Assembly: GCF_003589925.1 (NCBI RefSeq)
Contig: NZ_CP032382.1
Location: 62,001-126,000, forward strand
DNA length: 64,000 nt
Direction of reading: 5' to 3'
DNA from: Chryseolinea soli
Lineage (GTDB): Bacteria; Bacteroidota; Bacteroidia; Cytophagales; Cyclobacteriaceae
Shown here: piece after piece, positions 1-64,000 of the stretch
Layout: each line of letters opens with the position of its first letter
Position numbering within the stretch: position 1 is the stretch's first letter
Made by a program: the position numbers and the translations under genes
The notes under the pieces: generated by a model
The model's input: the letters and a program-made list of their open reading frames with translations, nothing else
The model's database searches: none
Told to the model about the DNA's origin: nothing

Positions 1-163
1 GGGACCATCCCTGATCATAGACATTCGCAAAAATGTAGATCAAGGGCAATGTGGACATCAGCATACTCACTTTGTTCGAAAGTATGATATCCTCCTCGTC
101 GTCTGCGTTGTCTAAATGACGCGTTCCTATCCGGGTGATTGCCCTCAATACTTTAAATTCCAT
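1..163 (-). CDS. N-terminal fragment of a probable membrane protein (cut by window edge)
   Basis: The minus strand opens with ATG at 163. An in-frame TAA lies five codons upstream, so this start is well fixed. The 54 visible residues begin MEFKVLRAITRIGTRH, followed by an acidic stretch (DNADDEED) and then a hydrophobic segment (MLMSTLPLIYIFANVY) that looks like the first transmembrane helix. The rest lies outside the window. A charged N-terminus followed by membrane helices is common in Bacteroidota membrane sensor kinases or cyclases, but nothing visible proves this. The reading frame is probably real; the function is unknown. Confidence 0.6.
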   Translation of the reverse strand, partial: MEFKVLRAITRIGTRHLDNADDEEDIILSNKVSMLMSTLPLIYIFANVYDQGWS

Positions 164-469
164 TTCCGCTAACCATTAAGTCTCGTTATCCGAATTCAAA
201 TCGCTGTTGGCCTTATAATTTACGACTTATTTATTTGCCGATAAATATTAAGTTTTCCGCAAAAAACGGGTGAAAATTAGCAGCGAAACGCGGTCCGCTG
301 CAAACCCGACAGATGCTATGCCTGCGGCGCCCAACCTAAATCAAGCTTGTCTGAAGAACAGCAGCTCCCGGCAGGGCACACTGCACCCCTCCATTTGAAC
401 AAAGCATAAAAGTTTTAGAAGCGCTTCACCGCGGCGTCATAGCAACACCGGGTAAGAAGTCTGGTTTGA
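164..469. other. Intergenic region, no gene seen
   Basis: This stretch of about 300 bases upstream of the first gene is AT-rich near 200-260 and GC-rich near 290-370. I see no convincing ORF, RNA gene or terminator. It presumably carries the promoter of the minus-strand gene starting at 163. Confidence 0.5.
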
Positions 470-838
470 TCAAAGCCCTGCATTGCCTTTGCTCACGCGG
501 CCGAAGAGCCGTTGAACCATTCCCCGCCACATGCCAAAGGCATCGGTGTTTGAATTTCCGGGGCGGCTTGTCGTCTGGTGCACTACAGCATCGGGCATCA
601 ACCTGGGGTCCACCAATCCGTTCATGGTGAACATAGATGCCTTCCGTTCGATATCATTTCGGGTTGACATAGAAATCGCGTTTTTGTATGAACAACTATA
701 CATGTTGCTGACAAATGTATTACAACCCGGGCTATTGGACAGAGGGATGTACGTTAATCCGCGATTCTGCTGATGCAACGCGTGTCGTCCGCGGATTTCC
801 ACAATCGATTGTGTTTGTCGTGGCAATTTGTTCTCCAT
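470..838 (-). CDS. Hypothetical 122-residue ORF, doubtful
   Basis: This open frame of 122 codons begins MENKLPRQTQSIVEIRGRH. It has no signal peptide, membrane segment or recognisable motif. Its ATG sits directly at the end of the T-run of the strong hairpin at 841-871, which terminates the gene upstream on the same strand, so there is almost no room for a promoter or leader. The protein is rich in Asn, Ser, Arg and Met and has no low-complexity tracts. It could be a real small gene, possibly expressed by readthrough, or a chance ORF. No function is proposed. Confidence 0.25.
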   Translation of the reverse strand: MENKLPRQTQSIVEIRGRHALHQQNRGLTYIPLSNSPGCNTFVSNMYSCSYKNAISMSTRNDIERKASMFTMNGLVDPRLMPDAVVHQTTSRPGNSNTDAFGMWRGMVQRLFGRVSKGNAGL

Positions 839-840
839 AA

Positions 841-871
841 AAAAAGCAGCAGGAAATTCCTGCTGCTTTTT
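841..871 (-). terminator. Intrinsic terminator of the YceI gene
   Basis: A perfect GCAGCAGG/CCTGCTGC stem with a 5-base AAATT loop is flanked by A-runs on one side and T-runs on the other. It lies 20 bases beyond the stop codon of the YceI-family gene on the minus strand and carries a seven-T tail in that direction. Confidence 0.85.
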
Positions 872-890
872 CTATAGCGTTGTGTCGCCG

Positions 891-1466
891 TTAGGCTTTC
901 TTGTCCAATTCGATTTTGATGTTCAGTTCCACTTCGTCGCTCACGACCATCTCTCCTGTGGGAGTGGTGTTGGCCCAGGTCAAGCCGAAGTCTTTGCGGC
1001 TGATCGTTCCGGTGAATTTAAAACCCGACTTGAATCCGCGTCCGGTGTTCACCGTGGCGCCGCCGCTAACCTCAAACTCAACCGGCTTTGTCACGCCGTG
1101 CATCGTCAGGTCGCCTTTCAGTTTATACTTGGCACCGCTTTTTACGAGGTTGCCTTTGAAGGTGATGTCGGGATATTTGGCAGCGTCAAAAAAATCGGGC
1201 GACTTTAAGTGGCCATCGCGGCGTTCATTTTCGGTGTCGATCGAAGCCGTTTTTGCGGAAAAAGTTATTTCGGCGCCGTCGAAGTTTTCATTCCTAGACA
1301 CCAGGGCTCCGCTGTACTCATTGAATTTCCCCTCTGTCTCGGCAACCGCCATGTGGGTTACGCTGAAACCAATTTTGGAGTGGCCGTTGTCGATCGTCCA
1401 GGTGGTCTGGGCAAACATGAACGTTGTGGAAAAAAGCGAAGCAAAAAGAATAATAGATTTTTTCAT
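891..1466 (-). CDS. YceI-family periplasmic lipid-binding protein
   Basis: 191 residues. The start is placed at the second Met of the longer frame because a clean signal peptide follows directly (MKKSIILFASLFSTTFMFAQ). The mature part matches the YceI lipocalin-like fold: it opens with TTWTIDNGHSKIGFSV, continues with the charged strand pattern and 'HLKSPDFFDAAKYPDITF', and then 'KGDLTMHGVTKPVEFEV', the family signature. YceI proteins bind isoprenoid or other amphiphilic ligands in the periplasm, and some are induced by stress or high pH. The gene stands alone, ends in a strong terminator and is divergent from the GH3 gene. The family assignment is secure; the ligand is unknown. Confidence 0.93.
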   Translation of the reverse strand: MKKSIILFASLFSTTFMFAQTTWTIDNGHSKIGFSVTHMAVAETEGKFNEYSGALVSRNENFDGAEITFSAKTASIDTENERRDGHLKSPDFFDAAKYPDITFKGNLVKSGAKYKLKGDLTMHGVTKPVEFEVSGGATVNTGRGFKSGFKFTGTISRKDFGLTWANTTPTGEMVVSDEVELNIKIELDKKA

Positions 1467-1831
1467 AGATTGATTTTTAATGTGTAAATGTAACACGAAG
1501 ACTTCTGAAAGTTTGCGCGGGCAATGATCGTTAACTTTTCGTTAACAAATTCGATGCGCACCTCCGGGAGAATTCCTTTCCAAGTCAGTTTGCTTTTATA
1601 CACGGTGACTGGCGTGAATTTTTCTTTTGATTTTATTCATGCGTACGACCACGCAACAATCGTTTGATCGCAACACCTTGGGCGCTGTGTGCGCGCACTT
1701 CAAAAATTCTAAAAAGCACCGATTCGTCGAATTTTTTCCCGGATCGATCTAATGTCAGCCTCAAACCGGGGCTTCCTTCCATATATTGTGTAAATTCGAC
1801 ACATTGATAAGCGGGCTATGCCCTCACCCCT
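1467..1831. promoter_or_regulatory. Divergent intergenic region with GTTAAC repeat pair
   Basis: These 365 bases separate the start of the YceI gene (minus) from the GH3 gene (plus) and must hold both promoters. Two copies of the palindromic hexamer GTTAAC lie at 1530-1535 and 1541-1546, 11 bases apart, about one helical turn. They are plausible as a regulator site upstream of the YceI gene. No ORF or RNA gene is apparent elsewhere in the stretch. The regulatory role is an inference. Confidence 0.35.
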
Positions 1832-4165
1832 ATGAAACGACTTCTCATACTCCCCGCCCTTTTGTGGGCTTTGGTTTCGGTTGGACAAACCTGGACCGAA
1901 AAAAAGAACGACGGATTTTCCCTGGTCACTAACCCGAAAGGACAAACCCTGGGATATGCTTTAAACTCCGGAGTGAAGCTGCTGACCGTCGATGGGTTAG
2001 CGTTCAAGGATCTGAATAAAAACAATGTGCTCGACAAATACGAAGACTGGCGGCTACCGGCCGATGTTCGCGCAAAGGACCTTGCTGCAAAAATGTCGGT
2101 AGAACAAATCGCCGGGTTGATGCTCTACAGCGGGCACCAGTCCATCCCTGCACAGTCGAGTGGTTTCAGAGCCGGAACGTATAATGGCAAACCCCTCGCC
2201 GAGAGCGGGCTGCTGTCGTCCGACATTACGGACCAGCAAAAAACTTTTCTCACCACCGACAACCTAAGGCACATCCTGATCACTTCCGTGGAAAGCCCCG
2301 AGGTTGCCGCCAGGTGGAACAACAACGTACAATCCTTCGTCGAGGGCATGGGTCTTGGCATTCCCGCCAACACCAGTTCAGATCCGCGTCACGGCGCCGT
2401 GGCCAACACGGAATATAATCTTGGTAGCGGGGGCAAGATCTCCATGTGGCCGATATCGCTTGGGCTGGCAGCCACATTCGATCCCGCACTGGTTCAAAAA
2501 TTTGGTTCCATCGCCGCCAAAGAATACCGGGCACTGGGCATCGCGACAGCGTTGTCGCCACAAATCGATCTGGGTACCGAACCCCGCTGGAACCGCATCA
2601 ACGGAACCTTCGGAGAAGACCCTACCCTCTCGGCCGATATGGCGCGAGCCTATGTCGATGGGTTCCAGACCTCTTCGGGAAGTGCAGAAATAAAAGATGG
2701 CTGGGGATACCAAAGCGTGAACGCCATGGTGAAACATTGGCCCGGTGGCGGACCGGAAGAAGGTGGACGCGATGGCCATTTTGCCTATGGAAAGTTTGCC
2801 GTATATCCCGGAAAGAATTTTGAAACACACCTCGTCCCTTTCGTGAAGGGAGCGTTCAATCTATCGGGTAAAACAAAAATGGCTTCCGCCGTCATGCCCT
2901 ATTACACGATTTCTTATGATCAGGATCATGTCAACCACGAAAATGTCGGCAACGGATTTTCGAAATACCTGATCACCGATTTGTTGAGAAAGAAATACAA
3001 CTACGACGGCGTGGTGTGTACCGATTGGCTGATCACGGGCGACGAAGGAAAAACACCCGACATCTTTGCCGGCAAATCCTGGGGTGTTGAGTCGCTCACC
3101 GTGGCACAGCGCCATTACAAAGTGATCATGGCCGGTGTGGATCAGTTTGGAGGAAACAACGCCGTTGGCCCGGTGCTGGAAGCTTACCAGATGGGCGTGA
3201 AAGAACATGGTGAACCGTTCATGCGCAAACGCTTTGAAGAATCGGCCGTGCGACTGTTGAAGAATATCTTCAACGTTGGGCTCTTTGAAAATCCATACCT
3301 GGATCCGCAGCTGTCAAAAAGCGTGGTCGGCAGTCCGGAGTACATGACGGCAGGGTATGAAGCCCAACTGAAATCGCTCATCTTATTGAAAAACAAAGGA
3401 CACGTCTTGCCTCTGAAAAAGAACACGGCCGTATATATCCCGAAACGTACGGTCCCCGCCGGACGCGATTGGTTTGGGAACGTTACGCCGGAGAAGATCG
3501 AATACCCGGTGAGTATGGACATGGCAAAAAAATACTTTACTGTTATCGATGATCCTGCAAAAGCCGACGTCGCCATCGTCTTTGTGAAGAGTCCGGAAGG
3601 TGGTGTGGGCTACAACAAAGCTGATCGCGAAAATGGCGGCAATGGCTATGTGCCCATCAGCCTTCAATATGGCCCCTACACTTCCACCGCCTCGCGTGAA
3701 AAAAGTATTGCCGCCGGCGACCCGGTGATCGATCCTACCATCACCAATCGTTCCTATAAAGGAAAAGCATCCACGGCCACCAACATCACCGATCTCAAAT
3801 CCATTCTGGACACGAAGACGGCGATGAACAACAAACCGGTCATCGTTGTGGTGGATGGCAACAAGCCGATGGTGTTTCAGGAATTCGAACCCCAGGTCGA
3901 TGGTATTGTCTACGGCTTTGGCGTGATGAACCAGGCGATCCTCGACCTGTTGACAGGCGCCGCCGAACCCTCGGGGTTGCTTCCCGTGCAAATGCCGCTG
4001 AACATGGAGACGGTGGAACAACAACAGGAAGACGTGCCTCATGACATGAAAGTGCATGTCGATAGCGAAGGAAACGCCTATGACTTTGCGTATGGATTAA
4101 ACTGGAAAGGTGTGATCGACGACAAGCGCACCGCGCACTACAAAAAGAAAACACTCAAGCCCTAA
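1832..4165 (+). CDS. Glycoside hydrolase family 3 protein (beta-glucosidase/xylosidase type)
   Basis: 777 residues, normal for a two-domain GH3. A signal peptide (first ~19 residues, ending SVGQ) implies periplasmic or outer-membrane location. The segment 'DLNKNNVLDKYEDWR' near residues 60-74 is the calcium-loop-like opening typical of Bacteroidota GH3 enzymes. The TIM-barrel domain contains 'KHWPGGGP' and 'GVVCTDW', where Asp398 is the expected nucleophile. The C-terminal alpha/beta sandwich covers about residues 480-740 ('ADVAIVFVKS', 'GLLPVQMP'). Such enzymes hydrolyse terminal beta-linked sugars by a retaining mechanism. No sus genes adjoin it. It converges with the next gene with a single base between the stop codons. 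The exact sugar specificity cannot be read. Confidence 0.93.
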   Translation: MKRLLILPALLWALVSVGQTWTEKKNDGFSLVTNPKGQTLGYALNSGVKLLTVDGLAFKDLNKNNVLDKYEDWRLPADVRAKDLAAKMSVEQIAGLMLYSGHQSIPAQSSGFRAGTYNGKPLAESGLLSSDITDQQKTFLTTDNLRHILITSVESPEVAARWNNNVQSFVEGMGLGIPANTSSDPRHGAVANTEYNLGSGGKISMWPISLGLAATFDPALVQKFGSIAAKEYRALGIATALSPQIDLGTEPRWNRINGTFGEDPTLSADMARAYVDGFQTSSGSAEIKDGWGYQSVNAMVKHWPGGGPEEGGRDGHFAYGKFAVYPGKNFETHLVPFVKGAFNLSGKTKMASAVMPYYTISYDQDHVNHENVGNGFSKYLITDLLRKKYNYDGVVCTDWLITGDEGKTPDIFAGKSWGVESLTVAQRHYKVIMAGVDQFGGNNAVGPVLEAYQMGVKEHGEPFMRKRFEESAVRLLKNIFNVGLFENPYLDPQLSKSVVGSPEYMTAGYEAQLKSLILLKNKGHVLPLKKNTAVYIPKRTVPAGRDWFGNVTPEKIEYPVSMDMAKKYFTVIDDPAKADVAIVFVKSPEGGVGYNKADRENGGNGYVPISLQYGPYTSTASREKSIAAGDPVIDPTITNRSYKGKASTATNITDLKSILDTKTAMNNKPVIVVVDGNKPMVFQEFEPQVDGIVYGFGVMNQAILDLLTGAAEPSGLLPVQMPLNMETVEQQQEDVPHDMKVHVDSEGNAYDFAYGLNWKGVIDDKRTAHYKKKTLKP

Positions 4166-4166
4166 C

Positions 4167-5357
4167 TCACGACACCGCTTTCCGAACGGTTTTCAAAAGC
4201 GACGCATCATTTGATTTTTTGATGACGATGGCATCGCATTGATTGAATTTTGCAAAGGCCTGCAGTGCATCGCACACCTTGGCGACCATCGGTTTGGTGA
4301 GCTTGAGCGGTTCGAAGTGCAGGTTGTGGATGGTCAATGTCCGCTGCTTTCGGTCGGCCTTTGAGTCCATGCGGGCCACAAAGGTGTCGCCGATCAAGAT
4401 CGGCAGCGAAAAGTAGCCATACTTGCGCTTGGGGGCGGGCACAAAGCATTCGACCTGGTAGTCGAAGTCAAAAAAATCTCTCAGGCGATGCCGGAAAACA
4501 TTTAACACATCGAACGGGGAGAGAATGAACGCTTCGCCGGACACGGTGATCTTCTTCTTTTTATACTCTGGAAGCATGTAGAGGGGTCCTTTCAGACCGG
4601 CGATCTCTACGCGGCAAATCTCGCCGGTTTCAACAAGTTTCTCCAATTCCGTCTTGATGGAGTGTTTCACAAACCGGGCGCTCCAGGCGATCTCTTTGGC
4701 ATAGGCAATGCCCAACGCTTTCAACACACGCAAGATGATGTGGCGGGCAAATTCTTCGGCGGTGGGCAGGGACATGTCCACGTCGGGCGGGAGGATGTTT
4801 TCGGGCAGGTCATATACTTTCTGAAAATTATCTTTGCGGGTGGTCACCAGTCGCCCGTCGAGGTGAAGGCGTTCGAGGGCGAGCTTCGAAGGACGCCAAT
4901 CCCACCAGCCCGAACTTTTGGTGACGCGGTCATTCTCAAAATCGCGCGCCATGAGCGGCCCCTCCCGCGAGATCCGGTCGAGCACTTTCTTCATCAGGTT
5001 GACTTCTGTTGTGGTCAACTCTTTTCTCCGGGCCGCAAAACTTTCCTTCACCGGCAGCGAAAAACGGAAGTCGCGCATGGGGATGTAGCCGGTGGCAAAC
5101 GTCCAGAATTCGAAGATCCGTCCGTCGGCCTGAAGTTGGTCGAGCCACTCCGGTTTGTAGTCGGGCACCCGCGACACAATGCTGTGATGATGGGCCCGCT
5201 CAACCACATAGTTGGTGTCGATCTGAACAAAGCCAAGGTGGTCGATAAGCTTAAAGACCGCCTCCTTGCCTTTGCCAAACTGCGCGCGCTTTGATAGTCC
5301 CGTGGCGTGAAGAATGATTTTCCGGGCTTGGGATGGGGTGAGGATGACTTTGTCCAT
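4167..5357 (-). CDS. YcaQ/AlkX-like HTH_42 winged-helix protein (DNA glycosylase family)
   Basis: 396 residues. ATG at 5357 is preferred over the upstream TTG at 5372. The N-terminal region 'LTPSQARKIILHATGL' and 'GFVQIDTNYVVERAHH' matches the HTH_42 superfamily (AlkZ/AlkX/YcaQ). In these proteins tandem winged helices form a DNA glycosylase that opens interstrand crosslinks or removes alkylated bases. The catalytic motif here reads Q-I-D, the QxD form associated with the YcaQ/AlkX branch rather than the QxQ of AlkZ. C-terminal motifs such as 'FEFWTFATGYIPM' and the wing-like 'ILSPFDVLNVFRHRLRDFFDFDYQVE' region fit. It is predicted cytoplasmic, and no operon partner is visible. Family is confident; substrate is by analogy. 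Confidence 0.88.
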   Translation of the reverse strand: MDKVILTPSQARKIILHATGLSKRAQFGKGKEAVFKLIDHLGFVQIDTNYVVERAHHHSIVSRVPDYKPEWLDQLQADGRIFEFWTFATGYIPMRDFRFSLPVKESFAARRKELTTTEVNLMKKVLDRISREGPLMARDFENDRVTKSSGWWDWRPSKLALERLHLDGRLVTTRKDNFQKVYDLPENILPPDVDMSLPTAEEFARHIILRVLKALGIAYAKEIAWSARFVKHSIKTELEKLVETGEICRVEIAGLKGPLYMLPEYKKKKITVSGEAFILSPFDVLNVFRHRLRDFFDFDYQVECFVPAPKRKYGYFSLPILIGDTFVARMDSKADRKQRTLTIHNLHFEPLKLTKPMVAKVCDALQAFAKFNQCDAIVIKKSNDASLLKTVRKAVS

Positions 5358-5514
5358 GCGATGAATTAACAACTTTTTGGATGGGCGCGACAGGCCGCGA
5401 CTAATAATTCAAATTTTAATAACGTGTAGGGTGGAAAATAGGATTTACTTTTTACAGAAAATAATATCGCTCCTTATTCCATAGGGATTTTAAAAATACG
5501 TGCAGCATCCCTCG

Positions 5515-7125
5515 TCAGGATTGGGCTTTATAGGGAAAATAGACATAGAAGTTTGCTCCCTTTCCTTGTTCGCTGGTGGCCGTTATGAACCCGCGGTGAT
5601 TTTCGATGATCTTTTTGCAAAGCGCTAAACCGATGCCCGTGCCGGCATAGTCCTGCGTGTCTTGCAGGCGTTGAAACATGGTGAATATCAAATCCGCATA
5701 CTTCGGCTCAAATCCGATCCCGTTGTCGGCGACCAGGATCTCCACGTACCGCTCTTCCGGGAGATGATCGGGACCGCCAACGATCTGTTCCTGGTTGACG
5801 AATTTGGATTGAATTTGAATAACGGGATCACTATCCGTAAACTTTAACGCATTGCTCACCAGATTCGAGAACAATTGTTCAAGCTGTTGATAATCCCCCT
5901 GGATGACCGGCAACTTGCCGACGTGTACGGTGGCATTTTTTTCCGCGATCAGCAGTTCGAAGTCGGCCTGGACTTGCACCATGATCTCGTTCAAGTCCAC
6001 ATCGACAAATCCTGCATTGTCTCTCGACAAACGGCTATAGTTCAGCACGGATTTGATGAGGTTGGTCATCCGCTCGGCCGCCCGGTTTATTTTTTCAAAA
6101 TAGCGACTCACCACGGCGGAGTCGCCGGCATTTTTTTGAATGATCTCGGTGAAGGTCCTGATCTTTCGCAAAGGCTCCTGCAGATCGTGGGACGTGACAT
6201 AGGCAAACTGTTCCAGTTCCCGGTTCCGGATCTCCAACTCGTTGGCATAGGCAACCAGCCGGTCCTCTGCCATTTTCTTCTCGGTCAAATCGCGGGTCAC
6301 TTTCGAAAATCCGATCAATTCACCCGACTTGTTGTGCAGCGCCGTGATCACGGTGTTGCCCCAAAAGGTAGATCCGTTTTTTCTCACACGCCATCCTTCA
6401 TGGTTTGCCTTGCCGTGTGTTTTAGCATGCTCCAGCAGCGTCTCCGGCAATTTTCGCTTTCGGTCCTCGGGGGTGTAGAATACATTAAAATTCGTTCCAA
6501 TGATCTCACTGGAATATCCCTTGATGACCTGGGCACCGGTATTCCAATTCACAATGTTACCCGACGGGTCAAGAAAAATGATGGCATAATCCTGAACCTC
6601 GGCGATCATTTGGTGATAGCGCTGTTCGCTCAGCGACAATTCAGTATTCAGGGCCCTCAGTTGTTCGGTGACTTGGTTTTGCTGGTCCTCCGCGATTTTT
6701 CGTTCCGTCAGGTCGCGTGTCACTTTTGAGTATCCGATCACGACACCGTCATCGTCGTGCAGTGCGGTGATGGTGATGCTTCCCCAAAATCTTGTCCCGT
6801 CCTTTCTCTTCCGCCACCCCTCCTGTGCGGCTCGGCCATTTTCCCGGGCAAGCCCCAATAAGGTTTCCGGAAGATTATTCTCGATGTCTTCGGGTAAATA
6901 GAAGGTGCTAAAATGTTTTCCGACGATCTCCGCCTCCTTGTATTGTTTGATCTTCTCAGCGCCCCGATTCCAATTTTGAATGATACCGTCCACATCCAGG
7001 AGAATGATGGCATAGTCTTCCACTTCGGCGATCATTTTATGATACCGCTCCTCGCTCTTTCTCAACTTCTCGATCACCTGTTCAAGGTTCGTTCCCACAG
7101 AAGACGTTTTTGGGGTGCTCATCAT
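5515..7125 (-). CDS. Double-PAS sensor histidine kinase
   Basis: 536 residues, soluble, with no membrane segment. Two near-identical PAS/PAC units occupy about residues 20-145 and 165-285; both contain 'DYAII', 'NWN', and end in 'GYSKVTRDLTE' or 'GFSKVTRDLTE'. A short coiled linker leads to the HisKA domain with phospho-acceptor His313 in 'YVTSHDLQEPLRKI'. The HATPase domain shows the N box ('LVSNALKF'), G1 ('ADNGIGF') and G2 ('GTGIGLAL'). The DLQEPLR H-box is typical of phytochrome-type kinases, so the PAS domains may sense redox or a bound small molecule inside the cell. Its ATG overlaps the stop of the upstream receiver gene by four bases, so the two are translationally coupled and probable partners. 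Confidence 0.95.
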   Translation of the reverse strand: MMSTPKTSSVGTNLEQVIEKLRKSEERYHKMIAEVEDYAIILLDVDGIIQNWNRGAEKIKQYKEAEIVGKHFSTFYLPEDIENNLPETLLGLARENGRAAQEGWRKRKDGTRFWGSITITALHDDDGVVIGYSKVTRDLTERKIAEDQQNQVTEQLRALNTELSLSEQRYHQMIAEVQDYAIIFLDPSGNIVNWNTGAQVIKGYSSEIIGTNFNVFYTPEDRKRKLPETLLEHAKTHGKANHEGWRVRKNGSTFWGNTVITALHNKSGELIGFSKVTRDLTEKKMAEDRLVAYANELEIRNRELEQFAYVTSHDLQEPLRKIRTFTEIIQKNAGDSAVVSRYFEKINRAAERMTNLIKSVLNYSRLSRDNAGFVDVDLNEIMVQVQADFELLIAEKNATVHVGKLPVIQGDYQQLEQLFSNLVSNALKFTDSDPVIQIQSKFVNQEQIVGGPDHLPEERYVEILVADNGIGFEPKYADLIFTMFQRLQDTQDYAGTGIGLALCKKIIENHRGFITATSEQGKGANFYVYFPYKAQS

Positions 7126-7520
7126 CCGGCTCGCTTGCTAAAAACCTGTAACAATTTTTCGGTCAACAGCGTCAACCCGGGGGGTTTGACGATGAAGTCC
7201 TTTGCTCCAAGGGCTTTACTCTTCTCAATCATCTTTTCATCCGAGGAGGTGGAGTACATAAACACGTCGGCATGCTTCAAATGGTCTAGCTTTTGGATCT
7301 CCTGCAAGCATTCTATACCATTCATCTTCGGCATGTTCACATCGATGAAAATATAGTCGGGGATCAGAGGCTTTTTTGCCTTCAATTTCTCTAATGCTAA
7401 AATACCGTTGCTCGCCATGATGCATTGGATGTCGCGGTTTATATCCTCCAAGGCCATGGAAAAAATTTCCTGATCGTCCTGGTCATCATCAATAAGCAAG
7501 CAAACTATCATTTTGTTCAA
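7122..7520 (-). CDS. Single-domain response regulator (receiver only)
   Basis: 132 residues containing only a CheY-like receiver. The acidic pocket is 'LIDDDQDD' (residues ~9-16), the phospho-acceptor is Asp60 in 'IFIDVNMPKMNG', the switch Ser/Thr lies in 'YSTSS' (~90-93) and Lys112 lies in 'VKPPG'. There is no output domain, so it acts by protein contact or as a phosphorelay carrier. It is the first gene of a two-gene operon; the ATGA overlap with the kinase downstream makes that kinase the likely phosphodonor. The insert pattern (DDQDDQEIFSMAL) is of the Rcp1-like type often paired with PAS or phytochrome kinases. Confidence 0.94.
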   Translation of the reverse strand: MNKMIVCLLIDDDQDDQEIFSMALEDINRDIQCIMASNGILALEKLKAKKPLIPDYIFIDVNMPKMNGIECLQEIQKLDHLKHADVFMYSTSSDEKMIEKSKALGAKDFIVKPPGLTLLTEKLLQVFSKRAG

Positions 7521-7862
7521 CTTGTACGGTTAAGAGTTTAAGTTACGCTATTTTGAAGTACATCGCTTTAACAAATCCTCCTTTCAGGCCCTTCGGCGGA
7601 TGCCCGGCTAAAAATCCTTTTGAGACCAACCTAATCCAACAGGAGGCAAGACCGAGAACCATCCGCTCCACTGGCAGGGTGGCGTTTTTCTTCTAAAAAT
7701 CTCGCAACATATTGAAAATAAGCGACTTATAAACAATTCATTTTTCCGTAAAATGGATCAGACATGCCGATCCGGAGGGATCGGCTCGTTTTGTATGATC
7801 AGAAATGCGCCGGGCTTTTTTATCTTTATACAGATCTATTTCCCAACCCATCCTCCTATCCC
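7521..7862. other. Divergent intergenic region, no gene seen
   Basis: These 342 bases lie between the receiver/kinase operon (minus) and the WG-repeat gene (plus). Both promoters should be here, but I see no convincing promoter pair. No RNA or ORF with support is present. Confidence 0.45.
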
Positions 7863-8723
7863 ATGAAATGCAAGATGATATCGCTCTTACTCGTTGTGGT
7901 CTCCCTCGTCCCGGTTGCCGCCCAAAAGAAGTGGCCCATTAAGCCGACCTACGACGACGCCAGCGCCTTCACCAACGGCGTGGCGCACGTCACGCTGCGC
8001 GACAGTTTGTTGTTTATCGACAAGACCGGAAAGATCTTGCGCGGCTATCGCAAGAACGATGTCGGCCGATTTTCCGACGGCCTGGCCGCCATCAAAATGC
8101 CCGACAGTAAATATGGCTATCTCGATCTCACCGGCCAACTGGCCATCAAGCCCCGGTTCTCCTACGCCCACGACTTTGTGGATGGCGTGGCCACCGTAGT
8201 GGACAAGAACCTGATGGGATTGATCGACAAAACAGGAGCCTATGTTTTCCCCCTCAAATATTTTTCATTGCTCGATGTCTCCGAAGGACTGATCGCCGCC
8301 CAGAGCGCCACCACCAAGAAGTGGGGCTACATCGACAAGACCGGGAAAGAAGTCATCCCCTTCCTCTACGACAACCTGAAGAATGCTCCTGGTGCAGAGC
8401 CCTTCTCCGACGGCCTCGCCGCGGTGTACCTCCACGACAAGGCAGGCTATATCGACAAGACCGGGAAGACGGTGATCCCCCACACGTTCAACCAGGGAAA
8501 CCCCTTCGAAGGAGGTTATGCCACCGTGTACGATGGCAGCAGCACACCGAAGACGATCGACAAAACCGGAAAATTTGTAACGTCTCCACCGGCCGCCGAC
8601 AAACCTGCATCCCAACCCAAGACCGATCCGCGCTTTCCCGGCGCCCAGGAGGTGGGTGAAGCATCGGAAGGATTGATGCCTGCGAAGCGAAATGGGAAGT
8701 GGGGGTATGTGAGCGTGGAGTAG
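7863..8723 (+). CDS. Exported WG-repeat protein
   Basis: 286 residues. The start is set at ATG 7863, where a signal peptide begins (MKCKMISLLLVVVSLVPVAAQ); the longer frame adds an unlikely leader. The mature protein consists of repeated WG/KWG units of about 45-50 residues: 'FTNGVAHV', 'FSDGLAAIK...YGYLD', 'FVDGVATV', 'VSEGLIAAQ...WGYIDKTGKEVIP', 'FSDGLAAVY...AGYIDKTGKTVIP', ending 'KWGYVSVE'. WG repeats form beta-propeller-like or solenoid folds with unknown ligand. A Pro/Ala-rich insert at ~235-255 separates the last unit. It is probably periplasmic or surface-exposed. The function is not known for this family. Confidence 0.88.
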   Translation: MKCKMISLLLVVVSLVPVAAQKKWPIKPTYDDASAFTNGVAHVTLRDSLLFIDKTGKILRGYRKNDVGRFSDGLAAIKMPDSKYGYLDLTGQLAIKPRFSYAHDFVDGVATVVDKNLMGLIDKTGAYVFPLKYFSLLDVSEGLIAAQSATTKKWGYIDKTGKEVIPFLYDNLKNAPGAEPFSDGLAAVYLHDKAGYIDKTGKTVIPHTFNQGNPFEGGYATVYDGSSTPKTIDKTGKFVTSPPAADKPASQPKTDPRFPGAQEVGEASEGLMPAKRNGKWGYVSVE

Positions 8724-8936
8724 TACTCCGCGGTGGCTATTCAAATTTGCTATGGGCCCTTATGACCATCGTTGTCCTTCGTGAAGGTCATGGTTCCCAC
8801 TTGGACTGGGATGGCGTCGCACTTTTATTTACAGAATCCTTCTGAATTAACGAAATTCCTCGTAACTTGGAGTTGGACTACGCACCTTATGCATTTTTTC
8901 GACTCTACTCAAAAGTCCTACACAACAATCACCTTG

Positions 8937-9350
8937 ATGAAAAGAACAATTCTTCTGGTCGATGACGATCCATTTTTTCGGTTCATGCACGAGCGTTTAT
9001 TGTTGGCGGTTAGACCCGATTTTGAAATCCGCATGGCCGAAGACGGCTCCCAAGCCCTCCAGGACATCCACGCCTGCATCGCGGGCGAACGCAATCTACC
9101 CGACTATATTCTCCTGGACTCGGAGATGCCGGGCATGAATGGACAAGAATTTCTGGAAGCTTTCCGGACGCTGATTTTCCCCGGAAAGGAACGCATCCAG
9201 ATCGTCCTGGTCAGCACCTCGGCCGATCCCATTCCACTGGACGGTTATGAAAAATACAAGATCATGTCTTTCACCAAACCGATCCGCATCGACCAATTGA
9301 AGGAAATCATTTTTCCGGAGCCGATGGTTCAAGCGCTGAAAAAACATTAG
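8937..9350 (+). CDS. Single-domain response regulator (receiver only)
   Basis: 137 residues. ATG at 8937 is chosen because the receiver fold starts at once (MKRTILLVDDDPFF); the 55 extra upstream codons have no homology-like features. It has acidic residues DDD at 9-11, phospho-acceptor Asp61 in 'ILLDSEMPGMNG', a switch Thr in 'VSTSAD' and Lys114 in 'FTKPIR'. There is no output domain. It has no kinase neighbour on its own strand; the nearest kinase is the double-PAS enzyme about 1.8 kb away. Cognate partner is unknown. Confidence 0.92.
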   Translation: MKRTILLVDDDPFFRFMHERLLLAVRPDFEIRMAEDGSQALQDIHACIAGERNLPDYILLDSEMPGMNGQEFLEAFRTLIFPGKERIQIVLVSTSADPIPLDGYEKYKIMSFTKPIRIDQLKEIIFPEPMVQALKKH

Positions 9351-9423
9351 TAGATCAATTCTCTTGACCGGGCGTGTTCATGCCCGCATATCTTTCCCAC
9401 CCTTCGTTTGCCAGCACCATCGC

Positions 9424-10164
9424 TTAAAAAATCACCTCGATAGGATCGCCGAGTTTTTTCTCTGTAGGATCGATCCACCGGTTGGACGTGTAATCGTAGT
9501 AGCTGTAGGTGCCACCGGAGTTGGCCTGGGATGAGGCATACAGGGCGACGTAAAGCTTGGTATTTCGGGGAGGAGCTACGGGGTAGGAACTGGCCGATAC
9601 TTGAAATCCCTTGAGGCTACCGCAGCAACCTTGCGATCCGCCTTGAAAATCGTAGTGCTCATTCGACACATTGGAACTGTCGTTGACATACAGACGGATG
9701 AGATAAAAATCAACCGCCGGGTTCAGGGTTCCTGTGGCCGTGACGAAGTACCCGTCGGAAGTGACTTTGATATCGGAGGCTGCTATGGTCGGAAATTGCA
9801 CCAGCGTAATGCCCGTCACCACGGCAGGCTCGTTGCCGCCGGCGAGGAGTTGGTTGAATTGCTTTTTCACGCTATAGCCTTCGCGTTCAAACGTCATGGT
9901 ATAGGTCCCAACGGGAACATTTTTCATTTCAAATCTACCCGAAGCTTCCGTGGTCGACGTGGCAACGTTTTCACCCACGGTCACTTTCGCATTGCCGTTG
10001 TCGCGCTGCGGATTGCCTTTCTCATCGATCAGTTTTACAAAGCCAATCACATCGCCCCGAAGGGACACCGTCTTTTCTTTTTCACAGCCCGGCATGGCAA
10101 ACGCGGCAAGGGCCAGAAACAGGACGAAGGGTATGGATATTTTTTTCATGTTGTCAGTCTTCAT
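9424..10164 (-). CDS. Lipoprotein with carboxypeptidase-regulatory-like domain (paralogue 3)
   Basis: 246 residues; a second Met six codons in (10149) is an alternative start. A lipoprotein signal ends in 'AFAMPGC' (Cys27). Residues ~35-115 are a carboxypeptidase-regulatory-like beta-sandwich ('GNAKVTVGENVATSTTEASG', 'FEMKNVPVGTYTMTFEREGY'). The C-terminal half is beta-rich and unknown and contains a 'GCC' pair. It is last in a three-gene same-strand set; only four bases separate it from the gene upstream. The three proteins share the same order of lipobox, regulatory-like domain and C-terminal beta module, so they arose by tandem duplication. They are likely outer-membrane lipoproteins. Role is unknown. 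Confidence 0.85.
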   Translation of the reverse strand: MKTDNMKKISIPFVLFLALAAFAMPGCEKEKTVSLRGDVIGFVKLIDEKGNPQRDNGNAKVTVGENVATSTTEASGRFEMKNVPVGTYTMTFEREGYSVKKQFNQLLAGGNEPAVVTGITLVQFPTIAASDIKVTSDGYFVTATGTLNPAVDFYLIRLYVNDSSNVSNEHYDFQGGSQGCCGSLKGFQVSASSYPVAPPRNTKLYVALYASSQANSGGTYSYYDYTSNRWIDPTEKKLGDPIEVIF

Positions 10165-10168
10165 TTTC

Positions 10169-10906
10169 TCAGGGAACCAGTATTTTGATAGCAGACGACC
10201 CCTTCGGACCGACGCTCGTAAAGATCCTGGTGCCGGTGTCCATGTCGATGTAATTCTGTGCTTCGTCGGCGCAGGGATAGGCTACAACATAGAGGTCTGT
10301 GCCCGACGGGAATACATTGGTATTCAATGTAAAACTCGTGCGCGCATAGCCGCTGCTGATATCGAAAGGCGTGGTCATGGTCTCGCGATAGCGGGTTGGC
10401 GATACATCGGGCGCGTCGCTGAGATAAAAGCGCATGAACCCTGACCGGATCACCGGGTTATCGGGGGAATCGAACTGCACGGTTGCGTCCAGCCACACGT
10501 TATTGTATTTGATGACATTCAGCTTAAAGTCGGTGATCTCCACTGCGGGAAGCTTGTAGAGGACGAACGACGTCACCAGCGGTTCATCGCCCCCGACGAA
10601 GGCGAGACCCTGCACCCGACTCGTGCCATAGCCCGCGCGTTCAAAAACCAGGTTGTAGGTACCCATGCGAAGATTGTCGATCTGAAAATTTCCCGCCGCG
10701 TCGGTTTGCAGGGTTCGCAACGGTTCGGTTCCCTCCACGGTGATGTTCACAAAGCCGTCGCCGTTACTTCCGTAGTAAGGGCTGTCATAGCACGCCACCG
10801 TGCCCTTCAACACGCCTGTACCACCAATCTCGACGATCTCTTTCTCGCGGCAGGCCGCAAACAAAAGAAGGAGGGTAAAAAGAATATAGGAATAGTTCGA
10901 TTTCAT
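10169..10906 (-). CDS. Lipoprotein with carboxypeptidase-regulatory-like domain (paralogue 2)
   Basis: 245 residues. The signal peptide ends at lipobox 'LFAAC' (Cys19). A regulatory-like domain spans roughly residues 30-115, with 'FVNITVEGTEPLRTLQTDAAG' split by the standard turn and 'DNLRMGTYNLVFERAGYG'. The C-terminal module ends 'SSAIKILVP', almost the same as the ending of the first paralogue ('ATAEILVP'). It also contains the shared 'SDAPDVSPTRYRE' motif, comparable with 'STSPDVSSTNYMQ' in paralogue 1. It is the middle gene of the operon, nine bases after the upstream stop and four before the next start. It is predicted lipid-anchored; a partner for a surface complex is possible but unproven. 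Confidence 0.85.
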   Translation of the reverse strand: MKSNYSYILFTLLLLFAACREKEIVEIGGTGVLKGTVACYDSPYYGSNGDGFVNITVEGTEPLRTLQTDAAGNFQIDNLRMGTYNLVFERAGYGTSRVQGLAFVGGDEPLVTSFVLYKLPAVEITDFKLNVIKYNNVWLDATVQFDSPDNPVIRSGFMRFYLSDAPDVSPTRYRETMTTPFDISSGYARTSFTLNTNVFPSGTDLYVVAYPCADEAQNYIDMDTGTRIFTSVGPKGSSAIKILVP

Positions 10907-10915
10907 AACGGAGGA

Positions 10916-11662
10916 TTAGGGTACGAGGATTTCGGCCGTGGCCGATGCAGGGCCAAGCGTGGTGTAAGTACGCTTTAGGGTCTGCGCATCGTAAGTGCCG
11001 TAGTCGTTGTAGGCCAAGCCATAAACCCGGACATAAATGGTTGAGCCACTGGGAAAGTAAATGGACGAGGGATAATAACTTTGCATAGAGGTTTCGCCAC
11101 TGTTCACCTGCACGGGAAACGACATGGCTTGCATGTAATTCGTGGAGCTCACATCGGGTGAAGTACTCATAAAGGCAATGCCCTCGATGGGATAGTAATT
11201 GCCTCCTAGTATGGGATAAGGATAATCGTGATATACTGTAGCAATCACGGTGAGCTCTCCGCCGAACATCGACAGGGCCACGGCCTCAAAGCGCGTCGTC
11301 GACACTTCGCGCAGGTACGTGTACACGGGGTAAGCGTTACTGCCTCCCAGGAGTTGATAGGGTTGCGTTACCACCGTTGCATACCCATTTCTGCTGCATT
11401 CGAAATGATAGGTTCCCGTGGTGGCTTGCAAACTGCAAAGGCCGTCGGCATCGGTCACCGCGTCGGCCACGGGGGTGGCGCCTGCCTTCATCGCCACGGA
11501 TGTTCCACCAAGGGCGTCGGAGCTATAGTTTCCGAATTGATCATATAGCGAAACACTCGCCTTCACGTTGACCGGGAGCTTCACCATACGCTCTTCTCTT
11601 TCATCCTTGCACGCGGCCATCCATCCCAATAGACAGATGCCGTATAGTATTTTTCGCTTCAT
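10916..11662 (-). CDS. Lipoprotein with carboxypeptidase-regulatory-like domain (paralogue 1)
   Basis: 248 residues. ATG at 11662 is chosen because the signal peptide (MKRKILYGICLLGWMAAC) starts there; an upstream Met adds 11 polar residues. The lipobox is 'WMAAC'. The N-terminal domain keeps the Ig-like regulatory pattern ('VTDADGLCSLQATTGTYHFECSRNGY'), and the C-terminal module has 'MSTSPDVSSTNYM' and ends 'ATAEILVP'. It is the first gene of the tandem trio. The proteins have diverged strongly outside these motifs, suggesting different binding surfaces on one scaffold. Export and anchoring are well supported; the biological role is unknown. Confidence 0.84.
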   Translation of the reverse strand: MKRKILYGICLLGWMAACKDEREERMVKLPVNVKASVSLYDQFGNYSSDALGGTSVAMKAGATPVADAVTDADGLCSLQATTGTYHFECSRNGYATVVTQPYQLLGGSNAYPVYTYLREVSTTRFEAVALSMFGGELTVIATVYHDYPYPILGGNYYPIEGIAFMSTSPDVSSTNYMQAMSFPVQVNSGETSMQSYYPSSIYFPSGSTIYVRVYGLAYNDYGTYDAQTLKRTYTTLGPASATAEILVP

Positions 11663-12159
11663 GATGCGACTGGTTTTGGTTCTCTTAAAATGCAATCAAA
11701 GACACGCCCGCCGGCAGCGGAAATAGGGCCCGGCGCATAGCAGGCTGGATTAGGTTGGTCGGCAAGGCCGAAAGGGCAGGCGGAGCAATACAAAGCGGGG
11801 GCTGCTATGCGCCTTAGTCCCGGAAAAATAAGCTTCTGCATACAAAAACGAACCTCATAGCGCCAAATACAACTTACTGCTATCGATATGGATGGAGAGG
11901 ACATCCAACAATTCAAATCGCGCCCAAAGGTAGAATTATTTTATAAACTCACAGGCAGGGGGTTTGAATAAATATAAGGTTCTCCAAAAGGCCGGGAATA
12001 TTTAGCCCGGTTGAGTTGTCTAATGGAAAATGGGCCTTAAATTCTGCGGTCAGGCTACCCAAAGTCACATCGTGGCACTTGCGGCAAAAGACGCCTGGGC
12101 ATTAAGGGATCATTATTTGAAACGGCGACCATCACAAGAAATAATCAGGCGAGGGCAAT
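11663..12159. other. Long intergenic region upstream of the sigma operon
   Basis: About 500 bases lie between divergent operons. They contain the large inverted repeat at 11732-11813, annotated separately. The remainder (11830-12159) is partly AT-rich and should hold the sigma operon promoter. No convincing ORF was found; an 85-codon minus frame here reads through the inverted repeat and looks spurious. Confidence 0.5.
11732..11813. repeat. Long inverted-repeat element (12-bp perfect arms, 58-base loop)
   Basis: The arms GGCGCATAGCAG (11732-11743) and CTGCTATGCGCC (11802-11813) are perfectly complementary and enclose a GC-rich 58-base interior with a small internal hairpin (TCGG/CCGA around 11759-11771). 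The element is intergenic. Its translated interior (…SACPFGLADQPNP…) resembles spurious peptides I recall from repetitive intergenic elements of Bacteroidota, so it may be a dispersed repeat; that recollection is not proof. It is not in terminator form because no T-run follows. Confidence 0.7.
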
Positions 12160-12729
12160 ATGGTAATTCCACCGCTGGCCGAAAAAATGGAGCAACGCAA
12201 AGGAGACATTCAACTGATCGAAGAAGCAAGAAATGGCGACATGACAGCTTTTCGAACCCTCGTTGAACGACACGAAGCCCGTGTGGCCGGTGTCGTGAAA
12301 GGGATCCTGGGCGACACCCCCGAGTCGGCCGACGTGGGACAGGAAGTGTTCATCCGGCTTTTTGAATCGCTGGAAAAATTCAGAGGCGACGCATCGCTTT
12401 CAACCTACGTCACCCGGATTGCCATCAACTTATCGCTCAACGAAAGCAAGAAGCGAAAGAGGAAATTCAAATTGTTTGGTCCGTTGAAAGAAGGTGAAAA
12501 CAGCCAAGCGGAAGAATCTGCGACGGACCTGAAGGAAATGCTCTATCACGAACTTCAACAACTGGACCCCGAGTTTCAGGCGGTGGTCACGCTGAGAATG
12601 ATCGAAGGCTATTCCATCCAGGAAACGGCGGCCGTATTGGAGATCCCGGTCGGTACGGTGATGTCGAGACTTTACCGGGCGCAAAAAAAATTGAAACAAG
12701 TCATTGCCAGAAAGGAAGGTTATGAATAA
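12160..12729 (+). CDS. ECF-type RNA polymerase sigma factor
   Basis: 189 residues; an alternative ATG at 12187 gives 180. GAGGGC just upstream of 12160 supports the longer form. Region 2 shows 'FRTLVERHEARVAGVV' and 'ADVGQEVFIRLFESLEKF', and the helix 'FRGDASLSTYVTRIAINLSLN' is a classic ECF sigma 2.3-2.4 signature. Region 4 has 'LDPEFQAVVTLRMIEGYSIQETAAVLEIPVGTVMSRLYRAQKKL'-type HTH spacing. It directs core polymerase to envelope-stress or metal-response promoters. The next gene overlaps its 3' end by eight bases, so sigma and putative anti-sigma are coupled. Family is secure; the signal is unknown. Confidence 0.95.
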   Translation: MVIPPLAEKMEQRKGDIQLIEEARNGDMTAFRTLVERHEARVAGVVKGILGDTPESADVGQEVFIRLFESLEKFRGDASLSTYVTRIAINLSLNESKKRKRKFKLFGPLKEGENSQAEESATDLKEMLYHELQQLDPEFQAVVTLRMIEGYSIQETAAVLEIPVGTVMSRLYRAQKKLKQVIARKEGYE

Positions 12730-13147
12730 ACAAGAAACGGAAGACCTCTATATTTTATCGCTCGACCAGAAGCTGGCTCCCGCCGATGAAGACCGGTTGC
12801 TGACCGCCCTTCGGGAACATCCCGATTGGGCCCGTTCGCTGGCGCAATATAAAACCACCCGGGATGTTCTTCGCGCGAGCAGTCCCGCCACGTTCGGGCC
12901 ATACTTTGCCTCCCGGCTGATGCACAAACTTCAGAACACCGGCGCCGTCATCGACCGGCAGCTCTTTGGCATGTTCAAGAAATTTCAACTCGCCGCCGTC
13001 GGTGTGGTGGTGGCGTTGCTCATTTTGAACGTGGCCCTTTCGGAACAGAGCAGCTGGAAATCGGTGCTGGGCATTGAAGAGGAAACCAGCACGCCACCGG
13101 AACAACAAGTGCCCTTCGATTTTTATGAAACATTAAATGATCTATAA
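12722..13147 (+). CDS. Small single-pass membrane protein, putative anti-sigma factor
   Basis: 141 residues. ATG at 12722 overlaps the sigma stop codon, with AAGGAAG as ribosome binding site. The N-terminal ~85 residues are cytoplasmic-like and helical ('EDLYILSLDQKLAPADEDRLLTALREHPDWARSL' region), a pattern seen in anti-sigma domains that grip region 2 and 4. One transmembrane helix lies at ~92-110 ('LAAVGVVVALLILNVAL'), followed by a short periplasmic tail. No zinc-binding HxxxCxxC motif is seen. Position, topology and translational coupling support an anti-sigma role; sequence alone does not prove it. Confidence 0.7.
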   Translation: MNKQETEDLYILSLDQKLAPADEDRLLTALREHPDWARSLAQYKTTRDVLRASSPATFGPYFASRLMHKLQNTGAVIDRQLFGMFKKFQLAAVGVVVALLILNVALSEQSSWKSVLGIEEETSTPPEQQVPFDFYETLNDL

Positions 13148-13570
13148 ATGACAACTGAACGTATGAAATCCATTGGCATTTTGATTGCCACCCTCATCAT
13201 CGGCGTCTTCTTTGGCCTACTTGTGCCGGGCCTCTTCCACAAATTCGACCGGCGACAAGGCATGGGACGCGGTGGCCCCATGCCCGAACGAAAGGGTGAT
13301 TGGTTTGTCCAAACACTCAACAAGGTTGTGCAACCCACCAGCGAGCAACAAGACAAATTCAAACCCATAGCCGACTGGGCTGCCGCGCGGCTCGACTCTA
13401 TCGAACAATCGGCAAACGCCGAGGCCAAGCGCGTATTGGACTCTGTGAAAACGCAACTTCATCCCATCGTCACGGAGGAGCAGTGGAGCCGGCTCGAGAA
13501 ATTCGATGAGCATGCAAAAGAAAGATGGCATGGACACGGCCCCCGCGGTGGAAGAGGAAGGAGAAATTAG
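13148..13570 (+). CDS. Membrane-anchored periplasmic Spy/CnrX-like sensor
   Basis: 140 residues. It starts immediately after the stop codon of the upstream gene. One N-terminal anchor helix ('IGILIATLIIGVFFGLLVPGLF', split here by residues 8-29) is followed by a helical periplasmic domain: 'QPTSEQQDKFKPIADWAAARLDSIEQSANAEAKRVLDSV' spans ~60-100, then 'LHPIVTEEQWSRLEKFDEHAKERWHGHG'. Helix-rich, charged, single-anchored architecture resembles the Spy/CpxP/CnrX group, which senses metals or misfolded proteins. The His-rich end (HGHG) suits metal binding. With the two upstream genes it forms a sigma/anti-sigma/sensor unit. Confidence 0.72.
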   Translation: MTTERMKSIGILIATLIIGVFFGLLVPGLFHKFDRRQGMGRGGPMPERKGDWFVQTLNKVVQPTSEQQDKFKPIADWAAARLDSIEQSANAEAKRVLDSVKTQLHPIVTEEQWSRLEKFDEHAKERWHGHGPRGGRGRRN

Positions 13571-13613
13571 AAACCTTTCAGAAATCCTGTGGGCCTATAA
13601 ATTCCGTTCACTT

Positions 13614-13982
13614 ATGACTCCTTCTCAAAATCCGATCAAGATCCTATTCATCGCGTCGGTTCTCCTGTTGGTGTACACCATCACGTCCCTCATCATCAAC
13701 ACCAACAGAGCGATGGAAAAAACCGCCGACTTTATGAGCCGGAAGTTCAGCGGCGTACTGGTGGAAGTTAAAGGACTGCGCCGGGGGAGCTCTACCTTAG
13801 CCATTAAGCAATATCAAACGGGTGAAATTTTTGAATATGAGCTGGACATCGGGAAATTCATCCACGAAAATAACATTGGAGCTCGCGACTCCATCAGCAA
13901 AGAAGCGCATAGCGGTGTGGTGACTTTTTATAAAGCGGATGAACACGGAGTATATGCGAAGTGCTGTGAGCTTCAGTATTAG
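13614..13982 (+). CDS. Hypothetical single-pass membrane protein
   Basis: 122 residues from ATG 13614. The longer frame would overlap the upstream gene with non-homologous-looking sequence, so the internal start is preferred. One transmembrane segment lies at residues ~9-27 ('LFIASVLLLVYTITSLII'). The remaining ~95 residues are probably extracytoplasmic, beta-rich and end with a 'KCCELQY' Cys pair. It lies 43 bases after the sensor gene on the same strand and may belong to the sigma operon. I recognise no family. Confidence 0.6.
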   Translation: MTPSQNPIKILFIASVLLLVYTITSLIINTNRAMEKTADFMSRKFSGVLVEVKGLRRGSSTLAIKQYQTGEIFEYELDIGKFIHENNIGARDSISKEAHSGVVTFYKADEHGVYAKCCELQY

Positions 13983-14055
13983 TAAATTATTGCAGCTTTC
14001 GTTGTTACTCACGTTGCAGAAGTTTTCTCCACAACGAAGGGCAAGGTAACATGGC

Positions 14056-14640
14056 TCACCATCCAGCTCTTTCAACCAATCGCTTGCGATAGTTGTCGAC
14101 TCTAATCCTCTCTTCCACTTCTATCAAGGTCATCAGTGCTAAACTCACGTCTGCCCCCGATATTTTTTCACCTCCTGTTATTCTATTCCCGTCTATGGCA
14201 ATCGGATCTTCCACCGTCACGAGACCCATTTCCACCAATGACGGAAGGGACGGGATGGCGGTAGTCACCTTATAGCCCTTTAACGCACCGGAAGATGCCA
14301 ACAACACGGCACCGAGGGAAACCGCCACGACAAATTTTGCGTGTTTGGATTGCTCCTGCAGAAACCCGTTGTAGGCTCCCCTCTCGATGGCCCCGTTGAT
14401 GCCTTTTCCTCCGGGCACAAAAAGTATGTCGAGTAAGGGGCATTCATCGAATGAAAAATCAGCGTTTACCGATAACCCGCCGGAAGTTCTCAAGCACTGC
14501 GTGTTTTCGGAAATCGTATAAATCACAAATTTGCTGGTCCGCCCAAAGATCTCATAAGGCCCGACAATATCCTGCATATTGAAATCAGGAAATAGAACCA
14601 ATCCTATTGTTGTTTTCTTTTCCACCCTATCGCTATCCAT
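14056..14640 (-). CDS. DJ-1/PfpI-family protein with Ser in place of the elbow Cys
   Basis: 194 residues. ATG at 14640 lies four bases after the stop of the upstream deacetylase gene, fitting coupled translation. The fold is the GATase-1-like DJ-1/PfpI type: 'TIGLVLFPDFNMQDIVGPYEIF' (with conserved Glu30, quoted in parts), 'DILFVPGG' and 'GYKVTTA'. The nucleophile elbow, normally V-C-T-G-A/S, reads V-S-L-G-A with Ser108. A DJ-1 enzyme such as isonitrile hydratase needs the Cys, so catalysis may be altered or absent. There is no HTH domain. It probably works with the co-transcribed deacetylase and is controlled by the divergent HxlR regulator. Confidence 0.85.
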   Translation of the reverse strand: MDSDRVEKKTTIGLVLFPDFNMQDIVGPYEIFGRTSKFVIYTISENTQCLRTSGGLSVNADFSFDECPLLDILFVPGGKGINGAIERGAYNGFLQEQSKHAKFVVAVSLGAVLLASSGALKGYKVTTAIPSLPSLVEMGLVTVEDPIAIDGNRITGGEKISGADVSLALMTLIEVEERIRVDNYRKRLVERAGW

Positions 14641-14644
14641 TAGC

Positions 14645-15742
14645 TTACTTAGAAATCTCATCTCTTCGCTGTTGCATTTCCCTCCATGTCGTGAGAATAA
14701 ATCCCTCTTTCTCACAAAACGATTTCAATCCAAGGTCCGTCATGGCAAGCAAATCTGCCCGGCGCGTATGACCGGAGTCGCTTATATTTTTGAAGGTATC
14801 TTTTGCATCGGAGCAATGCAGCAGTATGACCGTGATGCCCGGTTTTGTCGACTGCAGCAATTCCTTGTATTTGTCGCGTTTGAATTTGCGAAGGTTCTCA
14901 TCAGTAGGTTCGACGCCGGGCGGGAATTCCCAATCGTAGCTTGAGATATATAGATCGTCGGCCACCGCCAGGCCACCTTGCCAAAGTTTTTCGCCGGCCT
15001 TTTGAATCGCCTTTAAGAAAAAGGAGTTGTCCGGTGCCTGAGCATCCCCTGCCGTTAGCTTCTTCAATCCCTGCAGTGGGCCGGAATGGATCTGTTCCAG
15101 CAACAAGGTGTTGTGCCCGGCCGGCAACAAAATGGGAATATGTTCTTCGATGCCGATCTTACTGTAACGCTCAAGATATTCCGGCGTAGACCACAATGTT
15201 CCCATATGCGTATCCAAGTGCGTAGGCGCAAACCCCATCCTTCTTGCTCTCGACAATTGCGCCCGTATTTCCATCTCGATCTCATCGGCAGAAGCATGCG
15301 CCACCACGTCGGGCACGTTATTCCATAGTGCACCTTCCGTATCCACCAGTCCCGGTGTTGCTTTTATTCCGGACAACGGGCTCCAACGATACGTTGTCCA
15401 TTCCGAGGTGTGGGTCAAGTGCAGTCCCGCATCCCATCCGGGATGTTGTTTGATCTCGCTGACAATGCCGGGCACCCAAGGGCAAGGCATCATCACACTC
15501 ATCGAAGTTGCCAGGTTCTTCTCCAGCGCTTGCACCGCACCCTGATTCGACTCATACGACATCCCCACATCGTCAACATGAAAAATAATTACCCGGTCAT
15601 TCTCCTTCCAACCCAACCTCTCCGCATACGTTTGAACAGATTGACCCTGGACACTGGTCACGACCCATGTCAACACGATCATTACGACCTGATGTGATCG
15701 GCGCGTCAAAAAGGCACGCGTTATTTTTATTATTTGTTTCAT
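14645..15742 (-). CDS. ChbG/HpnK-family carbohydrate deacetylase (YdjC-like), exported
   Basis: 365 residues with an N-terminal signal or anchor (about residues 18-34, 'VVMIVLTWVVTSVQGQ'). Metal and catalytic motifs of the YdjC/ChbG/HpnK family are present: 'HVDDVGMS' (His55, Asp57-58), 'GLHLTH' (His108), 'THLDTHMG' (His175, His179) and 'VILLHCSD' near the C-terminus. Family members remove N-acetyl groups from chitooligosaccharides or hopanoid-linked sugars. Export is notable because ChbG itself is cytoplasmic. It is first in a two-gene operon with the DJ-1-like gene and divergent from HxlR across 66 bases. Confidence 0.88.
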   Translation of the reverse strand: MKQIIKITRAFLTRRSHQVVMIVLTWVVTSVQGQSVQTYAERLGWKENDRVIIFHVDDVGMSYESNQGAVQALEKNLATSMSVMMPCPWVPGIVSEIKQHPGWDAGLHLTHTSEWTTYRWSPLSGIKATPGLVDTEGALWNNVPDVVAHASADEIEMEIRAQLSRARRMGFAPTHLDTHMGTLWSTPEYLERYSKIGIEEHIPILLPAGHNTLLLEQIHSGPLQGLKKLTAGDAQAPDNSFFLKAIQKAGEKLWQGGLAVADDLYISSYDWEFPPGVEPTDENLRKFKRDKYKELLQSTKPGITVILLHCSDAKDTFKNISDSGHTRRADLLAMTDLGLKSFCEKEGFILTTWREMQQRRDEISK

Positions 15743-15808
15743 GTAATAAAGCTTAACTTCGATGCAAGTAAACGCCAGTTTCAGACCTTATCAATAAGTC
15801 AAAAAAAT

Positions 15809-16153
15809 ATGACTACCACCGCGAACAACACCTTGGCCGAATGCCCGAAAGAGTATTTATTAAAATTGCTGACCGGAAAATGGAAGCCTTGTATTTTTCG
15901 CTACGCGACAGAAGGCCCCGTGCGGTTCGGACAAATGGTGAAGCTGCTTCCCGAAGCAACCCGCCAAGGATTAACCAACGCGCTTCGCGAGTTGGAGGAG
16001 AGCAATATCCTCGAACGAAAAGTGATCAAACTAAAGCCCCTGCACGTCGAATATCACCTGACCGAATTGGGCTTGGAATTTATTCCGATCTTCAAAGCGG
16101 TAGAGGCACTGCATCTCTTGCCGGTCAGGAAAAACCAACCGCAGCATTCATAG
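15809..16153 (+). CDS. HxlR-family winged-helix transcriptional regulator
   Basis: 114 residues from ATG 15809, the expected HxlR length. The conserved early Cys occurs in 'AECPKEYLLKLLTGKWKP' (Cys12), followed by 'RFGQMVKLLPEATRQGLTNALREL' (recognition helix) and the wing 'VIKLKPLHVEYHLTELG'. HxlR proteins act as dimers and often sense reactive aldehydes, quinones or oxidants through the Cys. It reads away from the deacetylase/DJ-1 operon over a short shared promoter region and is its likely regulator. Confidence 0.92.
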   Translation: MTTTANNTLAECPKEYLLKLLTGKWKPCIFRYATEGPVRFGQMVKLLPEATRQGLTNALRELEESNILERKVIKLKPLHVEYHLTELGLEFIPIFKAVEALHLLPVRKNQPQHS

Positions 16154-16234
16154 GCTTGCCGTTTGTCGCGTTTCTCACGAACAAAATTTTTCACACATCG
16201 TCCCCACACGCAGAAATCCCACAACATCAGTCGC

Positions 16235-16242
16235 TATTTTTG
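16235..16242 (+). promoter_or_regulatory. Candidate Bacteroidota -7 element for the PepSY-like gene
   Basis: TATTTTTG matches the TAnnTTTG consensus of the primary Bacteroidota sigma factor and lies 23 bases before the ATG at 16266. No good -33 TTG is seen at the right distance, so the call rests on the -7 element alone. Confidence 0.4.
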
Positions 16243-16265
16243 TAGGCTTAAAATATAACTACAAC

Positions 16266-16778
16266 ATGAAAAAACTCTTAACCTTAACCCTTGTCGCCCT
16301 GCTGGGCCTGACGGCACAAGCGCAGAAATTGACCGACGACAAAGTGCCCGCTGCTGTAAAAGCGTCCCTGACCAAGCGTTTCCCCGCAGCCAAGCAAGTG
16401 GCTTGGGAAAAAGAAGATGAAAAAGCCTACGAGGCGAAATTCATGGTGGACAACAACAAGCAATCGGCCAACTTCGATGAGAACGGCACTTGGCTCTCCA
16501 CCGAAACAAACATCAAGAAGACCGACCTCCCCGCCGCCATTCAGTCGTCCCTTTCCAAAAACTTCGCCGGCTACGAGATTGACGATCCTGAAAAAGTCGA
16601 GTCGCCCGAGGGCGTGTTATACAAAATGAAATTGAAGAAAGAAGGAAAAAAACTGGAAGTGGTCTTCCTGCCCGATGGCACGGTGAAAAAACAAAAGGAA
16701 CACAAGTCTGGTGATAAGGATAAGAATAAGGATAAAGACAAAGCTAAGGGGAAAGACAAGGTCGACGATAGCGACTAG
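16266..16778 (+). CDS. Exported PepSY-like protein with Lys/Asp tail
   Basis: 170 residues. Signal peptide of about 20 residues (MKKLLTLTLVALLGLTAQAQ). Two PepSY-like repeats follow: 'VPAAVKASLTKRFPAAKQVAWEKED' region with 'YEAKFMVDNNKQSANFDENG', and 'LPAAIQSSLSKNFAGYEIDD' with 'YKMKLKKEGKKLEVVFLPDG'. This is the PepSY-like/beta-lactamase-inhibitor-like fold common in Bacteroidota secreted proteins. The last ~25 residues are a low-complexity alternation of Lys and Asp (KDKNKDKDKAKGKDK). It is probably periplasmic. Function is not established for the family. Confidence 0.85.
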   Translation: MKKLLTLTLVALLGLTAQAQKLTDDKVPAAVKASLTKRFPAAKQVAWEKEDEKAYEAKFMVDNNKQSANFDENGTWLSTETNIKKTDLPAAIQSSLSKNFAGYEIDDPEKVESPEGVLYKMKLKKEGKKLEVVFLPDGTVKKQKEHKSGDKDKNKDKDKAKGKDKVDDSD

Positions 16779-16801
16779 ACGTACGGCCAACGCAAATGCG
16801 A

Positions 16802-17431
16802 TCACTCCCAAACGATTTTGCAAGTTGTCCTGTACAGGTCAACTAAATGACTAGTTTGACAATAGTAGTGATCCTTATTCGCGTATCTGCCACAAATACG
16901 ATCCACAAATACCAAAAATAGATCTGTTTTAACTCCTTCAATCGGCAAGTTTATAACTTTAGGATCCCCTACGTTTGGATAAATGACTATACTCAACGTA
17001 TCGATTTGAATCTTCCCTTCGACCATATCTAGATTCCACTTAGACTCCGTAAAACTTTGGATTGAATCACTTTCATAGTACCAACCATTATGTGCTTGGT
17101 TGGTGACGCCAATACTCTTCTCCTTATTATTTACCCCAAAAGCCATCGCTTGACCGTATCGAAAGCCCCTTAGATTCTTCGACGCCACGCCCTTCTTAGC
17201 TTGGATATATACGGAAGAGTCAAAGCTTGCCTGCACACAAAGATCCACAAGATCATTCATAACTACCTCAAAGAAGAACGGCTGTTTTTTTAGTCTAATA
17301 ACATTGTTGTCGACCACGCATGTATCACCATCCTGAACGATTGATACCTTAAACCTTATACGGGCATTGGTTTGTGCCAACAAACTGAGGTTAAATAAAA
17401 ATAGAATGACTATCGCCGTTAACTTAATCAT
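16802..17431 (-). CDS. Exported protein of unknown function
   Basis: 209 residues with a signal peptide (MIKLTAIVILFLFNLSLLAQ). The mature part is predicted beta-rich and contains five or six Cys ('DGDTCVVDNN', 'DLCVQASF', 'RICGRYANKDHYYCQT', 'RTTCKIVWE'), which could form disulfides. Its codon and base composition is more AT-rich than the flanking genes, which may indicate later acquisition. It converges with the PepSY-like gene. I recognise no family and propose no function. Confidence 0.65.
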   Translation of the reverse strand: MIKLTAIVILFLFNLSLLAQTNARIRFKVSIVQDGDTCVVDNNVIRLKKQPFFFEVVMNDLVDLCVQASFDSSVYIQAKKGVASKNLRGFRYGQAMAFGVNNKEKSIGVTNQAHNGWYYESDSIQSFTESKWNLDMVEGKIQIDTLSIVIYPNVGDPKVINLPIEGVKTDLFLVFVDRICGRYANKDHYYCQTSHLVDLYRTTCKIVWE

Positions 17432-17636
17432 ATCCTTTTTAATAGCGTCACAGAGATCAACGAACTAAATGTAGCAAGTGATATTTGTCTCGATCTATTT
17501 CTGGCTCCGGCTCATAACTGATCCGGGATGCTTCATAAAAGAAGTTAGGGTAAAAAGTTAAGATGAAAAACCAAAGTCCCCCATTTTTAATTTTTTACTT
17601 TTTTCACGATCTTCACTACTGACATCGCCCACCAAA

Positions 17637-18194
17637 ATGACCCTCACTCGACTTACACGGTGTATTTGGCTCCTGACCCCCCTGCTATTCGCCGCCTGCA
17701 CACCTCTTCGCGAGATCGGTCAACCCATGGCACATGCTACCTATCGCGATACCCCTGCATCCCTTGCCGGCCAATACACAAACAAAACACCCGACATCTA
17801 CGCACCCTTGCTGTGGGAAATTGTCGCCCCCTATCAAGGTTCACTGCGCAAAGGCGACACGCGGGCGACCGTGACGTGGGACAGTTTATACATCGACGTC
17901 AATCCCACCAGCAAGGATGAGATCACGTTTAACCTCTGTGACGAGCGGGGCCCAGTGCGTTCGAAGACGATCCATGGGAAATATAAGCACGGTTATTTTT
18001 ATTCCCGACAAAAGATGGTCCTCGTTCCGTTTTTTCCTTTGTTCTTTCACTACAACTTCCAGCGGTTCCGTGTCGGGCCGGCCGATAACAGTTTGGTCGT
18101 ACATGAAAGGCGCAATTCGATTTCGCTGTTCTTTCTTATTCACGTGAGCAAGGATAATTGGAAGGGGCAAATGGAATTTGCGAGTAGGAAGTAG
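17637..18194 (+). CDS. Lipoprotein of unknown function
   Basis: 185 residues. The signal peptide ends with lipobox 'LLFAAC' (Cys21). The mature part starts 'TPLREIGQPM' and contains 'LWEIVAPYQG', a long beta-type region ('RATVTWDSLYIDV', 'ITFNLCDERG') and a hydrophobic stretch 'LVPFFPLFFHY' that may be a barrel or membrane-facing strand. The overall look is an outer-membrane lipoprotein with a lipocalin-like or META-like beta fold, but no specific family motif is clear. It stands alone and converges with the next gene. Confidence 0.7.
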   Translation: MTLTRLTRCIWLLTPLLFAACTPLREIGQPMAHATYRDTPASLAGQYTNKTPDIYAPLLWEIVAPYQGSLRKGDTRATVTWDSLYIDVNPTSKDEITFNLCDERGPVRSKTIHGKYKHGYFYSRQKMVLVPFFPLFFHYNFQRFRVGPADNSLVVHERRNSISLFFLIHVSKDNWKGQMEFASRK

Positions 18195-18202
18195 ATTACT
18201 CT

Positions 18203-18730
18203 TCACTTTACCCTTTTAAGCGTCGCCTTTGAATACAATTCAAAATCTTTCCCAGGCTCAGCAAGTTCAAATGTTTCGATGAACTCGTTCTCACTTATCA
18301 CCTGGTACGTTTCCTTTGCCCGAAATCCAGCGGGTATGTTTTCGATGCTCTCCGATAGGAACACTATGGTCTTTCCATCGGGTGAGATGGATTCGTTCTT
18401 AAATTGATTCACAAATCCTTCCATGTGAAATTGCCGCAACACGAAGCTCTTTCGGCCCTTATCATAGCTGATGAATCCATGATCTTCATGAACTTCCCCT
18501 TTTGGATTATCTTTTGAAGGCGGGTAAGTCGATTTGTTCTTTACTTCAATGAATTTTTTATTAAGCACCAACTCATAACTGCGCTCGTAGGTTCCTTTTC
18601 CCGGCTGGCCTTCGGACGTTCCACGCCATTTGCCGATCATGAACTTCAGTGGAAGCCAAACGCTGTCCTGTTTGTTTTGCGCCATCGATAGGATCGGCGC
18701 AAAGAATAGAAGTGCGATAAATTTCTTCAT
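18203..18730 (-). CDS. Exported nitrobindin/DUF1794-like beta-barrel protein
   Basis: 175 residues from ATG 18730, where a signal peptide begins (MKKFIALLFFAPILSMAQ). The mature N-terminus 'LPLKFMIGKWRGTSEGQPGKGTYERS' (in parts) resembles the 'LLGTWRGEG' opening of nitrobindin/THAP4-like ten-stranded barrels; the Bacteroidota exported version is usually uncharacterised. Later strands 'FVLRQFHMEGFVNQF', 'KETYQVISENEFIETFEL' and 'ELYSKATLKRVK' fit a closed barrel binding a small ligand. The haem-binding His is not clearly identifiable. It lies downstream of the FAD monooxygenase gene but reads toward the opposite neighbour. Confidence 0.68.
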   Translation of the reverse strand: MKKFIALLFFAPILSMAQNKQDSVWLPLKFMIGKWRGTSEGQPGKGTYERSYELVLNKKFIEVKNKSTYPPSKDNPKGEVHEDHGFISYDKGRKSFVLRQFHMEGFVNQFKNESISPDGKTIVFLSESIENIPAGFRAKETYQVISENEFIETFELAEPGKDFELYSKATLKRVK

Positions 18731-18772
18731 ACTATTCAATCCGATTTCCATACAATTTCATACTAAGAAAAC

Positions 18773-20320
18773 TCAATTGCAAACAAACCACCGCGCAGCA
18801 GCCTTTTGAAGTTCGCTGCCATCAATAGCGTTGTCAGCGGCCCAGGCGATAATCCCATCAGGGCGGATCAATGCTGCGCTTAGCGCAAATCGATCTTTTG
18901 CAGTGCCTGCGATATACTTGATCCGGTCGCCATACTCACTCGCCAAATCTTTAAGCGAAGCATTCCCATCAAAATCAAGCAGCACCCCTTGCCCATCGTG
19001 CATGAACTCTCCGATGCTTGCACCGTCATCGAACTCAAAGTTGGGAACGCTGTGGCCTACTAATGAGTGGCTGCCACCGAGATCGTAATGTGTGTGAACA
19101 CCCCACACGCGTCCAGCAAAATAGGTGGCACCATCGCGTGTGTTGATCAGGTCGCGGACAATGGCGTTCAGCGCGCGGGCATGAGGGTCGGGTTTCATGA
19201 TGGCGACCTGGGCACGGGACCAATCCAGCACTTGCGCGCCAATGGGATACCGTTCGGTATAATAACTGTCCAGCAAACCTTCCGGCGCTTTCTCGTGGAT
19301 GGTGGCGGCGAGCTTCCAGCCCAGGTTCATGGCATCGCCCAGGCCAAGGTTGAGTCCCTGACCTCCCAAGGGTGCGTGAATGTGTGCAGCATCGCCGGCT
19401 AAAAGGATCCGTCCGTTGCGGTAGGTTGTGGCTTGCCGCGAGCGGTCGGTCCAGGTGGTGGCGATATGGAGGGTGTTGATCGTGACGTCGGTGTTCGAGA
19501 CGCGGCGCAGCACCTGTTGCACGTGTTCACGCGTGATGGGCTTCCCTGAACTGTGAAATGCGCCGCCATCAAAATCCTGGATCATCACGTAGCCGGGTTG
19601 GGATTGCAAGTACATGCCGGTAGCCGTCACGTTTCGGCCTGGGTTGAGCTTCTCCGGGTCGGCCATGTCGAGCTGCGTAGTGTAGCCGGTAAATTCCGGT
19701 TCTGTGCCGGCAAAATCAAAGCCGGCCACCTTGCGAACCACGCTGCGGCTTCCGTCGCACCCCACGAGCCACTGGCTTTGAAAAGTTTGGTCACTCGTCT
19801 GCACCGTTACTCCATTCCCGGTTTGATGAAAGTCCGTGATCGCAACTCCGCGCTTGATCGCTACACCCAAGATTTCTGCACGGCGGGCCAGCACCGTTTC
19901 AAGTTCCTCCATTTCAGAAATTAAACTGGCGTCGGTTGAGCTTGGCAGGCGATACGTCCACTGAGATGGGTCAACATGGCCTTCCAGAAAGGGAATGCCG
20001 GCGAAGTGCCCTACCTGACGCTGCGCTCCTTGTTTGGCATTTTGGTGTGGGTTTTTAAGACGCTTATGTACTTCCAGTTCTTTTAACAGCCCACGGCGGT
20101 AAAGCGCTTCAATCGTCGGCGCCGAAAGTCCCCGGATCCCGAAAGGAAGTCGTTTTAAAGGTGAGTAAGGATCCTCTGCTTTTTCCAGTACCAGGACGGA
20201 ACAGTTGGCCAAGGCCAGTTCGCAGGCGAGGAACAGTCCGACAGGCCCTGCGCCGGAAATGATTACATCGTGAATAAAATGATCGTGTGTGGATTTTTTG
20301 CTTTCAAGTGTCTCTTTCAT
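18773..20320 (-). CDS. FAD-dependent aromatic-ring monooxygenase
   Basis: 515 residues from ATG 20320. The longer frame would overlap the AraC gene upstream. The PF01494 pattern is complete: dinucleotide fold 'IISGAGPVGLFLACELA' (GAGPVG at 23-28), DG motif 'WLVGCDGSRSVVRK', and GD motif 'LLAGDAAHIHAPLGGQGLN' followed by 'GDAMNLGWKLA'. The C-terminal ~100 residues form the thioredoxin-like domain of the phenol-hydroxylase/PheA-TfdB group. It would hydroxylate phenols, polyketides or antibiotics using NAD(P)H. It follows an AraC regulator with a 40-base gap on the same strand, suggesting one operon. Confidence 0.92.
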   Translation of the reverse strand: MKETLESKKSTHDHFIHDVIISGAGPVGLFLACELALANCSVLVLEKAEDPYSPLKRLPFGIRGLSAPTIEALYRRGLLKELEVHKRLKNPHQNAKQGAQRQVGHFAGIPFLEGHVDPSQWTYRLPSSTDASLISEMEELETVLARRAEILGVAIKRGVAITDFHQTGNGVTVQTSDQTFQSQWLVGCDGSRSVVRKVAGFDFAGTEPEFTGYTTQLDMADPEKLNPGRNVTATGMYLQSQPGYVMIQDFDGGAFHSSGKPITREHVQQVLRRVSNTDVTINTLHIATTWTDRSRQATTYRNGRILLAGDAAHIHAPLGGQGLNLGLGDAMNLGWKLAATIHEKAPEGLLDSYYTERYPIGAQVLDWSRAQVAIMKPDPHARALNAIVRDLINTRDGATYFAGRVWGVHTHYDLGGSHSLVGHSVPNFEFDDGASIGEFMHDGQGVLLDFDGNASLKDLASEYGDRIKYIAGTAKDRFALSAALIRPDGIIAWAADNAIDGSELQKAAARWFVCN

Positions 20321-20360
20321 ATCGAATGATTGAAACACAAAATTCCGGAACGCTTTTGCG

Positions 20361-21176
20361 TTAGGCTTGTACAAACGCGACAAAATCGCTGCTCACCGCC
20401 TGTTTCCTTTTCTTTGCTTTTCGCGCGAAGGCTGCCGGCGTGGTGCCGCTGTAACGTTTGAATTCTTTGCTGAGGTGGGACTGATCTGTGTAGCCTAACT
20501 CATGCGCTATCCCGGCAAGGCTGGAATCTGGCTCATGCCATAGTCGGTTTCGCACCTGCTCAAAGCGCATGAGAGCAGACACGTCTTTCACCGTATGGCC
20601 AGAAGATTGCTTGAACTTCCTTTCTAATGTACGAACCGTTGCATGTGCCGCCGCCGCTACCTGACTCACCGGCAGGGTGCCGTTGGCTTCGCGCATGGCA
20701 ACGCCCGCTTTGAAGAGCATACTGTCTACAGCCACCTGCGACCGTGCATTCAAGAAATACGCTTTAACCTGTGCCACCGCCTCCTCTATCTTGCCCGCTT
20801 CCATCCATGTATTCAACGCGGGTTGAAGCTGCGCGATGGGATGCTCAAAGGTGTGCACGCCGACTTTACCCGACGGCAGTCCGAGCAAATCGAACACGGT
20901 CCAAGGGAAGCACCGGATACCGATGATCTCTAAACGGTTTTTTGAGTAAAAGAGAACCGGCTGATCGAGCAGCCCCACCATGAACGGTGATGGCAGGGGC
21001 TGCAAGCCTCCCTCGTGCGCAATGCTGCAGGGGCTTCCGAAATGAAAAATAATTTCAGCGTAGCCATCCGGCACTACCTCAAAACTTGATTGCTGTTCTC
21101 CATAGTCTCTCCGGTCATACCAAAAGCATTTTATGGTATCCTGTAGCGCTTCGGAAGGTTCAAATTCTTGGTGCAT
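20361..21176 (-). CDS. AraC-family transcriptional regulator
   Basis: 271 residues. The N-terminal ~150 residues are a cupin-like sensor ('YAEIIFHFGSPCS', 'IGIRCFPWTVFDLLGLP'), similar to the DUF6597 group. The C-terminal double HTH has 'LPVSQVAAAAHATVRTLERKFKQSSGHTVKD' and 'SSLAGIAHELGYTDQSHLSKEFKRYSGTTPAAF', the latter the canonical AraC signature. It is probably co-transcribed with, and the regulator of, the FAD monooxygenase that follows. Confidence 0.93.
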   Translation of the reverse strand: MHQEFEPSEALQDTIKCFWYDRRDYGEQQSSFEVVPDGYAEIIFHFGSPCSIAHEGGLQPLPSPFMVGLLDQPVLFYSKNRLEIIGIRCFPWTVFDLLGLPSGKVGVHTFEHPIAQLQPALNTWMEAGKIEEAVAQVKAYFLNARSQVAVDSMLFKAGVAMREANGTLPVSQVAAAAHATVRTLERKFKQSSGHTVKDVSALMRFEQVRNRLWHEPDSSLAGIAHELGYTDQSHLSKEFKRYSGTTPAAFARKAKKRKQAVSSDFVAFVQA

Positions 21177-21205
21177 TTTGAAAGATAGCCATTAGGGTTG
21201 TATTG

Positions 21206-22012
21206 CTACTGCTCGGTAGGCGCCTTACCAAACCGCTTCTTAAAAGAATGCGAGAAATGAGAAAGACTTTCAAATCCCAAGTCGAGATAGATGGCCGAGG
21301 GTTTCTTGTGCTTTTTCTCTATGAGATGCCGGGCCTCCGTCAACCGTTTTTCTTGCAGCCATTGCCGGGGGGATCCACCGAATGTTTTTTGAAAGTCACG
21401 CTTGAACCCGGCGAGGCTTCTTCCCGTGAGCCGCGCAAATTCTTCAACGGGAACATTGAAATGAAAATTGCTGAGCATGAATCTTTCAAGATCCATCTTA
21501 TGAGGCTCGGAAAAGTCGAACAGTAATTCCTTGAGTTCGGGCTTGGTATACAGAAGCAATTGTACAGCCTCCTTTACTTTTAACAGGCCCAGCGCACGCG
21601 TTATCTTTTCTTCCGGATGCCGCACATAGGGAATCACGGATTGAAAAAACGCCCGCAGAAAATCGTTTCCGGGAATGAGGATGTTGGGTGTACCGTTGTA
21701 TTTCTGTCCGATCTCTATGCGTTCTTCCAGCGCAATCGTCCTGAGCAGGTCGTCTTTCAGGCGAATGACAATGGTCTGGTAATCCTCACCATTGACGGGT
21801 GTCTTCGTGATCTCTCCCAATTGATTTTTTCGGATCAGCAACATCTCACCCTGTCCCATGGAGATCCTTTGGCCAGCCGTTTCCAACGTAAAAATACCGG
21901 AAACCTGCAAGACCAGGGTATTGTGCTCCAGGAATGCTACTTTCTCCTTTCGCACGGACGAGTGATACGAGAAAAAGATAATCCCCGGAAGTATTTCGTT
22001 TGGATTTGTCAC
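21206..22012 (-). CDS. AraC-family transcriptional regulator (ExsA-like N-terminus)
   Basis: 268 residues. The N-terminal cupin-like domain ('HNTLVLQVSGIFTLETAGQRISMGQGEMLLIRKNQ' region) precedes a helical linker and a C-terminal double HTH: 'VPVEEFARLTGRSLAGFKRDFQKTFGGSPRQWL' and 'KPSAIYLDLGFESLSHFSHSFKKRFGKAP'. It lies between the aldo/keto reductase gene and the first AraC gene, all on the minus strand. The 40-base gap to the reductase suggests one operon and that it controls that reductase. Confidence 0.93.
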   Translation of the reverse strand: MTNPNEILPGIIFFSYHSSVRKEKVAFLEHNTLVLQVSGIFTLETAGQRISMGQGEMLLIRKNQLGEITKTPVNGEDYQTIVIRLKDDLLRTIALEERIEIGQKYNGTPNILIPGNDFLRAFFQSVIPYVRHPEEKITRALGLLKVKEAVQLLLYTKPELKELLFDFSEPHKMDLERFMLSNFHFNVPVEEFARLTGRSLAGFKRDFQKTFGGSPRQWLQEKRLTEARHLIEKKHKKPSAIYLDLGFESLSHFSHSFKKRFGKAPTEQ

Positions 22013-22052
22013 TGCGTAAAGGTATGAAAAATGGATTTTCGGCCAAGTCGCA

Positions 22053-23033
22053 CTACCGCTGCAGGTATGTACCGCCGACGATCGCCCCCAACGAAAAATG
22101 CGTGTTCAAGGCATTCATCTCTTCCCGCGTGAAGACGATCTCCATGGCCTGTATATTTTCCGGCAGTCGCGATCTCCGGCTCATGCTTACCAAGGGCATG
22201 AAATCATCACCCTGTGCATTCACCCATGCGATCGCCAGTTGTGTCGGCGTATGTCCTTTTTTTGTTGCCATTTCTTTTAACACTTCGACTTTCGCCAGGT
22301 TCTTTATCAGATTGTCACCTTGAAAACGCGAGAAGTGGTTGTGGTAGTCATTCGCGGCCAGGGGTGCTTTCATCTCACCGGTCAGTAAGCCCTCGGCCGT
22401 ATTGGCAAAGGCTACAACCCCTATACCCAGTTCTTTGGCAGCAGGAAGCAGGTCGCGCTCTATTTGGCGATCGGCCAACGAATAGCCTATTTCCAATGCC
22501 GTTACCGGGTGCACGCTATGCGCCTTGCGAAGTTGATCGGCTGTGATCTCAGACACGCCGAGGTAACGGACCTTTCCTTCTTTGATCAGGTCGGCGACCG
22601 TTCCGATCACATCCTCCACCGGAACACTATTATCCAGTCTGCACGGCTGATAAAGATCAATGGTATCTGTACCCAAACGTACCAACGAATAGTTGATGAA
22701 GTTCTTGATGGCCATCGGACGGAGGTCCAACCCAAGCCAATGACCGCCGTAGAAGATCGCACCAAACTTGACGCTGATGAAGGCATCGTCTCTTCTGCCT
22801 TTGATGGCTTTGCCTACCAGCAATTCGTTATGGCCACTGCCGTAAAAATCTCCGGTATTCAGGAAATTGATGCCGCTGTCCAATGCCATCTGAATGGTCG
22901 CAATGCTTTCGCTTTCGTCATTCACCGGGCCTCCCCAAACGGAAGACATGCGCATGCAGCCCAGGCCGAGCTTCGATACGAGCGGACCATTTTTACCGAG
23001 AGCTATTTTTGTTATCGTTGTTGTCGTTGTCAT
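22053..23033 (-). CDS. Aldo/keto reductase
   Basis: 326 residues from ATG 23033; the 24 upstream codons are not family-like. The TIM-barrel AKR pattern is clear: 'KLGLGCMRMS', 'GINFLNTGDFYGSGHNE' (Tyr64), 'ISVKFG' (Lys89), 'KEGKVRYLGVSE'. The catalytic His position, usually in 'YYQHRVD', reads 'YQPCRLD' with Cys131. This YQPxRLD form occurs in a known AKR subgroup, so it is a lineage trait rather than damage. The C-terminal cofactor motif is also altered ('SMSRRSRLPENI'). NADPH-dependent reduction of aldehydes or ketones is expected; substrate is unknown. Confidence 0.92.
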   Translation of the reverse strand: MTTTTTITKIALGKNGPLVSKLGLGCMRMSSVWGGPVNDESESIATIQMALDSGINFLNTGDFYGSGHNELLVGKAIKGRRDDAFISVKFGAIFYGGHWLGLDLRPMAIKNFINYSLVRLGTDTIDLYQPCRLDNSVPVEDVIGTVADLIKEGKVRYLGVSEITADQLRKAHSVHPVTALEIGYSLADRQIERDLLPAAKELGIGVVAFANTAEGLLTGEMKAPLAANDYHNHFSRFQGDNLIKNLAKVEVLKEMATKKGHTPTQLAIAWVNAQGDDFMPLVSMSRRSRLPENIQAMEIVFTREEMNALNTHFSLGAIVGGTYLQR

Positions 23034-23209
23034 AGCAAATATTTTATTGATTAACGACACAAAGATCTGCGTTGTGCTCCGAAGTTCATTTCTCTCATGG
23101 CTCAATTTACTTGTCTAGGTGGCTCACCCTTTCCCATCCTAATTTGGACGGCGCAGGCACCTTTGTGAGATTTGATCGTGAGTTGTTGCCCGAACGAATA
23201 CCTGAATAC

Positions 23210-23653
23210 CTACTGAGACTCGTATCGGTGCCAAGCAACGGTCTTTCCTAGAAGAGAAATGCCCATGAAGCCACGTAAATAAAACTTATCTTTCTCCACC
23301 CATGCTTTGCATTCATACGTTTTGCCACTCGGCGGGTCGTAGATATTGCCATCTACATATTCTTTACCATCCCATTTAAGTCCGGTCAAACTTACGATAC
23401 CGAGGATTTGTCTCGACCGAAGCTTTTCATCTGGATTTTGCAAGTCTTTCTTTGAAGTCTTTCCGTCTGGCTCAACCACTTTGTTCCCCCACAACAGTTT
23501 TCCTTTGTACTCCTCCCCCTCTTTGAAAATCTCCATGCGAACGTCCTTTTCATCGGATTCCCAGGTCCCCATAATGGCCTTCTGATTTACTTGTGCGCTC
23601 GCACCAATGGCGGCAACAAGCAACAAGAAAAATGTAAGATTTAGTGCTTTCAT
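23210..23653 (-). CDS. Exported DUF2147-family protein
   Basis: 147 residues from ATG 23653 with signal peptide MKALNLTFFLLLVAAIGASA. The DUF2147 pattern follows: 'GTWESDEKDVRMEIFKEGEEYKGKLLW' in parts, then 'LKWDGKEYVDGNIYDPPSGKTYECKAWVEKD' and 'LRGFMGISLLGKTVAWHR'. The family is a small lipocalin-like periplasmic protein common in Bacteroidota and Proteobacteria, without a proven ligand. It stands alone. Confidence 0.88.
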   Translation of the reverse strand: MKALNLTFFLLLVAAIGASAQVNQKAIMGTWESDEKDVRMEIFKEGEEYKGKLLWGNKVVEPDGKTSKKDLQNPDEKLRSRQILGIVSLTGLKWDGKEYVDGNIYDPPSGKTYECKAWVEKDKFYLRGFMGISLLGKTVAWHRYESQ

Positions 23654-23794
23654 AGTATCGCGTTTTTGTTTGCACAAAAGTGGAACCGCTGCTGCGCAAA
23701 CTTTAACACCAAAGGCAGGAGGATAAACACAAATCACAGAAATGTTGCATCATCATGAAAAAGGAGGCCGGGCAAGTCTCCTTAACGCATCGGT

Positions 23795-24700
23795 TCAATT
23801 TATCTCGCGATACTCTTGTGGCGTCATCCCTGTTTTTGATTTGAACAGGCGACTGAAATAATGTGGATAATTGAATCCCAACTTATAGGCTATTCCACTG
23901 ATCGAATCGTTGTCGCTTAATAAAAGTGTTTTTGCCTTTTCAACGACGAAATTACTGATGTGGTCTTTGGCACTATACCCTGTTTCTTTTTTTAGCAGGT
24001 CACTCAGGTAATTTGCCGATAGATGGATATGCTCAGCAAAAAAGTCTATCGAAGGGGTGCCCGTCTCTGTAAACCTTCCGGAATTATAGTATTCCTTCAA
24101 CAATCGTTCAAACTGACTTACGACATCCTTGTTTTGTGCTGAACGCGTATTGAATTGGCGTTCATAGAACCGCTGACTGTAGTTGAGGAGTAGCTCAAGC
24201 GTTGACACAATCACGCGCTGGCTGTGGTTGTCAATCCGTTCCTTGATCTCCTTATCGATCAAATTGATGCAATCCGTAAGGATCTTTTGCTCGGCATCGG
24301 AAAGGTGAAGGGCCTCGTGAACATCATACGAAAAGAAATGATAGTGATCGATGTTCTGCCCAAGCGTCGTATTGCGGATCAGGTCTGGATGAAAGAAAAG
24401 CATCCATCCATTGACTTCTCCTTGTGATTGTTCCTTGGTTTTCATCAATACCTGATGGGGGGCCGTGAAGATCAACACGCCTTCACCAAAGTCGTAGCTG
24501 TTTCGTCCATATTCCAGTCCGCAACTCGCATCCTTTAATGCAATGGAATATAAGTCAGAGGTTGCTTTTACGCCTACCCATTCCTTCCCAATGACCCACT
24601 TGGACACATCCAATATTGAAATAAGGGGATGCGTTGGCTTGGCAAGTCCAAAAGCCTGATGCAATTGGGTTATTGAAGTTACTCTCACAATGTCTTTCAT
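23795..24700 (-). CDS. AraC-family transcriptional regulator
   Basis: 301 residues. The N-terminal sensor domain (~1-170, 'YSIALKDASCGLEYGRNSYDFGEGVLIFTAP' area) belongs to the type seen with quinone- or stress-responsive short-chain dehydrogenases. The C-terminal double HTH contains 'SIDFFAEHIHLSANYLSDLLKKETGYSAKDH' and 'SISGIAYKLGFNYPHYFSRLFKSKTGMTPQEYR', a textbook AraC signature. It diverges from the SDR gene across ~250 bases, the common AraC/SDR arrangement in Bacteroidota, and likely activates it. Confidence 0.94.
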   Translation of the reverse strand: MKDIVRVTSITQLHQAFGLAKPTHPLISILDVSKWVIGKEWVGVKATSDLYSIALKDASCGLEYGRNSYDFGEGVLIFTAPHQVLMKTKEQSQGEVNGWMLFFHPDLIRNTTLGQNIDHYHFFSYDVHEALHLSDAEQKILTDCINLIDKEIKERIDNHSQRVIVSTLELLLNYSQRFYERQFNTRSAQNKDVVSQFERLLKEYYNSGRFTETGTPSIDFFAEHIHLSANYLSDLLKKETGYSAKDHISNFVVEKAKTLLLSDNDSISGIAYKLGFNYPHYFSRLFKSKTGMTPQEYREIN

Positions 24701-24828
24701 CTCTATCCTTTATTTTGGATATGGAAGTCAATTTGGACTAAACTACCAAGTCCTATTCAATTTAATTCTTATATCGACAGATAAAAGTATGCGATCTTGT
24801 CAAGCTGGGATAACATAAATCACCCTTA

Positions 24829-24860
24829 TTTGAACACTTTTTACGGCTATGGTATCTTCG
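24829..24860 (+). promoter_or_regulatory. Candidate promoter of the SDR gene
   Basis: TTTG at 24829-24832 and TATCTTCG at 24853-24860 are 20 bases apart, close to the Bacteroidota -33/-7 arrangement; the -7 box has one mismatch to TAnnTTTG. It lies ~90 bases before the SDR start and within the shared region with the divergent AraC gene. Confidence 0.38.
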
Positions 24861-24948
24861 GGAAAAGTGTATAAGTATCCCGAATTTGTGTTCATGCAGG
24901 CGAATGGATCATGCCAATTTTGGCGTAAGTATTCAAACCAAAAGAAAC

Positions 24949-25764
24949 ATGAAAAAGGTCATCTTAATTACAGGAGCAAGCTCCGGAATGGGAAAAGAAA
25001 CCGCTAAAACCCTTATCCAGGAAGGTCATTCGGTCTACACAGCCGCCAGGAGAATTGATCAAATGCAGGACTTAAAAGCCTTGGGCGGATTTCCGGTGCC
25101 AATGGATGTCACGAATATCGAAGACATCCGAAGTGTAGTAGACCTGATCATAAAGAAAGAAGGTAAAATAGATGTGCTCTGGAACAATGCGGGATACGGC
25201 CTGTATGGTTCTGTCGAGGATGTCGCACTGGACGAGGCCAGAAGGCAGTTGGAGGTTAACGTGATCGGCATGGCGGCAGTAACACAGGTTGTGGTTCCGT
25301 ATATGCGTAAAGCGAAGGCAGGCACGATCATCAATACGTCGTCTATGGGTGGTAAAATGTATTTTCCGATGGGCGCATGGTATCATGCCAGCAAGCATGC
25401 CGTTGAAGGATTGAGTGACTGCCTGCGGCTGGAATTAAAGCCATTCAATATTAAGGTAGTCGTTCTTGAGCCAGGATTTATCGCCACGGAATTTGGTCAT
25501 GTTTTGGTAGACGGCATATCAAAATATGCGACAAAAAGCGCTTACTCGGCTATGATCAATAAGATCATTGAAGGCACTAAAAAAGCCGCTGAGAAAGGTG
25601 GTTCCTCAAGCCCCTCTGTTATTGCAAACACCGTCTCAAAAATTGTCAGCAGTAAAAAACCAAAGACACGGTACCGGGTCGGAAAATTTGCCAAGCCTAT
25701 GGTTTGGATGAGAATCTACCTGGGAGACAGACTCTTTGATGGAATTGTCATGAGCCAGATGTAA
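24949..25764 (+). CDS. Short-chain dehydrogenase/reductase
   Basis: 271 residues from ATG 24949. Classical SDR motifs: cofactor loop 'TGASSGMG' (8-15), 'NNAG' (79-82), catalytic Ser131-132, and 'YHASK' with Tyr145 and Lys149. An Arg pair after strand 2 ('AARRID') suggests NADPH preference. The C-terminal segment ends 'MRIYLGDRLFDGIVMSQM'. It likely reduces a carbonyl compound, with the substrate unknown. Regulation by the divergent AraC gene is likely. Confidence 0.94.
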   Translation: MKKVILITGASSGMGKETAKTLIQEGHSVYTAARRIDQMQDLKALGGFPVPMDVTNIEDIRSVVDLIIKKEGKIDVLWNNAGYGLYGSVEDVALDEARRQLEVNVIGMAAVTQVVVPYMRKAKAGTIINTSSMGGKMYFPMGAWYHASKHAVEGLSDCLRLELKPFNIKVVVLEPGFIATEFGHVLVDGISKYATKSAYSAMINKIIEGTKKAAEKGGSSSPSVIANTVSKIVSSKKPKTRYRVGKFAKPMVWMRIYLGDRLFDGIVMSQM

Positions 25765-25776
25765 AAAAGCCACTGC

Positions 25777-26190
25777 CTACTCAACCGTATGCACTTCACT
25801 CACTTGAATGATAGGCTGAATGTTGGTGTAGTTTGGAACATCTGCTCTAAGTTTTTCTGAGTTTGGTCCCACCGCGTTTCGCATCGATGACATCGTCTCA
25901 AAATAAAAGTAGCCGATAGCTAAATACGGGGCCGGCGCATCCGGCCCTCCTCCAGCGATTCCTTTGTCGATGGACAATGCCTTTAAGGAATTGCCAAATA
26001 AACTTGCAGCCAAGGGCATATGCTTGCTGGCATAATAATCCATGTCGAATGTTTTGCCTTCGCCGTTTGGGTAGAAGATGGCTACCTTGATCATGCCCTT
26101 TTTTATTTTGGTGGTCTCCGTCGATTTAGTTTGCTGACAACCCACTAAAAGTCCGAGGACGGCCACGAGGATGCTGATTTTTGCTTTCAT
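25777..26190 (-). CDS. EthD-domain lipoprotein
   Basis: 137 residues. Lipoprotein signal with lipobox 'LLVGC' (Cys18). From residue ~33 it reads as an EthD/dimeric alpha-beta-barrel domain: 'IKVAIFYPNGEGKTFDMDYYASKHMP' (in parts), ending 'PNYTNIQPIIQVSEV'. EthD proteins are usually cytoplasmic helpers in ether or hydrocarbon metabolism, so lipid anchoring is unusual. An internal Met at codon 33 would give a cytoplasmic form. It converges with the SDR gene, 12 bases apart. Confidence 0.82.
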   Translation of the reverse strand: MKAKISILVAVLGLLVGCQQTKSTETTKIKKGMIKVAIFYPNGEGKTFDMDYYASKHMPLAASLFGNSLKALSIDKGIAGGGPDAPAPYLAIGYFYFETMSSMRNAVGPNSEKLRADVPNYTNIQPIIQVSEVHTVE

Positions 26191-26257
26191 GTCAGTTGAT
26201 TTTTTAAAACGCTTTTGTCATGATGAAAAGCCTTAATTTAGGATTAACAAAAGGACT

Positions 26258-26599
26258 ATGAACTATACGTGGACAGATTTTGATAACGGAAAATCCATTC
26301 GCCAAACTGGATCAGAAGGCGGAACCATCCTACGGGACGAAGAAAATACATTTGGCGCTCGCGTGACATTAGAAGGTAAAGGCGATGTTGCCCCATTTTC
26401 CATCACGATTGGAATTTATGGGCTGCTGTTCCACACCGAATTCTTTTTGGATCTGGCCCAAGCACAAAAGTGTTTCGATTTGTTCAAGCGCAAAATAGAA
26501 GACATCATCCATCACTATTCTATTAGTGAGGACAGACGGGAAGCCGAGTGGAATAAAAAGCATGACAAATTAATAGAGGAAATACTACACGTTGACTAA
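26258..26599 (+). CDS. Hypothetical small soluble protein
   Basis: 113 residues, MNYTWTDFDNGKSIRQTG onward. There is no signal peptide or membrane segment. The N-terminal half is beta-type with 'FGARVTLEGKGDVAPFSITIGIYG', and the C-terminal half is helical and charged ('QKCFDLFKRKIEDIIHHY', 'EAEWNKKHDKLIEEIL'). It resembles small Bacteroidota proteins without assigned role. The terminator at 26641-26668 follows it. Confidence 0.7.
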   Translation: MNYTWTDFDNGKSIRQTGSEGGTILRDEENTFGARVTLEGKGDVAPFSITIGIYGLLFHTEFFLDLAQAQKCFDLFKRKIEDIIHHYSISEDRREAEWNKKHDKLIEEILHVD

Positions 26600-26640
26600 C
26601 AACAGATGATGCCTGGACGCATTATCCTTCCCGATAAAAA

Positions 26641-26668
26641 AAGCCATCAAACCTGAATTTGATGGCTT
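26641..26668. terminator. Bidirectional intrinsic terminator
   Basis: Stem AAGCCATCAAA/TTTGATGGCTT of 11 pairs with a 6-base loop. The minus-strand side ends in a run of seven T, so it best serves the EamA gene; it also ends the small plus-strand gene. Confidence 0.85.
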
Positions 26669-26734
26669 CATTGATTTTAACATACCGGCTTCACGGTACC
26701 ATTATTCGAGCCCCTGCCATGCGCACGACCCAAC

Positions 26735-27634
26735 TCATCCCTTCTGATTTTCTGACTTTAACGATTTGTAATAATTCATGGCAGCTATGGCTCCCAGCAT
26801 AATGACTATCCCGACAACCTGTAACGGGCCTATGGACTCCTTCAGCACCAGGCTTGCACAGATAATGGCCACCGGAAGCTCCACCGTCATGAGAATGGAA
26901 CTAACGCCTGCCCCAATCTTCGGGATGCTGGCCGCAAACAATGCCGTCGGGATCGTTGTTCCGATCACGGCAAAGAATACTGCCCACAGCAGGAACTCAC
27001 TGTCAAAATGATTGCCCGCAAGGATGGTCTTGCAGTTTATCAGAAAAATAGTGCAAGCTGAACCTATCATGATCAACGTGCTTTTTGATTGCCATCGCGC
27101 GCCGGTATCAATTCTTCCATTCGCTACGATGTAGGAGGCATATGTCAGCGAAGAAAGTAATGCCAGTACAGCGCCTTTTATAGAAAAGGAACGCTCTTCC
27201 GGAGAAAAAATATTTCCGGCGATCACCGTACCGATGAGAATAAGGACAACCGTGAACAGTTCGACAGCGGATGGCCGTTTTTTAAATAGGATCCATTCCA
27301 ACAGCAGGCTGAACCAGGTAAACTGCATCAGGATGATAATGGATAGCGAAGCTGAAATATAGTGTACAGACTCGTAGTAGAGGAAATTTGTCAGCCCAAT
27401 GGAACTTCCTGTTAACAACAATGAAAAGAGAAGTTTCCGGGTGAGCCTTTCTTTATATTTTTCCCGCGTAACCAACGTGCAAATACCGAGAAGGAGTGCT
27501 GCCAGCGCGGCCTGTGCAAAGGATATTTCAGCGGCATTATAGCCTTGGGCGTACGACAGCTTTACAAAGGAGGACATGGTGCCATACAAGGTTGCACCAA
27601 ACAGTACCATGACGACATGCGTCAAATTCTTCAT
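26735..27634 (-). CDS. EamA/DMT-family transporter
   Basis: 299 residues with about ten hydrophobic helices in two repeated EamA halves; the second begins near residue 150 ('IKGAVLALLSSLTYASYIVANG'). 'SFAQAALAALLLGICTLVTREKY' and 'SLSIIILMQFTWFSLLLEWILF' are typical of helices 2 and 4. Family members export metabolites or amino acids across the inner membrane by secondary transport. It starts divergently from the TonB receptor cluster and has no operon partner. Substrate is unknown. Confidence 0.93.
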   Translation of the reverse strand: MKNLTHVVMVLFGATLYGTMSSFVKLSYAQGYNAAEISFAQAALAALLLGICTLVTREKYKERLTRKLLFSLLLTGSSIGLTNFLYYESVHYISASLSIIILMQFTWFSLLLEWILFKKRPSAVELFTVVLILIGTVIAGNIFSPEERSFSIKGAVLALLSSLTYASYIVANGRIDTGARWQSKSTLIMIGSACTIFLINCKTILAGNHFDSEFLLWAVFFAVIGTTIPTALFAASIPKIGAGVSSILMTVELPVAIICASLVLKESIGPLQVVGIVIMLGAIAAMNYYKSLKSENQKG

Positions 27635-27992
27635 GTTAAGATTGTTTAATGATGATTAAGAAAATACCTGTGACAGGCTAAACAACCTTAAATGCTAATA
27701 TTAAAATATGGCGAAGCAGTCCCGCAAGAATGTGGGGACTGACTAATATAAGAATCCGGTTATTTAGCTTTTTAAGCTACCGGAGGAGGGGTGTTTGAAG
27801 AAAATCGACGATACATAAAATGCGTATTCTGATTGAATGACCCACGAATTTAGAAAAAATTATAAATGCCCCCTAATTGTCCTTTAAAGATACCCATAAA
27901 CCCCGCTTGAATCAGGTCAAAACGCCCAAATTATATGCTTTCCAATTTGTAGCGGCTTGGAATGTCTCCCTTTTCGTCACTATCTTTCGCGC
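27635..27992. promoter_or_regulatory. Divergent intergenic region with two inverted repeats
   Basis: These 358 bases separate the EamA gene and the TonB-receptor cluster. They contain CAGTCCC/GGGACTG arms at 27717-27723 and 27735-27741 (11-base loop) and the AT-rich palindrome TAGCTT-TTT-AAGCTA at 27765-27779. They may be operators or leader hairpins. No T-run follows the first, so it is not a standard terminator. Confidence 0.45.
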
Positions 27993-28376
27993 ATGATGAG
28001 AAGGGCCGTCATTCTGGTAATCCTGTGTAGCATGATGCTGCATTGTGCCAGCCGTGTAGGGTTCCTTTCCTATCTCTACAGCCAACGGCACGAGATCGCC
28101 TACCGGTTGGGTCTTATTGCAGAGATCCCCATCGCCCTTTGCAGCAGTGACTATGATTTTAACGATGGCCTGACCGTCCACTCCAACGATGAGGATGGGG
28201 CCAGCCAGCGTACATTACCCATCGCTTTAGAGATCAAATTATTCTTTGTTTCCCATAGCATTCAAGTTCCCCACTTGAATGAGATCCGCATCGACAGGGC
28301 ACACGCTCCACGCTGGAGCAAACCGCTCAATGGCTGTCTGCGATCTGTCTTTCATCCCCCGGCACACCTGTCTTAA
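27993..28376 (+). CDS. Small exported Cys-containing protein preceding a TonB receptor
   Basis: 127 residues from ATG 27993 (or 27996). The signal-like start is 'MMRRAVILVILCSMMLHC'. The mature part contains 'LSYLYSQRHEIAYRLGLIAEIPIALCSSDYDFNDG' (in parts) and later 'HAPRWSKPL'. Similar small proteins precede metal-related TonB receptors in other Bacteroidota, as I recall. It stands ~100 bases before the receptor on the same strand, so one transcript is likely. Function is unknown; a metal-handling role would be inference from context. Confidence 0.65.
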   Translation: MMRRAVILVILCSMMLHCASRVGFLSYLYSQRHEIAYRLGLIAEIPIALCSSDYDFNDGLTVHSNDEDGASQRTLPIALEIKLFFVSHSIQVPHLNEIRIDRAHAPRWSKPLNGCLRSVFHPPAHLS

Positions 28377-28473
28377 TCCAAGCGAATCTGCTTGCCTGTT
28401 TCTCCCGTCGTCTACCGGCAGGGTGATCAGCTGCTAATTGTATTTCAAATTCTACGTTTCATTTCAATCGTAC

Positions 28474-30828
28474 ATGAAAAAAATCTATATCATGCTATGG
28501 CTTTGCCTATGCTATACCGCTGTCTTCAGCCAACAGATCCTCCAGGGAAAAATCTATGATGCTGAAACCAAAGAGCCCGCCGTGGGCGCTACGGTGCAGC
28601 TTGCCAGTGACCTCCATATAGGCACCATCACCAATGCCGAAGGATTCTTTCAACTCAGCAGCGCGGAGCAGCATCCGGTTTTAAAGATCTCGATGGTGGG
28701 TTACGAAAGCCAACAGGTGGAAACCACAAACGAACCCCTTCGCATTTCGCTGGTGCCACGGACGGAACAAATGCAGGCGGTAGTGGTGACCGCCAACCGG
28801 GAAGCCAGCCTGCGCACCGAAACGCCCGTGGCCATTTCCAAACTCTCTGCCAAACTCATCGACGAAACCAAGCCCACTCAACTTTATGAAGCGCTCAACA
28901 AAGTGCCCGGTGTATTGATGGTGAACCTCAACAACGAACAACACTTCATGGCTATACGCCAACCGATGACCACGAATGGCTACTTCCTTTACCTGGAGGA
29001 CGGCGTACCGATCCGGCCACTGGGCGTATTCAATCACAACGCATTGCTCGAGATCAATCAGTTTGCCCTCAGTTCCGTAGAGGTCGTGAAGGGCCCCGTC
29101 TCTTCGATCTATGGGGCCGAGGCTATTGGCGGCGCTGTTAATTTTATCATGCAACGTCCCCCGGTAGTACCTACCGCTAAAGTGGGGATCCAATTCGACA
29201 ATTTTGGATTTCGTAGAGTACAGTTCGGCGCGGGTGCCCGAACCGGAAAATTCGGATTTTACATCGGGGGCTTGAGAAGTGAGCAGACCAACTCCTGGAT
29301 GGCAAATTCGGATTATGATAAGACGACGGTGAATGCCCGGCTGGAGTATCACTTTACGCCGACTACTCGGTTGATCGGGAATATTATCTATGGCAAATAT
29401 TTCTCCAATACGGCCGGAAGTGTAGACAGCGTGGCGTTCTACAGTCGCCAATACGTGAGCACTACAGATTTTACCTATCGCAAATCGGAAGCCTCGCGTT
29501 CCCGCCTCACCCTGGAGCACGATTGGCGTAAGGGGTCAAAAACTTTTGTTACCTTATTCAACAGGACCAATGAGCACGGGCAGAATCCTGCCTATGGCAT
29601 TCGTTGGAATCCTACGCCCAGTGCCACTAACGATCCCACTACTGCAAGAGGCGAGATCAACTCCAATAATTTTACAAGCTATGGGGTCCTGGCCCAGCAC
29701 AGCCAACAGTTTTCTTTTTTGGATTCCCGTCTGATCGCGGGAGGCATGTATGACTATTCTCCTAACAACTACTGGTCCTATCAGATCGATCTCCATGCAC
29801 AACTTCGTCCCGATGGAAAATCCGTAGAGAAATACACCATCAACCAGGAGCGACCCGACATCAAGCTGGCCGACTACGACGCCAAGATCCGGAACGCCGC
29901 GGGCTACCTGCAATATGATTTTTCGCCGCTGAAAGACCTCCGATTCTCCACGGGTGTTCGCTACGACCGGATGTCGTTCACGTACGACAACTACCTGGAT
30001 CAGTCCAGCGGCAGCAAGGCCTACAGCAAGTTTACACCCAAGGTTGGGTTGACCTATGACCTTGGCAAAGACAAAGGCCTCTATGCCAACTACGCCCAAG
30101 GATTCTCACCGCCGGCATTGACCGCCATCTTTCGCAGGAAGCCCAATAGTGATCCGGCGGAATTCTATTACAATTTGAAACCCGCCCAATTCCAGAACTA
30201 TGAAATTGGTGGCTGGGCCGCCTTCTGGAAAAACAAAGGCTACCTCGATGTGGCGCTTTACCAAATGTATGGCACCAATGAACTGTTGAGTATTCGTCAG
30301 GCAGATAATTCAACCGACTACCAGTCGGCTGGAAAAACGTTACACCGCGGTATCGAATTGGGGTTGACGGTTAAACCCACGCAGGAATTTTTCTTCCGTT
30401 TTGGGGGCACCACGGCCTTGCACCGTTTTGAAGATTTTCAGATCAGCAACAAATCGACCGATCAATACCAAAACCTGAGCGGCTTTGACATGCCGGCGGC
30501 GCCGCGCTGGACCTGGAACACGGAGTTTTATTATTATCCCCGGTTTGTCAAGAACCTGCGCACCTCTGTGGAGTGGCAACATGTTGGAAGCTATTTTCAG
30601 AACCAGATCAACACGGTGCGCTATGAGGCGTATAACGTGATCAACTATCGCATCGGGTATCAGTGGAAGGGAATAGAAGTCTACAGCAACGTACTCAACG
30701 TAGCCGACGCGCTCTACTCGGCCAACGCCACGCGGGGGAACAACGCCACCGACCGCACGACCTACACCCCGGCGGCACCGCGCACGTTTGTGTTTGGCAT
30801 TCAATACAACTTTACTGGCAAAAAATAA
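28474..30828 (+). CDS. TonB-dependent receptor with carboxypeptidase-regulatory-like domain
   Basis: 784 residues from ATG 28474 with signal peptide MKKIYIMLWLCLCYTAVFSQ. Domains: carboxypeptidase-regulatory-like (~20-105, 'YDAETKEPAVGATVQL', 'HPVLKISMVGYESQQV'), TonB plug (~115-230, 'LSAKLIDETKPTQLYEALNKVPGVLM' area, 'VEVVKGPVSSIYGAEAIGGAVNF'), then a 22-strand barrel ending 'FVFGIQYNFTGKK'. It imports a ligand across the outer membrane using TonB energy. A PepSY-TM protein follows 17 bases later, as is usual for siderophore or metal uptake units. The ligand cannot be read from sequence. Confidence 0.93.
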   Translation: MKKIYIMLWLCLCYTAVFSQQILQGKIYDAETKEPAVGATVQLASDLHIGTITNAEGFFQLSSAEQHPVLKISMVGYESQQVETTNEPLRISLVPRTEQMQAVVVTANREASLRTETPVAISKLSAKLIDETKPTQLYEALNKVPGVLMVNLNNEQHFMAIRQPMTTNGYFLYLEDGVPIRPLGVFNHNALLEINQFALSSVEVVKGPVSSIYGAEAIGGAVNFIMQRPPVVPTAKVGIQFDNFGFRRVQFGAGARTGKFGFYIGGLRSEQTNSWMANSDYDKTTVNARLEYHFTPTTRLIGNIIYGKYFSNTAGSVDSVAFYSRQYVSTTDFTYRKSEASRSRLTLEHDWRKGSKTFVTLFNRTNEHGQNPAYGIRWNPTPSATNDPTTARGEINSNNFTSYGVLAQHSQQFSFLDSRLIAGGMYDYSPNNYWSYQIDLHAQLRPDGKSVEKYTINQERPDIKLADYDAKIRNAAGYLQYDFSPLKDLRFSTGVRYDRMSFTYDNYLDQSSGSKAYSKFTPKVGLTYDLGKDKGLYANYAQGFSPPALTAIFRRKPNSDPAEFYYNLKPAQFQNYEIGGWAAFWKNKGYLDVALYQMYGTNELLSIRQADNSTDYQSAGKTLHRGIELGLTVKPTQEFFFRFGGTTALHRFEDFQISNKSTDQYQNLSGFDMPAAPRWTWNTEFYYYPRFVKNLRTSVEWQHVGSYFQNQINTVRYEAYNVINYRIGYQWKGIEVYSNVLNVADALYSANATRGNNATDRTTYTPAAPRTFVFGIQYNFTGKK

Positions 30829-30845
30829 TCCTGCTCTAACGTGAT

Positions 30846-32435
30846 ATGGAAAATAAATCAATAGCAACCTTCCAAACCGTGGAATCAACGGATGTTAAAC
30901 CGGATGCGGCTGCCGCACCGGGCAAACTTTCCGGAATGCTCAAACGAAACATCTTCAAGTGGCACCGAACCATTGGATTGATCACCCTTGTCCCGGTCAT
31001 TTTCTGGACGCTCTCCGGGCTTATGCATCCTTTCCTTTCGCATTGGTTCAAACCCGTCATCGCCCGGGAATTCATGGAACCCAAAGTGCTTGACAGAAGT
31101 CAGGTTCAGCTTTCCTTGCAAGAGGTGTTGAAGAAAAATGACATCGCCGACTTTAAGAACTTCCGGTTGGTGGTCTTTGATGCGCAGACCTTCTACCAGG
31201 TAAAATCAATCGATGGCAGCCTGCGCTATTACAATGCCGCTACCGGCGACCGGTTGAAAGACGGAGACGTGAAGTACGCGGAATTCATGGCACGCTACTT
31301 CCTGGACGATCAGAAAAGCAAGATCAAGTCCATTACCCTGCAAACGGAATTTGACCAGCAATACAAATACATCAACCGCTACCTCCCCGTTTGGAAAATC
31401 AGTTTTGACCGGCCCGATGCTATGGATGTATACATCGAAACTTCGTCGAGCCGGATGGGAACTTTTAATACCGGTGCGCGCAAGGCGTTTCTATGGGTAT
31501 TTGATAATTTTCACAACTGGTCCTTTTTGGAACGGATCACGAACAATACGTTACGGATCAGCATCATGGTGTTACTACTCGGCATCATCCTCACTTCGGC
31601 CGTCAGCGGGATCGTGATCTATGGCCTTTTCTGGAAGCGGTTCAAAAAGTTGAACAACACAAACGAAAAGAAGGGACTCCGGAAATATCACCGGCAAATT
31701 GGGATTGCTACAGCCTTCATTGCGTTGACCTTTACCATGAGCGGGGCGTTTCATGCCACCCGGAAGCTGGAGCCCAACGTGTTGCCTGAAATGGTGTATG
31801 AACCCATCATCCGAACCAGCGAGCTAAACACAGCTTCGCTTTCCTTGAATGTCGATTGGGAGCGCTTGTACAATCTCTCTGTCGTGCGAAAAAGCAAGCA
31901 TGACTACTTCCAGGTATTTTATATCAAGACCGAAGACGAACCGCCCCAAACCCTCTACATCGATGCGGCGGATGGGCATGTTCTGGAAAACGGCGATCTG
32001 GTGTATGCCAAGTTCCTAGGCAAGAAATTCCTGGAGGTGCTTAGCCAGAAGACCAGCATGACGGCAGCCTGCTGTGAAGAGATGGGCGCTGGAAACGCAA
32101 GTGCTGGTGAAGATGCCACACTTTTAAAGGCCGAACTCGTTCCCAAGTTTGAAAACCGTGAATATGGATTTGTTTTTAAACGTCTTCCGGTGGTAAGACT
32201 GGCCTACGATACTCCCGATGATCAGACGCTTTATGTAGAAACGGCTACCTCGCGGTTGGCCGCCACCATCAATGGAACGGACCGGGTGGAAGGCTATTCT
32301 TTTGCGATCTTTCACAAATATCTGCTGATGGATTGGGCGGGTAAAAATGTTCGTGATGTTACGATGATGCTATCGGCTTTTGGGCTGCTCACGGTATGCG
32401 TTTTGGGGTTGCTTGTCTTTCTGAAAAAAGCATAA
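30846..32435 (+). CDS. PepSY-associated transmembrane protein (PiuB-like)
   Basis: 529 residues. Transmembrane helices lie near 42-62 ('WHRTIGLITLVPVIFWTLSG'), 240-265 ('ISIMVLLLGIILTSAVSGIVIYGLFW'), 285-305 and 505-525. Each periplasmic part carries PepSY repeats ('YQVKSIDGSLRYYNAATGDRLKDGD', 'TLYIDAADGHVLENGDLVYAK'). The 'HRxxG' motif recurs before helices 1 and 3, matching the PepSY-TM family, some of which are flavin- or haem-linked reductases for siderophore iron. A 'CCEEMGAG' motif in the second periplasmic region could bind metal. It is co-transcribed with the receptor upstream and ends at a strong terminator. Confidence 0.9.
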   Translation: MENKSIATFQTVESTDVKPDAAAAPGKLSGMLKRNIFKWHRTIGLITLVPVIFWTLSGLMHPFLSHWFKPVIAREFMEPKVLDRSQVQLSLQEVLKKNDIADFKNFRLVVFDAQTFYQVKSIDGSLRYYNAATGDRLKDGDVKYAEFMARYFLDDQKSKIKSITLQTEFDQQYKYINRYLPVWKISFDRPDAMDVYIETSSSRMGTFNTGARKAFLWVFDNFHNWSFLERITNNTLRISIMVLLLGIILTSAVSGIVIYGLFWKRFKKLNNTNEKKGLRKYHRQIGIATAFIALTFTMSGAFHATRKLEPNVLPEMVYEPIIRTSELNTASLSLNVDWERLYNLSVVRKSKHDYFQVFYIKTEDEPPQTLYIDAADGHVLENGDLVYAKFLGKKFLEVLSQKTSMTAACCEEMGAGNASAGEDATLLKAELVPKFENREYGFVFKRLPVVRLAYDTPDDQTLYVETATSRLAATINGTDRVEGYSFAIFHKYLLMDWAGKNVRDVTMMLSAFGLLTVCVLGLLVFLKKA

Positions 32436-32460
32436 TGGACTCCATCGATAAAAAAACAAA

Positions 32461-32486
32461 AAGCATCCCGCTTCTGCGGGATGCTT
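32461..32486. terminator. Intrinsic terminator after the PepSY-TM gene
   Basis: Stem AAGCATCCCGC/GCGGGATGCTT of 11 pairs, loop TTCT, followed by six T. A-runs on the left side allow use from both directions. Confidence 0.9.
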
Positions 32487-32542
32487 TTTTCCGTGCATGC
32501 GACGAAAAGGCACGGGAGCTAAGAAAGTAAAGTGTTCTTTCC

Positions 32543-33001
32543 TTACACGCTCTTCACTTGGGGCGAACACACTTCATAAAGCGTATAATGATCAGGCAGG
32601 CTAATACCGAGCGCGCGTTCATAAAGCGCCACCATCTCTTTAAAGTCCTTGCAAAGGGTCTCCTTTGTTTTTCTCATGTCTTCCCTCACCCGGGCTCCCT
32701 CCGAAACTGACAGCCCTGCTTCCTGGGAAAACAAGTCATTAAGAATATTCCAGTTGGTTTGTATCCGTGCATACAAAGCCTGGTATCGAACGGAGTCCCA
32801 TTGATCCATTTTTAATTCCGTTGCTTCGATTTTTTGATAAGTCTTTCCCCGGTGGCTTATCTCGAGAGCCGTACCGGATTGCTCTGCTTTTGAACCCGGC
32901 GGGGTTACGTCATGGCCCGTTATGCGCAAGGCCATTTCGCGAAATTGATCCACTAGCTTTAATCCTGAGCTAATGAGCGTAATGATACTGATCGGATCCA
33001 T
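32543..33001 (-). CDS. Hypothetical helical protein
   Basis: 152 residues from ATG 33001 (MDPISIITLISSGLKLV); an upstream Met adds nine residues. The start is mildly hydrophobic, the rest helical and charged with 'WDSVRYQALYARIQTNWNILNDLF', 'RVREDMRKTKETLCKDFKEMVALYERALGISLPDHYTLYEVC' (in parts). It may form a coiled-coil bundle. It has no signal cleavage site or family match I recognise. It stands alone on the minus strand between two terminators. Confidence 0.6.
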   Translation of the reverse strand: MDPISIITLISSGLKLVDQFREMALRITGHDVTPPGSKAEQSGTALEISHRGKTYQKIEATELKMDQWDSVRYQALYARIQTNWNILNDLFSQEAGLSVSEGARVREDMRKTKETLCKDFKEMVALYERALGISLPDHYTLYEVCSPQVKSV

Positions 33002-33056
33002 ACATGTAATTGGTTTGTGTTTCGACAATATCTTTTTGTGGCAGGTTATTCAAACG

Positions 33057-33096
33057 AAAAAACCCATCCAACTGCCATGTAGGCAATACGGATGGG
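33057..33096 (-). terminator. Minus-strand intrinsic terminator
   Basis: On the minus strand the stem CCCATCC/GGATGGG encloses a second stem TGCC/GGCA around TACAT and is followed by six T. It lies downstream of the esterase and the small ORF at 33177-33338 and ends that transcription unit. Confidence 0.78.
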
Positions 33097-33176
33097 CTCC
33101 ACATCTAAGTTATGTTATTTTTGCATCTCGGCAATCCATTGACCTGTTTATTTGCAGACTTCGTTGTCGAAGGAAT

Positions 33177-33338
33177 TTAGCCCGACAAGAATTCGCAACA
33201 TTTGTCACCGTGATAAAAGTTTGAACGCCAATCTTCGGCATTCCCCAACGGTCCTCGCTGAATTTCCTTTGTCAGCGTCTGTAGTATCTCCCCTATTATC
33301 GGGATCGCGATAGAAATTATTATAAGTTGATCAATCAA
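33177..33338 (-). CDS. Possible 53-residue small ORF coupled to the esterase
   Basis: A TTG at 33338 overlaps the esterase stop by eight bases and opens 53 codons ending at TAA 33177. The peptide has an N-terminal hydrophobic stretch (LIIISIAIPIIGEILQ) followed by a polar part 'TKEIQRGPLGN', 'EDWRSNFYHGDKCCEFLSG'. The frame is the last one before the minus-strand terminator 80 bases downstream, which argues that this RNA is transcribed. No ATG exists in the frame, and no known family is recognised. It could be a small membrane peptide or chance. Confidence 0.35.
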   Translation of the reverse strand: MIDQLIIISIAIPIIGEILQTLTKEIQRGPLGNAEDWRSNFYHGDKCCEFLSG

Positions 33339-34359
33339 AATCCAGGTAATCGTTGAAGAATGGCAACAGATCGTTTAGCACTCTTCCGTCGCGCGCCCAG
33401 ATCTTGTTGGTGTGGTCCCCGATGTATTCTTCGGCATAGTGGGTAATCCCCAGGTTCTCCAATCGCTGGCTTAACATTCCAATTTGAACCGGAAACCTCG
33501 GTGCGTCATTTCTGCCCCAGTCCATTTTGATGGCGGTGAGTTTGCGCAGGTTGTCGGCGTATTTCTCGATCATGTAGACGGGCATGTTGGCTTCCCATTT
33601 TTCGAAGACGGGTTGGTTGATGATCATTTTGTCGCCCTCGTAGGTGAAGGGGAAGTCGCAGTAGAAGGGTGGTTTGTTGGGATTGGGCGACCATGCTCTT
33701 CCCACGGCTACCAGCACTTTTGGATAATAGGTCTTCTTTAACTCGTCATGGGTCTTGACGGCCTGGACGTCACGATAAGAAGTGCTATTCGGGCCAAATT
33801 CTTTTACCATGGCGAGGAGTCCCGGGCTCATCGCATAGACGCTGCTGAAGACGTCGGGATGCAACATAGCGATCTTAAACGCGCCGTAGCCGCCCATGGA
33901 ATGTCCGGCAATGCCGCGGCTTTCGCGCCGGGCCATCGTTCTGAAATTCTTGTCGACATAGGCCACCAACTCTTTCGATGTGAATTCGTCCCAGTTGCCG
34001 GTCAGGGAGGAGTTGCTGTAGAAGCTGCCTTCGAAAAGCGTGTATTGATCGGGTTGAACCAGGATGAACGGGCGGATCTTTTTGCTGCGGATGCCTTCGT
34101 CCAGGATCTCTTTCATGGTGGAGAAAATGCTGTCCTTGCCCATGAAGCCGTGCAAGTAGTAAATGACCGGGTAGCGCTCGCTGCTCCCCTCATAGTTGGG
34201 TGGAAGATAAACGGACACCTTCCGATTTGGATTTTCACCGCCTGTGTTTTGTAAGGACTTCGCGTTTATGAAAAAGCTTTTGACCTTTCCGGTGACGGCC
34301 TGGCCATTCGAATAATGAAATGCGATAAGGCAAAACGCCAGGAGGATGTACTGCTTCAT
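33331..34359 (-). CDS. Exported esterase D/S-formylglutathione-hydrolase-like alpha/beta hydrolase
   Basis: 342 residues with signal peptide (MKQYILLAFCLIAFHYSNGQ). It belongs to the putative esterase family (PF00756): 'YPVIYYLHGFMG', nucleophile elbow 'GHSMGGYGA' (Ser154), 'SSVYAMSPGLL', and a likely catalytic His in 'YIGDHTNKIW' near residue 316. Such enzymes hydrolyse acyl or feruloyl esters on polysaccharides, or related esters. It diverges from the sigma/FecR/SusCD locus, with repeat element A in between. A role in polysaccharide deacylation linked to that locus is possible. Confidence 0.9.
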   Translation of the reverse strand: MKQYILLAFCLIAFHYSNGQAVTGKVKSFFINAKSLQNTGGENPNRKVSVYLPPNYEGSSERYPVIYYLHGFMGKDSIFSTMKEILDEGIRSKKIRPFILVQPDQYTLFEGSFYSNSSLTGNWDEFTSKELVAYVDKNFRTMARRESRGIAGHSMGGYGAFKIAMLHPDVFSSVYAMSPGLLAMVKEFGPNSTSYRDVQAVKTHDELKKTYYPKVLVAVGRAWSPNPNKPPFYCDFPFTYEGDKMIINQPVFEKWEANMPVYMIEKYADNLRKLTAIKMDWGRNDAPRFPVQIGMLSQRLENLGITHYAEEYIGDHTNKIWARDGRVLNDLLPFFNDYLDFD

Positions 34360-34512
34360 TTTGAATATTTTTTTTTGGAGTCAAATAAAAAAAGAGGGGA
34401 ATAGCTTCAAGTTCGACTGTTTAAACAAAATGCGGTACAGCATCGCATTCGATCGAATATGTTGAAATTTATGCAATTCTGCAAGGAGAGTTTGAGGGGC
34501 GGTTCCCTCGTC

Positions 34513-34823
34513 GTTGCTGGTGATCTCAACCACAACATTTCCGGCGACGTCTCGCCGTTGTTGGTGTTCTTCACCAACAACACTTCCGGCGATGTCTCGC
34601 CGTTGTTGGTGTTCTTCACTAACAACACTTCCGGCGATGTCTCGCCGTTGCTGGTGTTCTTCACCAACAACACTTCCGGCGATGTCTCGCCGTTGTTGGT
34701 GTTCTTCACCAACAACGTTTCCGGCGACGTGCCCTATTTATGTCTGTCCTTACTGACGTTTGGCCAACAATAATACATTCCCTCGCATCACTTGTTGGTG
34801 AAGAACACCAACAAGGGCGGCGG
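34513..34823. repeat. Dispersed hairpin element copy A with 45-bp tandem array
   Basis: Five units start at 34513, 34557, 34602, 34647 and 34692; the first is degenerate and 44 bases, the next three are 45 bases, and the last is the left end of the full element. Each unit holds the hairpin GTTGTTGGTG-TTCTT-CACCAACAAC, perfect at 34557-34581 and 34692-34716, with one mismatch in the other two. The element closes at 34792-34814 with the same palindrome in opposite orientation (loop AAGAA) and then GGGCGGCGGG. Both strands stay open because the unit is a multiple of three, which creates false 15-residue repeat ORFs. It lies between the esterase and sigma genes. Confidence 0.9.
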
Positions 34824-34868
34824 GCGAGCCGCATAAATCAATGTGCGTTATCACACACAACACAGTGC

Positions 34869-34899
34869 TTGAAATTGATATTAATTTAACTTAAACTTG
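34869..34899 (+). promoter_or_regulatory. Candidate promoter of the FecI-type sigma gene
   Basis: TTG at 34869-34871 and TAAACTTG at 34892-34899 are 20 bases apart, close to Bacteroidota -33/-7 spacing, with one mismatch in the -7 box. It lies 18 bases before the ATG at 34918. Confidence 0.4.
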
Positions 34900-34917
34900 T
34901 TATGAAAGCTTCTTAAC

Positions 34918-35496
34918 ATGAAAACTGTCCACCACGGTGATGAAGAACTCCTGAAACGATTGCACCTGGGCGATAGTGAGGCTTTTGAAGAAATTTTCTC
35001 ACGCTTCTGGGAGCGCCTTTATCACGTCGCGCGGGCCCGGATAAATTCAGAAGAAGAGGCCGAAGAAATTGTTCAGGACATTTTTGCAAGCCTTTGGAAG
35101 AATCATCGAACGGTGTTGATCGCGGATTTGCCCAGCTATCTTTTTGCTGCCGTCCGCCGGGGTGTGATCAGCAAGATCCGCACCCGGCTGGTTCATCAGA
35201 AATACCAGGAATACTATCTGAAATTCTTTCCGTGCTATTCCAGGACCACCGAAGAAGCCCTTGATTTTGAGGAACTGAGTCTTGTCATTGAAAATGCCCT
35301 CCAGCAGTTGCCGGAGAAGTCACAACAGGTATTCCGGCTTAATCGCCTCCTCGGCCGCTCCATTGCCGAGATCGCCGAAACTTTGAAAATGCCCCGCAGA
35401 ACCATCGAGCATCATCTTACCCTTTCCATCCGGGAACTTCGCCTGCGTTTAAAGGACTATATGCCGCTTCTCGTCATGAGCCTGCTCCTGCAGTAG
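34918..35496 (+). CDS. FecI-type ECF sigma factor
   Basis: 192 residues, MKTVHHGDEELLKRLHLGD onward. Region 2 has 'AFEEIFSRFWERLYHVAR' and 'EEAEEIVQDIFASLWKN', and region 4 'LPEKSQQVFRLNRLLGRSIAEIAETLKMPRRTIEHHLTLSIRELR' in parts. It is of the Bacteroidota FecI/SigW group that pairs with FecR and a SusC carrying an STN domain. The FecR gene follows ~115 bases later. It should transcribe the susC-susD genes when the receptor signals ligand. Confidence 0.94.
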   Translation: MKTVHHGDEELLKRLHLGDSEAFEEIFSRFWERLYHVARARINSEEEAEEIVQDIFASLWKNHRTVLIADLPSYLFAAVRRGVISKIRTRLVHQKYQEYYLKFFPCYSRTTEEALDFEELSLVIENALQQLPEKSQQVFRLNRLLGRSIAEIAETLKMPRRTIEHHLTLSIRELRLRLKDYMPLLVMSLLLQ

Positions 35497-35612
35497 ATGT
35501 CATTTTCGGCCGCTCCGATTCGCGAGCAAAAAATAATTTCAAAAAACTTCCAAATTCTTTGCGGAAAAACCGGGGCAACGCGTCTTTGTATTGACCTAAA
35601 TCATACGAACCC

Positions 35613-36596
35613 ATGTCGCCTCAGGAAATTGACAAGATCCTACAACGTTATCTGAACTATGAATCCACGCCAGAGGAGCAGCAACTGGTGGAGCGCTGGT
35701 TCGATGCCATAGGAGAAGAAAAAACAGAGCTTGAACCCGCCACCCGGGAGGCCATCCAAAAAAGACTCTGGTCGTCCCTCAATGTTGAGAAGTCAAAGCG
35801 GCAAGGTTATACTAAATATGTCCGCGTGGCGGCTTCGATCGTCTTGTTAGCCGTTAGTACATTTTACCTCTACCGATATTTCACCCCTAACCTTCCTCAC
35901 GAGCAAACGATGGCGGATGCCAACGCACCTGTCGTCGTCACCTCTGGCGACCTCGAGAAACGAGTGGAACTAAGCGATGGCAGCGTGGTGACATTAAAGC
36001 CGCGCAGTGAGCTCCGTTTCCCATCTGTGTTTGGGACCCAGCGGGAGGTGAATCTCTCCGGGGAGGCCCTCTTTGAAGTGGCGCGGAATGTGCAACGTCC
36101 TTTTTTAGTGCACGCCAATGAAGTGACCACCCGAGTGCTGGGCACGAGCTTCCTCATCAAAGCCTACGCGCTGGAACAAGACATCACCGTGACGGTGAAG
36201 ACCGGGAAGGTTTCCGTCTACACGGAACATGCCAGCAACAAAACCGACCAGCGGCAGGAGATCATCCTCACGCCAAATCAACAGATCGTTTATCATAGGA
36301 ATGAAGATCAGACCGTAAAAATGCTGGTGAGCGATCCCCAGGTGATCACACCGCAATCTTCACAGCGAACGAGCTACACCAACGTACCCGTGCCGGAGAT
36401 CTTTCACGCGCTGGAGGAACGGTATGGCATTCCCATTCAATTTGATCCGAAGGTGTTGTCAGGTTGCACGATCACCTATGCCGATCTGACGGAAGAAGGA
36501 TTGTATGAACAAATCGAGATCATCTGTAACGCGCTTGGCGCGCGATATGAAAAGTCAGCGTCTTCCATTGTCATTGAGGCGGAAGGCTGTAAATGA
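35613..36596 (+). CDS. FecR-family anti-sigma/signal-transducing protein
   Basis: 327 residues. A cytoplasmic N-terminus (MSPQEIDKILQRYLNYESTPEE) is followed by a transmembrane helix near 70-88 ('VRVAASIVLLAVSTFYLY'). The FecR periplasmic domain lies at ~115-215 ('LSDGSVVTLKPRSELRFP', 'VNLSGEALFEVARNVQRPFLVHANEVTTRVLGTSF'). The C-terminal ~75 residues are the DUF4974/STN-like domain ('VPVPEIFHALEERYGIPIQFDP'). It binds the sigma factor and passes the signal from the SusC STN domain. Confidence 0.95.
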   Translation: MSPQEIDKILQRYLNYESTPEEQQLVERWFDAIGEEKTELEPATREAIQKRLWSSLNVEKSKRQGYTKYVRVAASIVLLAVSTFYLYRYFTPNLPHEQTMADANAPVVVTSGDLEKRVELSDGSVVTLKPRSELRFPSVFGTQREVNLSGEALFEVARNVQRPFLVHANEVTTRVLGTSFLIKAYALEQDITVTVKTGKVSVYTEHASNKTDQRQEIILTPNQQIVYHRNEDQTVKMLVSDPQVITPQSSQRTSYTNVPVPEIFHALEERYGIPIQFDPKVLSGCTITYADLTEEGLYEQIEIICNALGARYEKSASSIVIEAEGCK

Positions 36597-36692
36597 AATG
36601 ATGAACCTAAACCAAGAATCGCCTATGAAGTAAGACCCTTACAAAAAAAATGAGGCCGACGGTGTTACGAGCACCATCAGCCCTTTCCTGCG

Positions 36693-36710
36693 CCGGGATC
36701 GGAATCCCGG
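36693..36710. other. Hairpin in the susC leader
   Basis: CCGGGAT/ATCCCGG arms enclose CGGA, about 45 bases before the susC ATG. It may be a leader structure for translation control or partial attenuation between fecR and susC; no T-run follows directly. Confidence 0.4.
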
Positions 36711-36755
36711 AACAGCTTTGTCTTTGCCCTTTTACAAACAAAAACATCCCAATTT

Positions 36756-39700
36756 ATGAATAAACCTAAACCTATTCAACATGGATTGCTTTTTCTTATG
36801 AAAGTAACAATGTTCTCCATATTGATCTCATCCTTTTCCCTCGCTATGGCCACGGCCCATACCAGCGCAGGTCAGGAGACGCTGGAGCGCAAAGTGACGA
36901 TTGATGTGAAGAACTCCGAGTTTCAAGACGTGCTCGTATACCTGGCGAAACAGGCAAGAGTCAAATTTGTCTACAGTCCCCAGATCGTTAAGAAAGAGAA
37001 AAAGGTCACGCTGGCTCTCAACGAAGTGTCGCTGGCCGACGCGCTGTCGGCCTTGTTGGGCGGCAGCTATCGCTATCGCGTGATCGGCAAACAGATTGTT
37101 TTAGTTCCGCATCCGCCCGCCAGTGCTGAAGAAGAGGATGCTACGAAAAAATTTGCTTATGCCTTCAAGGTCTCCGGTGTGGTCACGGATGGTGTCGGCG
37201 CAGTGTTGCCCGGCGTAAACGTCATGATCAAGGGAACCACGGTGGGAACAACGACCGATTCGAAAGGCGCTTACAACATTGACGCCATCAGCGGCGATGC
37301 GACCCTGGTCTTTTCTTTTATTGGATTTGCTACCCGGGAAGTACCCGTCAACAATCAAAGTACACTCGATGTCATCCTGAGCGAAGATACCCAATCATTG
37401 AATGAAGTTGTGGTCACCGCCTTGGGTCTCACGCGCGACAAGGCAGCGCTGCCTTATGCCGTTACGGAAGTGCCCGGCGAGAACCTGACGAAAGCCAGGG
37501 AAAACAACCTCGGTAGCGCACTGTCGGGTCGTATTGCCGGTGTGAATGCGACGAGCACGGCTACAGGCCCCGGCGGTTCAAGCCGTGTCATCATCCGCGG
37601 CAATGGTTCGCTTGGGGGAAACAACCAGCCGCTCTATGTGGTCAATGGCATTCCCATTAACAACACTACTTACAGCACCGTCAGCACCTATGGCGGAACC
37701 GACAAAGGCGATGGACTGAACAGCATCAACCCCGACGACATCGCATCGATCTCGGTGTTGAAAGGAGGAACGGCCGCAGCCCTGTATGGTTCGCGCGCAG
37801 CAAACGGTGTGATCATCATCACCACCAAGTCGGGCAAAGCACAGGAAGGTATCGGCGTTGACTTCAGCTCTACCTACACGATGGAGAGTCCGCTCAAAGC
37901 CACCGACTGGCAGTATGCCTATGGCTCGGGCTCGCGTGGACTAAAGCCCACATCGCAAGCCGACGCCATTGCCAATGGAAGAATGTCGTGGGGTGCACCG
38001 ATGGACGGCACCTCGGTGATCCAGCCCGATGGTGTTTCGCGTCCCTATTCACCTCAAAAAAATAACATCAAGAATTTCTATGATGTGGGAAGCACCTTCT
38101 CCAACACGCTTGCGCTGAGCGGAGGAACAGAAGCCGCCAGCTTCAGGTTCTCGGCAGCCAACATGGACAACAAGGGGATCATCCCGAATTCCACCCTCAA
38201 CCGAAAAACATTCAACCTGAGCGTCAACTCCACGCTTGCCAAGAAGGTTGTGCTTCAAGCCAATGTGCAGTACAGCATCGAGCTCAACAAAAACCGCACG
38301 TCGATTTCCGATTTCACCAGCAACCCGAATGCCTCTGTTGGGGTGATGGCCACGAGCCTGGATGTGCGCACGTTGGCCCCGGGCTATGATGCCGATGGCT
38401 ATGAGACGCCGTGGAACGATTATGTGTTCGTGACCAATCCGTATTTCGCCGTCACCAAAGTAAAAAATCAAGACCAACGTCACCGGCTGATCTCGTCCTT
38501 TAGCACGCGCTATAATATCACCGACTGGTTGTATGTGCGCGGCCGGTTGGGAATTGATTACTACAACATCGACGGCTATAGCGTCAACCCAACGGGCTTG
38601 CTCTGGAACCCGAAAGGCGATTATGAAACCACGCAGAACCAGGCATCCGAAACCAATGCCGAAGTGTTGATGGGCTTCGACAAAACCTTTGGCAAGTTCT
38701 CGGTCACAGCGCTGGCCGGCGGAAATAAAATGCACAACGAGGTATCGTCCGGTGGACTGGAGAGTGGCCAGCTGATCGTTCCGTTCAAATATTTCATCGG
38801 CAACGGAAGCAACCAGGTGTTCAAAACACCCGTGTTCAAAGAGTCGGCGATCAACTCCATCTTCGCGTCCGTCGACATCGGGTTCAACCATTACCTCTAC
38901 CTCAGTCTCACCGGCCGCAAAGATTGGTTCTCTACTTTGTCGATGGCCAACAACAGCAAGTTCTATCCTTCGGCCGGACTTAGCTTTGTGTTCTCCGACG
39001 CCTGGACCACCAAGCCCGGCTGGTTGTCGTTGGGAAAAGTACGTGCATCGCTCGCGCAAGTGGGTGGCGGCGCGCCCGATCCCTATGGACTGGGGTTGAG
39101 CTATACGGCGCAATCGGTGAACCACCTCGGTCAGCCGTTGATGGCCATCACCGGGACCACGATCCCGAACAAAGACCTCAAGCCTTACACCTCCACCACG
39201 GCGGAAGCGGGTATCGAGACGCGGATGTTCAATAACCGCGTAGGCGTAGACCTCACCTTCTACAGAAGAACAACGACCAACGATATCGTGAATGCTTCGG
39301 TGGCTACCTCATCCAGTTATGAGAGCGTGTTACTCAACGTGGGCGAAATGCGCAACCAGGGAATTGAATTGTTGCTGACCGGCACACCCGTGACGCTTTC
39401 CAACGGGTTCACCTGGGATGTGAGCTTTAACATGGCCTACAACAACAACAAGGTCATCAAGATCGCCGACGGTCTCACCAGCCTGGCCATTCCCGGAGCG
39501 ATTCCCCGCACAGAGAATGCCTATATCTACCACTACGAAGGACAGTCGTTCGGCATGATCGCCGGCAACAAAATGATGCGCGATGCCCAGGGCAACATTG
39601 TTTATAACAATGCCAACGGCATTCCCCTGCAAAGTGACATCACACCCCTCGGCCGCGGCGTGCCGCCCCTCACCATGGGGTTGAACAACAGCGTGAGCTA

Positions 39701-40184
39701 TAAGAATTTCAATCTGAGTTTCCTCTTCGACGGCAAGTTTGGTTCGAAGATCTATTCTTCAGCGAATGCCTACGGTGCATACTTTGGTTTATCAAAGGTC
39801 ACGGCAGATAATCACATCCGTGAAAACGGAGTTGCTGTACATGGTGTAGATCAGAACGGAGCGGAATATGATGCCGTCGTTCCTGCACAGGAATATTACC
39901 AGGGCATTGCTTACTCGATCACGGATCAGTTTGTCTATGATGCCAGCTTTATCAAGCTGCGTCAGCTCACATTCGGTTACTCCGTGCCCCGTCCGTTGCT
40001 CGCGAAGACACCTTTCCAGGCGCTGAGCTTATCGTTTGTGGCGCGGAATCTCCTGTTGATCTACAGCAATGTGCCGAACATCGATCCGGAGTCCAACTAC
40101 AGCAACGGCAACGGACAAGGCCTCGAAAACTTCGGGATACCGACCACCCGGAGCTATGGTTTCAATCTATCGGTAAGATTCTAG
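36756..40184 (+). CDS. SusC/RagA-family TonB-linked outer-membrane protein with STN domain
   Basis: 1142 residues. After the signal peptide (to ~35) comes an STN signalling domain (~45-115, 'VTIDVKNSEFQDVLVYLAKQARVKFVYS'). A carboxypeptidase-regulatory-like domain follows (~135-215, 'GVVTDGVGAVLPGVNVMIKGT'), then the plug (~220-340, 'GSALSGRIAGVNATST', 'ISVLKGGTAAALYGSRAANGVIIITTKSG') and a large barrel to 'FNLSVRF'. The SusC signatures are unmistakable. It imports a glycan or peptide with the SusD partner that follows and signals to FecR through the STN domain. No glycosidase is linked downstream, so the substrate is unknown. Confidence 0.97.
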   Translation: MNKPKPIQHGLLFLMKVTMFSILISSFSLAMATAHTSAGQETLERKVTIDVKNSEFQDVLVYLAKQARVKFVYSPQIVKKEKKVTLALNEVSLADALSALLGGSYRYRVIGKQIVLVPHPPASAEEEDATKKFAYAFKVSGVVTDGVGAVLPGVNVMIKGTTVGTTTDSKGAYNIDAISGDATLVFSFIGFATREVPVNNQSTLDVILSEDTQSLNEVVVTALGLTRDKAALPYAVTEVPGENLTKARENNLGSALSGRIAGVNATSTATGPGGSSRVIIRGNGSLGGNNQPLYVVNGIPINNTTYSTVSTYGGTDKGDGLNSINPDDIASISVLKGGTAAALYGSRAANGVIIITTKSGKAQEGIGVDFSSTYTMESPLKATDWQYAYGSGSRGLKPTSQADAIANGRMSWGAPMDGTSVIQPDGVSRPYSPQKNNIKNFYDVGSTFSNTLALSGGTEAASFRFSAANMDNKGIIPNSTLNRKTFNLSVNSTLAKKVVLQANVQYSIELNKNRTSISDFTSNPNASVGVMATSLDVRTLAPGYDADGYETPWNDYVFVTNPYFAVTKVKNQDQRHRLISSFSTRYNITDWLYVRGRLGIDYYNIDGYSVNPTGLLWNPKGDYETTQNQASETNAEVLMGFDKTFGKFSVTALAGGNKMHNEVSSGGLESGQLIVPFKYFIGNGSNQVFKTPVFKESAINSIFASVDIGFNHYLYLSLTGRKDWFSTLSMANNSKFYPSAGLSFVFSDAWTTKPGWLSLGKVRASLAQVGGGAPDPYGLGLSYTAQSVNHLGQPLMAITGTTIPNKDLKPYTSTTAEAGIETRMFNNRVGVDLTFYRRTTTNDIVNASVATSSSYESVLLNVGEMRNQGIELLLTGTPVTLSNGFTWDVSFNMAYNNNKVIKIADGLTSLAIPGAIPRTENAYIYHYEGQSFGMIAGNKMMRDAQGNIVYNNANGIPLQSDITPLGRGVPPLTMGLNNSVSYKNFNLSFLFDGKFGSKIYSSANAYGAYFGLSKVTADNHIRENGVAVHGVDQNGAEYDAVVPAQEYYQGIAYSITDQFVYDASFIKLRQLTFGYSVPRPLLAKTPFQALSLSFVARNLLLIYSNVPNIDPESNYSNGNGQGLENFGIPTTRSYGFNLSVRF

Positions 40185-40220
40185 CGTATGGAAGTAACCA
40201 CCTTAATCAGAGAACGAATC

Positions 40221-41813
40221 ATGAAGACTATAAAACAGAAATTAACCCGACTGATCCTCCAAGGCAGCTTGATCATGATCTTACTGGCCTCCGCTTGCGA
40301 CAGCGGCTTTGAAGAAATGAACCAGAATCCCAACGCGTTTACGGAGCCTGTGATCGGCAGCTTGTTTTCTTACAACCTCATCCGCACCGCCGGTTCCAGC
40401 GACGACAACACGTTATACCCGAACGACAAACTCGCAGGAGCCATGATGCAGATCTTTGCTTCGCTGAATCCGTACCAATGGACCGGCGACAAGTACCTGA
40501 AAAAAGCAGGCTATACCGACGGCCTTTTCAACGCGGTGTTCGGCGTCGAGCTGAAGGAGAACGTACAGATCCTGACGCTCACGAAAGACGATCCGGAAAT
40601 GGTGAACTACTACAACATCGCTCGCATCTGGCATGTCTACATCATGCACCGGGCAACCGACATGTATGGCGACGTTCCGTATTTTGAAGCGGGCCAAGGC
40701 TACACCGAAGGCAACTACAAGCCAAAGTTCGACAAACAGGAAGACATCTATGCCGACATGTTGAAGGAACTCGACGAAGCGGCGAAGAACCTTAATCCTT
40801 CGAAGCCATCTTTCGGATCGGCCGACTATCTCTACAGCGGCGACGTGGGCAAATGGAAGACCTTCGCCTATTCCATGATGCTGCGCCTCGGCCTTCGTCT
40901 CACCAAAGTTGATCTTGCCTTGTCCGAAACCTGGGTGAAGAAAGCGATCGCCGGCGGCGTCATGCAAAGCAACGCCGACATTGCCCGGTTGAATCACTCC
41001 AGCGGCGGCGAACTGAACTACTATTGGGATGGGCGCGAGCTCCAGGGCGGCGAAGGCGTGCCTCCTTCGGAAGAAGGCCGGGGCTATGGCAAGATGGCGC
41101 AAACTTTTGTGTCGCACTTGAAAAATACAGCAGACCCCAGGCTTCCGTTCTACATCACCCTCTGGCCCGGCAATGCTGATCCTTCCCTGCTTCCGACCAG
41201 CACCAATCCTGCAGATCAAAAAGGACTGCCCTCCGGCTACGACGCCTCGTCCATTAAATCCATCATCCCCGACTGGACAGACGACTCTTATGCCGAATAC
41301 TCCGAGATCAATTTGCATACGGTAGCCCACGACGCCACGCCAAGCATTTTCCTCAGCTACAACGAAGTGAAACTATACCTGGCCGAAGCCGCACTCCGCG
41401 GCTGGGACAGCGGCGATCCCAAGACGTACTATGAAGAAGCCGTTAACGCGTCGATGAAGATGGGACCGCTTTATCCCGGATCGTTTAGTATTCCACAGGC
41501 CGCCATCGATCAATACCTCGCCGACAACCCGTACACCGGCGGCACTTTCGAAGCGCAAATGGAACAGATCCACACGCAATTCTGGGTATCCCAATTCATG
41601 AACAACATGGAGATCTTTGCCAACTGGAGACGCACGGGCTATCCCAAGCTGACCCCGACAAATTATCCAGGCAACGAAACCGGCGGAACCATCCCGCGCC
41701 GCATCCCCTACCCTCAATCGGAAGCCAGCATCAACACAGAAAACTACAAAGCCGCCATCGACTCTCAAGGCCCGGATCTATGGACCACCCGGATCTGGTG
41801 GGATAAGGAATAG
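40221..41813 (+). CDS. SusD/RagB-family surface lipoprotein
   Basis: 530 residues from ATG 40221; an upstream ATG (40188) would add 11 residues. Lipobox 'LLASAC' (Cys26). The start 'CDSGFEEMNQNPNAFTEP' is typical. Helical TPR-like SusD features include 'YYNIARIWHVYIMHRATDMYGDVPYFEA', 'DIYADMLKELDEAAKNL', 'LYSGDVGKWKTFAYSMMLRLGLRL' and the C-terminal 'YNEVKLYLAEAALRGW'. It binds ligand on the cell surface and caps SusC. It follows SusC directly and ends at a terminator. Confidence 0.96.
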   Translation: MKTIKQKLTRLILQGSLIMILLASACDSGFEEMNQNPNAFTEPVIGSLFSYNLIRTAGSSDDNTLYPNDKLAGAMMQIFASLNPYQWTGDKYLKKAGYTDGLFNAVFGVELKENVQILTLTKDDPEMVNYYNIARIWHVYIMHRATDMYGDVPYFEAGQGYTEGNYKPKFDKQEDIYADMLKELDEAAKNLNPSKPSFGSADYLYSGDVGKWKTFAYSMMLRLGLRLTKVDLALSETWVKKAIAGGVMQSNADIARLNHSSGGELNYYWDGRELQGGEGVPPSEEGRGYGKMAQTFVSHLKNTADPRLPFYITLWPGNADPSLLPTSTNPADQKGLPSGYDASSIKSIIPDWTDDSYAEYSEINLHTVAHDATPSIFLSYNEVKLYLAEAALRGWDSGDPKTYYEEAVNASMKMGPLYPGSFSIPQAAIDQYLADNPYTGGTFEAQMEQIHTQFWVSQFMNNMEIFANWRRTGYPKLTPTNYPGNETGGTIPRRIPYPQSEASINTENYKAAIDSQGPDLWTTRIWWDKE

Positions 41814-41844
41814 CAGGAGCCTCTCTTGCAGTTTAGGGTGAACT

Positions 41845-41884
41845 GCCCGCCCGATCGATATATCGGAGCGGGCGGTTTTTTTTG
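41845..41884 (+). terminator. Intrinsic terminator of the susCD operon
   Basis: GCCCGC-CCGAT…ATCGG-A-GCGGGC stem (arms 41845-41850 and 41868-41873, extended by inner pairs) followed by GG and eight T. It lies ~30 bases after the susD stop. Confidence 0.9.
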
Positions 41885-41903
41885 TTGATTATGGGAAGCC
41901 GCC

Positions 41904-42027
41904 GTTGTTGGTGTTCTTCACCAACAACATTTCCGGCGATGTCATTTATTTTATGCCTGCCCTTGCTGGCTTCTTTCTACAAACCATGCGCTCCCTCGCG
42001 TCGCTTGTTGGTGAAGAACACCAACAA
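41904..42027. repeat. Dispersed hairpin element copy B
   Basis: The left palindrome GTTGTTGGTG-TTCTT-CACCAACAAC lies at 41904-41928 and the right palindrome (loop AAGAA) at 42005-42027. The interior shares 'TTTCCGGCGATGTC', 'TTATGCCTGCCCTTGCTGGC' and 'CTCCCTCGCGTCGC' blocks with copies A and C. Total length 124 bases. It sits between the susD terminator and the end of the cupin gene. Confidence 0.92.
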
Positions 42028-42042
42028 GGGCTAAGGATAAGA

Positions 42043-42618
42043 TCACGGCTTATCCCTATAAACCATCCCATATTTCTTCTCCGTCAACGCATACGCTTCG
42101 TCACTTCTTTCTTTGGCCGGCATTCCGGCCGGCGTGCCATTCTCTATAAAATATTCTTCAAATCCCGCGGGTGAATATTGAAAAACCATGCGCAGGTTTT
42201 CTGTGCCGGTGTTGTCAAGGCCATGCCAGATACCTCTGGGAACAAATACAACATCTCCGGTCTTTACGGCAATGGTCTCTTCATCCAATGTCAGCGTGCC
42301 CTCTCCTTTGTGGATAAAAATAAGTTCATCATTATTCAGATGTTTATGAACACGCATCTTGCGCCCGGGGTCCATGTCTTCAACGCAAAATGAAATACCC
42401 TCTATGCCTTGCTTCGCTTTGGATATTTTTATAGTGATCGGCACTTTGCGTCTCGTTAAAATATGGGTTCCTTCGTCTTCCCGTACGACAATACCTTTGT
42501 CGCCACTGGACGTTGGCCTTGCAAAACTGAGTTTTGGGAGCTGGGCAAAGAAAGCAGTACAAAATCCTACTACTCCTACCCGGAGAAATTTTCGACGAGG
42601 TTGTTGGATGTGGTTCAT
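42043..42618 (-). CDS. Cupin-domain protein with Tat-like signal
   Basis: 191 residues. The N-terminus 'QQPRRKFLRVGVVGFCTAFFA' (in parts) has a twin-Arg and hydrophobic core, suggesting Tat export. The cupin core has 'HKHLNNDELIFIHKGEG' (His91, His93, Glu98) and 'PRGIWHGLDNTG' (His132), the full 3-His-1-Glu metal set. It could be a dioxygenase, isomerase or binding protein. The gene lies between element copies B and C. Export plus a metal cupin suggests folded-cofactor secretion through Tat. Substrate is unknown. Confidence 0.87.
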   Translation of the reverse strand: MNHIQQPRRKFLRVGVVGFCTAFFAQLPKLSFARPTSSGDKGIVVREDEGTHILTRRKVPITIKISKAKQGIEGISFCVEDMDPGRKMRVHKHLNNDELIFIHKGEGTLTLDEETIAVKTGDVVFVPRGIWHGLDNTGTENLRMVFQYSPAGFEEYFIENGTPAGMPAKERSDEAYALTEKKYGMVYRDKP

Positions 42619-42690
42619 GGTACGCTTGTTGAATAAACAAGGTAATCAATTATATCGGCAAGTTTACCGGCTCGCTTCTTCACCCACGCC

Positions 42691-42864
42691 GTTGTTGGCG
42701 TTCTCTTCATGCACCACATTGCTCCACGCCGTTGTTGGTGTTCTTCACCAACAACATTTTGGCGATGTCTCTCCAATTTATGTCTGCCCTTGTTGCGCCT
42801 CACCTATAAACAACGCATTCCCCCGCATCGCTTGTTGGTGAAGAACACCAACAAGGGCGGCGGG
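42691..42864. repeat. Dispersed hairpin element copy C with degenerate extra unit
   Basis: The left palindrome is at 42731-42755, the right at 42832-42854 and the GGGCGGCGGG tail at 42855-42864. The 124-base core matches copies A and B in layout and conserved blocks. A degenerate 40-base unit beginning GTTGTTGGCG at 42691 precedes it, echoing the tandem array of copy A. It is located between the cupin and methyltransferase genes. Confidence 0.9.
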
Positions 42865-42877
42865 TCGGCAGCGAAAT

Positions 42878-43915
42878 TTAACGACTATGAAAAACACCCA
42901 ACGCGTATAGATCATTAACATCGGTTCCAAAAAAATCCAGCCAACCTTGTTCAGCCACTTTAATGGTGCATGGCCCATACGTGAAGATCTTGATTTTCCG
43001 GTCTCGCGATTCCTTCTCCAAAATCCCCAATACCGTCTGCAGCATCTTACCTTCAAAAGGCGTATACAAAAAAAATACCGTGCCTTCCGAATAGTCAACT
43101 TCACGTGCATCTGCATGGATGAAGGTGACGTTTGATAGGTTCAGCTGGCTAGCACATGCGCTGGCATACTGGCAAAACGCGGGCTCAAATTCAACGCCCC
43201 TCGCCGGAACGCCGCTGAGAAGATTTACCAGGATGGCTACCTGGCCTAAGCCCGAGCCCAGATCAAAAAAAACATCTTCTTTTGTGAACGTAGATTTTTC
43301 CGCCAACTCCAGGATGATCCGGGCGGGTGTCTTTTGATAATGCACCATTTCCGGTTCCAGGTGCTTGGTCGGTTCAGGCATAGGAAGAAACGTCGATAGC
43401 CCATTGAGAAAAATATCGAGGTTATCGTAGCCAATCGCCTCCCGTTGTCCCACGGGATTCAAATCAGATTCGACGTATTCGTGAATCAGGTTTCTGAAAT
43501 CATTTTCAGTATATCTTTTGCTCCGGATGTTTTCGCGGAGCCTTTCAAACAAGGCAACATTCGTTTTCTCCAGGCGAGACCTGACGTTCTCGGCGCCTTG
43601 TTTCAGTACAGTCAGTTGATCCGGGTCGTCTGTTTTTTGCAGCATTAATTCAAGCTGACCGAGAACCTGGCACTCGATGAATTCGATCGCGTCCATTCTG
43701 TCTTTAAAGTTGTCCTCGCTGAAGAGGGCTGGATTTTTTCCGATGGCCTCCAGGCACGTCTTCATTTCGGAGATGCCCGTGGGGGATGGAAGGCGAAGGT
43801 TGCCGAGGTCCAATCCGTTTGTGGCCAACTTATGCGTCGGTTCGATGTTCTGTTTTTCTTTCGCGCTAAGTTTGCCTTTTCCGACGTCCCAGTCAACCCA
43901 TTGAGATGATTTCAT
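42878..43915 (-). CDS. SAM-dependent methyltransferase, DOT1-like class I
   Basis: 345 residues. The N-terminal ~190 residues are helical and unrecognised. The class I methyltransferase core shows motif I 'FFDLGSGLGQVAILV' (~216-230), acidic residue Glu242 in 'RGVEFEP', 'VTFIHADAREVDY', and 'GTVFFLYTPFEGKML', features seen in the DOT1-like and protein-lysine methyltransferase group. Target is unknown. It has no operon partner; its stop lies 13 bases from element copy C. Confidence 0.88.
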   Translation of the reverse strand: MKSSQWVDWDVGKGKLSAKEKQNIEPTHKLATNGLDLGNLRLPSPTGISEMKTCLEAIGKNPALFSEDNFKDRMDAIEFIECQVLGQLELMLQKTDDPDQLTVLKQGAENVRSRLEKTNVALFERLRENIRSKRYTENDFRNLIHEYVESDLNPVGQREAIGYDNLDIFLNGLSTFLPMPEPTKHLEPEMVHYQKTPARIILELAEKSTFTKEDVFFDLGSGLGQVAILVNLLSGVPARGVEFEPAFCQYASACASQLNLSNVTFIHADAREVDYSEGTVFFLYTPFEGKMLQTVLGILEKESRDRKIKIFTYGPCTIKVAEQGWLDFFGTDVNDLYALGVFHSR

Positions 43916-43973
43916 TCCAACGCGGTTATCCCTGCATTGAACATGCCCGCAGGTCCGGGATTGGCAAAGATGC

Positions 43974-46364
43974 TTATTCCGTTCTCAGGCTTTTGACGGG
44001 GTTCATGATCGCGGCTTTGATGGAATGGTACGATACGGTAACGAGCGCGATCAATACGGTGACCGCCCCCGCGGTGGCGAACATCCACCAGTCCAGGTCG
44101 ATCTTGTAGGCAAAATCCTGCAGCCAGCGGTTCGAGCTCCACCAGGCTATGGGCATCGCCAGCACGATGGCCACGAGGACCAGTTTGATGAAGTCGCTGG
44201 AAAGGAGTTGCACGATGCTGGCCATGTTGGCACCGAGCACTTTGCGGATGCCGATCTCTTTTGTGCGTTGCTCGGCCGCGTAGGTGGCCAGACCAAAGAG
44301 GCCCAGGCACGATACGATCACGGCCAGCGCGGAGAAGAACAAAATGATGGTGCCGCTGTTTTGTTGCGTGCGATACTGTGCGTCGAGGGCCTGGTCCATG
44401 AACTGGTATTGGAGGGCAGCCTGGTCTTCATGTGTTTTGTAGATCTTCTCGACGCTGGCTACGGCCTCATGCGTTTGCCCAGGTTGCGTTCTCACAAAAA
44501 CGCCAGAATAATCCCGGTTCGCCCAATAGCGGAAAATAAAGGGTTCGATGGCTTCCGTCATGGGGCGGAAATGAAAGTCTTTCACCACGCCCACCACGGT
44601 GCCTTCTGTGCCCCAGAGGGTAACCTGTTTGCCGATGGCTTGCGCGGCGGTCCATCCCATCCGGCGTGCAGCCGTCTCGTTGAGCATGTACCCACTCGAA
44701 TCGGATCTACCCGGCACGAAATTTCTGCCCGTAGCCAGCGTCATGCCCATGGTGCGCAGGAAATCGGCGTCGGTATTGACTTGTGTGATCAGAAACTTAT
44801 CGTCGGCCGGCTGTCCCTCCCAGGCTATCGACCACGTGGAATTGGTGACATCGACCATGTTGTTGGTTGCCGGAGCCACTGAGACAATGCCGGGTTGATT
44901 TTCCAATTCATTCTTAAACGTCAGCGCCTTGCCGTTGAGTTTATTTTTAAGCCGGATGTACAACAATTGTTCGCGGTCAAATCCGAGCTGCTTGTCCTGG
45001 ATAAAACGGAGTTGTCTGTAGATCACGATCGAGGCGATCACCAGCATCACAGCAAACATAAATTGCCCGACCACGAGCGTGCGCCGGAACGTGATGCCTG
45101 AACGGACTTTCAAAAAGCCTTTCAACACCTTGACCGGAGAAAAACTCGAGAGGAAGAAGGCGGGGTAAAGCCCGGCCAATAAACTGATGACTACCGTGGC
45201 CAGCAGCACGGCCACCAGGAACCCGGTCTTTTCAAAGGGTACGTAGAGTGATTTACCGGAGATCTCGTTCAGCAAGGGCAAGAAGAGTTGCAGCACGGCC
45301 AGTGCCACCACCACGGCCAGCGCGGTGAGCAAGAACGACTCCACCAGAAACTGCGCGACGAGTTGCTTATACATCGCACCGATCACTTTGCGTACGCCCA
45401 CTTCCTTGGCGCGATGCGTGGCCCGCGCCGTGGACAAGTTCACAAAATTGAACAGCGCGATGAGCAACACCATCAGGCCGACGGCAAAAAAGATGCGCAC
45501 ATACACGATGTCGCTCGTCAGCGCGTCGTCGCTGTTGAAATCAAAGTGGGAGTGCAGGTAGATGTCTTTCATGGGCTGCAGCAAGAGCGTGCGGGCTTCG
45601 TCTTTTGAACCGATGTCGGAATAGCGGTCGATATAGGTTTTTAGCTTGTGATCGAATGCTACCGGGTCGGCCGACGGGTATAATAACAGATAGGTATAGT
45701 ACGAGTTGTTGTCCCATTTGAAATAATCATACTTCTCCACCGTCAACATCGATAGCAACACACCATAACGGATGTGGGAGTTTGCGGGAGGATCGTCAAC
45801 AATGCCGGTCAGTGTCAGGGTATAGTTCCCGCCGTAGCTGGTCATGCTGATGGTCGTTCCCAGGAGGTTGGGTTTGGTTGGCCAGTCCGGCCCCAGCAAT
45901 TGGGACGCTACCGACCGGGTGAGCACGATCTCGTCGGGCCGGAGCAATGCCTGGGCGGGGTTGCCCTTTAGCAATTTGAAATCAAACATCGAAAAAAAAC
46001 TATTGTCCACCAGGCGGATGTCGGCGGGCTCCAGGTGTGTTTGTCCCACCTCCAGTATGCCCATGGTCCTGCCCAGCCGGCAGCTCTGCTGCACTTCTGG
46101 AAAATCCGTTTTCATTGCCGGGCCTAGCGGGCCGGGGGTACAGGCCACGTCATAGAGCACGCCCGCTTGTTTTTGTTTTTCGATTACGCGATAGAGATTG
46201 GGCAGGTTCCGGTGGAACTTATCAAAACTGAATTCATCATGGATGAAAAGCCCAATGCCCAAACAACAGGCCAAGCCTGTGGCCAATCCCGTGATGTTGA
46301 TAAGCGAATAGGCTTTACCGTTGACAAGATTTCTCCATCCGTAGCGAAAGTAGCTCTTATACAT
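43974..46364 (-). CDS. FtsX-like ABC transporter permease (MacB-type, stand-alone)
   Basis: 796 residues. N-terminal helix ~20-42 ('YSLINITGLATGLACCLGIGLFI'), a large periplasmic MacB-PCD domain (~50-270), three FtsX helices (~285-420, 'LVAQFLVESFLLTALAVVVALAVLQL'), a second periplasmic domain (~440-650), and a second FtsX triple helix ending 'TVSYHSIKAAIMNPVKSLRTE'. This double-FtsX form is frequent in Bacteroidota clusters, where the ATPase is encoded elsewhere. It may export peptides or antibiotics or act in cell-envelope signalling. No ATPase gene is visible in the window. Confidence 0.93.
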   Translation of the reverse strand: MYKSYFRYGWRNLVNGKAYSLINITGLATGLACCLGIGLFIHDEFSFDKFHRNLPNLYRVIEKQKQAGVLYDVACTPGPLGPAMKTDFPEVQQSCRLGRTMGILEVGQTHLEPADIRLVDNSFFSMFDFKLLKGNPAQALLRPDEIVLTRSVASQLLGPDWPTKPNLLGTTISMTSYGGNYTLTLTGIVDDPPANSHIRYGVLLSMLTVEKYDYFKWDNNSYYTYLLLYPSADPVAFDHKLKTYIDRYSDIGSKDEARTLLLQPMKDIYLHSHFDFNSDDALTSDIVYVRIFFAVGLMVLLIALFNFVNLSTARATHRAKEVGVRKVIGAMYKQLVAQFLVESFLLTALAVVVALAVLQLFLPLLNEISGKSLYVPFEKTGFLVAVLLATVVISLLAGLYPAFFLSSFSPVKVLKGFLKVRSGITFRRTLVVGQFMFAVMLVIASIVIYRQLRFIQDKQLGFDREQLLYIRLKNKLNGKALTFKNELENQPGIVSVAPATNNMVDVTNSTWSIAWEGQPADDKFLITQVNTDADFLRTMGMTLATGRNFVPGRSDSSGYMLNETAARRMGWTAAQAIGKQVTLWGTEGTVVGVVKDFHFRPMTEAIEPFIFRYWANRDYSGVFVRTQPGQTHEAVASVEKIYKTHEDQAALQYQFMDQALDAQYRTQQNSGTIILFFSALAVIVSCLGLFGLATYAAEQRTKEIGIRKVLGANMASIVQLLSSDFIKLVLVAIVLAMPIAWWSSNRWLQDFAYKIDLDWWMFATAGAVTVLIALVTVSYHSIKAAIMNPVKSLRTE

Positions 46365-46615
46365 AAATCCCGGTGTTAGGTGATGCTATGTGACCGCTTT
46401 TTTGACATGAAGAATTGTGCCAAGATGTAAAACGCCGAAAGCCGTCTGTCTCCACAGCCGGAGCCACTGCGGGTTGTCCGCGGTCGGACGGAATCGTCTG
46501 AATATGATCAGGCGAATGTCTTCCATCCTGCTCCTTCACAAAACGGCTAAGACATTATGTATGGATTTGGGTGGTCGATGAGTATTGTCATCAGCGGATC
46601 GCCGGTGCGTGCCGG

Positions 46616-47176
46616 TCACTCCAACAGCCGGACCACTTTTATGAACCTCGCTTTGTAGTGGGAGCCTAATGTTGTCTCGTTCACACCCCATGACTTCCCG
46701 GAAGAAGAATGTATAAACTTGATGGTGTCGGAGGCTTGTATGACGATGCCGACGTGACCTACTTTTCGCACTTTTTTATTGGTGCCTGTAAATAGAATCA
46801 GATCGCCGGGCATGGCGTTTTTGAGGTCTACTGTTTTACCCACGTTCGTGAAAGCAATAGAGCTCCGCGGAACGGTAATATTAAAATGATGGAATACATA
46901 CTGAACAAACCCGGAACAGTCGAATCCTTTTTTCGGGTCGGAGCAGGCGTATTTATAAGGCGTTCCTTTTAAGGTCTGTGCAAAGGTGATAAGTTCCTCC
47001 GCCTTGCTCTTTACCATGTCACTTTCAGCAGGCTTACCGAACGGAACTCGCACCGTGTCGGCGATTTTATAGTGATCTCTCGTTGCCAGTGATATGGGGT
47101 GATGGAATCGATTCTTTACCGGGGGAAGGAAAGAGAAAACGGGGAGAAAAATATGTATTACCAGAACTTTGAGCAT
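46616..47176 (-). CDS. NlpC/P60 cell-wall hydrolase
   Basis: 186 residues from ATG 47176 (the longer frame begins with TTG). A hydrophobic N-terminus (MLKVLVIHIFLPVFSFLPPV) suggests export. The NlpC/P60 domain covers ~60-180: catalytic Cys87 in 'GFDCSGFVQYVF', His141 in 'VGHVGIVI' and third residue His156 in 'FIHSSSG'. It likely cleaves peptide bonds in peptidoglycan stem peptides. It stands alone. Confidence 0.9.
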   Translation of the reverse strand: MLKVLVIHIFLPVFSFLPPVKNRFHHPISLATRDHYKIADTVRVPFGKPAESDMVKSKAEELITFAQTLKGTPYKYACSDPKKGFDCSGFVQYVFHHFNITVPRSSIAFTNVGKTVDLKNAMPGDLILFTGTNKKVRKVGHVGIVIQASDTIKFIHSSSGKSWGVNETTLGSHYKARFIKVVRLLE

Positions 47177-47401
47177 CAACAAATTTAACAGATCATGCTC
47201 AATTACACATCATCGCTTGCGAAGCATCATGCGGCCGGCAAAGTGTCATTCAACAAAAAATAACTTTTATCCGCATTAGATGCCGTTTATCGGTCATTCA
47301 TGAAGGGAAAAGAAATTTCTTTGTCAGACAAATAATTCAGTATCTCCAACATTTTTTTCTACTGGGAGGCATTTTGGTTCGATAACCTGGCTTTCACCCG
47401 G

Positions 47402-47776
47402 TTATTTCGCTTCGTGAAATTCCCCAAAATGCCAGAGCACGCCCGAGGGGTCGTGCATAAAGCATTCTCTTCCCCAGCTTTCTTCCCGGACGGGAGTCAG
47501 CTTTACATTTTTATATTTCTGATGGAGCCCCAGGCTTTGCAATTCTTTCCAGTAGCGATGCACATCGTCCACTTCGAGAAACAGCATCAAATTGTTTATC
47601 CAGTCTTCGACATAAGCGTTCTGCAAATAGAATCCCAACGTGTCCGTAACCCGGAAGTAAGACATGGTTTTATCGATTGGGGACTCTTCAAATCCCAGTT
47701 CTTTATAGAATTGCCTCGACTCCTCGAAGTTCTTTGCGCCGATAAAGGCCCGGATCGATTTTGCTGCGTGTTTCAT
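47402..47776 (-). CDS. VOC/glyoxalase-fold protein
   Basis: 124 residues from ATG 47776; upstream codons are unlikely to be translated. The two beta-alpha-beta-beta-beta modules are seen as 'SIRAFIGAKNFEESRQFYKELGFEE' and 'LMLFLEVDDVHRYWKELQSLGL', and the end 'CFMHDPSGVLWHFGEF' is typical of VOC proteins. The metal ligand set is not clear. Could be a bleomycin-resistance-like, dioxygenase-like or isomerase-like protein. Confidence 0.86.
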   Translation of the reverse strand: MKHAAKSIRAFIGAKNFEESRQFYKELGFEESPIDKTMSYFRVTDTLGFYLQNAYVEDWINNLMLFLEVDDVHRYWKELQSLGLHQKYKNVKLTPVREESWGRECFMHDPSGVLWHFGEFHEAK

Positions 47777-47962
47777 GTGGTTATGGCTACTTCTTTTTAT
47801 TCTTACCAGCCAATTTAGGATATTTTCAGTTCCCGCCTGTCGTTGACCTTGCGCTTCCCTGAAAATGTAGACTTCCATCCCTGATTCCCGCCGGGTCTTT
47901 CAAGAAAAAGTTGGATATTCGTTCGAAGAAATAAACTTATCCCTACCAAACAGGCCCAGGCC

Positions 47963-48667
47963 ATGGCAGTTAAAGATCAACGGGTGAAATCCTCTTTCCA
48001 TTATTTTTTTGTCTTTCTTGGGATCATCACCTGTTTCAGTTGCACCTATCATCCCAAACAGAAGCGGCTGGGCGAGTCCAGGAACAGCGACAAACTAATT
48101 CTCAGGACCTTCTACAAAAAGCCAAATGATACCATTGCCTTCCGCCGGATCCTGGCCAGCGACACGGAGATCGTGCTGCAAAGCGGACAACTCTACATCG
48201 ACGAATATGCGTTGACGCATCAACGCTTTGGCTCGATCCTAAAATTCAAAAACAGACCCAACGTCATCGACTCCCTGTCGCTGCTCTATGAAAAAGAAGG
48301 ATGGGTCCCAAAACTGGGAAAAGAAAGGGATGTCATGTTCATTCAAATCGTTCCAGACTCCACCATGACCAATCTGGAAGCATTCGGATTCGTGGACTTG
48401 AGACAAACCGTAGAGGACAAAATTGATGAGGCCTTGAAGCGCGGAAATCTTGGGGAATGGTTTGCGGGAGATATGGGGGCCGGCGGAAATATGTTGTTCT
48501 TTATCGACGACTGGGACAGTGCCACTGAACTGGTGCTGGAAGTATTGAATGACGAAGGATTGCTGGGACACGTATTGGTCACAAAACGGATTATGACGGG
48601 GGAGAATGATTGGAATTATGAGATCGTTTATCCGGTGGAGTTTGAGGGGGTATTTAATTCGATGTGA
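47963..48667 (+). CDS. Lipoprotein of unknown function with acidic C-terminal domain
   Basis: 234 residues. A signal peptide ends in lipobox 'CFSC' (Cys27). Residues ~45-125 are beta-type ('AFRRILASDTEIVLQSGQLYIDEY'). The C-terminal domain ~140-225 has 'EALKRGNLGEWFAGDMGAGGNMLFFIDDWDSATELVLEVLND' in parts, then 'LLGHVLVTKRIM'. It looks like a small alpha/beta domain, but I recognise no family. The gene runs into the heptamer repeat region within four bases of its stop. Confidence 0.7.
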   Translation: MAVKDQRVKSSFHYFFVFLGIITCFSCTYHPKQKRLGESRNSDKLILRTFYKKPNDTIAFRRILASDTEIVLQSGQLYIDEYALTHQRFGSILKFKNRPNVIDSLSLLYEKEGWVPKLGKERDVMFIQIVPDSTMTNLEAFGFVDLRQTVEDKIDEALKRGNLGEWFAGDMGAGGNMLFFIDDWDSATELVLEVLNDEGLLGHVLVTKRIMTGENDWNYEIVYPVEFEGVFNSM

Positions 48668-48671
48668 TGGT

Positions 48672-48775
48672 CAGGAGCCAGAATCCAGGAGCCAGGAGCC
48701 AGAATTCAGTAGCCAGTAGCCAGTAGTCAGTAATCAGTAATCAGTAATCAGTAATCAGTAGCAGTAATTAGTAGC
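48672..48775. repeat. Heptamer tandem repeat (CAGTAAT/CAGTAGC/CAGGAGC type)
   Basis: About 15 near-perfect 7-base units follow the lipoprotein stop: CAGGAGC and CAGAATC types first, then CAGTAGC, then four consecutive CAGTAAT, one unit missing a base, and TAGTAGC. Variation between units is ordered along the tract. It is a simple-sequence locus, intergenic, and could change length by slippage. Confidence 0.92.
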
Positions 48776-48937
48776 CAATATCCTGATAGTCGGTGGTCTA
48801 TCGTCTTTCGGGCAATTGATTTGTGTCATCGTGAAAAAAGTTTGGGTAAAAGGTAAAGTCTGTTCTAAAAGTAAATTCTGTTCTATACTTCGTCGTTCCG
48901 GGTTTGTAGCATTACGTGGTCAAAAAAAACAAATGCC

Positions 48938-49390
48938 ATGAAATGGATTACGCGTGAACGTCCGAAGATTGATCGCATTGCCTGTCCTTGGCTGATCAAG
49001 AATTTTGTTGACCGGGAGGCTGAATTCATTTATGTTCCTAAGGAGCAGGTGTTCAGCAAGGCAAAAGAACTGGAGGCTATCCCGTATGACATTCCTGGCG
49101 CGGAATATTCGCATGAGGGGGACTTCTGCACTTTTGATTACATCGTCAAGAAGCATCACCTTGCCGATCCGGCCATCGATCAGTTGGCGGTGATCGTGCG
49201 CGGGGCGGATACCGATAGCTTTGAACTGGCGCCACAGGCTGCCGGGCTTTGGGCTATTTCTGCGGGGCTGTCTTATAATGTTAAAGACGACCAGGAGCAA
49301 CTTGTGATCGGGATGAAAATCTATGACGCGCTGTACAGTTGGGCAAAGTACGTGCAGGGTGAGAAACATAACTGGAGCCCAGCGCTTTAA
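48938..49390 (+). CDS. ChrB-domain protein (chromate-resistance type), stand-alone
   Basis: 150 residues with no signal peptide. It matches the ChrB C-terminal domain: 'KIDRIACPWLIKNFVDREAEFIYVP', 'YDIPGAEYSHEGDFCTFDYIV', 'DPAIDQLAVIVRGADTD', 'GLWAISAGLSY' (in parts). ChrB regulates chrA in chromate resistance, but single-domain copies like this are common and their role is uncertain. No chrA is nearby. It stands alone in the sense direction and is not obviously linked to the efflux operon downstream. Confidence 0.88.
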   Translation: MKWITRERPKIDRIACPWLIKNFVDREAEFIYVPKEQVFSKAKELEAIPYDIPGAEYSHEGDFCTFDYIVKKHHLADPAIDQLAVIVRGADTDSFELAPQAAGLWAISAGLSYNVKDDQEQLVIGMKIYDALYSWAKYVQGEKHNWSPAL

Positions 49391-49598
49391 AGTATGCCAT
49401 CCCCGCACACGTTAAAGCAAAGCATTGCAAATCCAGTGCGGAACTTGGGCCGTCCCGTTGCTTTACCCAATTGACCGTAGCCGTAAAAAAAAGGATTGTA
49501 GCGCCCTGACACCGTGAGAACTTTTACTGAATTGACCTAACTTAGCGAAACCCACCATTTCTCTCCCAAATTGACTTGTATTTTACACAAAAAAACCG

Positions 49599-50939
49599 AT
49601 GAAAATATTTTGGTTCGCCATCGGGTTATTGACCGCTACCACCGCAAACAGTCAGACCCTTCATGAGTTATTGAAACAAGCTGAAGCCAACTACCCGTTG
49701 CTAAAGGCAAAATCGCTTGAAGTACAAGCCGGTCAAAATAATATCGCCACGGTAAAAAGTTCTGCGCTCCCATCATTGGATGCGGCCTACCAGGTGAACT
49801 ATGCCACGTATAACAACATCACCGGCATGGCGATGCCGCAGTATTTTGTACCCATCAGTGGGCCGCCGTCATCTGACAATACTTCGAGTGGCGTGTTTGG
49901 CAGCGTGGGTAGTCTGCTGTTAAAATGGGAACCCTTTACGTTTGGTCAGCGGAGTTCACGTATCGACTTGGCAAAAACGGGTGTCCAATACAACGAAGCC
50001 GATGCACGCAACGAAATATTCAAACATCAGGTAACGGTCATTAACACCTATCTCGATGTGCTCATGGCGCACGAACTCATGAAGGTTTATTCAAAAAACC
50101 TGGAGCGTTCAAAAGAGAATCTACGGGCTGTGCGTACCCTTACCGTGAGCGGCTTGCATCCCGGTGTGGATACAGCCCTGTTTCATGGAGAAGTGTCGCG
50201 CGCCCGGATCGAGTTGCTCAATCATCAGAAATATCTTGAAACACAACAAGCTACCTTGTCGGAACTACTGGCCAGTGATGCCCCTGGCTATACACCCGAC
50301 AGCAGTTATTTTCACAAGCTCCCTTCACATTCCGGGGACACGTTGGCTTCAGGTCATCCCTTACTGAGTCTTTCCGAGAGTAAGCTCCAGATCCGGCGTC
50401 AGCAACAAACATCCATCCGGCGAACGCTCAATCCCAACCTCTCCGTATGGGCCACCGGCTATGCGCGTGGTTCCGGTATTCGCTACGATGGTGTTGTCAA
50501 CTCAAGTGATGGCCTGTCTTTTAGCCGGTATAATTATGGTGCCGGTCTCCAGCTTAGTGTGCCGTTGCTCCGCTTTCTTGAAGTCCGGCCCCAGCTTCGT
50601 CAGCAAAGCGCTTTGATCAGCGCAGAAGAAGAGCGGCTCAGCCAGGTGAAACTCGAACTGAACAAACAAAACAAAGTCGCAGACCTCACCTTCCGGAACG
50701 CGCTGGAAGTGGCAAAGGAAAGCCCGGTGTTTTATCGGTCGGCCGAATTCTCTTTCCGCGCTTTGACCACCCGCTACAACTCGGGACTCACCAACTATGC
50801 CGATCTGATCCAGGCGCAATACAGTTTGGTGAAAGCCGAAACAGAGCTGAAACAATCTTACCTGGAAGCCTGGAAGGCACTCTTATACAAAGCAGCGGTT
50901 CAGGGTGACATCGCTATATTTTTAAATCAAGTCCAGTAA
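49599..50939 (+). CDS. TolC-family outer-membrane efflux protein
   Basis: 446 residues with signal peptide MKIFWFAIGLLTATTANSQ. It matches the OEP fold: 'LHELLKQAEANYPLLKAKSLEVQAGQNNIATVKSSALPSLDA' in parts, long coiled-coil helices and conserved repeats in both halves, ending 'AVQGDIAIFLNQVQ'. It forms the outer-membrane channel of the RND pump encoded next, five bases downstream. Confidence 0.94.
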   Translation: MKIFWFAIGLLTATTANSQTLHELLKQAEANYPLLKAKSLEVQAGQNNIATVKSSALPSLDAAYQVNYATYNNITGMAMPQYFVPISGPPSSDNTSSGVFGSVGSLLLKWEPFTFGQRSSRIDLAKTGVQYNEADARNEIFKHQVTVINTYLDVLMAHELMKVYSKNLERSKENLRAVRTLTVSGLHPGVDTALFHGEVSRARIELLNHQKYLETQQATLSELLASDAPGYTPDSSYFHKLPSHSGDTLASGHPLLSLSESKLQIRRQQQTSIRRTLNPNLSVWATGYARGSGIRYDGVVNSSDGLSFSRYNYGAGLQLSVPLLRFLEVRPQLRQQSALISAEEERLSQVKLELNKQNKVADLTFRNALEVAKESPVFYRSAEFSFRALTTRYNSGLTNYADLIQAQYSLVKAETELKQSYLEAWKALLYKAAVQGDIAIFLNQVQ

Positions 50940-50944
50940 GCCGT

Positions 50945-53900
50945 ATGAATTTAATCCAAGGTGCTTTACGCAAACCCATCACCGTCATCGTGGCGATCAT
51001 TGCTATCCTCGTCTTCTCAACCGTCGCCATCCGGAATTCAAAGGTCGATATTTTTCCAACATTGGGGCTGCCCACCATCTACGTAGCCCAAACCTATGGC
51101 GGGCTTTCTCCACAACAGATGGAAGGCTTTATTACGTCGTACTATGAATACCACTTTTTATATATCACCGGGATCAAGTATGTGGAGAGCAAATCCGTTC
51201 AAGGGGTGGCGTTGATCAAGTTGCAATTTCACGAGGGAACGGATATGGCCACGGCGATGGCGGAGACGGTGTCGTATGTGAACCGTTCCCGTTCGTTCAT
51301 GCCGCCGGGAACACTCCCGCCTTTTATTATGCGCTATGATGCGGGGTCGGTCCCGGTAGGTCAATTGGTGTTTAGCAGCGAGACAAGATCATTGAATGAA
51401 ATTCAGGACCTGGCCTTGTTCAAAGTGCGACCGATGTTCGCTTCCCTGCCGGGTGTGTCCGCGCCGCCACCGTTTGGCGGAAACCAGCGAACCGTTTTGA
51501 TAAAAGCCGACCCGGAAAGAATGAGAAGCTATGGCCTCAGCCCGGACGACCTGGTTACCGCCATTGCCAAAAACAACACCATCTCCCCTGCTGGAAATAT
51601 TCGCGTGGGCGACTTTGCATTGATCACCCCTTCCAACAGTGTAGTCGACAATTTTAAAGAACTCGAGTCCATCCCGCTCAAACCGGGAACCGGTGCATCG
51701 GTCTATGTACGCGATGTGGCCAGTGTCGAGAATGGAGCGGACATCACGTCAGGATATGCGCTCATCAATGGAAAACGTTCCGTCTACATCCCTGTCACCA
51801 AAAGAGCGGATGCGTCGACATGGGATGTCGTGCAAAACATAAAGAAGGCTTTGCCCGAAATGCAGGCGGCGGTTCCCGGCGACATCAAAGTATCGTATGA
51901 ATTGGATCAATCCGGATACGTCATCAATTCTCTCCGAAGCCTTATGTTTGAAGGAGGACTGGGTGCCCTCCTGACGGGGTTAATGGTATTGTTATTTTTA
52001 GGCGACCGGCGCAGCGCGATCGTTGTTGTGCTTACCATACCCCTCGCGTTGCTTTCCGCGGTGGTGTTCCTACACCTCTTTAAACAGTCTATCAATATTA
52101 TGACGCTGGGCGGTCTGGCGCTGGCTGTGGGCATACTGGTTGACGAGGCTACCGTTACGGTTGAGAATATTCATCATCACCAGGAAACTGGAAAGTCCAA
52201 GGCCCGGGCCATCATCGATGCCTGTAAAGAGATCGCATGGCCCAAGTTTTTGATCCTGCTCTGTATCCTTGCTGTATTTGTGCCTGCGCTCTTTATGGCA
52301 GGTGTTCCGAAGGCGATGTTCCTTCCCCTCTCCATGGCTGTGGGCTTTGCCATGATCGCTTCCTTTCTGCTGTCACAAACTTTTGTTCCCGTAGTTTCCA
52401 ACTGGCTATTGAAAGCGGGGACCAACTCCAGTAACTCCAGGTTTGAACGGTTTAAGGTATGGTATGTCCGTTTCACCCGCGAGCAATATGAGCGTTCAAA
52501 AATTCTGGCGCCCATATTTTTAATCCTGGCGCTGGCAACTGCCTTGGTTTGCTATCAATTTATCGGCACCGAAATATTTCCCAAAGTGGACGCAGGACAA
52601 TTTCAAGTCCGCCTGCGGTTGCCCACCGGCACGCGCATTGAGCGCACAGAGACGGCCACTAAGCATGTATTGAAAATTATTGACCGGATCGCGGGAAAAG
52701 ACAACATCGAGATCACTTCTTCCTTTGCCGGGTTACAGCCCCAAACCTATGCCATCAACTCGATTTTCCTGTGGACCAGTGGCCCGCATGAAGCGCTGCT
52801 GAAAGTGAAGTTCAAAACCACCTCGGGTATTCGCCTGGAAAAGTTCAAGGAACAACTTCGCGACAGCTTAAAAAAAGAAATACCTGCCGCGCTTATTTCA
52901 TTTGAGCCGGCCGACCTGGTGGACCAAGTCATGAGCCTGGGCACAACCACGCCAATAGAAATCGCCGTGCAGGGCAAGAACCTTGCAGAGGGCCGCGCCT
53001 ATGCAGAAAAGGTCAAGAAGGAGTTAGAGAAAATTCCATACCTGCGAGATATACAGTATGGTCTTCCCTTGGATTATCCCAGTCTGCAGATCAACTATGA
53101 TCGCGTGCGCGCCGGGCAGATGGGCGTGTCGGTAGAGCAGGCTGCCAAATCGGTGCAAGCCGGAACGTCTTCCAGCCGTTTGACCCAACCCATGTACTGG
53201 CTCGACAAAGCGGCCGGTAATGCTTACCAGGTACAAGTGGAATATCCTCAATTCAGAATGAACAGCCCTGACCAAGTTGAGCAGATCCCCATCGATAGCA
53301 AAGGCGACCAGAACATTTACCTGCGCGACGTGGCCGACTGGAAGAAAACAAACACCATCGGGGAATACGACCGCCTCAATCAGCAACGCTACATTACGGT
53401 GACGGCCAACCTAAACCAAAAAGATCTGGGGTCCGCGGTCAAAGATGCCAACCAGGCCATAAAGAATATTGGCGAGATCCCCCAGGGCATGAAGATCTAC
53501 CTTCGCGGGCAGGCTGAAATGCTGAACCAAACCCTGCGCGAGCTGGGCATCGGATTGCTCCTAGCTGTCGGTATCATCTTCTTATTGCTGGCCACCAACT
53601 TTCAATCTTTTGGTCTCTCGTGGTCGATACTCGCCACGGTGCCGGCGGTCATTGCCGGATCATTTCTGCTTTTGCTGGCGACGGGGAAGACGCTCAACAT
53701 TCAGTCGTTCATGGGAACGATCATGGCGATCGGTGTTGCCGTCGCCAATGCAATACTTCTTATTACAAACGCCGAATCGCTGCGAAGGCAGCCTATGGCC
53801 GGCGTGAACGTAGGACTGGAAGCTGCCCGGAATCGCCTGCGTCCGATTCTGATGACCAGCATCGCCATGATCGCCGGGATGATCCCGATGGCCGTCGGCT

Positions 53901-54082
53901 TGGGAGAAGGAGCAGAACAAACCTCGCCCCTTGGAATTGCCGTGATCGGAGGTTTGCTTTTTTCCACAGTGACCACATTGTTTGTTTTACCCGTCGTGTA
54001 TAATCAGATCTCAGGAAACAAACCCTACATCAGTGCATCCCTTGATCCGGATGACGAGGCCAGTAAAAATTTCGGACAATAG
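50945..54082 (+). CDS. RND-family efflux transporter permease
   Basis: 1045 residues, the usual AcrB length with two groups of six helices and large porter loops. N-terminus 'ALRKPITVIVAIIAILVFSTVAIRN'. Helix 4 carries Asp400-Glu401 in 'VGILVDEATVTVENI'; the second acidic residue is Glu instead of Asp as in AcrB. Helix 10 'GVAVANAILLITNAE' lacks the AcrB Lys940. These changes occur in other RND branches. It exports drugs, metals or other compounds with proton drive. It shares an operon with TolC and MFP genes. Confidence 0.95.
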   Translation: MNLIQGALRKPITVIVAIIAILVFSTVAIRNSKVDIFPTLGLPTIYVAQTYGGLSPQQMEGFITSYYEYHFLYITGIKYVESKSVQGVALIKLQFHEGTDMATAMAETVSYVNRSRSFMPPGTLPPFIMRYDAGSVPVGQLVFSSETRSLNEIQDLALFKVRPMFASLPGVSAPPPFGGNQRTVLIKADPERMRSYGLSPDDLVTAIAKNNTISPAGNIRVGDFALITPSNSVVDNFKELESIPLKPGTGASVYVRDVASVENGADITSGYALINGKRSVYIPVTKRADASTWDVVQNIKKALPEMQAAVPGDIKVSYELDQSGYVINSLRSLMFEGGLGALLTGLMVLLFLGDRRSAIVVVLTIPLALLSAVVFLHLFKQSINIMTLGGLALAVGILVDEATVTVENIHHHQETGKSKARAIIDACKEIAWPKFLILLCILAVFVPALFMAGVPKAMFLPLSMAVGFAMIASFLLSQTFVPVVSNWLLKAGTNSSNSRFERFKVWYVRFTREQYERSKILAPIFLILALATALVCYQFIGTEIFPKVDAGQFQVRLRLPTGTRIERTETATKHVLKIIDRIAGKDNIEITSSFAGLQPQTYAINSIFLWTSGPHEALLKVKFKTTSGIRLEKFKEQLRDSLKKEIPAALISFEPADLVDQVMSLGTTTPIEIAVQGKNLAEGRAYAEKVKKELEKIPYLRDIQYGLPLDYPSLQINYDRVRAGQMGVSVEQAAKSVQAGTSSSRLTQPMYWLDKAAGNAYQVQVEYPQFRMNSPDQVEQIPIDSKGDQNIYLRDVADWKKTNTIGEYDRLNQQRYITVTANLNQKDLGSAVKDANQAIKNIGEIPQGMKIYLRGQAEMLNQTLRELGIGLLLAVGIIFLLLATNFQSFGLSWSILATVPAVIAGSFLLLLATGKTLNIQSFMGTIMAIGVAVANAILLITNAESLRRQPMAGVNVGLEAARNRLRPILMTSIAMIAGMIPMAVGLGEGAEQTSPLGIAVIGGLLFSTVTTLFVLPVVYNQISGNKPYISASLDPDDEASKNFGQ

Positions 54083-54106
54083 TTTTAACTTCAATTGAAC
54101 AGCTAC

Positions 54107-55195
54107 ATGAAATCCTTTGTAATCGTTTTGCCCTTTGCTATACTGCTCTCGTCATGCGGAAAACCTCATGGAACGCCATCTACCGCGAGTGAAGTAAAAA
54201 AAATAGACACACTCCACGTGTTGTCTTTGAAAAAAGGAAAAGTGGAGCGGCAAACATCCTTGCCTGGTGAACTCCTGGCCTTTGAGCATGTGGAGATCCA
54301 TCCGAAAGTAAACGGTTATATCAAGCAATTGAAAGTGGACATTGGCTCGACGGTAAAGAAGGGACAGGTATTGGCCATCATCGATGCGCCCGAAATCCAA
54401 TCGCGACTGGGAGAAGCCAACGGAAAACTTCAGGCGTCGAAAGCAAAGTTTCAAACCAGCCTGGAGACCTACAACCGCATAAAAGATGCCGCAAGAACAG
54501 AAGGCGTGGTTTCTCCCAATGAATTGCAAAAAGCAAGAAATCAGATGCTAACCGATAGCGCGGACTATAGCGCCGCCCGCTTTTCGGCGGCATCCTTCCA
54601 GCAGGTCGGGAACTACCTGGCCATTACGGCACCTTTCAACGGCATCATCACGCAACGCAATGTCAACGAGGGTGCCTATGTCGGCTCGCCAAATGAAAAA
54701 CCCATTCTTGTCATTGAGGATAATTCGAAGCTAAGATTGCGCGTGGCCGTGCCGGAGGCGATGACCGGCGTCTTGCTGAAAGACAACCAAGTGAAGTTCT
54801 CTGCCAAAAGTAATCCCAACCAGCTCTTTGATGCCACCCTGATGCGGAAGGCAGGAAGCATCGATGCCGCCACGCGAACTGAGATCTGGGAGTTTGAGGC
54901 CAAGAATGAAAAGAACCTCCTGAAGCCGGGCTCCTTTACCAACGTGGTCATGAACATTTATCGCGGAGAAGATTCATACCTGGTCCCGTTCTCGGCCGTC
55001 GTGACGACGCTGGAGAAAAAGTTTGTGATCAAAGTATCAAAAGACTCTACGCATTGGATAGACGTTTCGCAGGGGTTGAACCTGCCGGACAAAACCGAGA
55101 TCTTTGGCAATCTCAAAGAAGGTGACACGCTGGTCGTTAAGGGAAATGAAGAGCTGAAGGCAAAAGAGCGGGTGGCTGTGAAATTTGACAAATAA
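54107..55195 (+). CDS. Membrane-fusion (periplasmic adaptor) lipoprotein
   Basis: 362 residues from ATG 54107; the TTG upstream is less likely. Lipobox 'LLSSC' (Cys17) gives a lipid anchor. The core has lipoyl and beta-barrel parts: 'VEIHPKVNGYIKQLKVDIGSTVKKGQVLAIIDAPEI' in pieces, a coiled hairpin ~90-150, 'AITAPFNGIITQRNVNEGAYVG', and 'LRLRVAVPEAM'. It is third in the order TolC-RND-MFP, unlike the usual MFP-RND-OMF order. Confidence 0.94.
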   Translation: MKSFVIVLPFAILLSSCGKPHGTPSTASEVKKIDTLHVLSLKKGKVERQTSLPGELLAFEHVEIHPKVNGYIKQLKVDIGSTVKKGQVLAIIDAPEIQSRLGEANGKLQASKAKFQTSLETYNRIKDAARTEGVVSPNELQKARNQMLTDSADYSAARFSAASFQQVGNYLAITAPFNGIITQRNVNEGAYVGSPNEKPILVIEDNSKLRLRVAVPEAMTGVLLKDNQVKFSAKSNPNQLFDATLMRKAGSIDAATRTEIWEFEAKNEKNLLKPGSFTNVVMNIYRGEDSYLVPFSAVVTTLEKKFVIKVSKDSTHWIDVSQGLNLPDKTEIFGNLKEGDTLVVKGNEELKAKERVAVKFDK

Positions 55196-55246
55196 ATCCA
55201 GTTTCTCTCCAGAATGTCGGCGTAGCTTAACTTCAACAAAGGATCT

Positions 55247-55696
55247 ATGAAAACCGTCGGATTTCTCTGTCTCGGATTTTTCCTCTTCGCCGCAGCACGG
55301 GCCCAGGTACAAACCATTGTGTTCGTCTGTGAGCACGGATCGGCCAAGAGTGTCATTGCAGCAACTTATTTTAACAAGCTCGCCAAAGAAAAAAATATAC
55401 CTTGGCAAGCCGTGTCGCGCGGCACGCATCCGGATTCTGAGATTTCGCCAAAGACGAAAAAACTCCTCCTCGAAGATGATCTGCTGGATACGTCCTTCAT
55501 TCCTAAAAAGCTGACCCAGGACGATGTAGATACCACCCGGCAAGTCATCCTTTTTTGCAGCCTGCCGCAAACTATTCAAGGGAAGGGAAAGACCAGCCAT
55601 TGGGAAGTAAATGCCGTGAACGATGACTTTCAAAAACTCCGGAGCGATATCGTCTCCAGGATCGCGCCGCTCGTAGACTCGCTGGCGAAACATTAA
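55247..55696 (+). CDS. Exported low-molecular-weight-phosphatase/arsenate-reductase-like protein
   Basis: 149 residues with a signal peptide (MKTVGFLCLGFFLFAAARAQ). It contains the P-loop-like 'VFVCEHGSAKS' (Cys28) where the usual C-x5-R is C-x5-K (Lys34), and then 'AATYFNKLAKE' and 'SRGTHPDSEISPKTKKLL'. The C-terminal acid motif reads 'HWEVNAVND'. The 'CEHGxAKS' form occurs in other bacteria, so it is a subgroup feature. It may be an exported oxidoreductase or phosphatase. It lies ~50 bases after the efflux operon on the same strand. Confidence 0.85.
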   Translation: MKTVGFLCLGFFLFAAARAQVQTIVFVCEHGSAKSVIAATYFNKLAKEKNIPWQAVSRGTHPDSEISPKTKKLLLEDDLLDTSFIPKKLTQDDVDTTRQVILFCSLPQTIQGKGKTSHWEVNAVNDDFQKLRSDIVSRIAPLVDSLAKH

Positions 55697-55726
55697 GCTA
55701 TTCGCAGGTGATTTATCCTGTTTTTT

Positions 55727-58171
55727 TTGAAGATTGTACCCGTGAAGGCATTCTCAATACATATCTTATGCACGCTTTTGGTTCTAACCGTCAGCATCTC
55801 GTTGCAAGCCCAAGACTTCGGTTGGATAAAGGGAGTTGTCAAAGAAAACAATAAGCCCGTTGAGTTTGCTAACGTATTCTTAACACTCCCGCGGGACACC
55901 ACGAAGATTGTCCTCGGCGTTGTGACCGATAGCGACGGAAGGTTCCTTCTGGATAACGTGCCGCCTGAAGACTATACGCTCAACATCCGGATGATCGGCT
56001 TCACGCTGAAACAACTCCCCATTTCTATTCGCCCGGGAGCACAAAACATTGATCTCCATGAAATAGCCATCGAAGCCGATGTCCATCAGTTAAATGCTGT
56101 TGAAGTGACCGCCATGCGTGATCTCATTCAGCGAACGGAGGAAGGCTATGTGGTAAAGGCCTCCGAAAACATCACACAGATTGGCGGGTCGGCTGCCGAC
56201 CTGTTAAAAAACATGCCGGGTGTATTGGTGAATTCCGACGGTGACGTGACCATTCGTGGCAAAACTCCGTTGACACTAATCAATGGTCGTATTTCCGGCA
56301 TCGCCGGGATCGACCGCAGCGCACAGTTGGAAAGAATTCCCGCCAGCAGCATCGAGCGTATCGAGATCATCAACAATCCGTCGGCTAAATATGATGCCGA
56401 TGCCGAGGGGGGTATCATCAACATTGTCTTAAAGAAAAATGAAGATCGCGGTACGAACGGAGCGTTCGCTGTCGGCATGGGACGGGGCAGCCGCTACCGG
56501 CTCAACGCGTCCATGCTTTTAAATCATAAAACCCGAAAATGGAATGTTGGTGCGGCCTATGACAACTGGTATACCACACGCACCCGGCGGGTAACGGGTG
56601 ATCGCATCAACTATGATTTGTCCGATGAGCATTTTCTTGCCCAAAGAAGGTTTGACGAGCGCCTGATCTTCTATCAAAACGCAAAGACCACCGTCGACTT
56701 CACCCCCAACGAGAAAAACAGTTTTAATTTTGAAGCGCTCTGGGCCTTTCCTGGCGAAAACAATAACGAGACATTAAAGAACACCTATACAACTTCCGAA
56801 AACGAATTTACAAGCCGAAACCAGCGTCATTCCAACGAGATCCGGAGAAGTCATGCCCTGGAACTCTCTCTCCTCTATACCCGGCATTTTGACAACCCCG
56901 CAAAATTGCTTTCTGTCAACGTCAGCAACACGTTCAACATCGAGAAAGAAAACACGGACATCGACACACAGCCGCTTACGGAACAGGACGATGCATCGGG
57001 TGACATTTCACTACAACGAACGCACGTGTACCAGAAAACCAACCTCGCCAATATAGCCCTTGACTATGCGCAGCCTATCGCAAAAAATGGCACACTGGAA
57101 ATGGGTTATAAAAGCATCTTCCGTTATCTGAATTCAGATTTTATAAGAGCAAATTTTACGAACGAGGAATACATCACAGACCCATTGAATAGTAACATCT
57201 TTGACTTCCATGAGCAAATCCACGCTGTCTATACACAGTTTACAGGATGGACTGGCGAAAAAGAAGCACCTTTGTGGAAATACAATGCAGGGCTTCGCGC
57301 AGAGAAGGTTTGGAACAATGGAAAGACGCGCGATGACTCCGAGGCCTTTAAAAATGAGTACTTCAACTTATTTCCCTCGGCCAATCTTTTTTACTATACA
57401 CCCCAGCGAAACTACTTCAAGCTGAGCTACACCCGAAGGATTGCACGACCCGGCCTGGGCCAATTGAATCCCTTTACCGATATCACGGATTCCTTAAATC
57501 AACATTCCGGGAATTCCAGGTTAAAACCTGAAATCATTCATGCCTTTGAGTTGGGTTATAATTATACGTTGCCGAAAGCATCGCTGTCGCTATCGGCGTT
57601 CTATCGACTGAGAAAGAACGCTATATTCTCCTATACGATACTGGACGAAAACGGCGTGGCCCTTTCCTTGCCGATGAATTTTGGCACGGCTTCTACCCTT
57701 GGCATGGAAGCGATCGCGTCTTACAATCCATTTTCCTTCTGGAGTATGAATCTCAGTCTCTCCGCCTATCAGACGCATATCGACAATACCGAATCGGGCG
57801 CGGAGTTATCCACCAACCTCGTAAGCTGGTATTCAAAACTCATTCAAAATTTCACGCTCTTCAAGGAAAGCAAGCTACAAGTCATTGGGAACTACACGTC
57901 ACCTTCCGCCGTTCCACAGGGCAAGTCGATCGCAGTCTATTTTGTGGACATTGGATTTCAACAACGCATCATGAAGGGGAAGGGAAGATTGGGGCTCGTC
58001 GTCACGGACGTTTTCAACACACAGCAATACGGATTTATCACCTCCGACTACAATTTCGAGTCTAACCGACACGTCAAGATAGATACCCGGGCTGTTTTGA
58101 TAACCTTTGGATATACGTTTGGCACTTCATTCAAAGAAAATTTAATGGATAATAAATTTGAGAATGATTAG
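55727..58171 (+). CDS. TonB-dependent receptor/outer-membrane beta-barrel protein
   Basis: 814 residues from TTG 55727; GTG at 55742 is equally possible, and no ATG exists near the signal peptide (FSIHILCTLLVLTVSISLQAQ). A regulatory-like domain (~30-115, 'KPVEFANVFLTLPRDTTKIV') precedes a plug (~125-225, 'LLKNMPGVLVNSDGDVTIRGKTPLTLINGR', 'IERIEIINNPSAKYDADAEGGIINI') and a barrel (OMP_b-brl_3 type). It is related to uptake or signalling receptors of unknown ligand. Linked to the preceding phosphatase-like gene by a 30-base gap. Confidence 0.9.
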   Translation: MKIVPVKAFSIHILCTLLVLTVSISLQAQDFGWIKGVVKENNKPVEFANVFLTLPRDTTKIVLGVVTDSDGRFLLDNVPPEDYTLNIRMIGFTLKQLPISIRPGAQNIDLHEIAIEADVHQLNAVEVTAMRDLIQRTEEGYVVKASENITQIGGSAADLLKNMPGVLVNSDGDVTIRGKTPLTLINGRISGIAGIDRSAQLERIPASSIERIEIINNPSAKYDADAEGGIINIVLKKNEDRGTNGAFAVGMGRGSRYRLNASMLLNHKTRKWNVGAAYDNWYTTRTRRVTGDRINYDLSDEHFLAQRRFDERLIFYQNAKTTVDFTPNEKNSFNFEALWAFPGENNNETLKNTYTTSENEFTSRNQRHSNEIRRSHALELSLLYTRHFDNPAKLLSVNVSNTFNIEKENTDIDTQPLTEQDDASGDISLQRTHVYQKTNLANIALDYAQPIAKNGTLEMGYKSIFRYLNSDFIRANFTNEEYITDPLNSNIFDFHEQIHAVYTQFTGWTGEKEAPLWKYNAGLRAEKVWNNGKTRDDSEAFKNEYFNLFPSANLFYYTPQRNYFKLSYTRRIARPGLGQLNPFTDITDSLNQHSGNSRLKPEIIHAFELGYNYTLPKASLSLSAFYRLRKNAIFSYTILDENGVALSLPMNFGTASTLGMEAIASYNPFSFWSMNLSLSAYQTHIDNTESGAELSTNLVSWYSKLIQNFTLFKESKLQVIGNYTSPSAVPQGKSIAVYFVDIGFQQRIMKGKGRLGLVVTDVFNTQQYGFITSDYNFESNRHVKIDTRAVLITFGYTFGTSFKENLMDNKFEND

Positions 58172-58224
58172 GCGATCCGGCAATCGCGATAGTGGCTGGC
58201 AATGGTCACGAAAAATTATAATTT

Positions 58225-59013
58225 CTAAAAAAGCTTCCGCAATTCCATCATGGCCTGATGCGACGTGTTCAGCCGAATGAGTCCTCGCCGGGGACGGTCG
58301 AGGTCCAGGGTGATATAGACGACCACCGAGGTGAGCACACAAAAGCCGACGGCAACAAACCAATCCAAGCGTTCTTTCCCTGCAGACGAATAGCCCAGGT
58401 AGAAAGCCGTCGCCAGAGACAGCACGAACAACATCGTTACAATGGAGTCGGGGACTCGGGCAAGCTCCGCCATCAGCCGAGTGGTGCTGATATCGAGCAT
58501 GTCGTTCAAGGCGGGGATCATTTGCAGGGTGGCGGCATAGCGGTCGGGTTGGTGCGACAATTTTGCGGCGCGGGCCCATAACTGCGTTCCATAGGTGTCG
58601 GCTTCGCTTTTGGCTTTCTCTGCTTCTACAATATCCTGGCCGACTTCAAAATAACGTATGCGCGCTTCTAAATAGTGATGGAAGTCGTTCCGGAAAGCGG
58701 TGCGCTCCTCTTCCGGATAGAGGTCGGCGCGCAGGATGGCTGTGCCGATAGCGTTGGCTTCGTCAACGATATTTTCTCTCCGGGTATCATACCGGCTCGC
58801 GCTCATGCCGAAGGTGAAGGCTAACAGAAACGCCAGCAAGCCGAGCATGGCCGAGATCGTGGTTCCCATTGCACTCCCTTCGCGCTCAGCATTCGTCTTC
58901 ATGCGTTTCAACCCCACTTTCCAGCCCGCGTAGATGCACACCAACATGAGCACCAGTAGGATTGTTACCAGCACTTCTGCCGCGGTCTCATAGATAAATG
59001 ATCGGTGGAGCAT
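58225..59013 (-). CDS. DUF4239-like (bestrophin-like) membrane protein
   Basis: 262 residues from ATG 59013; a longer GTG form from 59097 is less likely. Two N-terminal helices (~15-35 and ~50-72, 'AAEVLVTILLVLMLVCIYAG' and 'ISAMLGLLAFLLAFTFGM'), a soluble middle with 'VDEANAIGTAILRADLYPEEER', and two C-terminal helices ('VTMLFVLSLATAFYLGY', 'FVAVGFCVLTSVVVYITL') match DUF4239. The sequence 'EREGSAMGT' and 'ASRYDTRRENIVDE' are conserved in that family. Function is not established. Confidence 0.85.
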   Translation of the reverse strand: MLHRSFIYETAAEVLVTILLVLMLVCIYAGWKVGLKRMKTNAEREGSAMGTTISAMLGLLAFLLAFTFGMSASRYDTRRENIVDEANAIGTAILRADLYPEEERTAFRNDFHHYLEARIRYFEVGQDIVEAEKAKSEADTYGTQLWARAAKLSHQPDRYAATLQMIPALNDMLDISTTRLMAELARVPDSIVTMLFVLSLATAFYLGYSSAGKERLDWFVAVGFCVLTSVVVYITLDLDRPRRGLIRLNTSHQAMMELRKLF

Positions 59014-59389
59014 ATCCGTAATATATAAATCTAATAAAATAGCCGACTGAATCCCAATGACAATGGGTTTCACTCCAAGGGAGCGGATACCGCTCACCGG
59101 CAGATGACATGGAATATTTCATTCGCAGTTGCATGGAAGTGTAAATTTTCTGCTCTATCTTTCATCACCCCCGCAACTGTAAAATCAGCGGCGCCCACAT
59201 AGGCGGCGACTGGTATTCAATCTTTTATCAATGAATCTTCGCCTCCAAAATTTTTCTGGCCATTTGTCGGACACTGCCAAATCGTGAACTTATCATAGCT
59301 CAGTTCAAACTGAGGTACTGAATAATCAGCACGCATGCGGTCGATCCGATAGCCGGCCAACGTGGATAACCGAATCTTTGTTTACACCT
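59014..59389. promoter_or_regulatory. Intergenic region with 16-base palindrome
   Basis: These ~375 bases lie between the divergent DUF4239-like and unknown genes. They contain the palindrome CTCAGTT-CA-AACTGAG at 59299-59314, about 75 bases before the next ATG. It could be an operator for a dimeric regulator. No RNA or ORF is seen. Confidence 0.35.
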
Positions 59390-60469
59390 ATGACGTTAAC
59401 ATCGCCAAAAAAGAAATTCCTGCTCCTTGTTATTTTGTTCCTCTCCTGCCTGCTTTGCAAGGCGCAGCCCACCAACGGTTATGTGATCTCCTGGCAGGAC
59501 GACACCCTACAAGTTAAAATCTTTTACATCGATATCCTCAATCTGCAGCAGGTATTGCGGGTTGAGTCTCCCCGGGGTGGCATAGAGCTTCTCTATCCGG
59601 AGGACATCAAGGGGTTTGCGTTGTACAAAAATACGAACCTCAAGCTCATCGATTTTTCCAACTACGCGCTCGATAAGATCTATCCGAAGGAGCCTCAAAG
59701 GGGACTCCTCGCCGGGGAGCTTTCTTCCTTGAGCCGCCCAAGCAAACTTGATCTGTTTGACTCTTTAAGCGCACAGCGGGGCTATGTAAGTTTTACAAGC
59801 CTCGGGATAGACAAAGACTTCTCCTTCTTTGCCAAGGAAGCTTTTGGAGCGCGGGATGGCATTCAGGTTTATGACTACTTTTATTTTGAAGTGCCAACGT
59901 CCAATCAAAGTCCCCTACCGATAAAATGGTTACACCGCGATCTCCTCACGTTTAAAGATGGTCGCTATGTACCCTACCCCGTGGGTGCTGGCGCGCGAAA
60001 ATACAGAAAGTGGCTTGGCAACCTGGTCTCTGATTACGCCTTGTTATCGACGTTGGTGAAACGTAAAGAGTTTCCCCTGTCCTATAAATTCATTATCGAT
60101 TCCTATCACGAATGGAAGTTCCAAAAATCCGCAACACCGCTTGCCGCCTCCGACACGCTTGTCGCGATGAGAGGGATCTTTGATGCTAAAAAGTATTACA
60201 AGCCCCGGAATTTCTTTTGGCCAACCTTCGCCGGTACGGGTTTGATATTGTTCCCAGGGATGATCTATGGGGTGTCGAAAGTGAACAAAGCTTTAAGGCA
60301 TATAAATGAGATTCCCGTTCCCAATGTAAACCCCACCTATGCGCAGGACGAGCGATACAAATTGGGTTACCGGGTGATGGCCACGACAAAAAATCAGCGG
60401 GCGGTTGACCGGGGTGTTGTGCTGGGCACCTTACTTTGCGCGGCGATCTTGGTGCCCCTTGCCCTTTAA
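59390..60469 (+). CDS. Exported protein with two C-terminal membrane helices, unknown
   Basis: 359 residues from ATG 59390 (the longer frame uses TTG). Signal peptide to ~26 ('KKKFLLLVILFLSCLLCKAQ'). The mature part is mostly unknown with 'YVISWQDDTLQVKIFYIDILN' and 'GGIELLYPEDIKGFALYK', which resembles small Bacteroidota envelope proteins. Two hydrophobic helices lie at the C-terminus ('FAGTGLILFPGMIYGV' ~282-297 and 'GVVLGTLLCAAILVPLAL' at the end). I recognise no specific family. Confidence 0.7.
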   Translation: MTLTSPKKKFLLLVILFLSCLLCKAQPTNGYVISWQDDTLQVKIFYIDILNLQQVLRVESPRGGIELLYPEDIKGFALYKNTNLKLIDFSNYALDKIYPKEPQRGLLAGELSSLSRPSKLDLFDSLSAQRGYVSFTSLGIDKDFSFFAKEAFGARDGIQVYDYFYFEVPTSNQSPLPIKWLHRDLLTFKDGRYVPYPVGAGARKYRKWLGNLVSDYALLSTLVKRKEFPLSYKFIIDSYHEWKFQKSATPLAASDTLVAMRGIFDAKKYYKPRNFFWPTFAGTGLILFPGMIYGVSKVNKALRHINEIPVPNVNPTYAQDERYKLGYRVMATTKNQRAVDRGVVLGTLLCAAILVPLAL

Positions 60470-60808
60470 AAATTGCCTGCCAACTTGTTCCTGCAAAGGG
60501 CCACCGGAATGGTTAACATGTTCTATCGATCATCATTCCTTGATCGCGAATGATAGCCTTAAACCCCGGGTCATGGTTCGAACCATTGCCAGATCCAAAT
60601 ACACCTGCATCCCGCTTCATTCAGCATTTTTCACAACGTTAATTAACGGTTAAATATGCCCTTGCCGCGCTGCAAATCGCGGTGTCGCTCGAAAAGCTTT
60701 GTTCAACATCACATTTTCTCTAAATTCATTTGGCTCCACCAGGTTGTTGAAATGCACGCGTAAAAATGTTGTCTCCCGGTCGTATCTGTAAAATCAAACA
60801 ATCCCCCT
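60470..60808. promoter_or_regulatory. Intergenic region with perfect palindrome
   Basis: These ~340 bases contain the 14-base perfect palindrome ATGGTTCGAACCAT at 60573-60586. The sequence GGTTCGAACC resembles a tRNA T-arm, but the flanks cannot form one. No ORF is supported. It is upstream of the TPR regulator gene. Confidence 0.4.
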
Positions 60809-62428
60809 ATGTCCCCCAAATCGCTAACGCAAGATGTGGAGTCAAGTTATTCGTCGCTGGAAGTTCTCAACCAGTTGAAACTGATCCTCTCTCATGAATT
60901 GTTCAACAATTCCGCGGTACTTTCCAATTTTTTAAAGTATATCGTTGAAGAAACGCTGGCCGGCAATCTCAAATCGCTAAAGGAATATACGATTGGCGTG
61001 AATGGCCTTGGCAAAAAGGCCGACTTCAATCCACAGATCGATGCCATCGTGCGCATCCACGCCGGTCGCTTACGGCGGCTGCTGGCGGAATACTATAATG
61101 GACCGGGCGCTCAGGACAGGATCTTGATCGAGGTGGTCAAAGGTTCCTACGTCCCGGTTTTCAGTCAGCGACATTCCAGGGAAGACTTACCCATGATCCT
61201 CTCGCCTTCCTTGAATGAGATCCGGCACATCACCCTTTCGAAAGTCTCTGTAGCGATCCTGCCTTTCCGCAATCTGTGCCCTACCAGCGATCACCAATAT
61301 TTCGCCGATGCACTGGGTGAAGAATTTACGCGCGTCTTTAGTGCGTCGCAGGAGTTTTCGGTGATCGGCCATCACTCCACCTTGAAACACGCGGAGCTGC
61401 ATACCGATCTGCATACCATCGGCTTAAAGCTTCATGCGCAATACATCATCACCGGTACGGTGATGAAAGACGAAAACCATTTTCGCATCACGGTCGGGTT
61501 GCTGGAGACCGATCTTCGGACACAGTTGTGGTCGAAAGTCTTTGAATATGAAACCAAAGTAGGATTCCTGCAGGTTCAGGATGAAACGATCCAGGATGTT
61601 TATACCGCGTTGGGTGGGCCGTTCGGTTTTATTGTCCGCCACAGTGCGCTCACATCAAAAACGATCTCCGAAGACTCCATCGCGTTCGATGCTGCGCTTT
61701 ACAATTATCAATTTCAAACCAACTTCTCTTTTTTCAGCTATGCCAAGACGCGCAAAGTATTGGAGGTCATCCTGCAAAGCAATCCCCAATTCCCGACAGC
61801 CCTCGGCATGCTGTCGGAGCTCTATCTCTGGGGTCACATGTTAGGATACCCCACGGTGGAAGACCCGGTCTCGACAAGCTTGCGCCTGGCACACAAAGCC
61901 CGGAATATTGACCCGCTCTCTAAGTACGCCTGCTTTTCTTTTTTATGGGCTTCCTTATATACGAAAGGGAACGAGAGCATTCAACACGAGATCGATCAAC
62001 TCCTGAATCAAAATCCTCCTGCCACCCTGGACGCCGCCAAGTTCGCCACGCTGTTGGTTTGGGGTGGTCATTACGACGGCGCCGAGACGTTATTGGAACA
62101 AGCGATCAGGCTTCACCCCCACTATCCGTGGAGTTTTGACCTGGCCTTGGGCCTGCTCTGCTTCAAGGATGGCCGCTATGCCGAAGCCCTGGAAATCATC
62201 GACCGGATCAGCGTCACCGACGTTTACCTGGTAGACTTGTTAGAGATCGTTTTGTTAACCAAATCCGGATCGCCCAAGGAAGCCAAATTTTATCTGAACA
62301 CCTTGGAAGAAAACTATTCTTTCATTGCCTCACACTTAAAAACATACCTCAGCAACTTCTTGCTCGACAAAGCCCTGGTCGACGAAATCCTCGAGGGCGT
62401 CCGCGAAGCCCACGAAGCTATCCGGTAG
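60809..62428 (+). CDS. Winged-helix/TolB-like/TPR regulator, no catalytic domain
   Basis: 539 residues, no signal peptide. The N-terminal ~100 residues ('LKLILSHELFNNSAVLSNFLKYIVEETLAG', 'DAIVRIHAGRLRRLLAEYY') form a winged-helix-like domain typical of proteins with C-terminal TPR arrays. Residues ~145-265 resemble a TolB-N-like nucleotide-cyclase-associated module ('VSVAILPFRNLCP', 'YFADALGEEFTRVFSAS'). The C-terminal ~240 residues are TPR-like helices ('AETLLEQAIRLHPHYPWSFDLALGLLCF', 'AEALEIIDRISVTDVYLV'). It probably binds DNA or a partner to regulate nearby genes. Confidence 0.82.
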   Translation: MSPKSLTQDVESSYSSLEVLNQLKLILSHELFNNSAVLSNFLKYIVEETLAGNLKSLKEYTIGVNGLGKKADFNPQIDAIVRIHAGRLRRLLAEYYNGPGAQDRILIEVVKGSYVPVFSQRHSREDLPMILSPSLNEIRHITLSKVSVAILPFRNLCPTSDHQYFADALGEEFTRVFSASQEFSVIGHHSTLKHAELHTDLHTIGLKLHAQYIITGTVMKDENHFRITVGLLETDLRTQLWSKVFEYETKVGFLQVQDETIQDVYTALGGPFGFIVRHSALTSKTISEDSIAFDAALYNYQFQTNFSFFSYAKTRKVLEVILQSNPQFPTALGMLSELYLWGHMLGYPTVEDPVSTSLRLAHKARNIDPLSKYACFSFLWASLYTKGNESIQHEIDQLLNQNPPATLDAAKFATLLVWGGHYDGAETLLEQAIRLHPHYPWSFDLALGLLCFKDGRYAEALEIIDRISVTDVYLVDLLEIVLLTKSGSPKEAKFYLNTLEENYSFIASHLKTYLSNFLLDKALVDEILEGVREAHEAIR

Positions 62429-62514
62429 GTCTCCTCCGCTTAACGGTTAAGTAACCGTATAACCCTTGCCCTACGGATGTTCTGACTATACCTTTAAGTA
62501 TAATCCTCAAGGTA

Positions 62515-63702
62515 TTGCAAACGCTATATCCATTCCCCCCGGGAGTTCTTAGTCGCCAGGCTAAACTTCGTCTGATCTTCAAAAACATCTGCCTTCTTGT
62601 TTTTGCCCTGCTATCGTGGCAGGCGGCTGTCGCCCAATCGAGTGCTACGGCGCAAGACACGGTTTCCAAATTCGACAAGTTCAACAAAAAGGCGGAGGCG
62701 CTTTTCAAGATCATTCCCGTGCCCATCATCACGTATTCATCCGAAGCGGGTAACATCTTTGGGTTGGCAAAATTCAATCTCTTTCATCTTTCAAAAAAAG
62801 ACACGATCTCCCGGCCCTCTAAACTCTCGGAAGTGGTAAGTTTTTCGACCAAGGGAAGAGTGAACGTCTCCATCTCGAACGATTTGATCTTTCGTGAAAA
62901 CAAATACATGATCTTGAGCTATTTCAACTACAAGAAACAACCCGAATACCTGTTGGGGATCGGCAACGATGTATCCATTCACAACGCCGAACAGGTAACG
63001 ATCGACCGGATCAAATTTTTTTCAACGGCCATGATCCGGGTAAAGAAATTCGTCTACGCGGGCATTGCCCTGGATGTGGCCGATTATTTCAAAGTCGAGA
63101 CCGACAGCAACAGCTTTCTGATTCGCGACGAGGTGACGGGCCTTCACGGGGGAACCGATGTTGGTATTGGCGGAGCGTTTGCTTTGGACAGCCGCGATAA
63201 CCGCTACAATGCCTACAAAGGCGAGCTCCTGTTGGCCACCGTTTTGTTTTATCCCGAATGGCTGGGCAGCTCCTTTCAATTTGCGCGCATAGAAGTAGAC
63301 GCCCGTAAATATTACAACCCGTGGTTCAGACATGTCATCGCCGTCCAGGCCACGACCCTGTACACCACGGGTGACGTACCTTTTTATGATCTCGCGCAAC
63401 TGGGCGGCGAAGACAAAATGCGCGGCTACTACAAAGGCGCGCTGCGCGACAAGATCTTGTTCGATGCCCAAATAGAGTATCGCATGCCGGTGTGGAACAT
63501 CTTTGGTATCACTACCTGGATCGGAACAGGCCGTGTGGCCGATCAATACAAAAACCTCTCGCTCGATGGTTTCAGACTCTCGTTTGGCGGAGGCATACGG
63601 GTCCGTGTCGACACGAAGAACAACACCAACCTCAGGTTCGACATGGGTTTTGGCCCCGGGGGCGTGAGCGGTTTCTATTTCAACTTCGCCGAAGCTTTTT
63701 AA
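62515..63702 (+). CDS. BamA/TamA-like beta-barrel outer-membrane protein
   Basis: 395 residues from TTG 62515, since no ATG lies at the N-terminus; CAAGG just upstream fits a ribosome site. Signal peptide ends near 'SWQAAVAQ' (~41). Barrel features include 'IFGLAKFNLFHLSKK', 'GGTDVGIGGAFALDSRDNRYN', and the L6 motif 'GGEDKMRGYYKG', ending 'GVSGFYFNFAEAF'. The VRGF/Y-type L6 motif identifies the Omp85 barrel. No POTRA domain is present, so it is the short patatin- or surface-antigen-like type. Probably not the main BamA. Confidence 0.9.
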   Translation: MQTLYPFPPGVLSRQAKLRLIFKNICLLVFALLSWQAAVAQSSATAQDTVSKFDKFNKKAEALFKIIPVPIITYSSEAGNIFGLAKFNLFHLSKKDTISRPSKLSEVVSFSTKGRVNVSISNDLIFRENKYMILSYFNYKKQPEYLLGIGNDVSIHNAEQVTIDRIKFFSTAMIRVKKFVYAGIALDVADYFKVETDSNSFLIRDEVTGLHGGTDVGIGGAFALDSRDNRYNAYKGELLLATVLFYPEWLGSSFQFARIEVDARKYYNPWFRHVIAVQATTLYTTGDVPFYDLAQLGGEDKMRGYYKGALRDKILFDAQIEYRMPVWNIFGITTWIGTGRVADQYKNLSLDGFRLSFGGGIRVRVDTKNNTNLRFDMGFGPGGVSGFYFNFAEAF

Positions 63703-63728
63703 GATCTGCCACTACCAGGGCGTACGAC

Positions 63729-64000
63729 TTATGTCGGGCTTACGATTTTATTTCGGATGGCATTCACTTTTTCGCTCAGTTCTTTTACCACCGCATCGTT
63801 CATGATCTCCAGCCCTTTGTTGGATGCGATCTTCTCTTCGACATTCAATTTTTGATACACCCCTATCAATTCTTCAAACGCATTGGCATAGTAAGGATAG
63901 TTCGGATTTTTATCGGGATCGTTCGGGTCGCTGTAGGTTTTCAGGAAATTATAGATATTCTGCACGTTGGCCCGTTGATTCAATGCGACTTTGAACAAAG
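63729..64000 (-). CDS. C-terminal fragment of unknown protein (cut by window edge)
   Basis: About 90 codons on the minus strand run from the window edge to a stop at 63729. The visible C-terminus is helical and polar ('NIYNFLKTYSDPNDPDKNPNYPYYANAFEELIGVYQKLN', in parts), ending 'NAIRNKIVSPT'. There is no domain I recognise. The start lies outside the window. Confidence 0.6.
   Translation of the reverse strand, partial: LFKVALNQRANVQNIYNFLKTYSDPNDPDKNPNYPYYANAFEELIGVYQKLNVEEKIASNKGLEIMNDAVVKELSEKVNAIRNKIVSPT

Follow-up and report, generated by a model that had tools for sequence, protein, structure and literature searches.

REPIN-type elements have, to our knowledge, been little studied in Bacteroidota. 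In the account of the REPIN/RAYT system of Pseudomonas fluorescens SBW25 that we consulted, the foot is GT[AG]G (PMC3116915). REP repeats have been described in two superfamilies, GTAG and CGTC, each consisting of a short palindrome with one end tagged by a fixed tetranucleotide; the CGTC repeats are found in Bacteroidetes too, and reportedly have no transposase of their own (PMC3733652). Among the TnpA-Y1 transposases, subclass 2.6 (Bertels group 5) is described from Bacteroidetes, with a median length of 179 aa, WQ and YIH[QN]NP motifs, and flanking structures that lack GT[AG]G, recur in the genome and are reported as weaker (PMC6006769). Experiments on REP-cutting enzymes in the literature surveyed concern GTAG-footed systems, and our search of that literature found no CGCC-tagged REP family.

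We analysed a 64,000-nt stretch of the Chryseolinea soli genome (the window; contig NZ_CP032382.1, positions 62,001 to 126,000), in which a preliminary description had noted three hairpin-bounded repeats, A, B and C, resembling REPINs or MITEs. A genome-wide set of 100 palindromes, their convergent neighbours and a RAYT-type gene that has this palindrome on both sides support the REPIN/RAYT reading. Hence A, B and C are very probably REPINs, with the single RAYT of the genome, of the TnpA-REP type, as their cognate transposase. This kind of system is already known; the present one differs in carrying the foot CGCC where the described families have GTAG or CGTC, and in having a transposase clade of its own.

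Three inverted doublets in the window

Direct reading and a repeat search recovered A, B and C where they had been placed, all in one direction (Table 1), and the right end of each copy (loop AAGAA) is, as described, the left palindrome read on the other strand. The three copies are inverted doublets of a single 23-bp palindrome, and their homology begins and ends at the foot CGCC, immediately outside the cores previously given (34692-34814, 41904-42027 and 42731-42854). The window holds 9 palindrome matches (≤3 mismatches) versus 0 in 100 shuffles, and each whole doublet is predicted to fold into one long hairpin (z -8.2 for B, -8.0 for C and -7.7 for A). In Rfam there were two matches only, each far below the gathering score. 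Beyond the unit boundaries, A, B and C have flanks unlike one another, so the copies do not stem from one local duplication, an origin that the preliminary description had left as an alternative to mobility. A tandem array before copy A and a degenerate unit before copy C are additions to that description; the array is absent at the orthologous place in C. serpens.

Table 1. REP features of the window (positions counted from its first nucleotide).
Feature	Position	Strand	Details
REPIN copy A	34688..34819	+	foot CGCC and its complement (34816-34819) outside hairpins 34692-34716 (left) and 34791-34815 (right, minus strand); spacer between
REPIN copy B	41900..42032	+	hairpins 41904-41928 (left) and 42004-42028 (right, minus strand); AGCC, not CGCC, as right foot
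REPIN copy C	42727..42859	+	hairpins 42731-42755 (left) and 42831-42855 (right, minus strand); CGCC at both feet
Degenerate extra left unit, upstream of copy C	42687..42719	+	70% identity (repeat search)
Tandem array preceding copy A	34507..34727	+	period 45, 4.9 copies; repeat comprises the left REP (copy A) with the next 20 bases

A CGCC-footed REP family across the genome

Searching the single 8.24-Mb contig with ≤2 mismatches gave 100 copies of the palindrome and none of its reversed control, which removes the possibility, raised previously, that only three copies exist. They form 64 clusters dispersed over the genome. The unit has a strong 10-bp stem of mixed composition, with no bulge and with the apex GTTGGTG. 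Its 5′ foot is exactly CGCC in 84/100 copies and GCC in 91/100, and thus differs from the GT[AG]G that marks canonical GTAG REPs; it is not the CGTC tag either, since the third foot base is C in 96/100 and T in only 2/100. The outermost stem pair is complementary in 91/100 units (shuffled mean 37.8, maximum 55), demonstrating covariation. Neighbouring units within 300 bp comprise 14 convergent, 14 same-strand and 1 divergent pair, so that, as in A, B and C themselves, two inverted REPs lie a short distance apart in the manner of REPINs. Only 27/100 units fall inside predicted ORFs, compared with 88% of random places, showing an intergenic bias; relative to gene ends, 34 placements are convergent, 38 co-directional and 1 divergent. 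These elements are therefore dispersed, high in copy number and extragenic, and their doublets are predicted to fold as one single-stranded DNA hairpin, all as expected of REPINs.

The arrangement resembles that described in SBW25, with inverted REP doublets as long hairpins, mostly extragenic, singlets beside doublets, tandem clusters, and a cognate RAYT flanked by its own REPs (PMC3116915). Unlike that system as described, the Chryseolinea system, characterised here from sequence, has the foot CGCC, a stem of mixed composition, the apex GTTGGTG and a Bacteroidota host (PMC3116915). As a short palindrome tagged by CGCC, the unit also matches the description of the GTAG and CGTC superfamilies, CGTC and CGCC being one base apart (PMC3733652), and a distant kinship to the CGTC repeats is possible. 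In contrast to the CGTC repeats as reported there, the CGCC units have their own transposase and rarely carry T as the third foot base (PMC3733652).

The RAYT gene and its relatives

The window contains no transposase, as had been stated, and the search for one elsewhere that had been proposed identified a single RAYT-type HUH transposase gene in the genome (RAYT-B; contig position about 7,716,480-7,717,010), lying between convergent copies of the A/B/C palindrome. Loci L188, L211 and L213 scored 90.4, 81.8 and 85.8 bits against NCBIfam NF047646 (REP_Tyr_transpos; cut-off 80). The IS200-type family NF033573 was not listed for L188 or L211 and reached 19.7 bits in L213 (cut-off 55), which does not indicate an IS200-type protein. 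A PDB sequence search returned 4er8 (TnpA-REP) as its sole match, and 4er8 was also the best fold match of the computed RAYT model (E 1.8e-9, 19% identity). Residues H60, H62 and Y136, the HUH pair and the catalytic-type tyrosine motif, are invariant in 12 and in 24 relatives. Predicted fold, HUH pair, tyrosine motif and a tetranucleotide at the 5′ foot of the hairpin are shared with E. coli REP/BIME and TnpA-REP as described (4er8; PMC8266576), whereas the 19% identity in the fold match, the foot CGCC and the stem without a bulge set the system apart from that account (PMC8266576). The likeness to subclass 2.6, compared by published description only, lies in the Bacteroidetes host, in the median length of 179 aa and in flanking structures that lack GT[AG]G and are repeated in the genome; its motifs fit only partly, as WE occurs here beside WQ and several residues come after YIH, and the 10-bp stem is strong, in contrast to the weaker structure reported (PMC6006769).

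Two other kinds of candidate were considered for the cognate enzyme and rejected. Loci L087 and L088, from a Pfam Y1_Tnp search of the same genome, have no palindrome in their stretches. RAYT-A, a 183-aa RAYT from C. serpens contig C7, has the palindrome core at only 2/16 intact loci (∼1.3 kb off on both sides in L176, ∼650 bp off in L203), and RAYT-A and RAYT-B rows split apart on a tree. In genome G028, in line with the REPIN/RAYT reading, such REP units interrupt one RAYT-A gene and cut another short.

RAYT-B is present once each in C. soli and C. serpens, in the corresponding place. C. serpens has the A/B/C-type REP unit, and its RAYT gene, which is intact, likewise lies between convergent copies. 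Of the 12 best-scoring loci, 9 have convergent copies on both sides of the RAYT. Beyond these two species, a facing pair of matching hairpins flanks 39/80 related RAYT loci in other genomes, compared with 0/178 controls; the remaining 41 lack such a pair. The related genes come nearly all from Bacteroidota records. Loop length tracks the transposase tree, with 8 changes versus a shuffled mean of 15.7 and minimum of 10 (300 shuffles). Like the 41 loci without such a pair, two observations speak against the REPIN/RAYT reading: REPs occurred with no RAYT match in 4 of the 38 genomes searched, and G184 has 53 REPs and no RAYT above 35% identity.

Based on these results we propose that A, B and C are REPINs, each with two inverted REP units around a short spacer. 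In single-stranded DNA, each unit would fold into a hairpin with CGCC at its 5′ foot, and the two units together would form a single long one. The RAYT would most likely bind the hairpin, read the foot to pick the adjacent cut position and, over time, copy doublets into other, mainly intergenic sites. Since the reading frame of the C. soli RAYT is lost after the YIHLNP motif, near the C-terminus, its present activity seems doubtful; the window copies are old, and the local enzyme may be inactive by now. We regard it as an even call whether the family represents a third tagged REP class, with foot (C)GCC, extending through several Bacteroidota families to Ignavibacteria-titled records, with its own RAYT clade, a co-evolved loop preference and a foot guiding the cut elsewhere than the CT/CA of GTAG systems; we go no further because CGTC repeats, one base from CGCC, are reported in Bacteroidetes (PMC3733652). 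A Bacteroidota system whose foot is different and well defined, and which combines strong hairpins with a separate transposase clade, offers a direct test of foot-guided cutting: if the foot guides the cut, an altered foot should accompany an altered cut site and altered reading residues. It also provides a concrete searchable motif, where the survey reported only atypical structures beside Bacteroidetes RAYTs (PMC6006769).

Alternative readings and comparison with C. serpens

The segment of REP, RAYT and REP could instead be a transposon that moves whole, with the doublets as internal-deletion derivatives, like a MITE and its parent. This would make the transposase gene mobile, contrary to the description of known REPtrons. 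We consider it unlikely: the inverted ends do lie ∼630–760 bp apart around the gene in several genera, and RAYT-like matches are numerous in some genomes (11 in G010 and 15 in G055, RAYT-A included), but the single RAYT-B occupies the same place in C. soli and C. serpens, and doublet spacers could not be traced to the ends of RAYT units, as sorting REPIN ends into two motif types gave 11/20 doublets of the same type on both sides and no clean rule. It is very improbable that the hairpins are kept for an RNA job (transcript end or message stability) and have been spread by recombination alone, the RAYT link being incidental. The strong gene-end placement would suit such a role, but the facing hairpins around RAYT genes argue against it, as does the lack of any terminator-like site falling on copy B or C; the foot, outside the hairpin, would also have no obvious role in RNA. 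A host role of the hairpins is compatible with the REPIN/RAYT reading rather than an alternative to it.

We give least credence to the idea that A, B and C form a cassette able to move or delete the sus locus or the cupin gene, which their shared orientation on both sides of these genes would suit; the preliminary description had suggested that recombination between direct copies could delete or move the locus. C. serpens carries all three copies at the orthologous places and has the sus locus too, and because REPs occur genome-wide, copies beside the locus are nothing unusual. In the other four same-genus genomes searched, SusD had no match exceeding 45% identity. Empty sites were sought by comparing 11 C. 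soli stretches with 18 from C. serpens contig C8, selected for their colinearity; no site cleanly lacking a whole doublet was seen (L034 was left unmatched, and in L035 and L086 the match leaves the REP uncovered). The differences between the two genomes are local extra units. Elsewhere, in possible favour of a cassette, a 4.8-kb C. serpens stretch whose edge carries a REP is absent from C. soli. REP form itself varies by species within Chryseolinea, with a 5-base loop in C. serpens and a longer one in Chryseolinea sp. H1M3-3.

Copies and anatomy of the palindrome

The three hairpin-bounded copies A, B and C that the preliminary description had claimed are present where it placed them, and the palindrome TTGTTGGTGTTCTTCACCAACAA has nine matches in the window at up to three mismatches, compared with none in 100 shuffles. 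Each copy ends on the right with the left-end palindrome on the minus strand. B separates a SusD-like from a cupin-like ORF, the two converging (names assigned by eye and from the preliminary description), C has a minus-strand ORF on either side, and A lies where two ORFs diverge once the ORFs of a 45-bp tandem array (4.9 copies, built from A's left unit) are disregarded. This array is open on both strands, giving ORFs of 102 and 104 aa that contain 15-residue repeats; they are likely spurious, although an annotation pipeline could call them genes.

Across the single-contig C. soli genome (8,241,389 bases), the palindrome occurs 100 times at up to two mismatches, 50 times per strand, with 76 exact copies and no match to a reversed-pattern control. 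The copies form 64 clusters (gap >2 kb) and 49 have a second copy within 400 bp. Context was examined for all 100 using a greedy ORF prediction made for this analysis: 27 lie within an ORF of at least 80 aa (random places in the same stretches, 88%) and six within one of at least 300 aa. The 73 palindromes outside ORFs lie between converging (34), co-directional (38) or diverging (1) ORFs, which makes the location of A unusual.

With the loop TTCTT setting the orientation, a foot of exactly CGCC stands one base ahead of the searched motif in 84 of the 100 units and a GCC foot in 91, with conservation falling off farther outward. The bases before and after the motif form a complementary outer stem pair in 91 units (47 C-G, 29 G-C and 15 T-A), where shuffles averaged 37.8 and never exceeded 55; foot and outer pair both lie outside the search pattern. 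Successive copies at most 300 bp apart are convergent (14), same-strand (14) or divergent (1), and a convergent spacing of 99 or 100 is found in five doublets, namely A, B, C and two additional 124-bp doublets adjoining other genes. These five copies and three from C. serpens align foot-to-foot, and the alignment ends there. As single-stranded DNA, the doublets fold as one long hairpin (z of -8.2 for B, -8.0 for C and -7.7 for A), and single units as a short hairpin (z of -6.1 and -5.3).

Coordinates of the repeats, transposase genes and compared sites
Feature	Position	Remark
Window	G000:C1:62001-126000	C. soli
Copy A	window 34688-34819
Copy B	window 41900-42032
Copy C	window 42727-42859
ORFs of 45-bp array	window 34407-34773	102 and 104 aa
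Additional 124-bp doublets	C. soli 6,609,115; 6,610,952
C. soli RAYT frame	7,716,581-7,716,967	minus strand
Palindromes flanking it	7,716,414; 7,717,156	+; -
C. soli RAYT-B gene	L084:3059-3607; G000:C1 about 7716458-7717006
Extra local units	C. soli 571,102	example
C. serpens-only stretch	G002:C8:211472-216267	about 4.8 kb
Its counterpart	G000:C1:7893883-7893901	C. soli
H1M3-3 longer-loop arrays	L241:3533-3863; G003:C7:217485-219489; also C12, C19	one beside RAYT gene
G028 RAYT-A gene with hairpin units	L133:1435-2900
Other G028 RAYT-A gene with hairpin units	L113:1080-1620
Second C. soli Y1 locus	L088:5110-6040	split between frames

The RAYT-B transposase and its flanks

Two Pfam Y1_Tnp loci of C. 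soli were rejected as the palindrome's enzyme, as it is absent near them. A search with another RAYT led to a palindrome-flanked C. soli frame belonging to RAYT-B, a TnpA-REP-type clade, and a profile from 24 relatives matched this locus alone in the genome. The gene loses frame after YIHLNP and the remainder matches in another frame, also in a DNA alignment. At the orthologous position, C. serpens DSM 24574 (NZ_FQWQ01000002.1) has an intact 176-aa RAYT-B with one palindrome copy to its left and four to its right. This protein passes NCBIfam REP_Tyr_transpos (90.4 bits, cut-off 80) and has no Pfam match at 0.001; its relative L213 passes Pfam Y1_Tnp (26.3, cut-off 23). Among PDB sequences (E ≤1) its sole match is TnpA-REP 4er8, which is also the best fold match of the predicted model (mean pLDDT 92.5; E 1.8e-9, TM 0.64/0.67), followed by IS200-type transposases.

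Of the 12 best-scoring RAYT loci (L205-L216, including those of C. soli and C. serpens), nine are palindrome-flanked on both sides and two on one side (one with an altered stem), and L210, from Chryseolinea sp. H1M3-3, has the searched form on neither; the lower-scoring relatives L217-L224 have hairpins with different stems. Of the best 80 of 284 RAYT loci in genome records, 39 have, within 450 bp, matching hairpins that point toward one another, compared with 0 of 178 displaced window pairs. A count that required a GCC tag and a stem of 8 gave 33 loci with both sides, 15 with one and 32 with none (178 displaced pairs: 0 with both, 8 with one). By motif, the flanks hold 138 palindromes across 51 of the 80 loci, against 26 counts in 416 displaced windows, where a palindrome is countable on both strands. 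Judged by their loops, 115 point inward (96 with GCC, 64 with CGCC) and 23 point outward (11 with GCC, 3 with CGCC). The loop is common to both flanks in 32 of 39 loci. Loop length (4 or 5) needs 8 changes on the RAYT-B tree, while 300 shuffles averaged 15.7 and never went below 10 (72 stop-free rows, 46 labelled, the 8 of 80 rows with stops excluded), near-copies among the rows biasing toward few changes. The 72 RAYT-B rows split from 14 rows of RAYT-A, another group of RAYTs, with 100% SH-aLRT support. Record titles of the 80 loci are nearly all Bacteroidota (e.g. Ohtaekwangia, Flavisolibacter, Ferruginibacter, Mucilaginibacter and Roseivirga); beyond these are Rickettsiales (L260) and Ignavibacteria (L307 and L309).

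Distribution and probable mobility

Of 295 genomes of the family, 35 contain GCCNNNNTTGGTGTTCTTCACCAA; of 296 drawn from across the phylum, 4 contain a slightly stricter version of it. C. soli is included each time, and the reversed control had no matches. Within the genus, up to two mismatches gave 125 copies in C. serpens beside the 100 in C. soli, 9 in G004, 3 in G005 and none in G001 or H1M3-3. The RAYT-B of G001 is a 38-residue remnant, and matches in G004 are all weak, the best carrying three stops. H1M3-3 has an intact RAYT-B (60% identity) and 34 places with a related form that keeps the stem and the CGCC foot but has a longer loop (foot included in the search pattern), many in an array starting about 130 bp from that gene. 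Against a simple REP-RAYT rule, 4 of 38 searched genomes (G147, G176, G223 and G310) contain REPs yet lack a RAYT match at E 0.001, and the assembly of the family genome G184, with 53 REPs of the searched form, holds no RAYT above 35% identity. The REPs of G184 may be orphans, their RAYT gene may be missing from the assembly, or a different enzyme may serve them.

The preliminary description had hinted at mobility of the sus locus by way of the repeats; this is unsupported, since A, B and C occupy orthologous sites in C. serpens. The two species differ at these sites in the 45-bp array, which is confined to C. soli, in an additional unit to the left of B, which is confined to C. serpens, and by divergence at C. 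Other compared sites have units common to both species or extra local units, and a stretch of C. serpens missing in C. soli is bordered by a REP unit on one side. The comparison yielded no site at which a whole doublet was cleanly absent. In genome G028, one RAYT-A gene is interrupted by hairpin units, with its C-terminal part past the second unit, and another ends prematurely at one. Mobility of the units is therefore inferred from how they are dispersed, from their sharp boundaries, from the interrupted gene and from the transposase link, rather than from an observed event.

Relation to described REP classes

RAYT genes have been defined as lying between two inverted REPs that carry a GT(A/G)G head (PMC2817692), and a REPIN as an inverted doublet folding as a hairpin, singlets being regarded as remnants (PMC3116915). 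With 100 genome copies, doublets that fold and a RAYT flanked by copies, the REPIN reading of the preliminary description holds: the Chryseolinea repeats are a REPIN population with its RAYT. REPIN/RAYT systems are already known as a kind; this one is a variant with the foot CGCC, in contrast to the two tags described in PMC3733652, GTAG and CGTC. According to that source, CGTC repeats also occur in Bacteroidetes, reportedly without a dedicated transposase. In GTAG systems the tag contributes to recognition and, in one, also to cut choice, as reported in PMC8266576. The literature searched yielded no CGCC-footed REP class with its own RAYT clade. A Y1 transposase survey describes a subclass 2.6, mostly from Bacteroidetes, with flanking structures that lack GT[AG]G, fold more weakly and have copies elsewhere in the genome (PMC6006769); part of the CGCC class may correspond to the 'atypical structures' of this survey.

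Separately, three copies of the palindrome CCCCAGGCT[TT/AA]AGCCTGGGG adjoin the second C. soli Y1 transposase locus, and are perhaps a second REP-like family.
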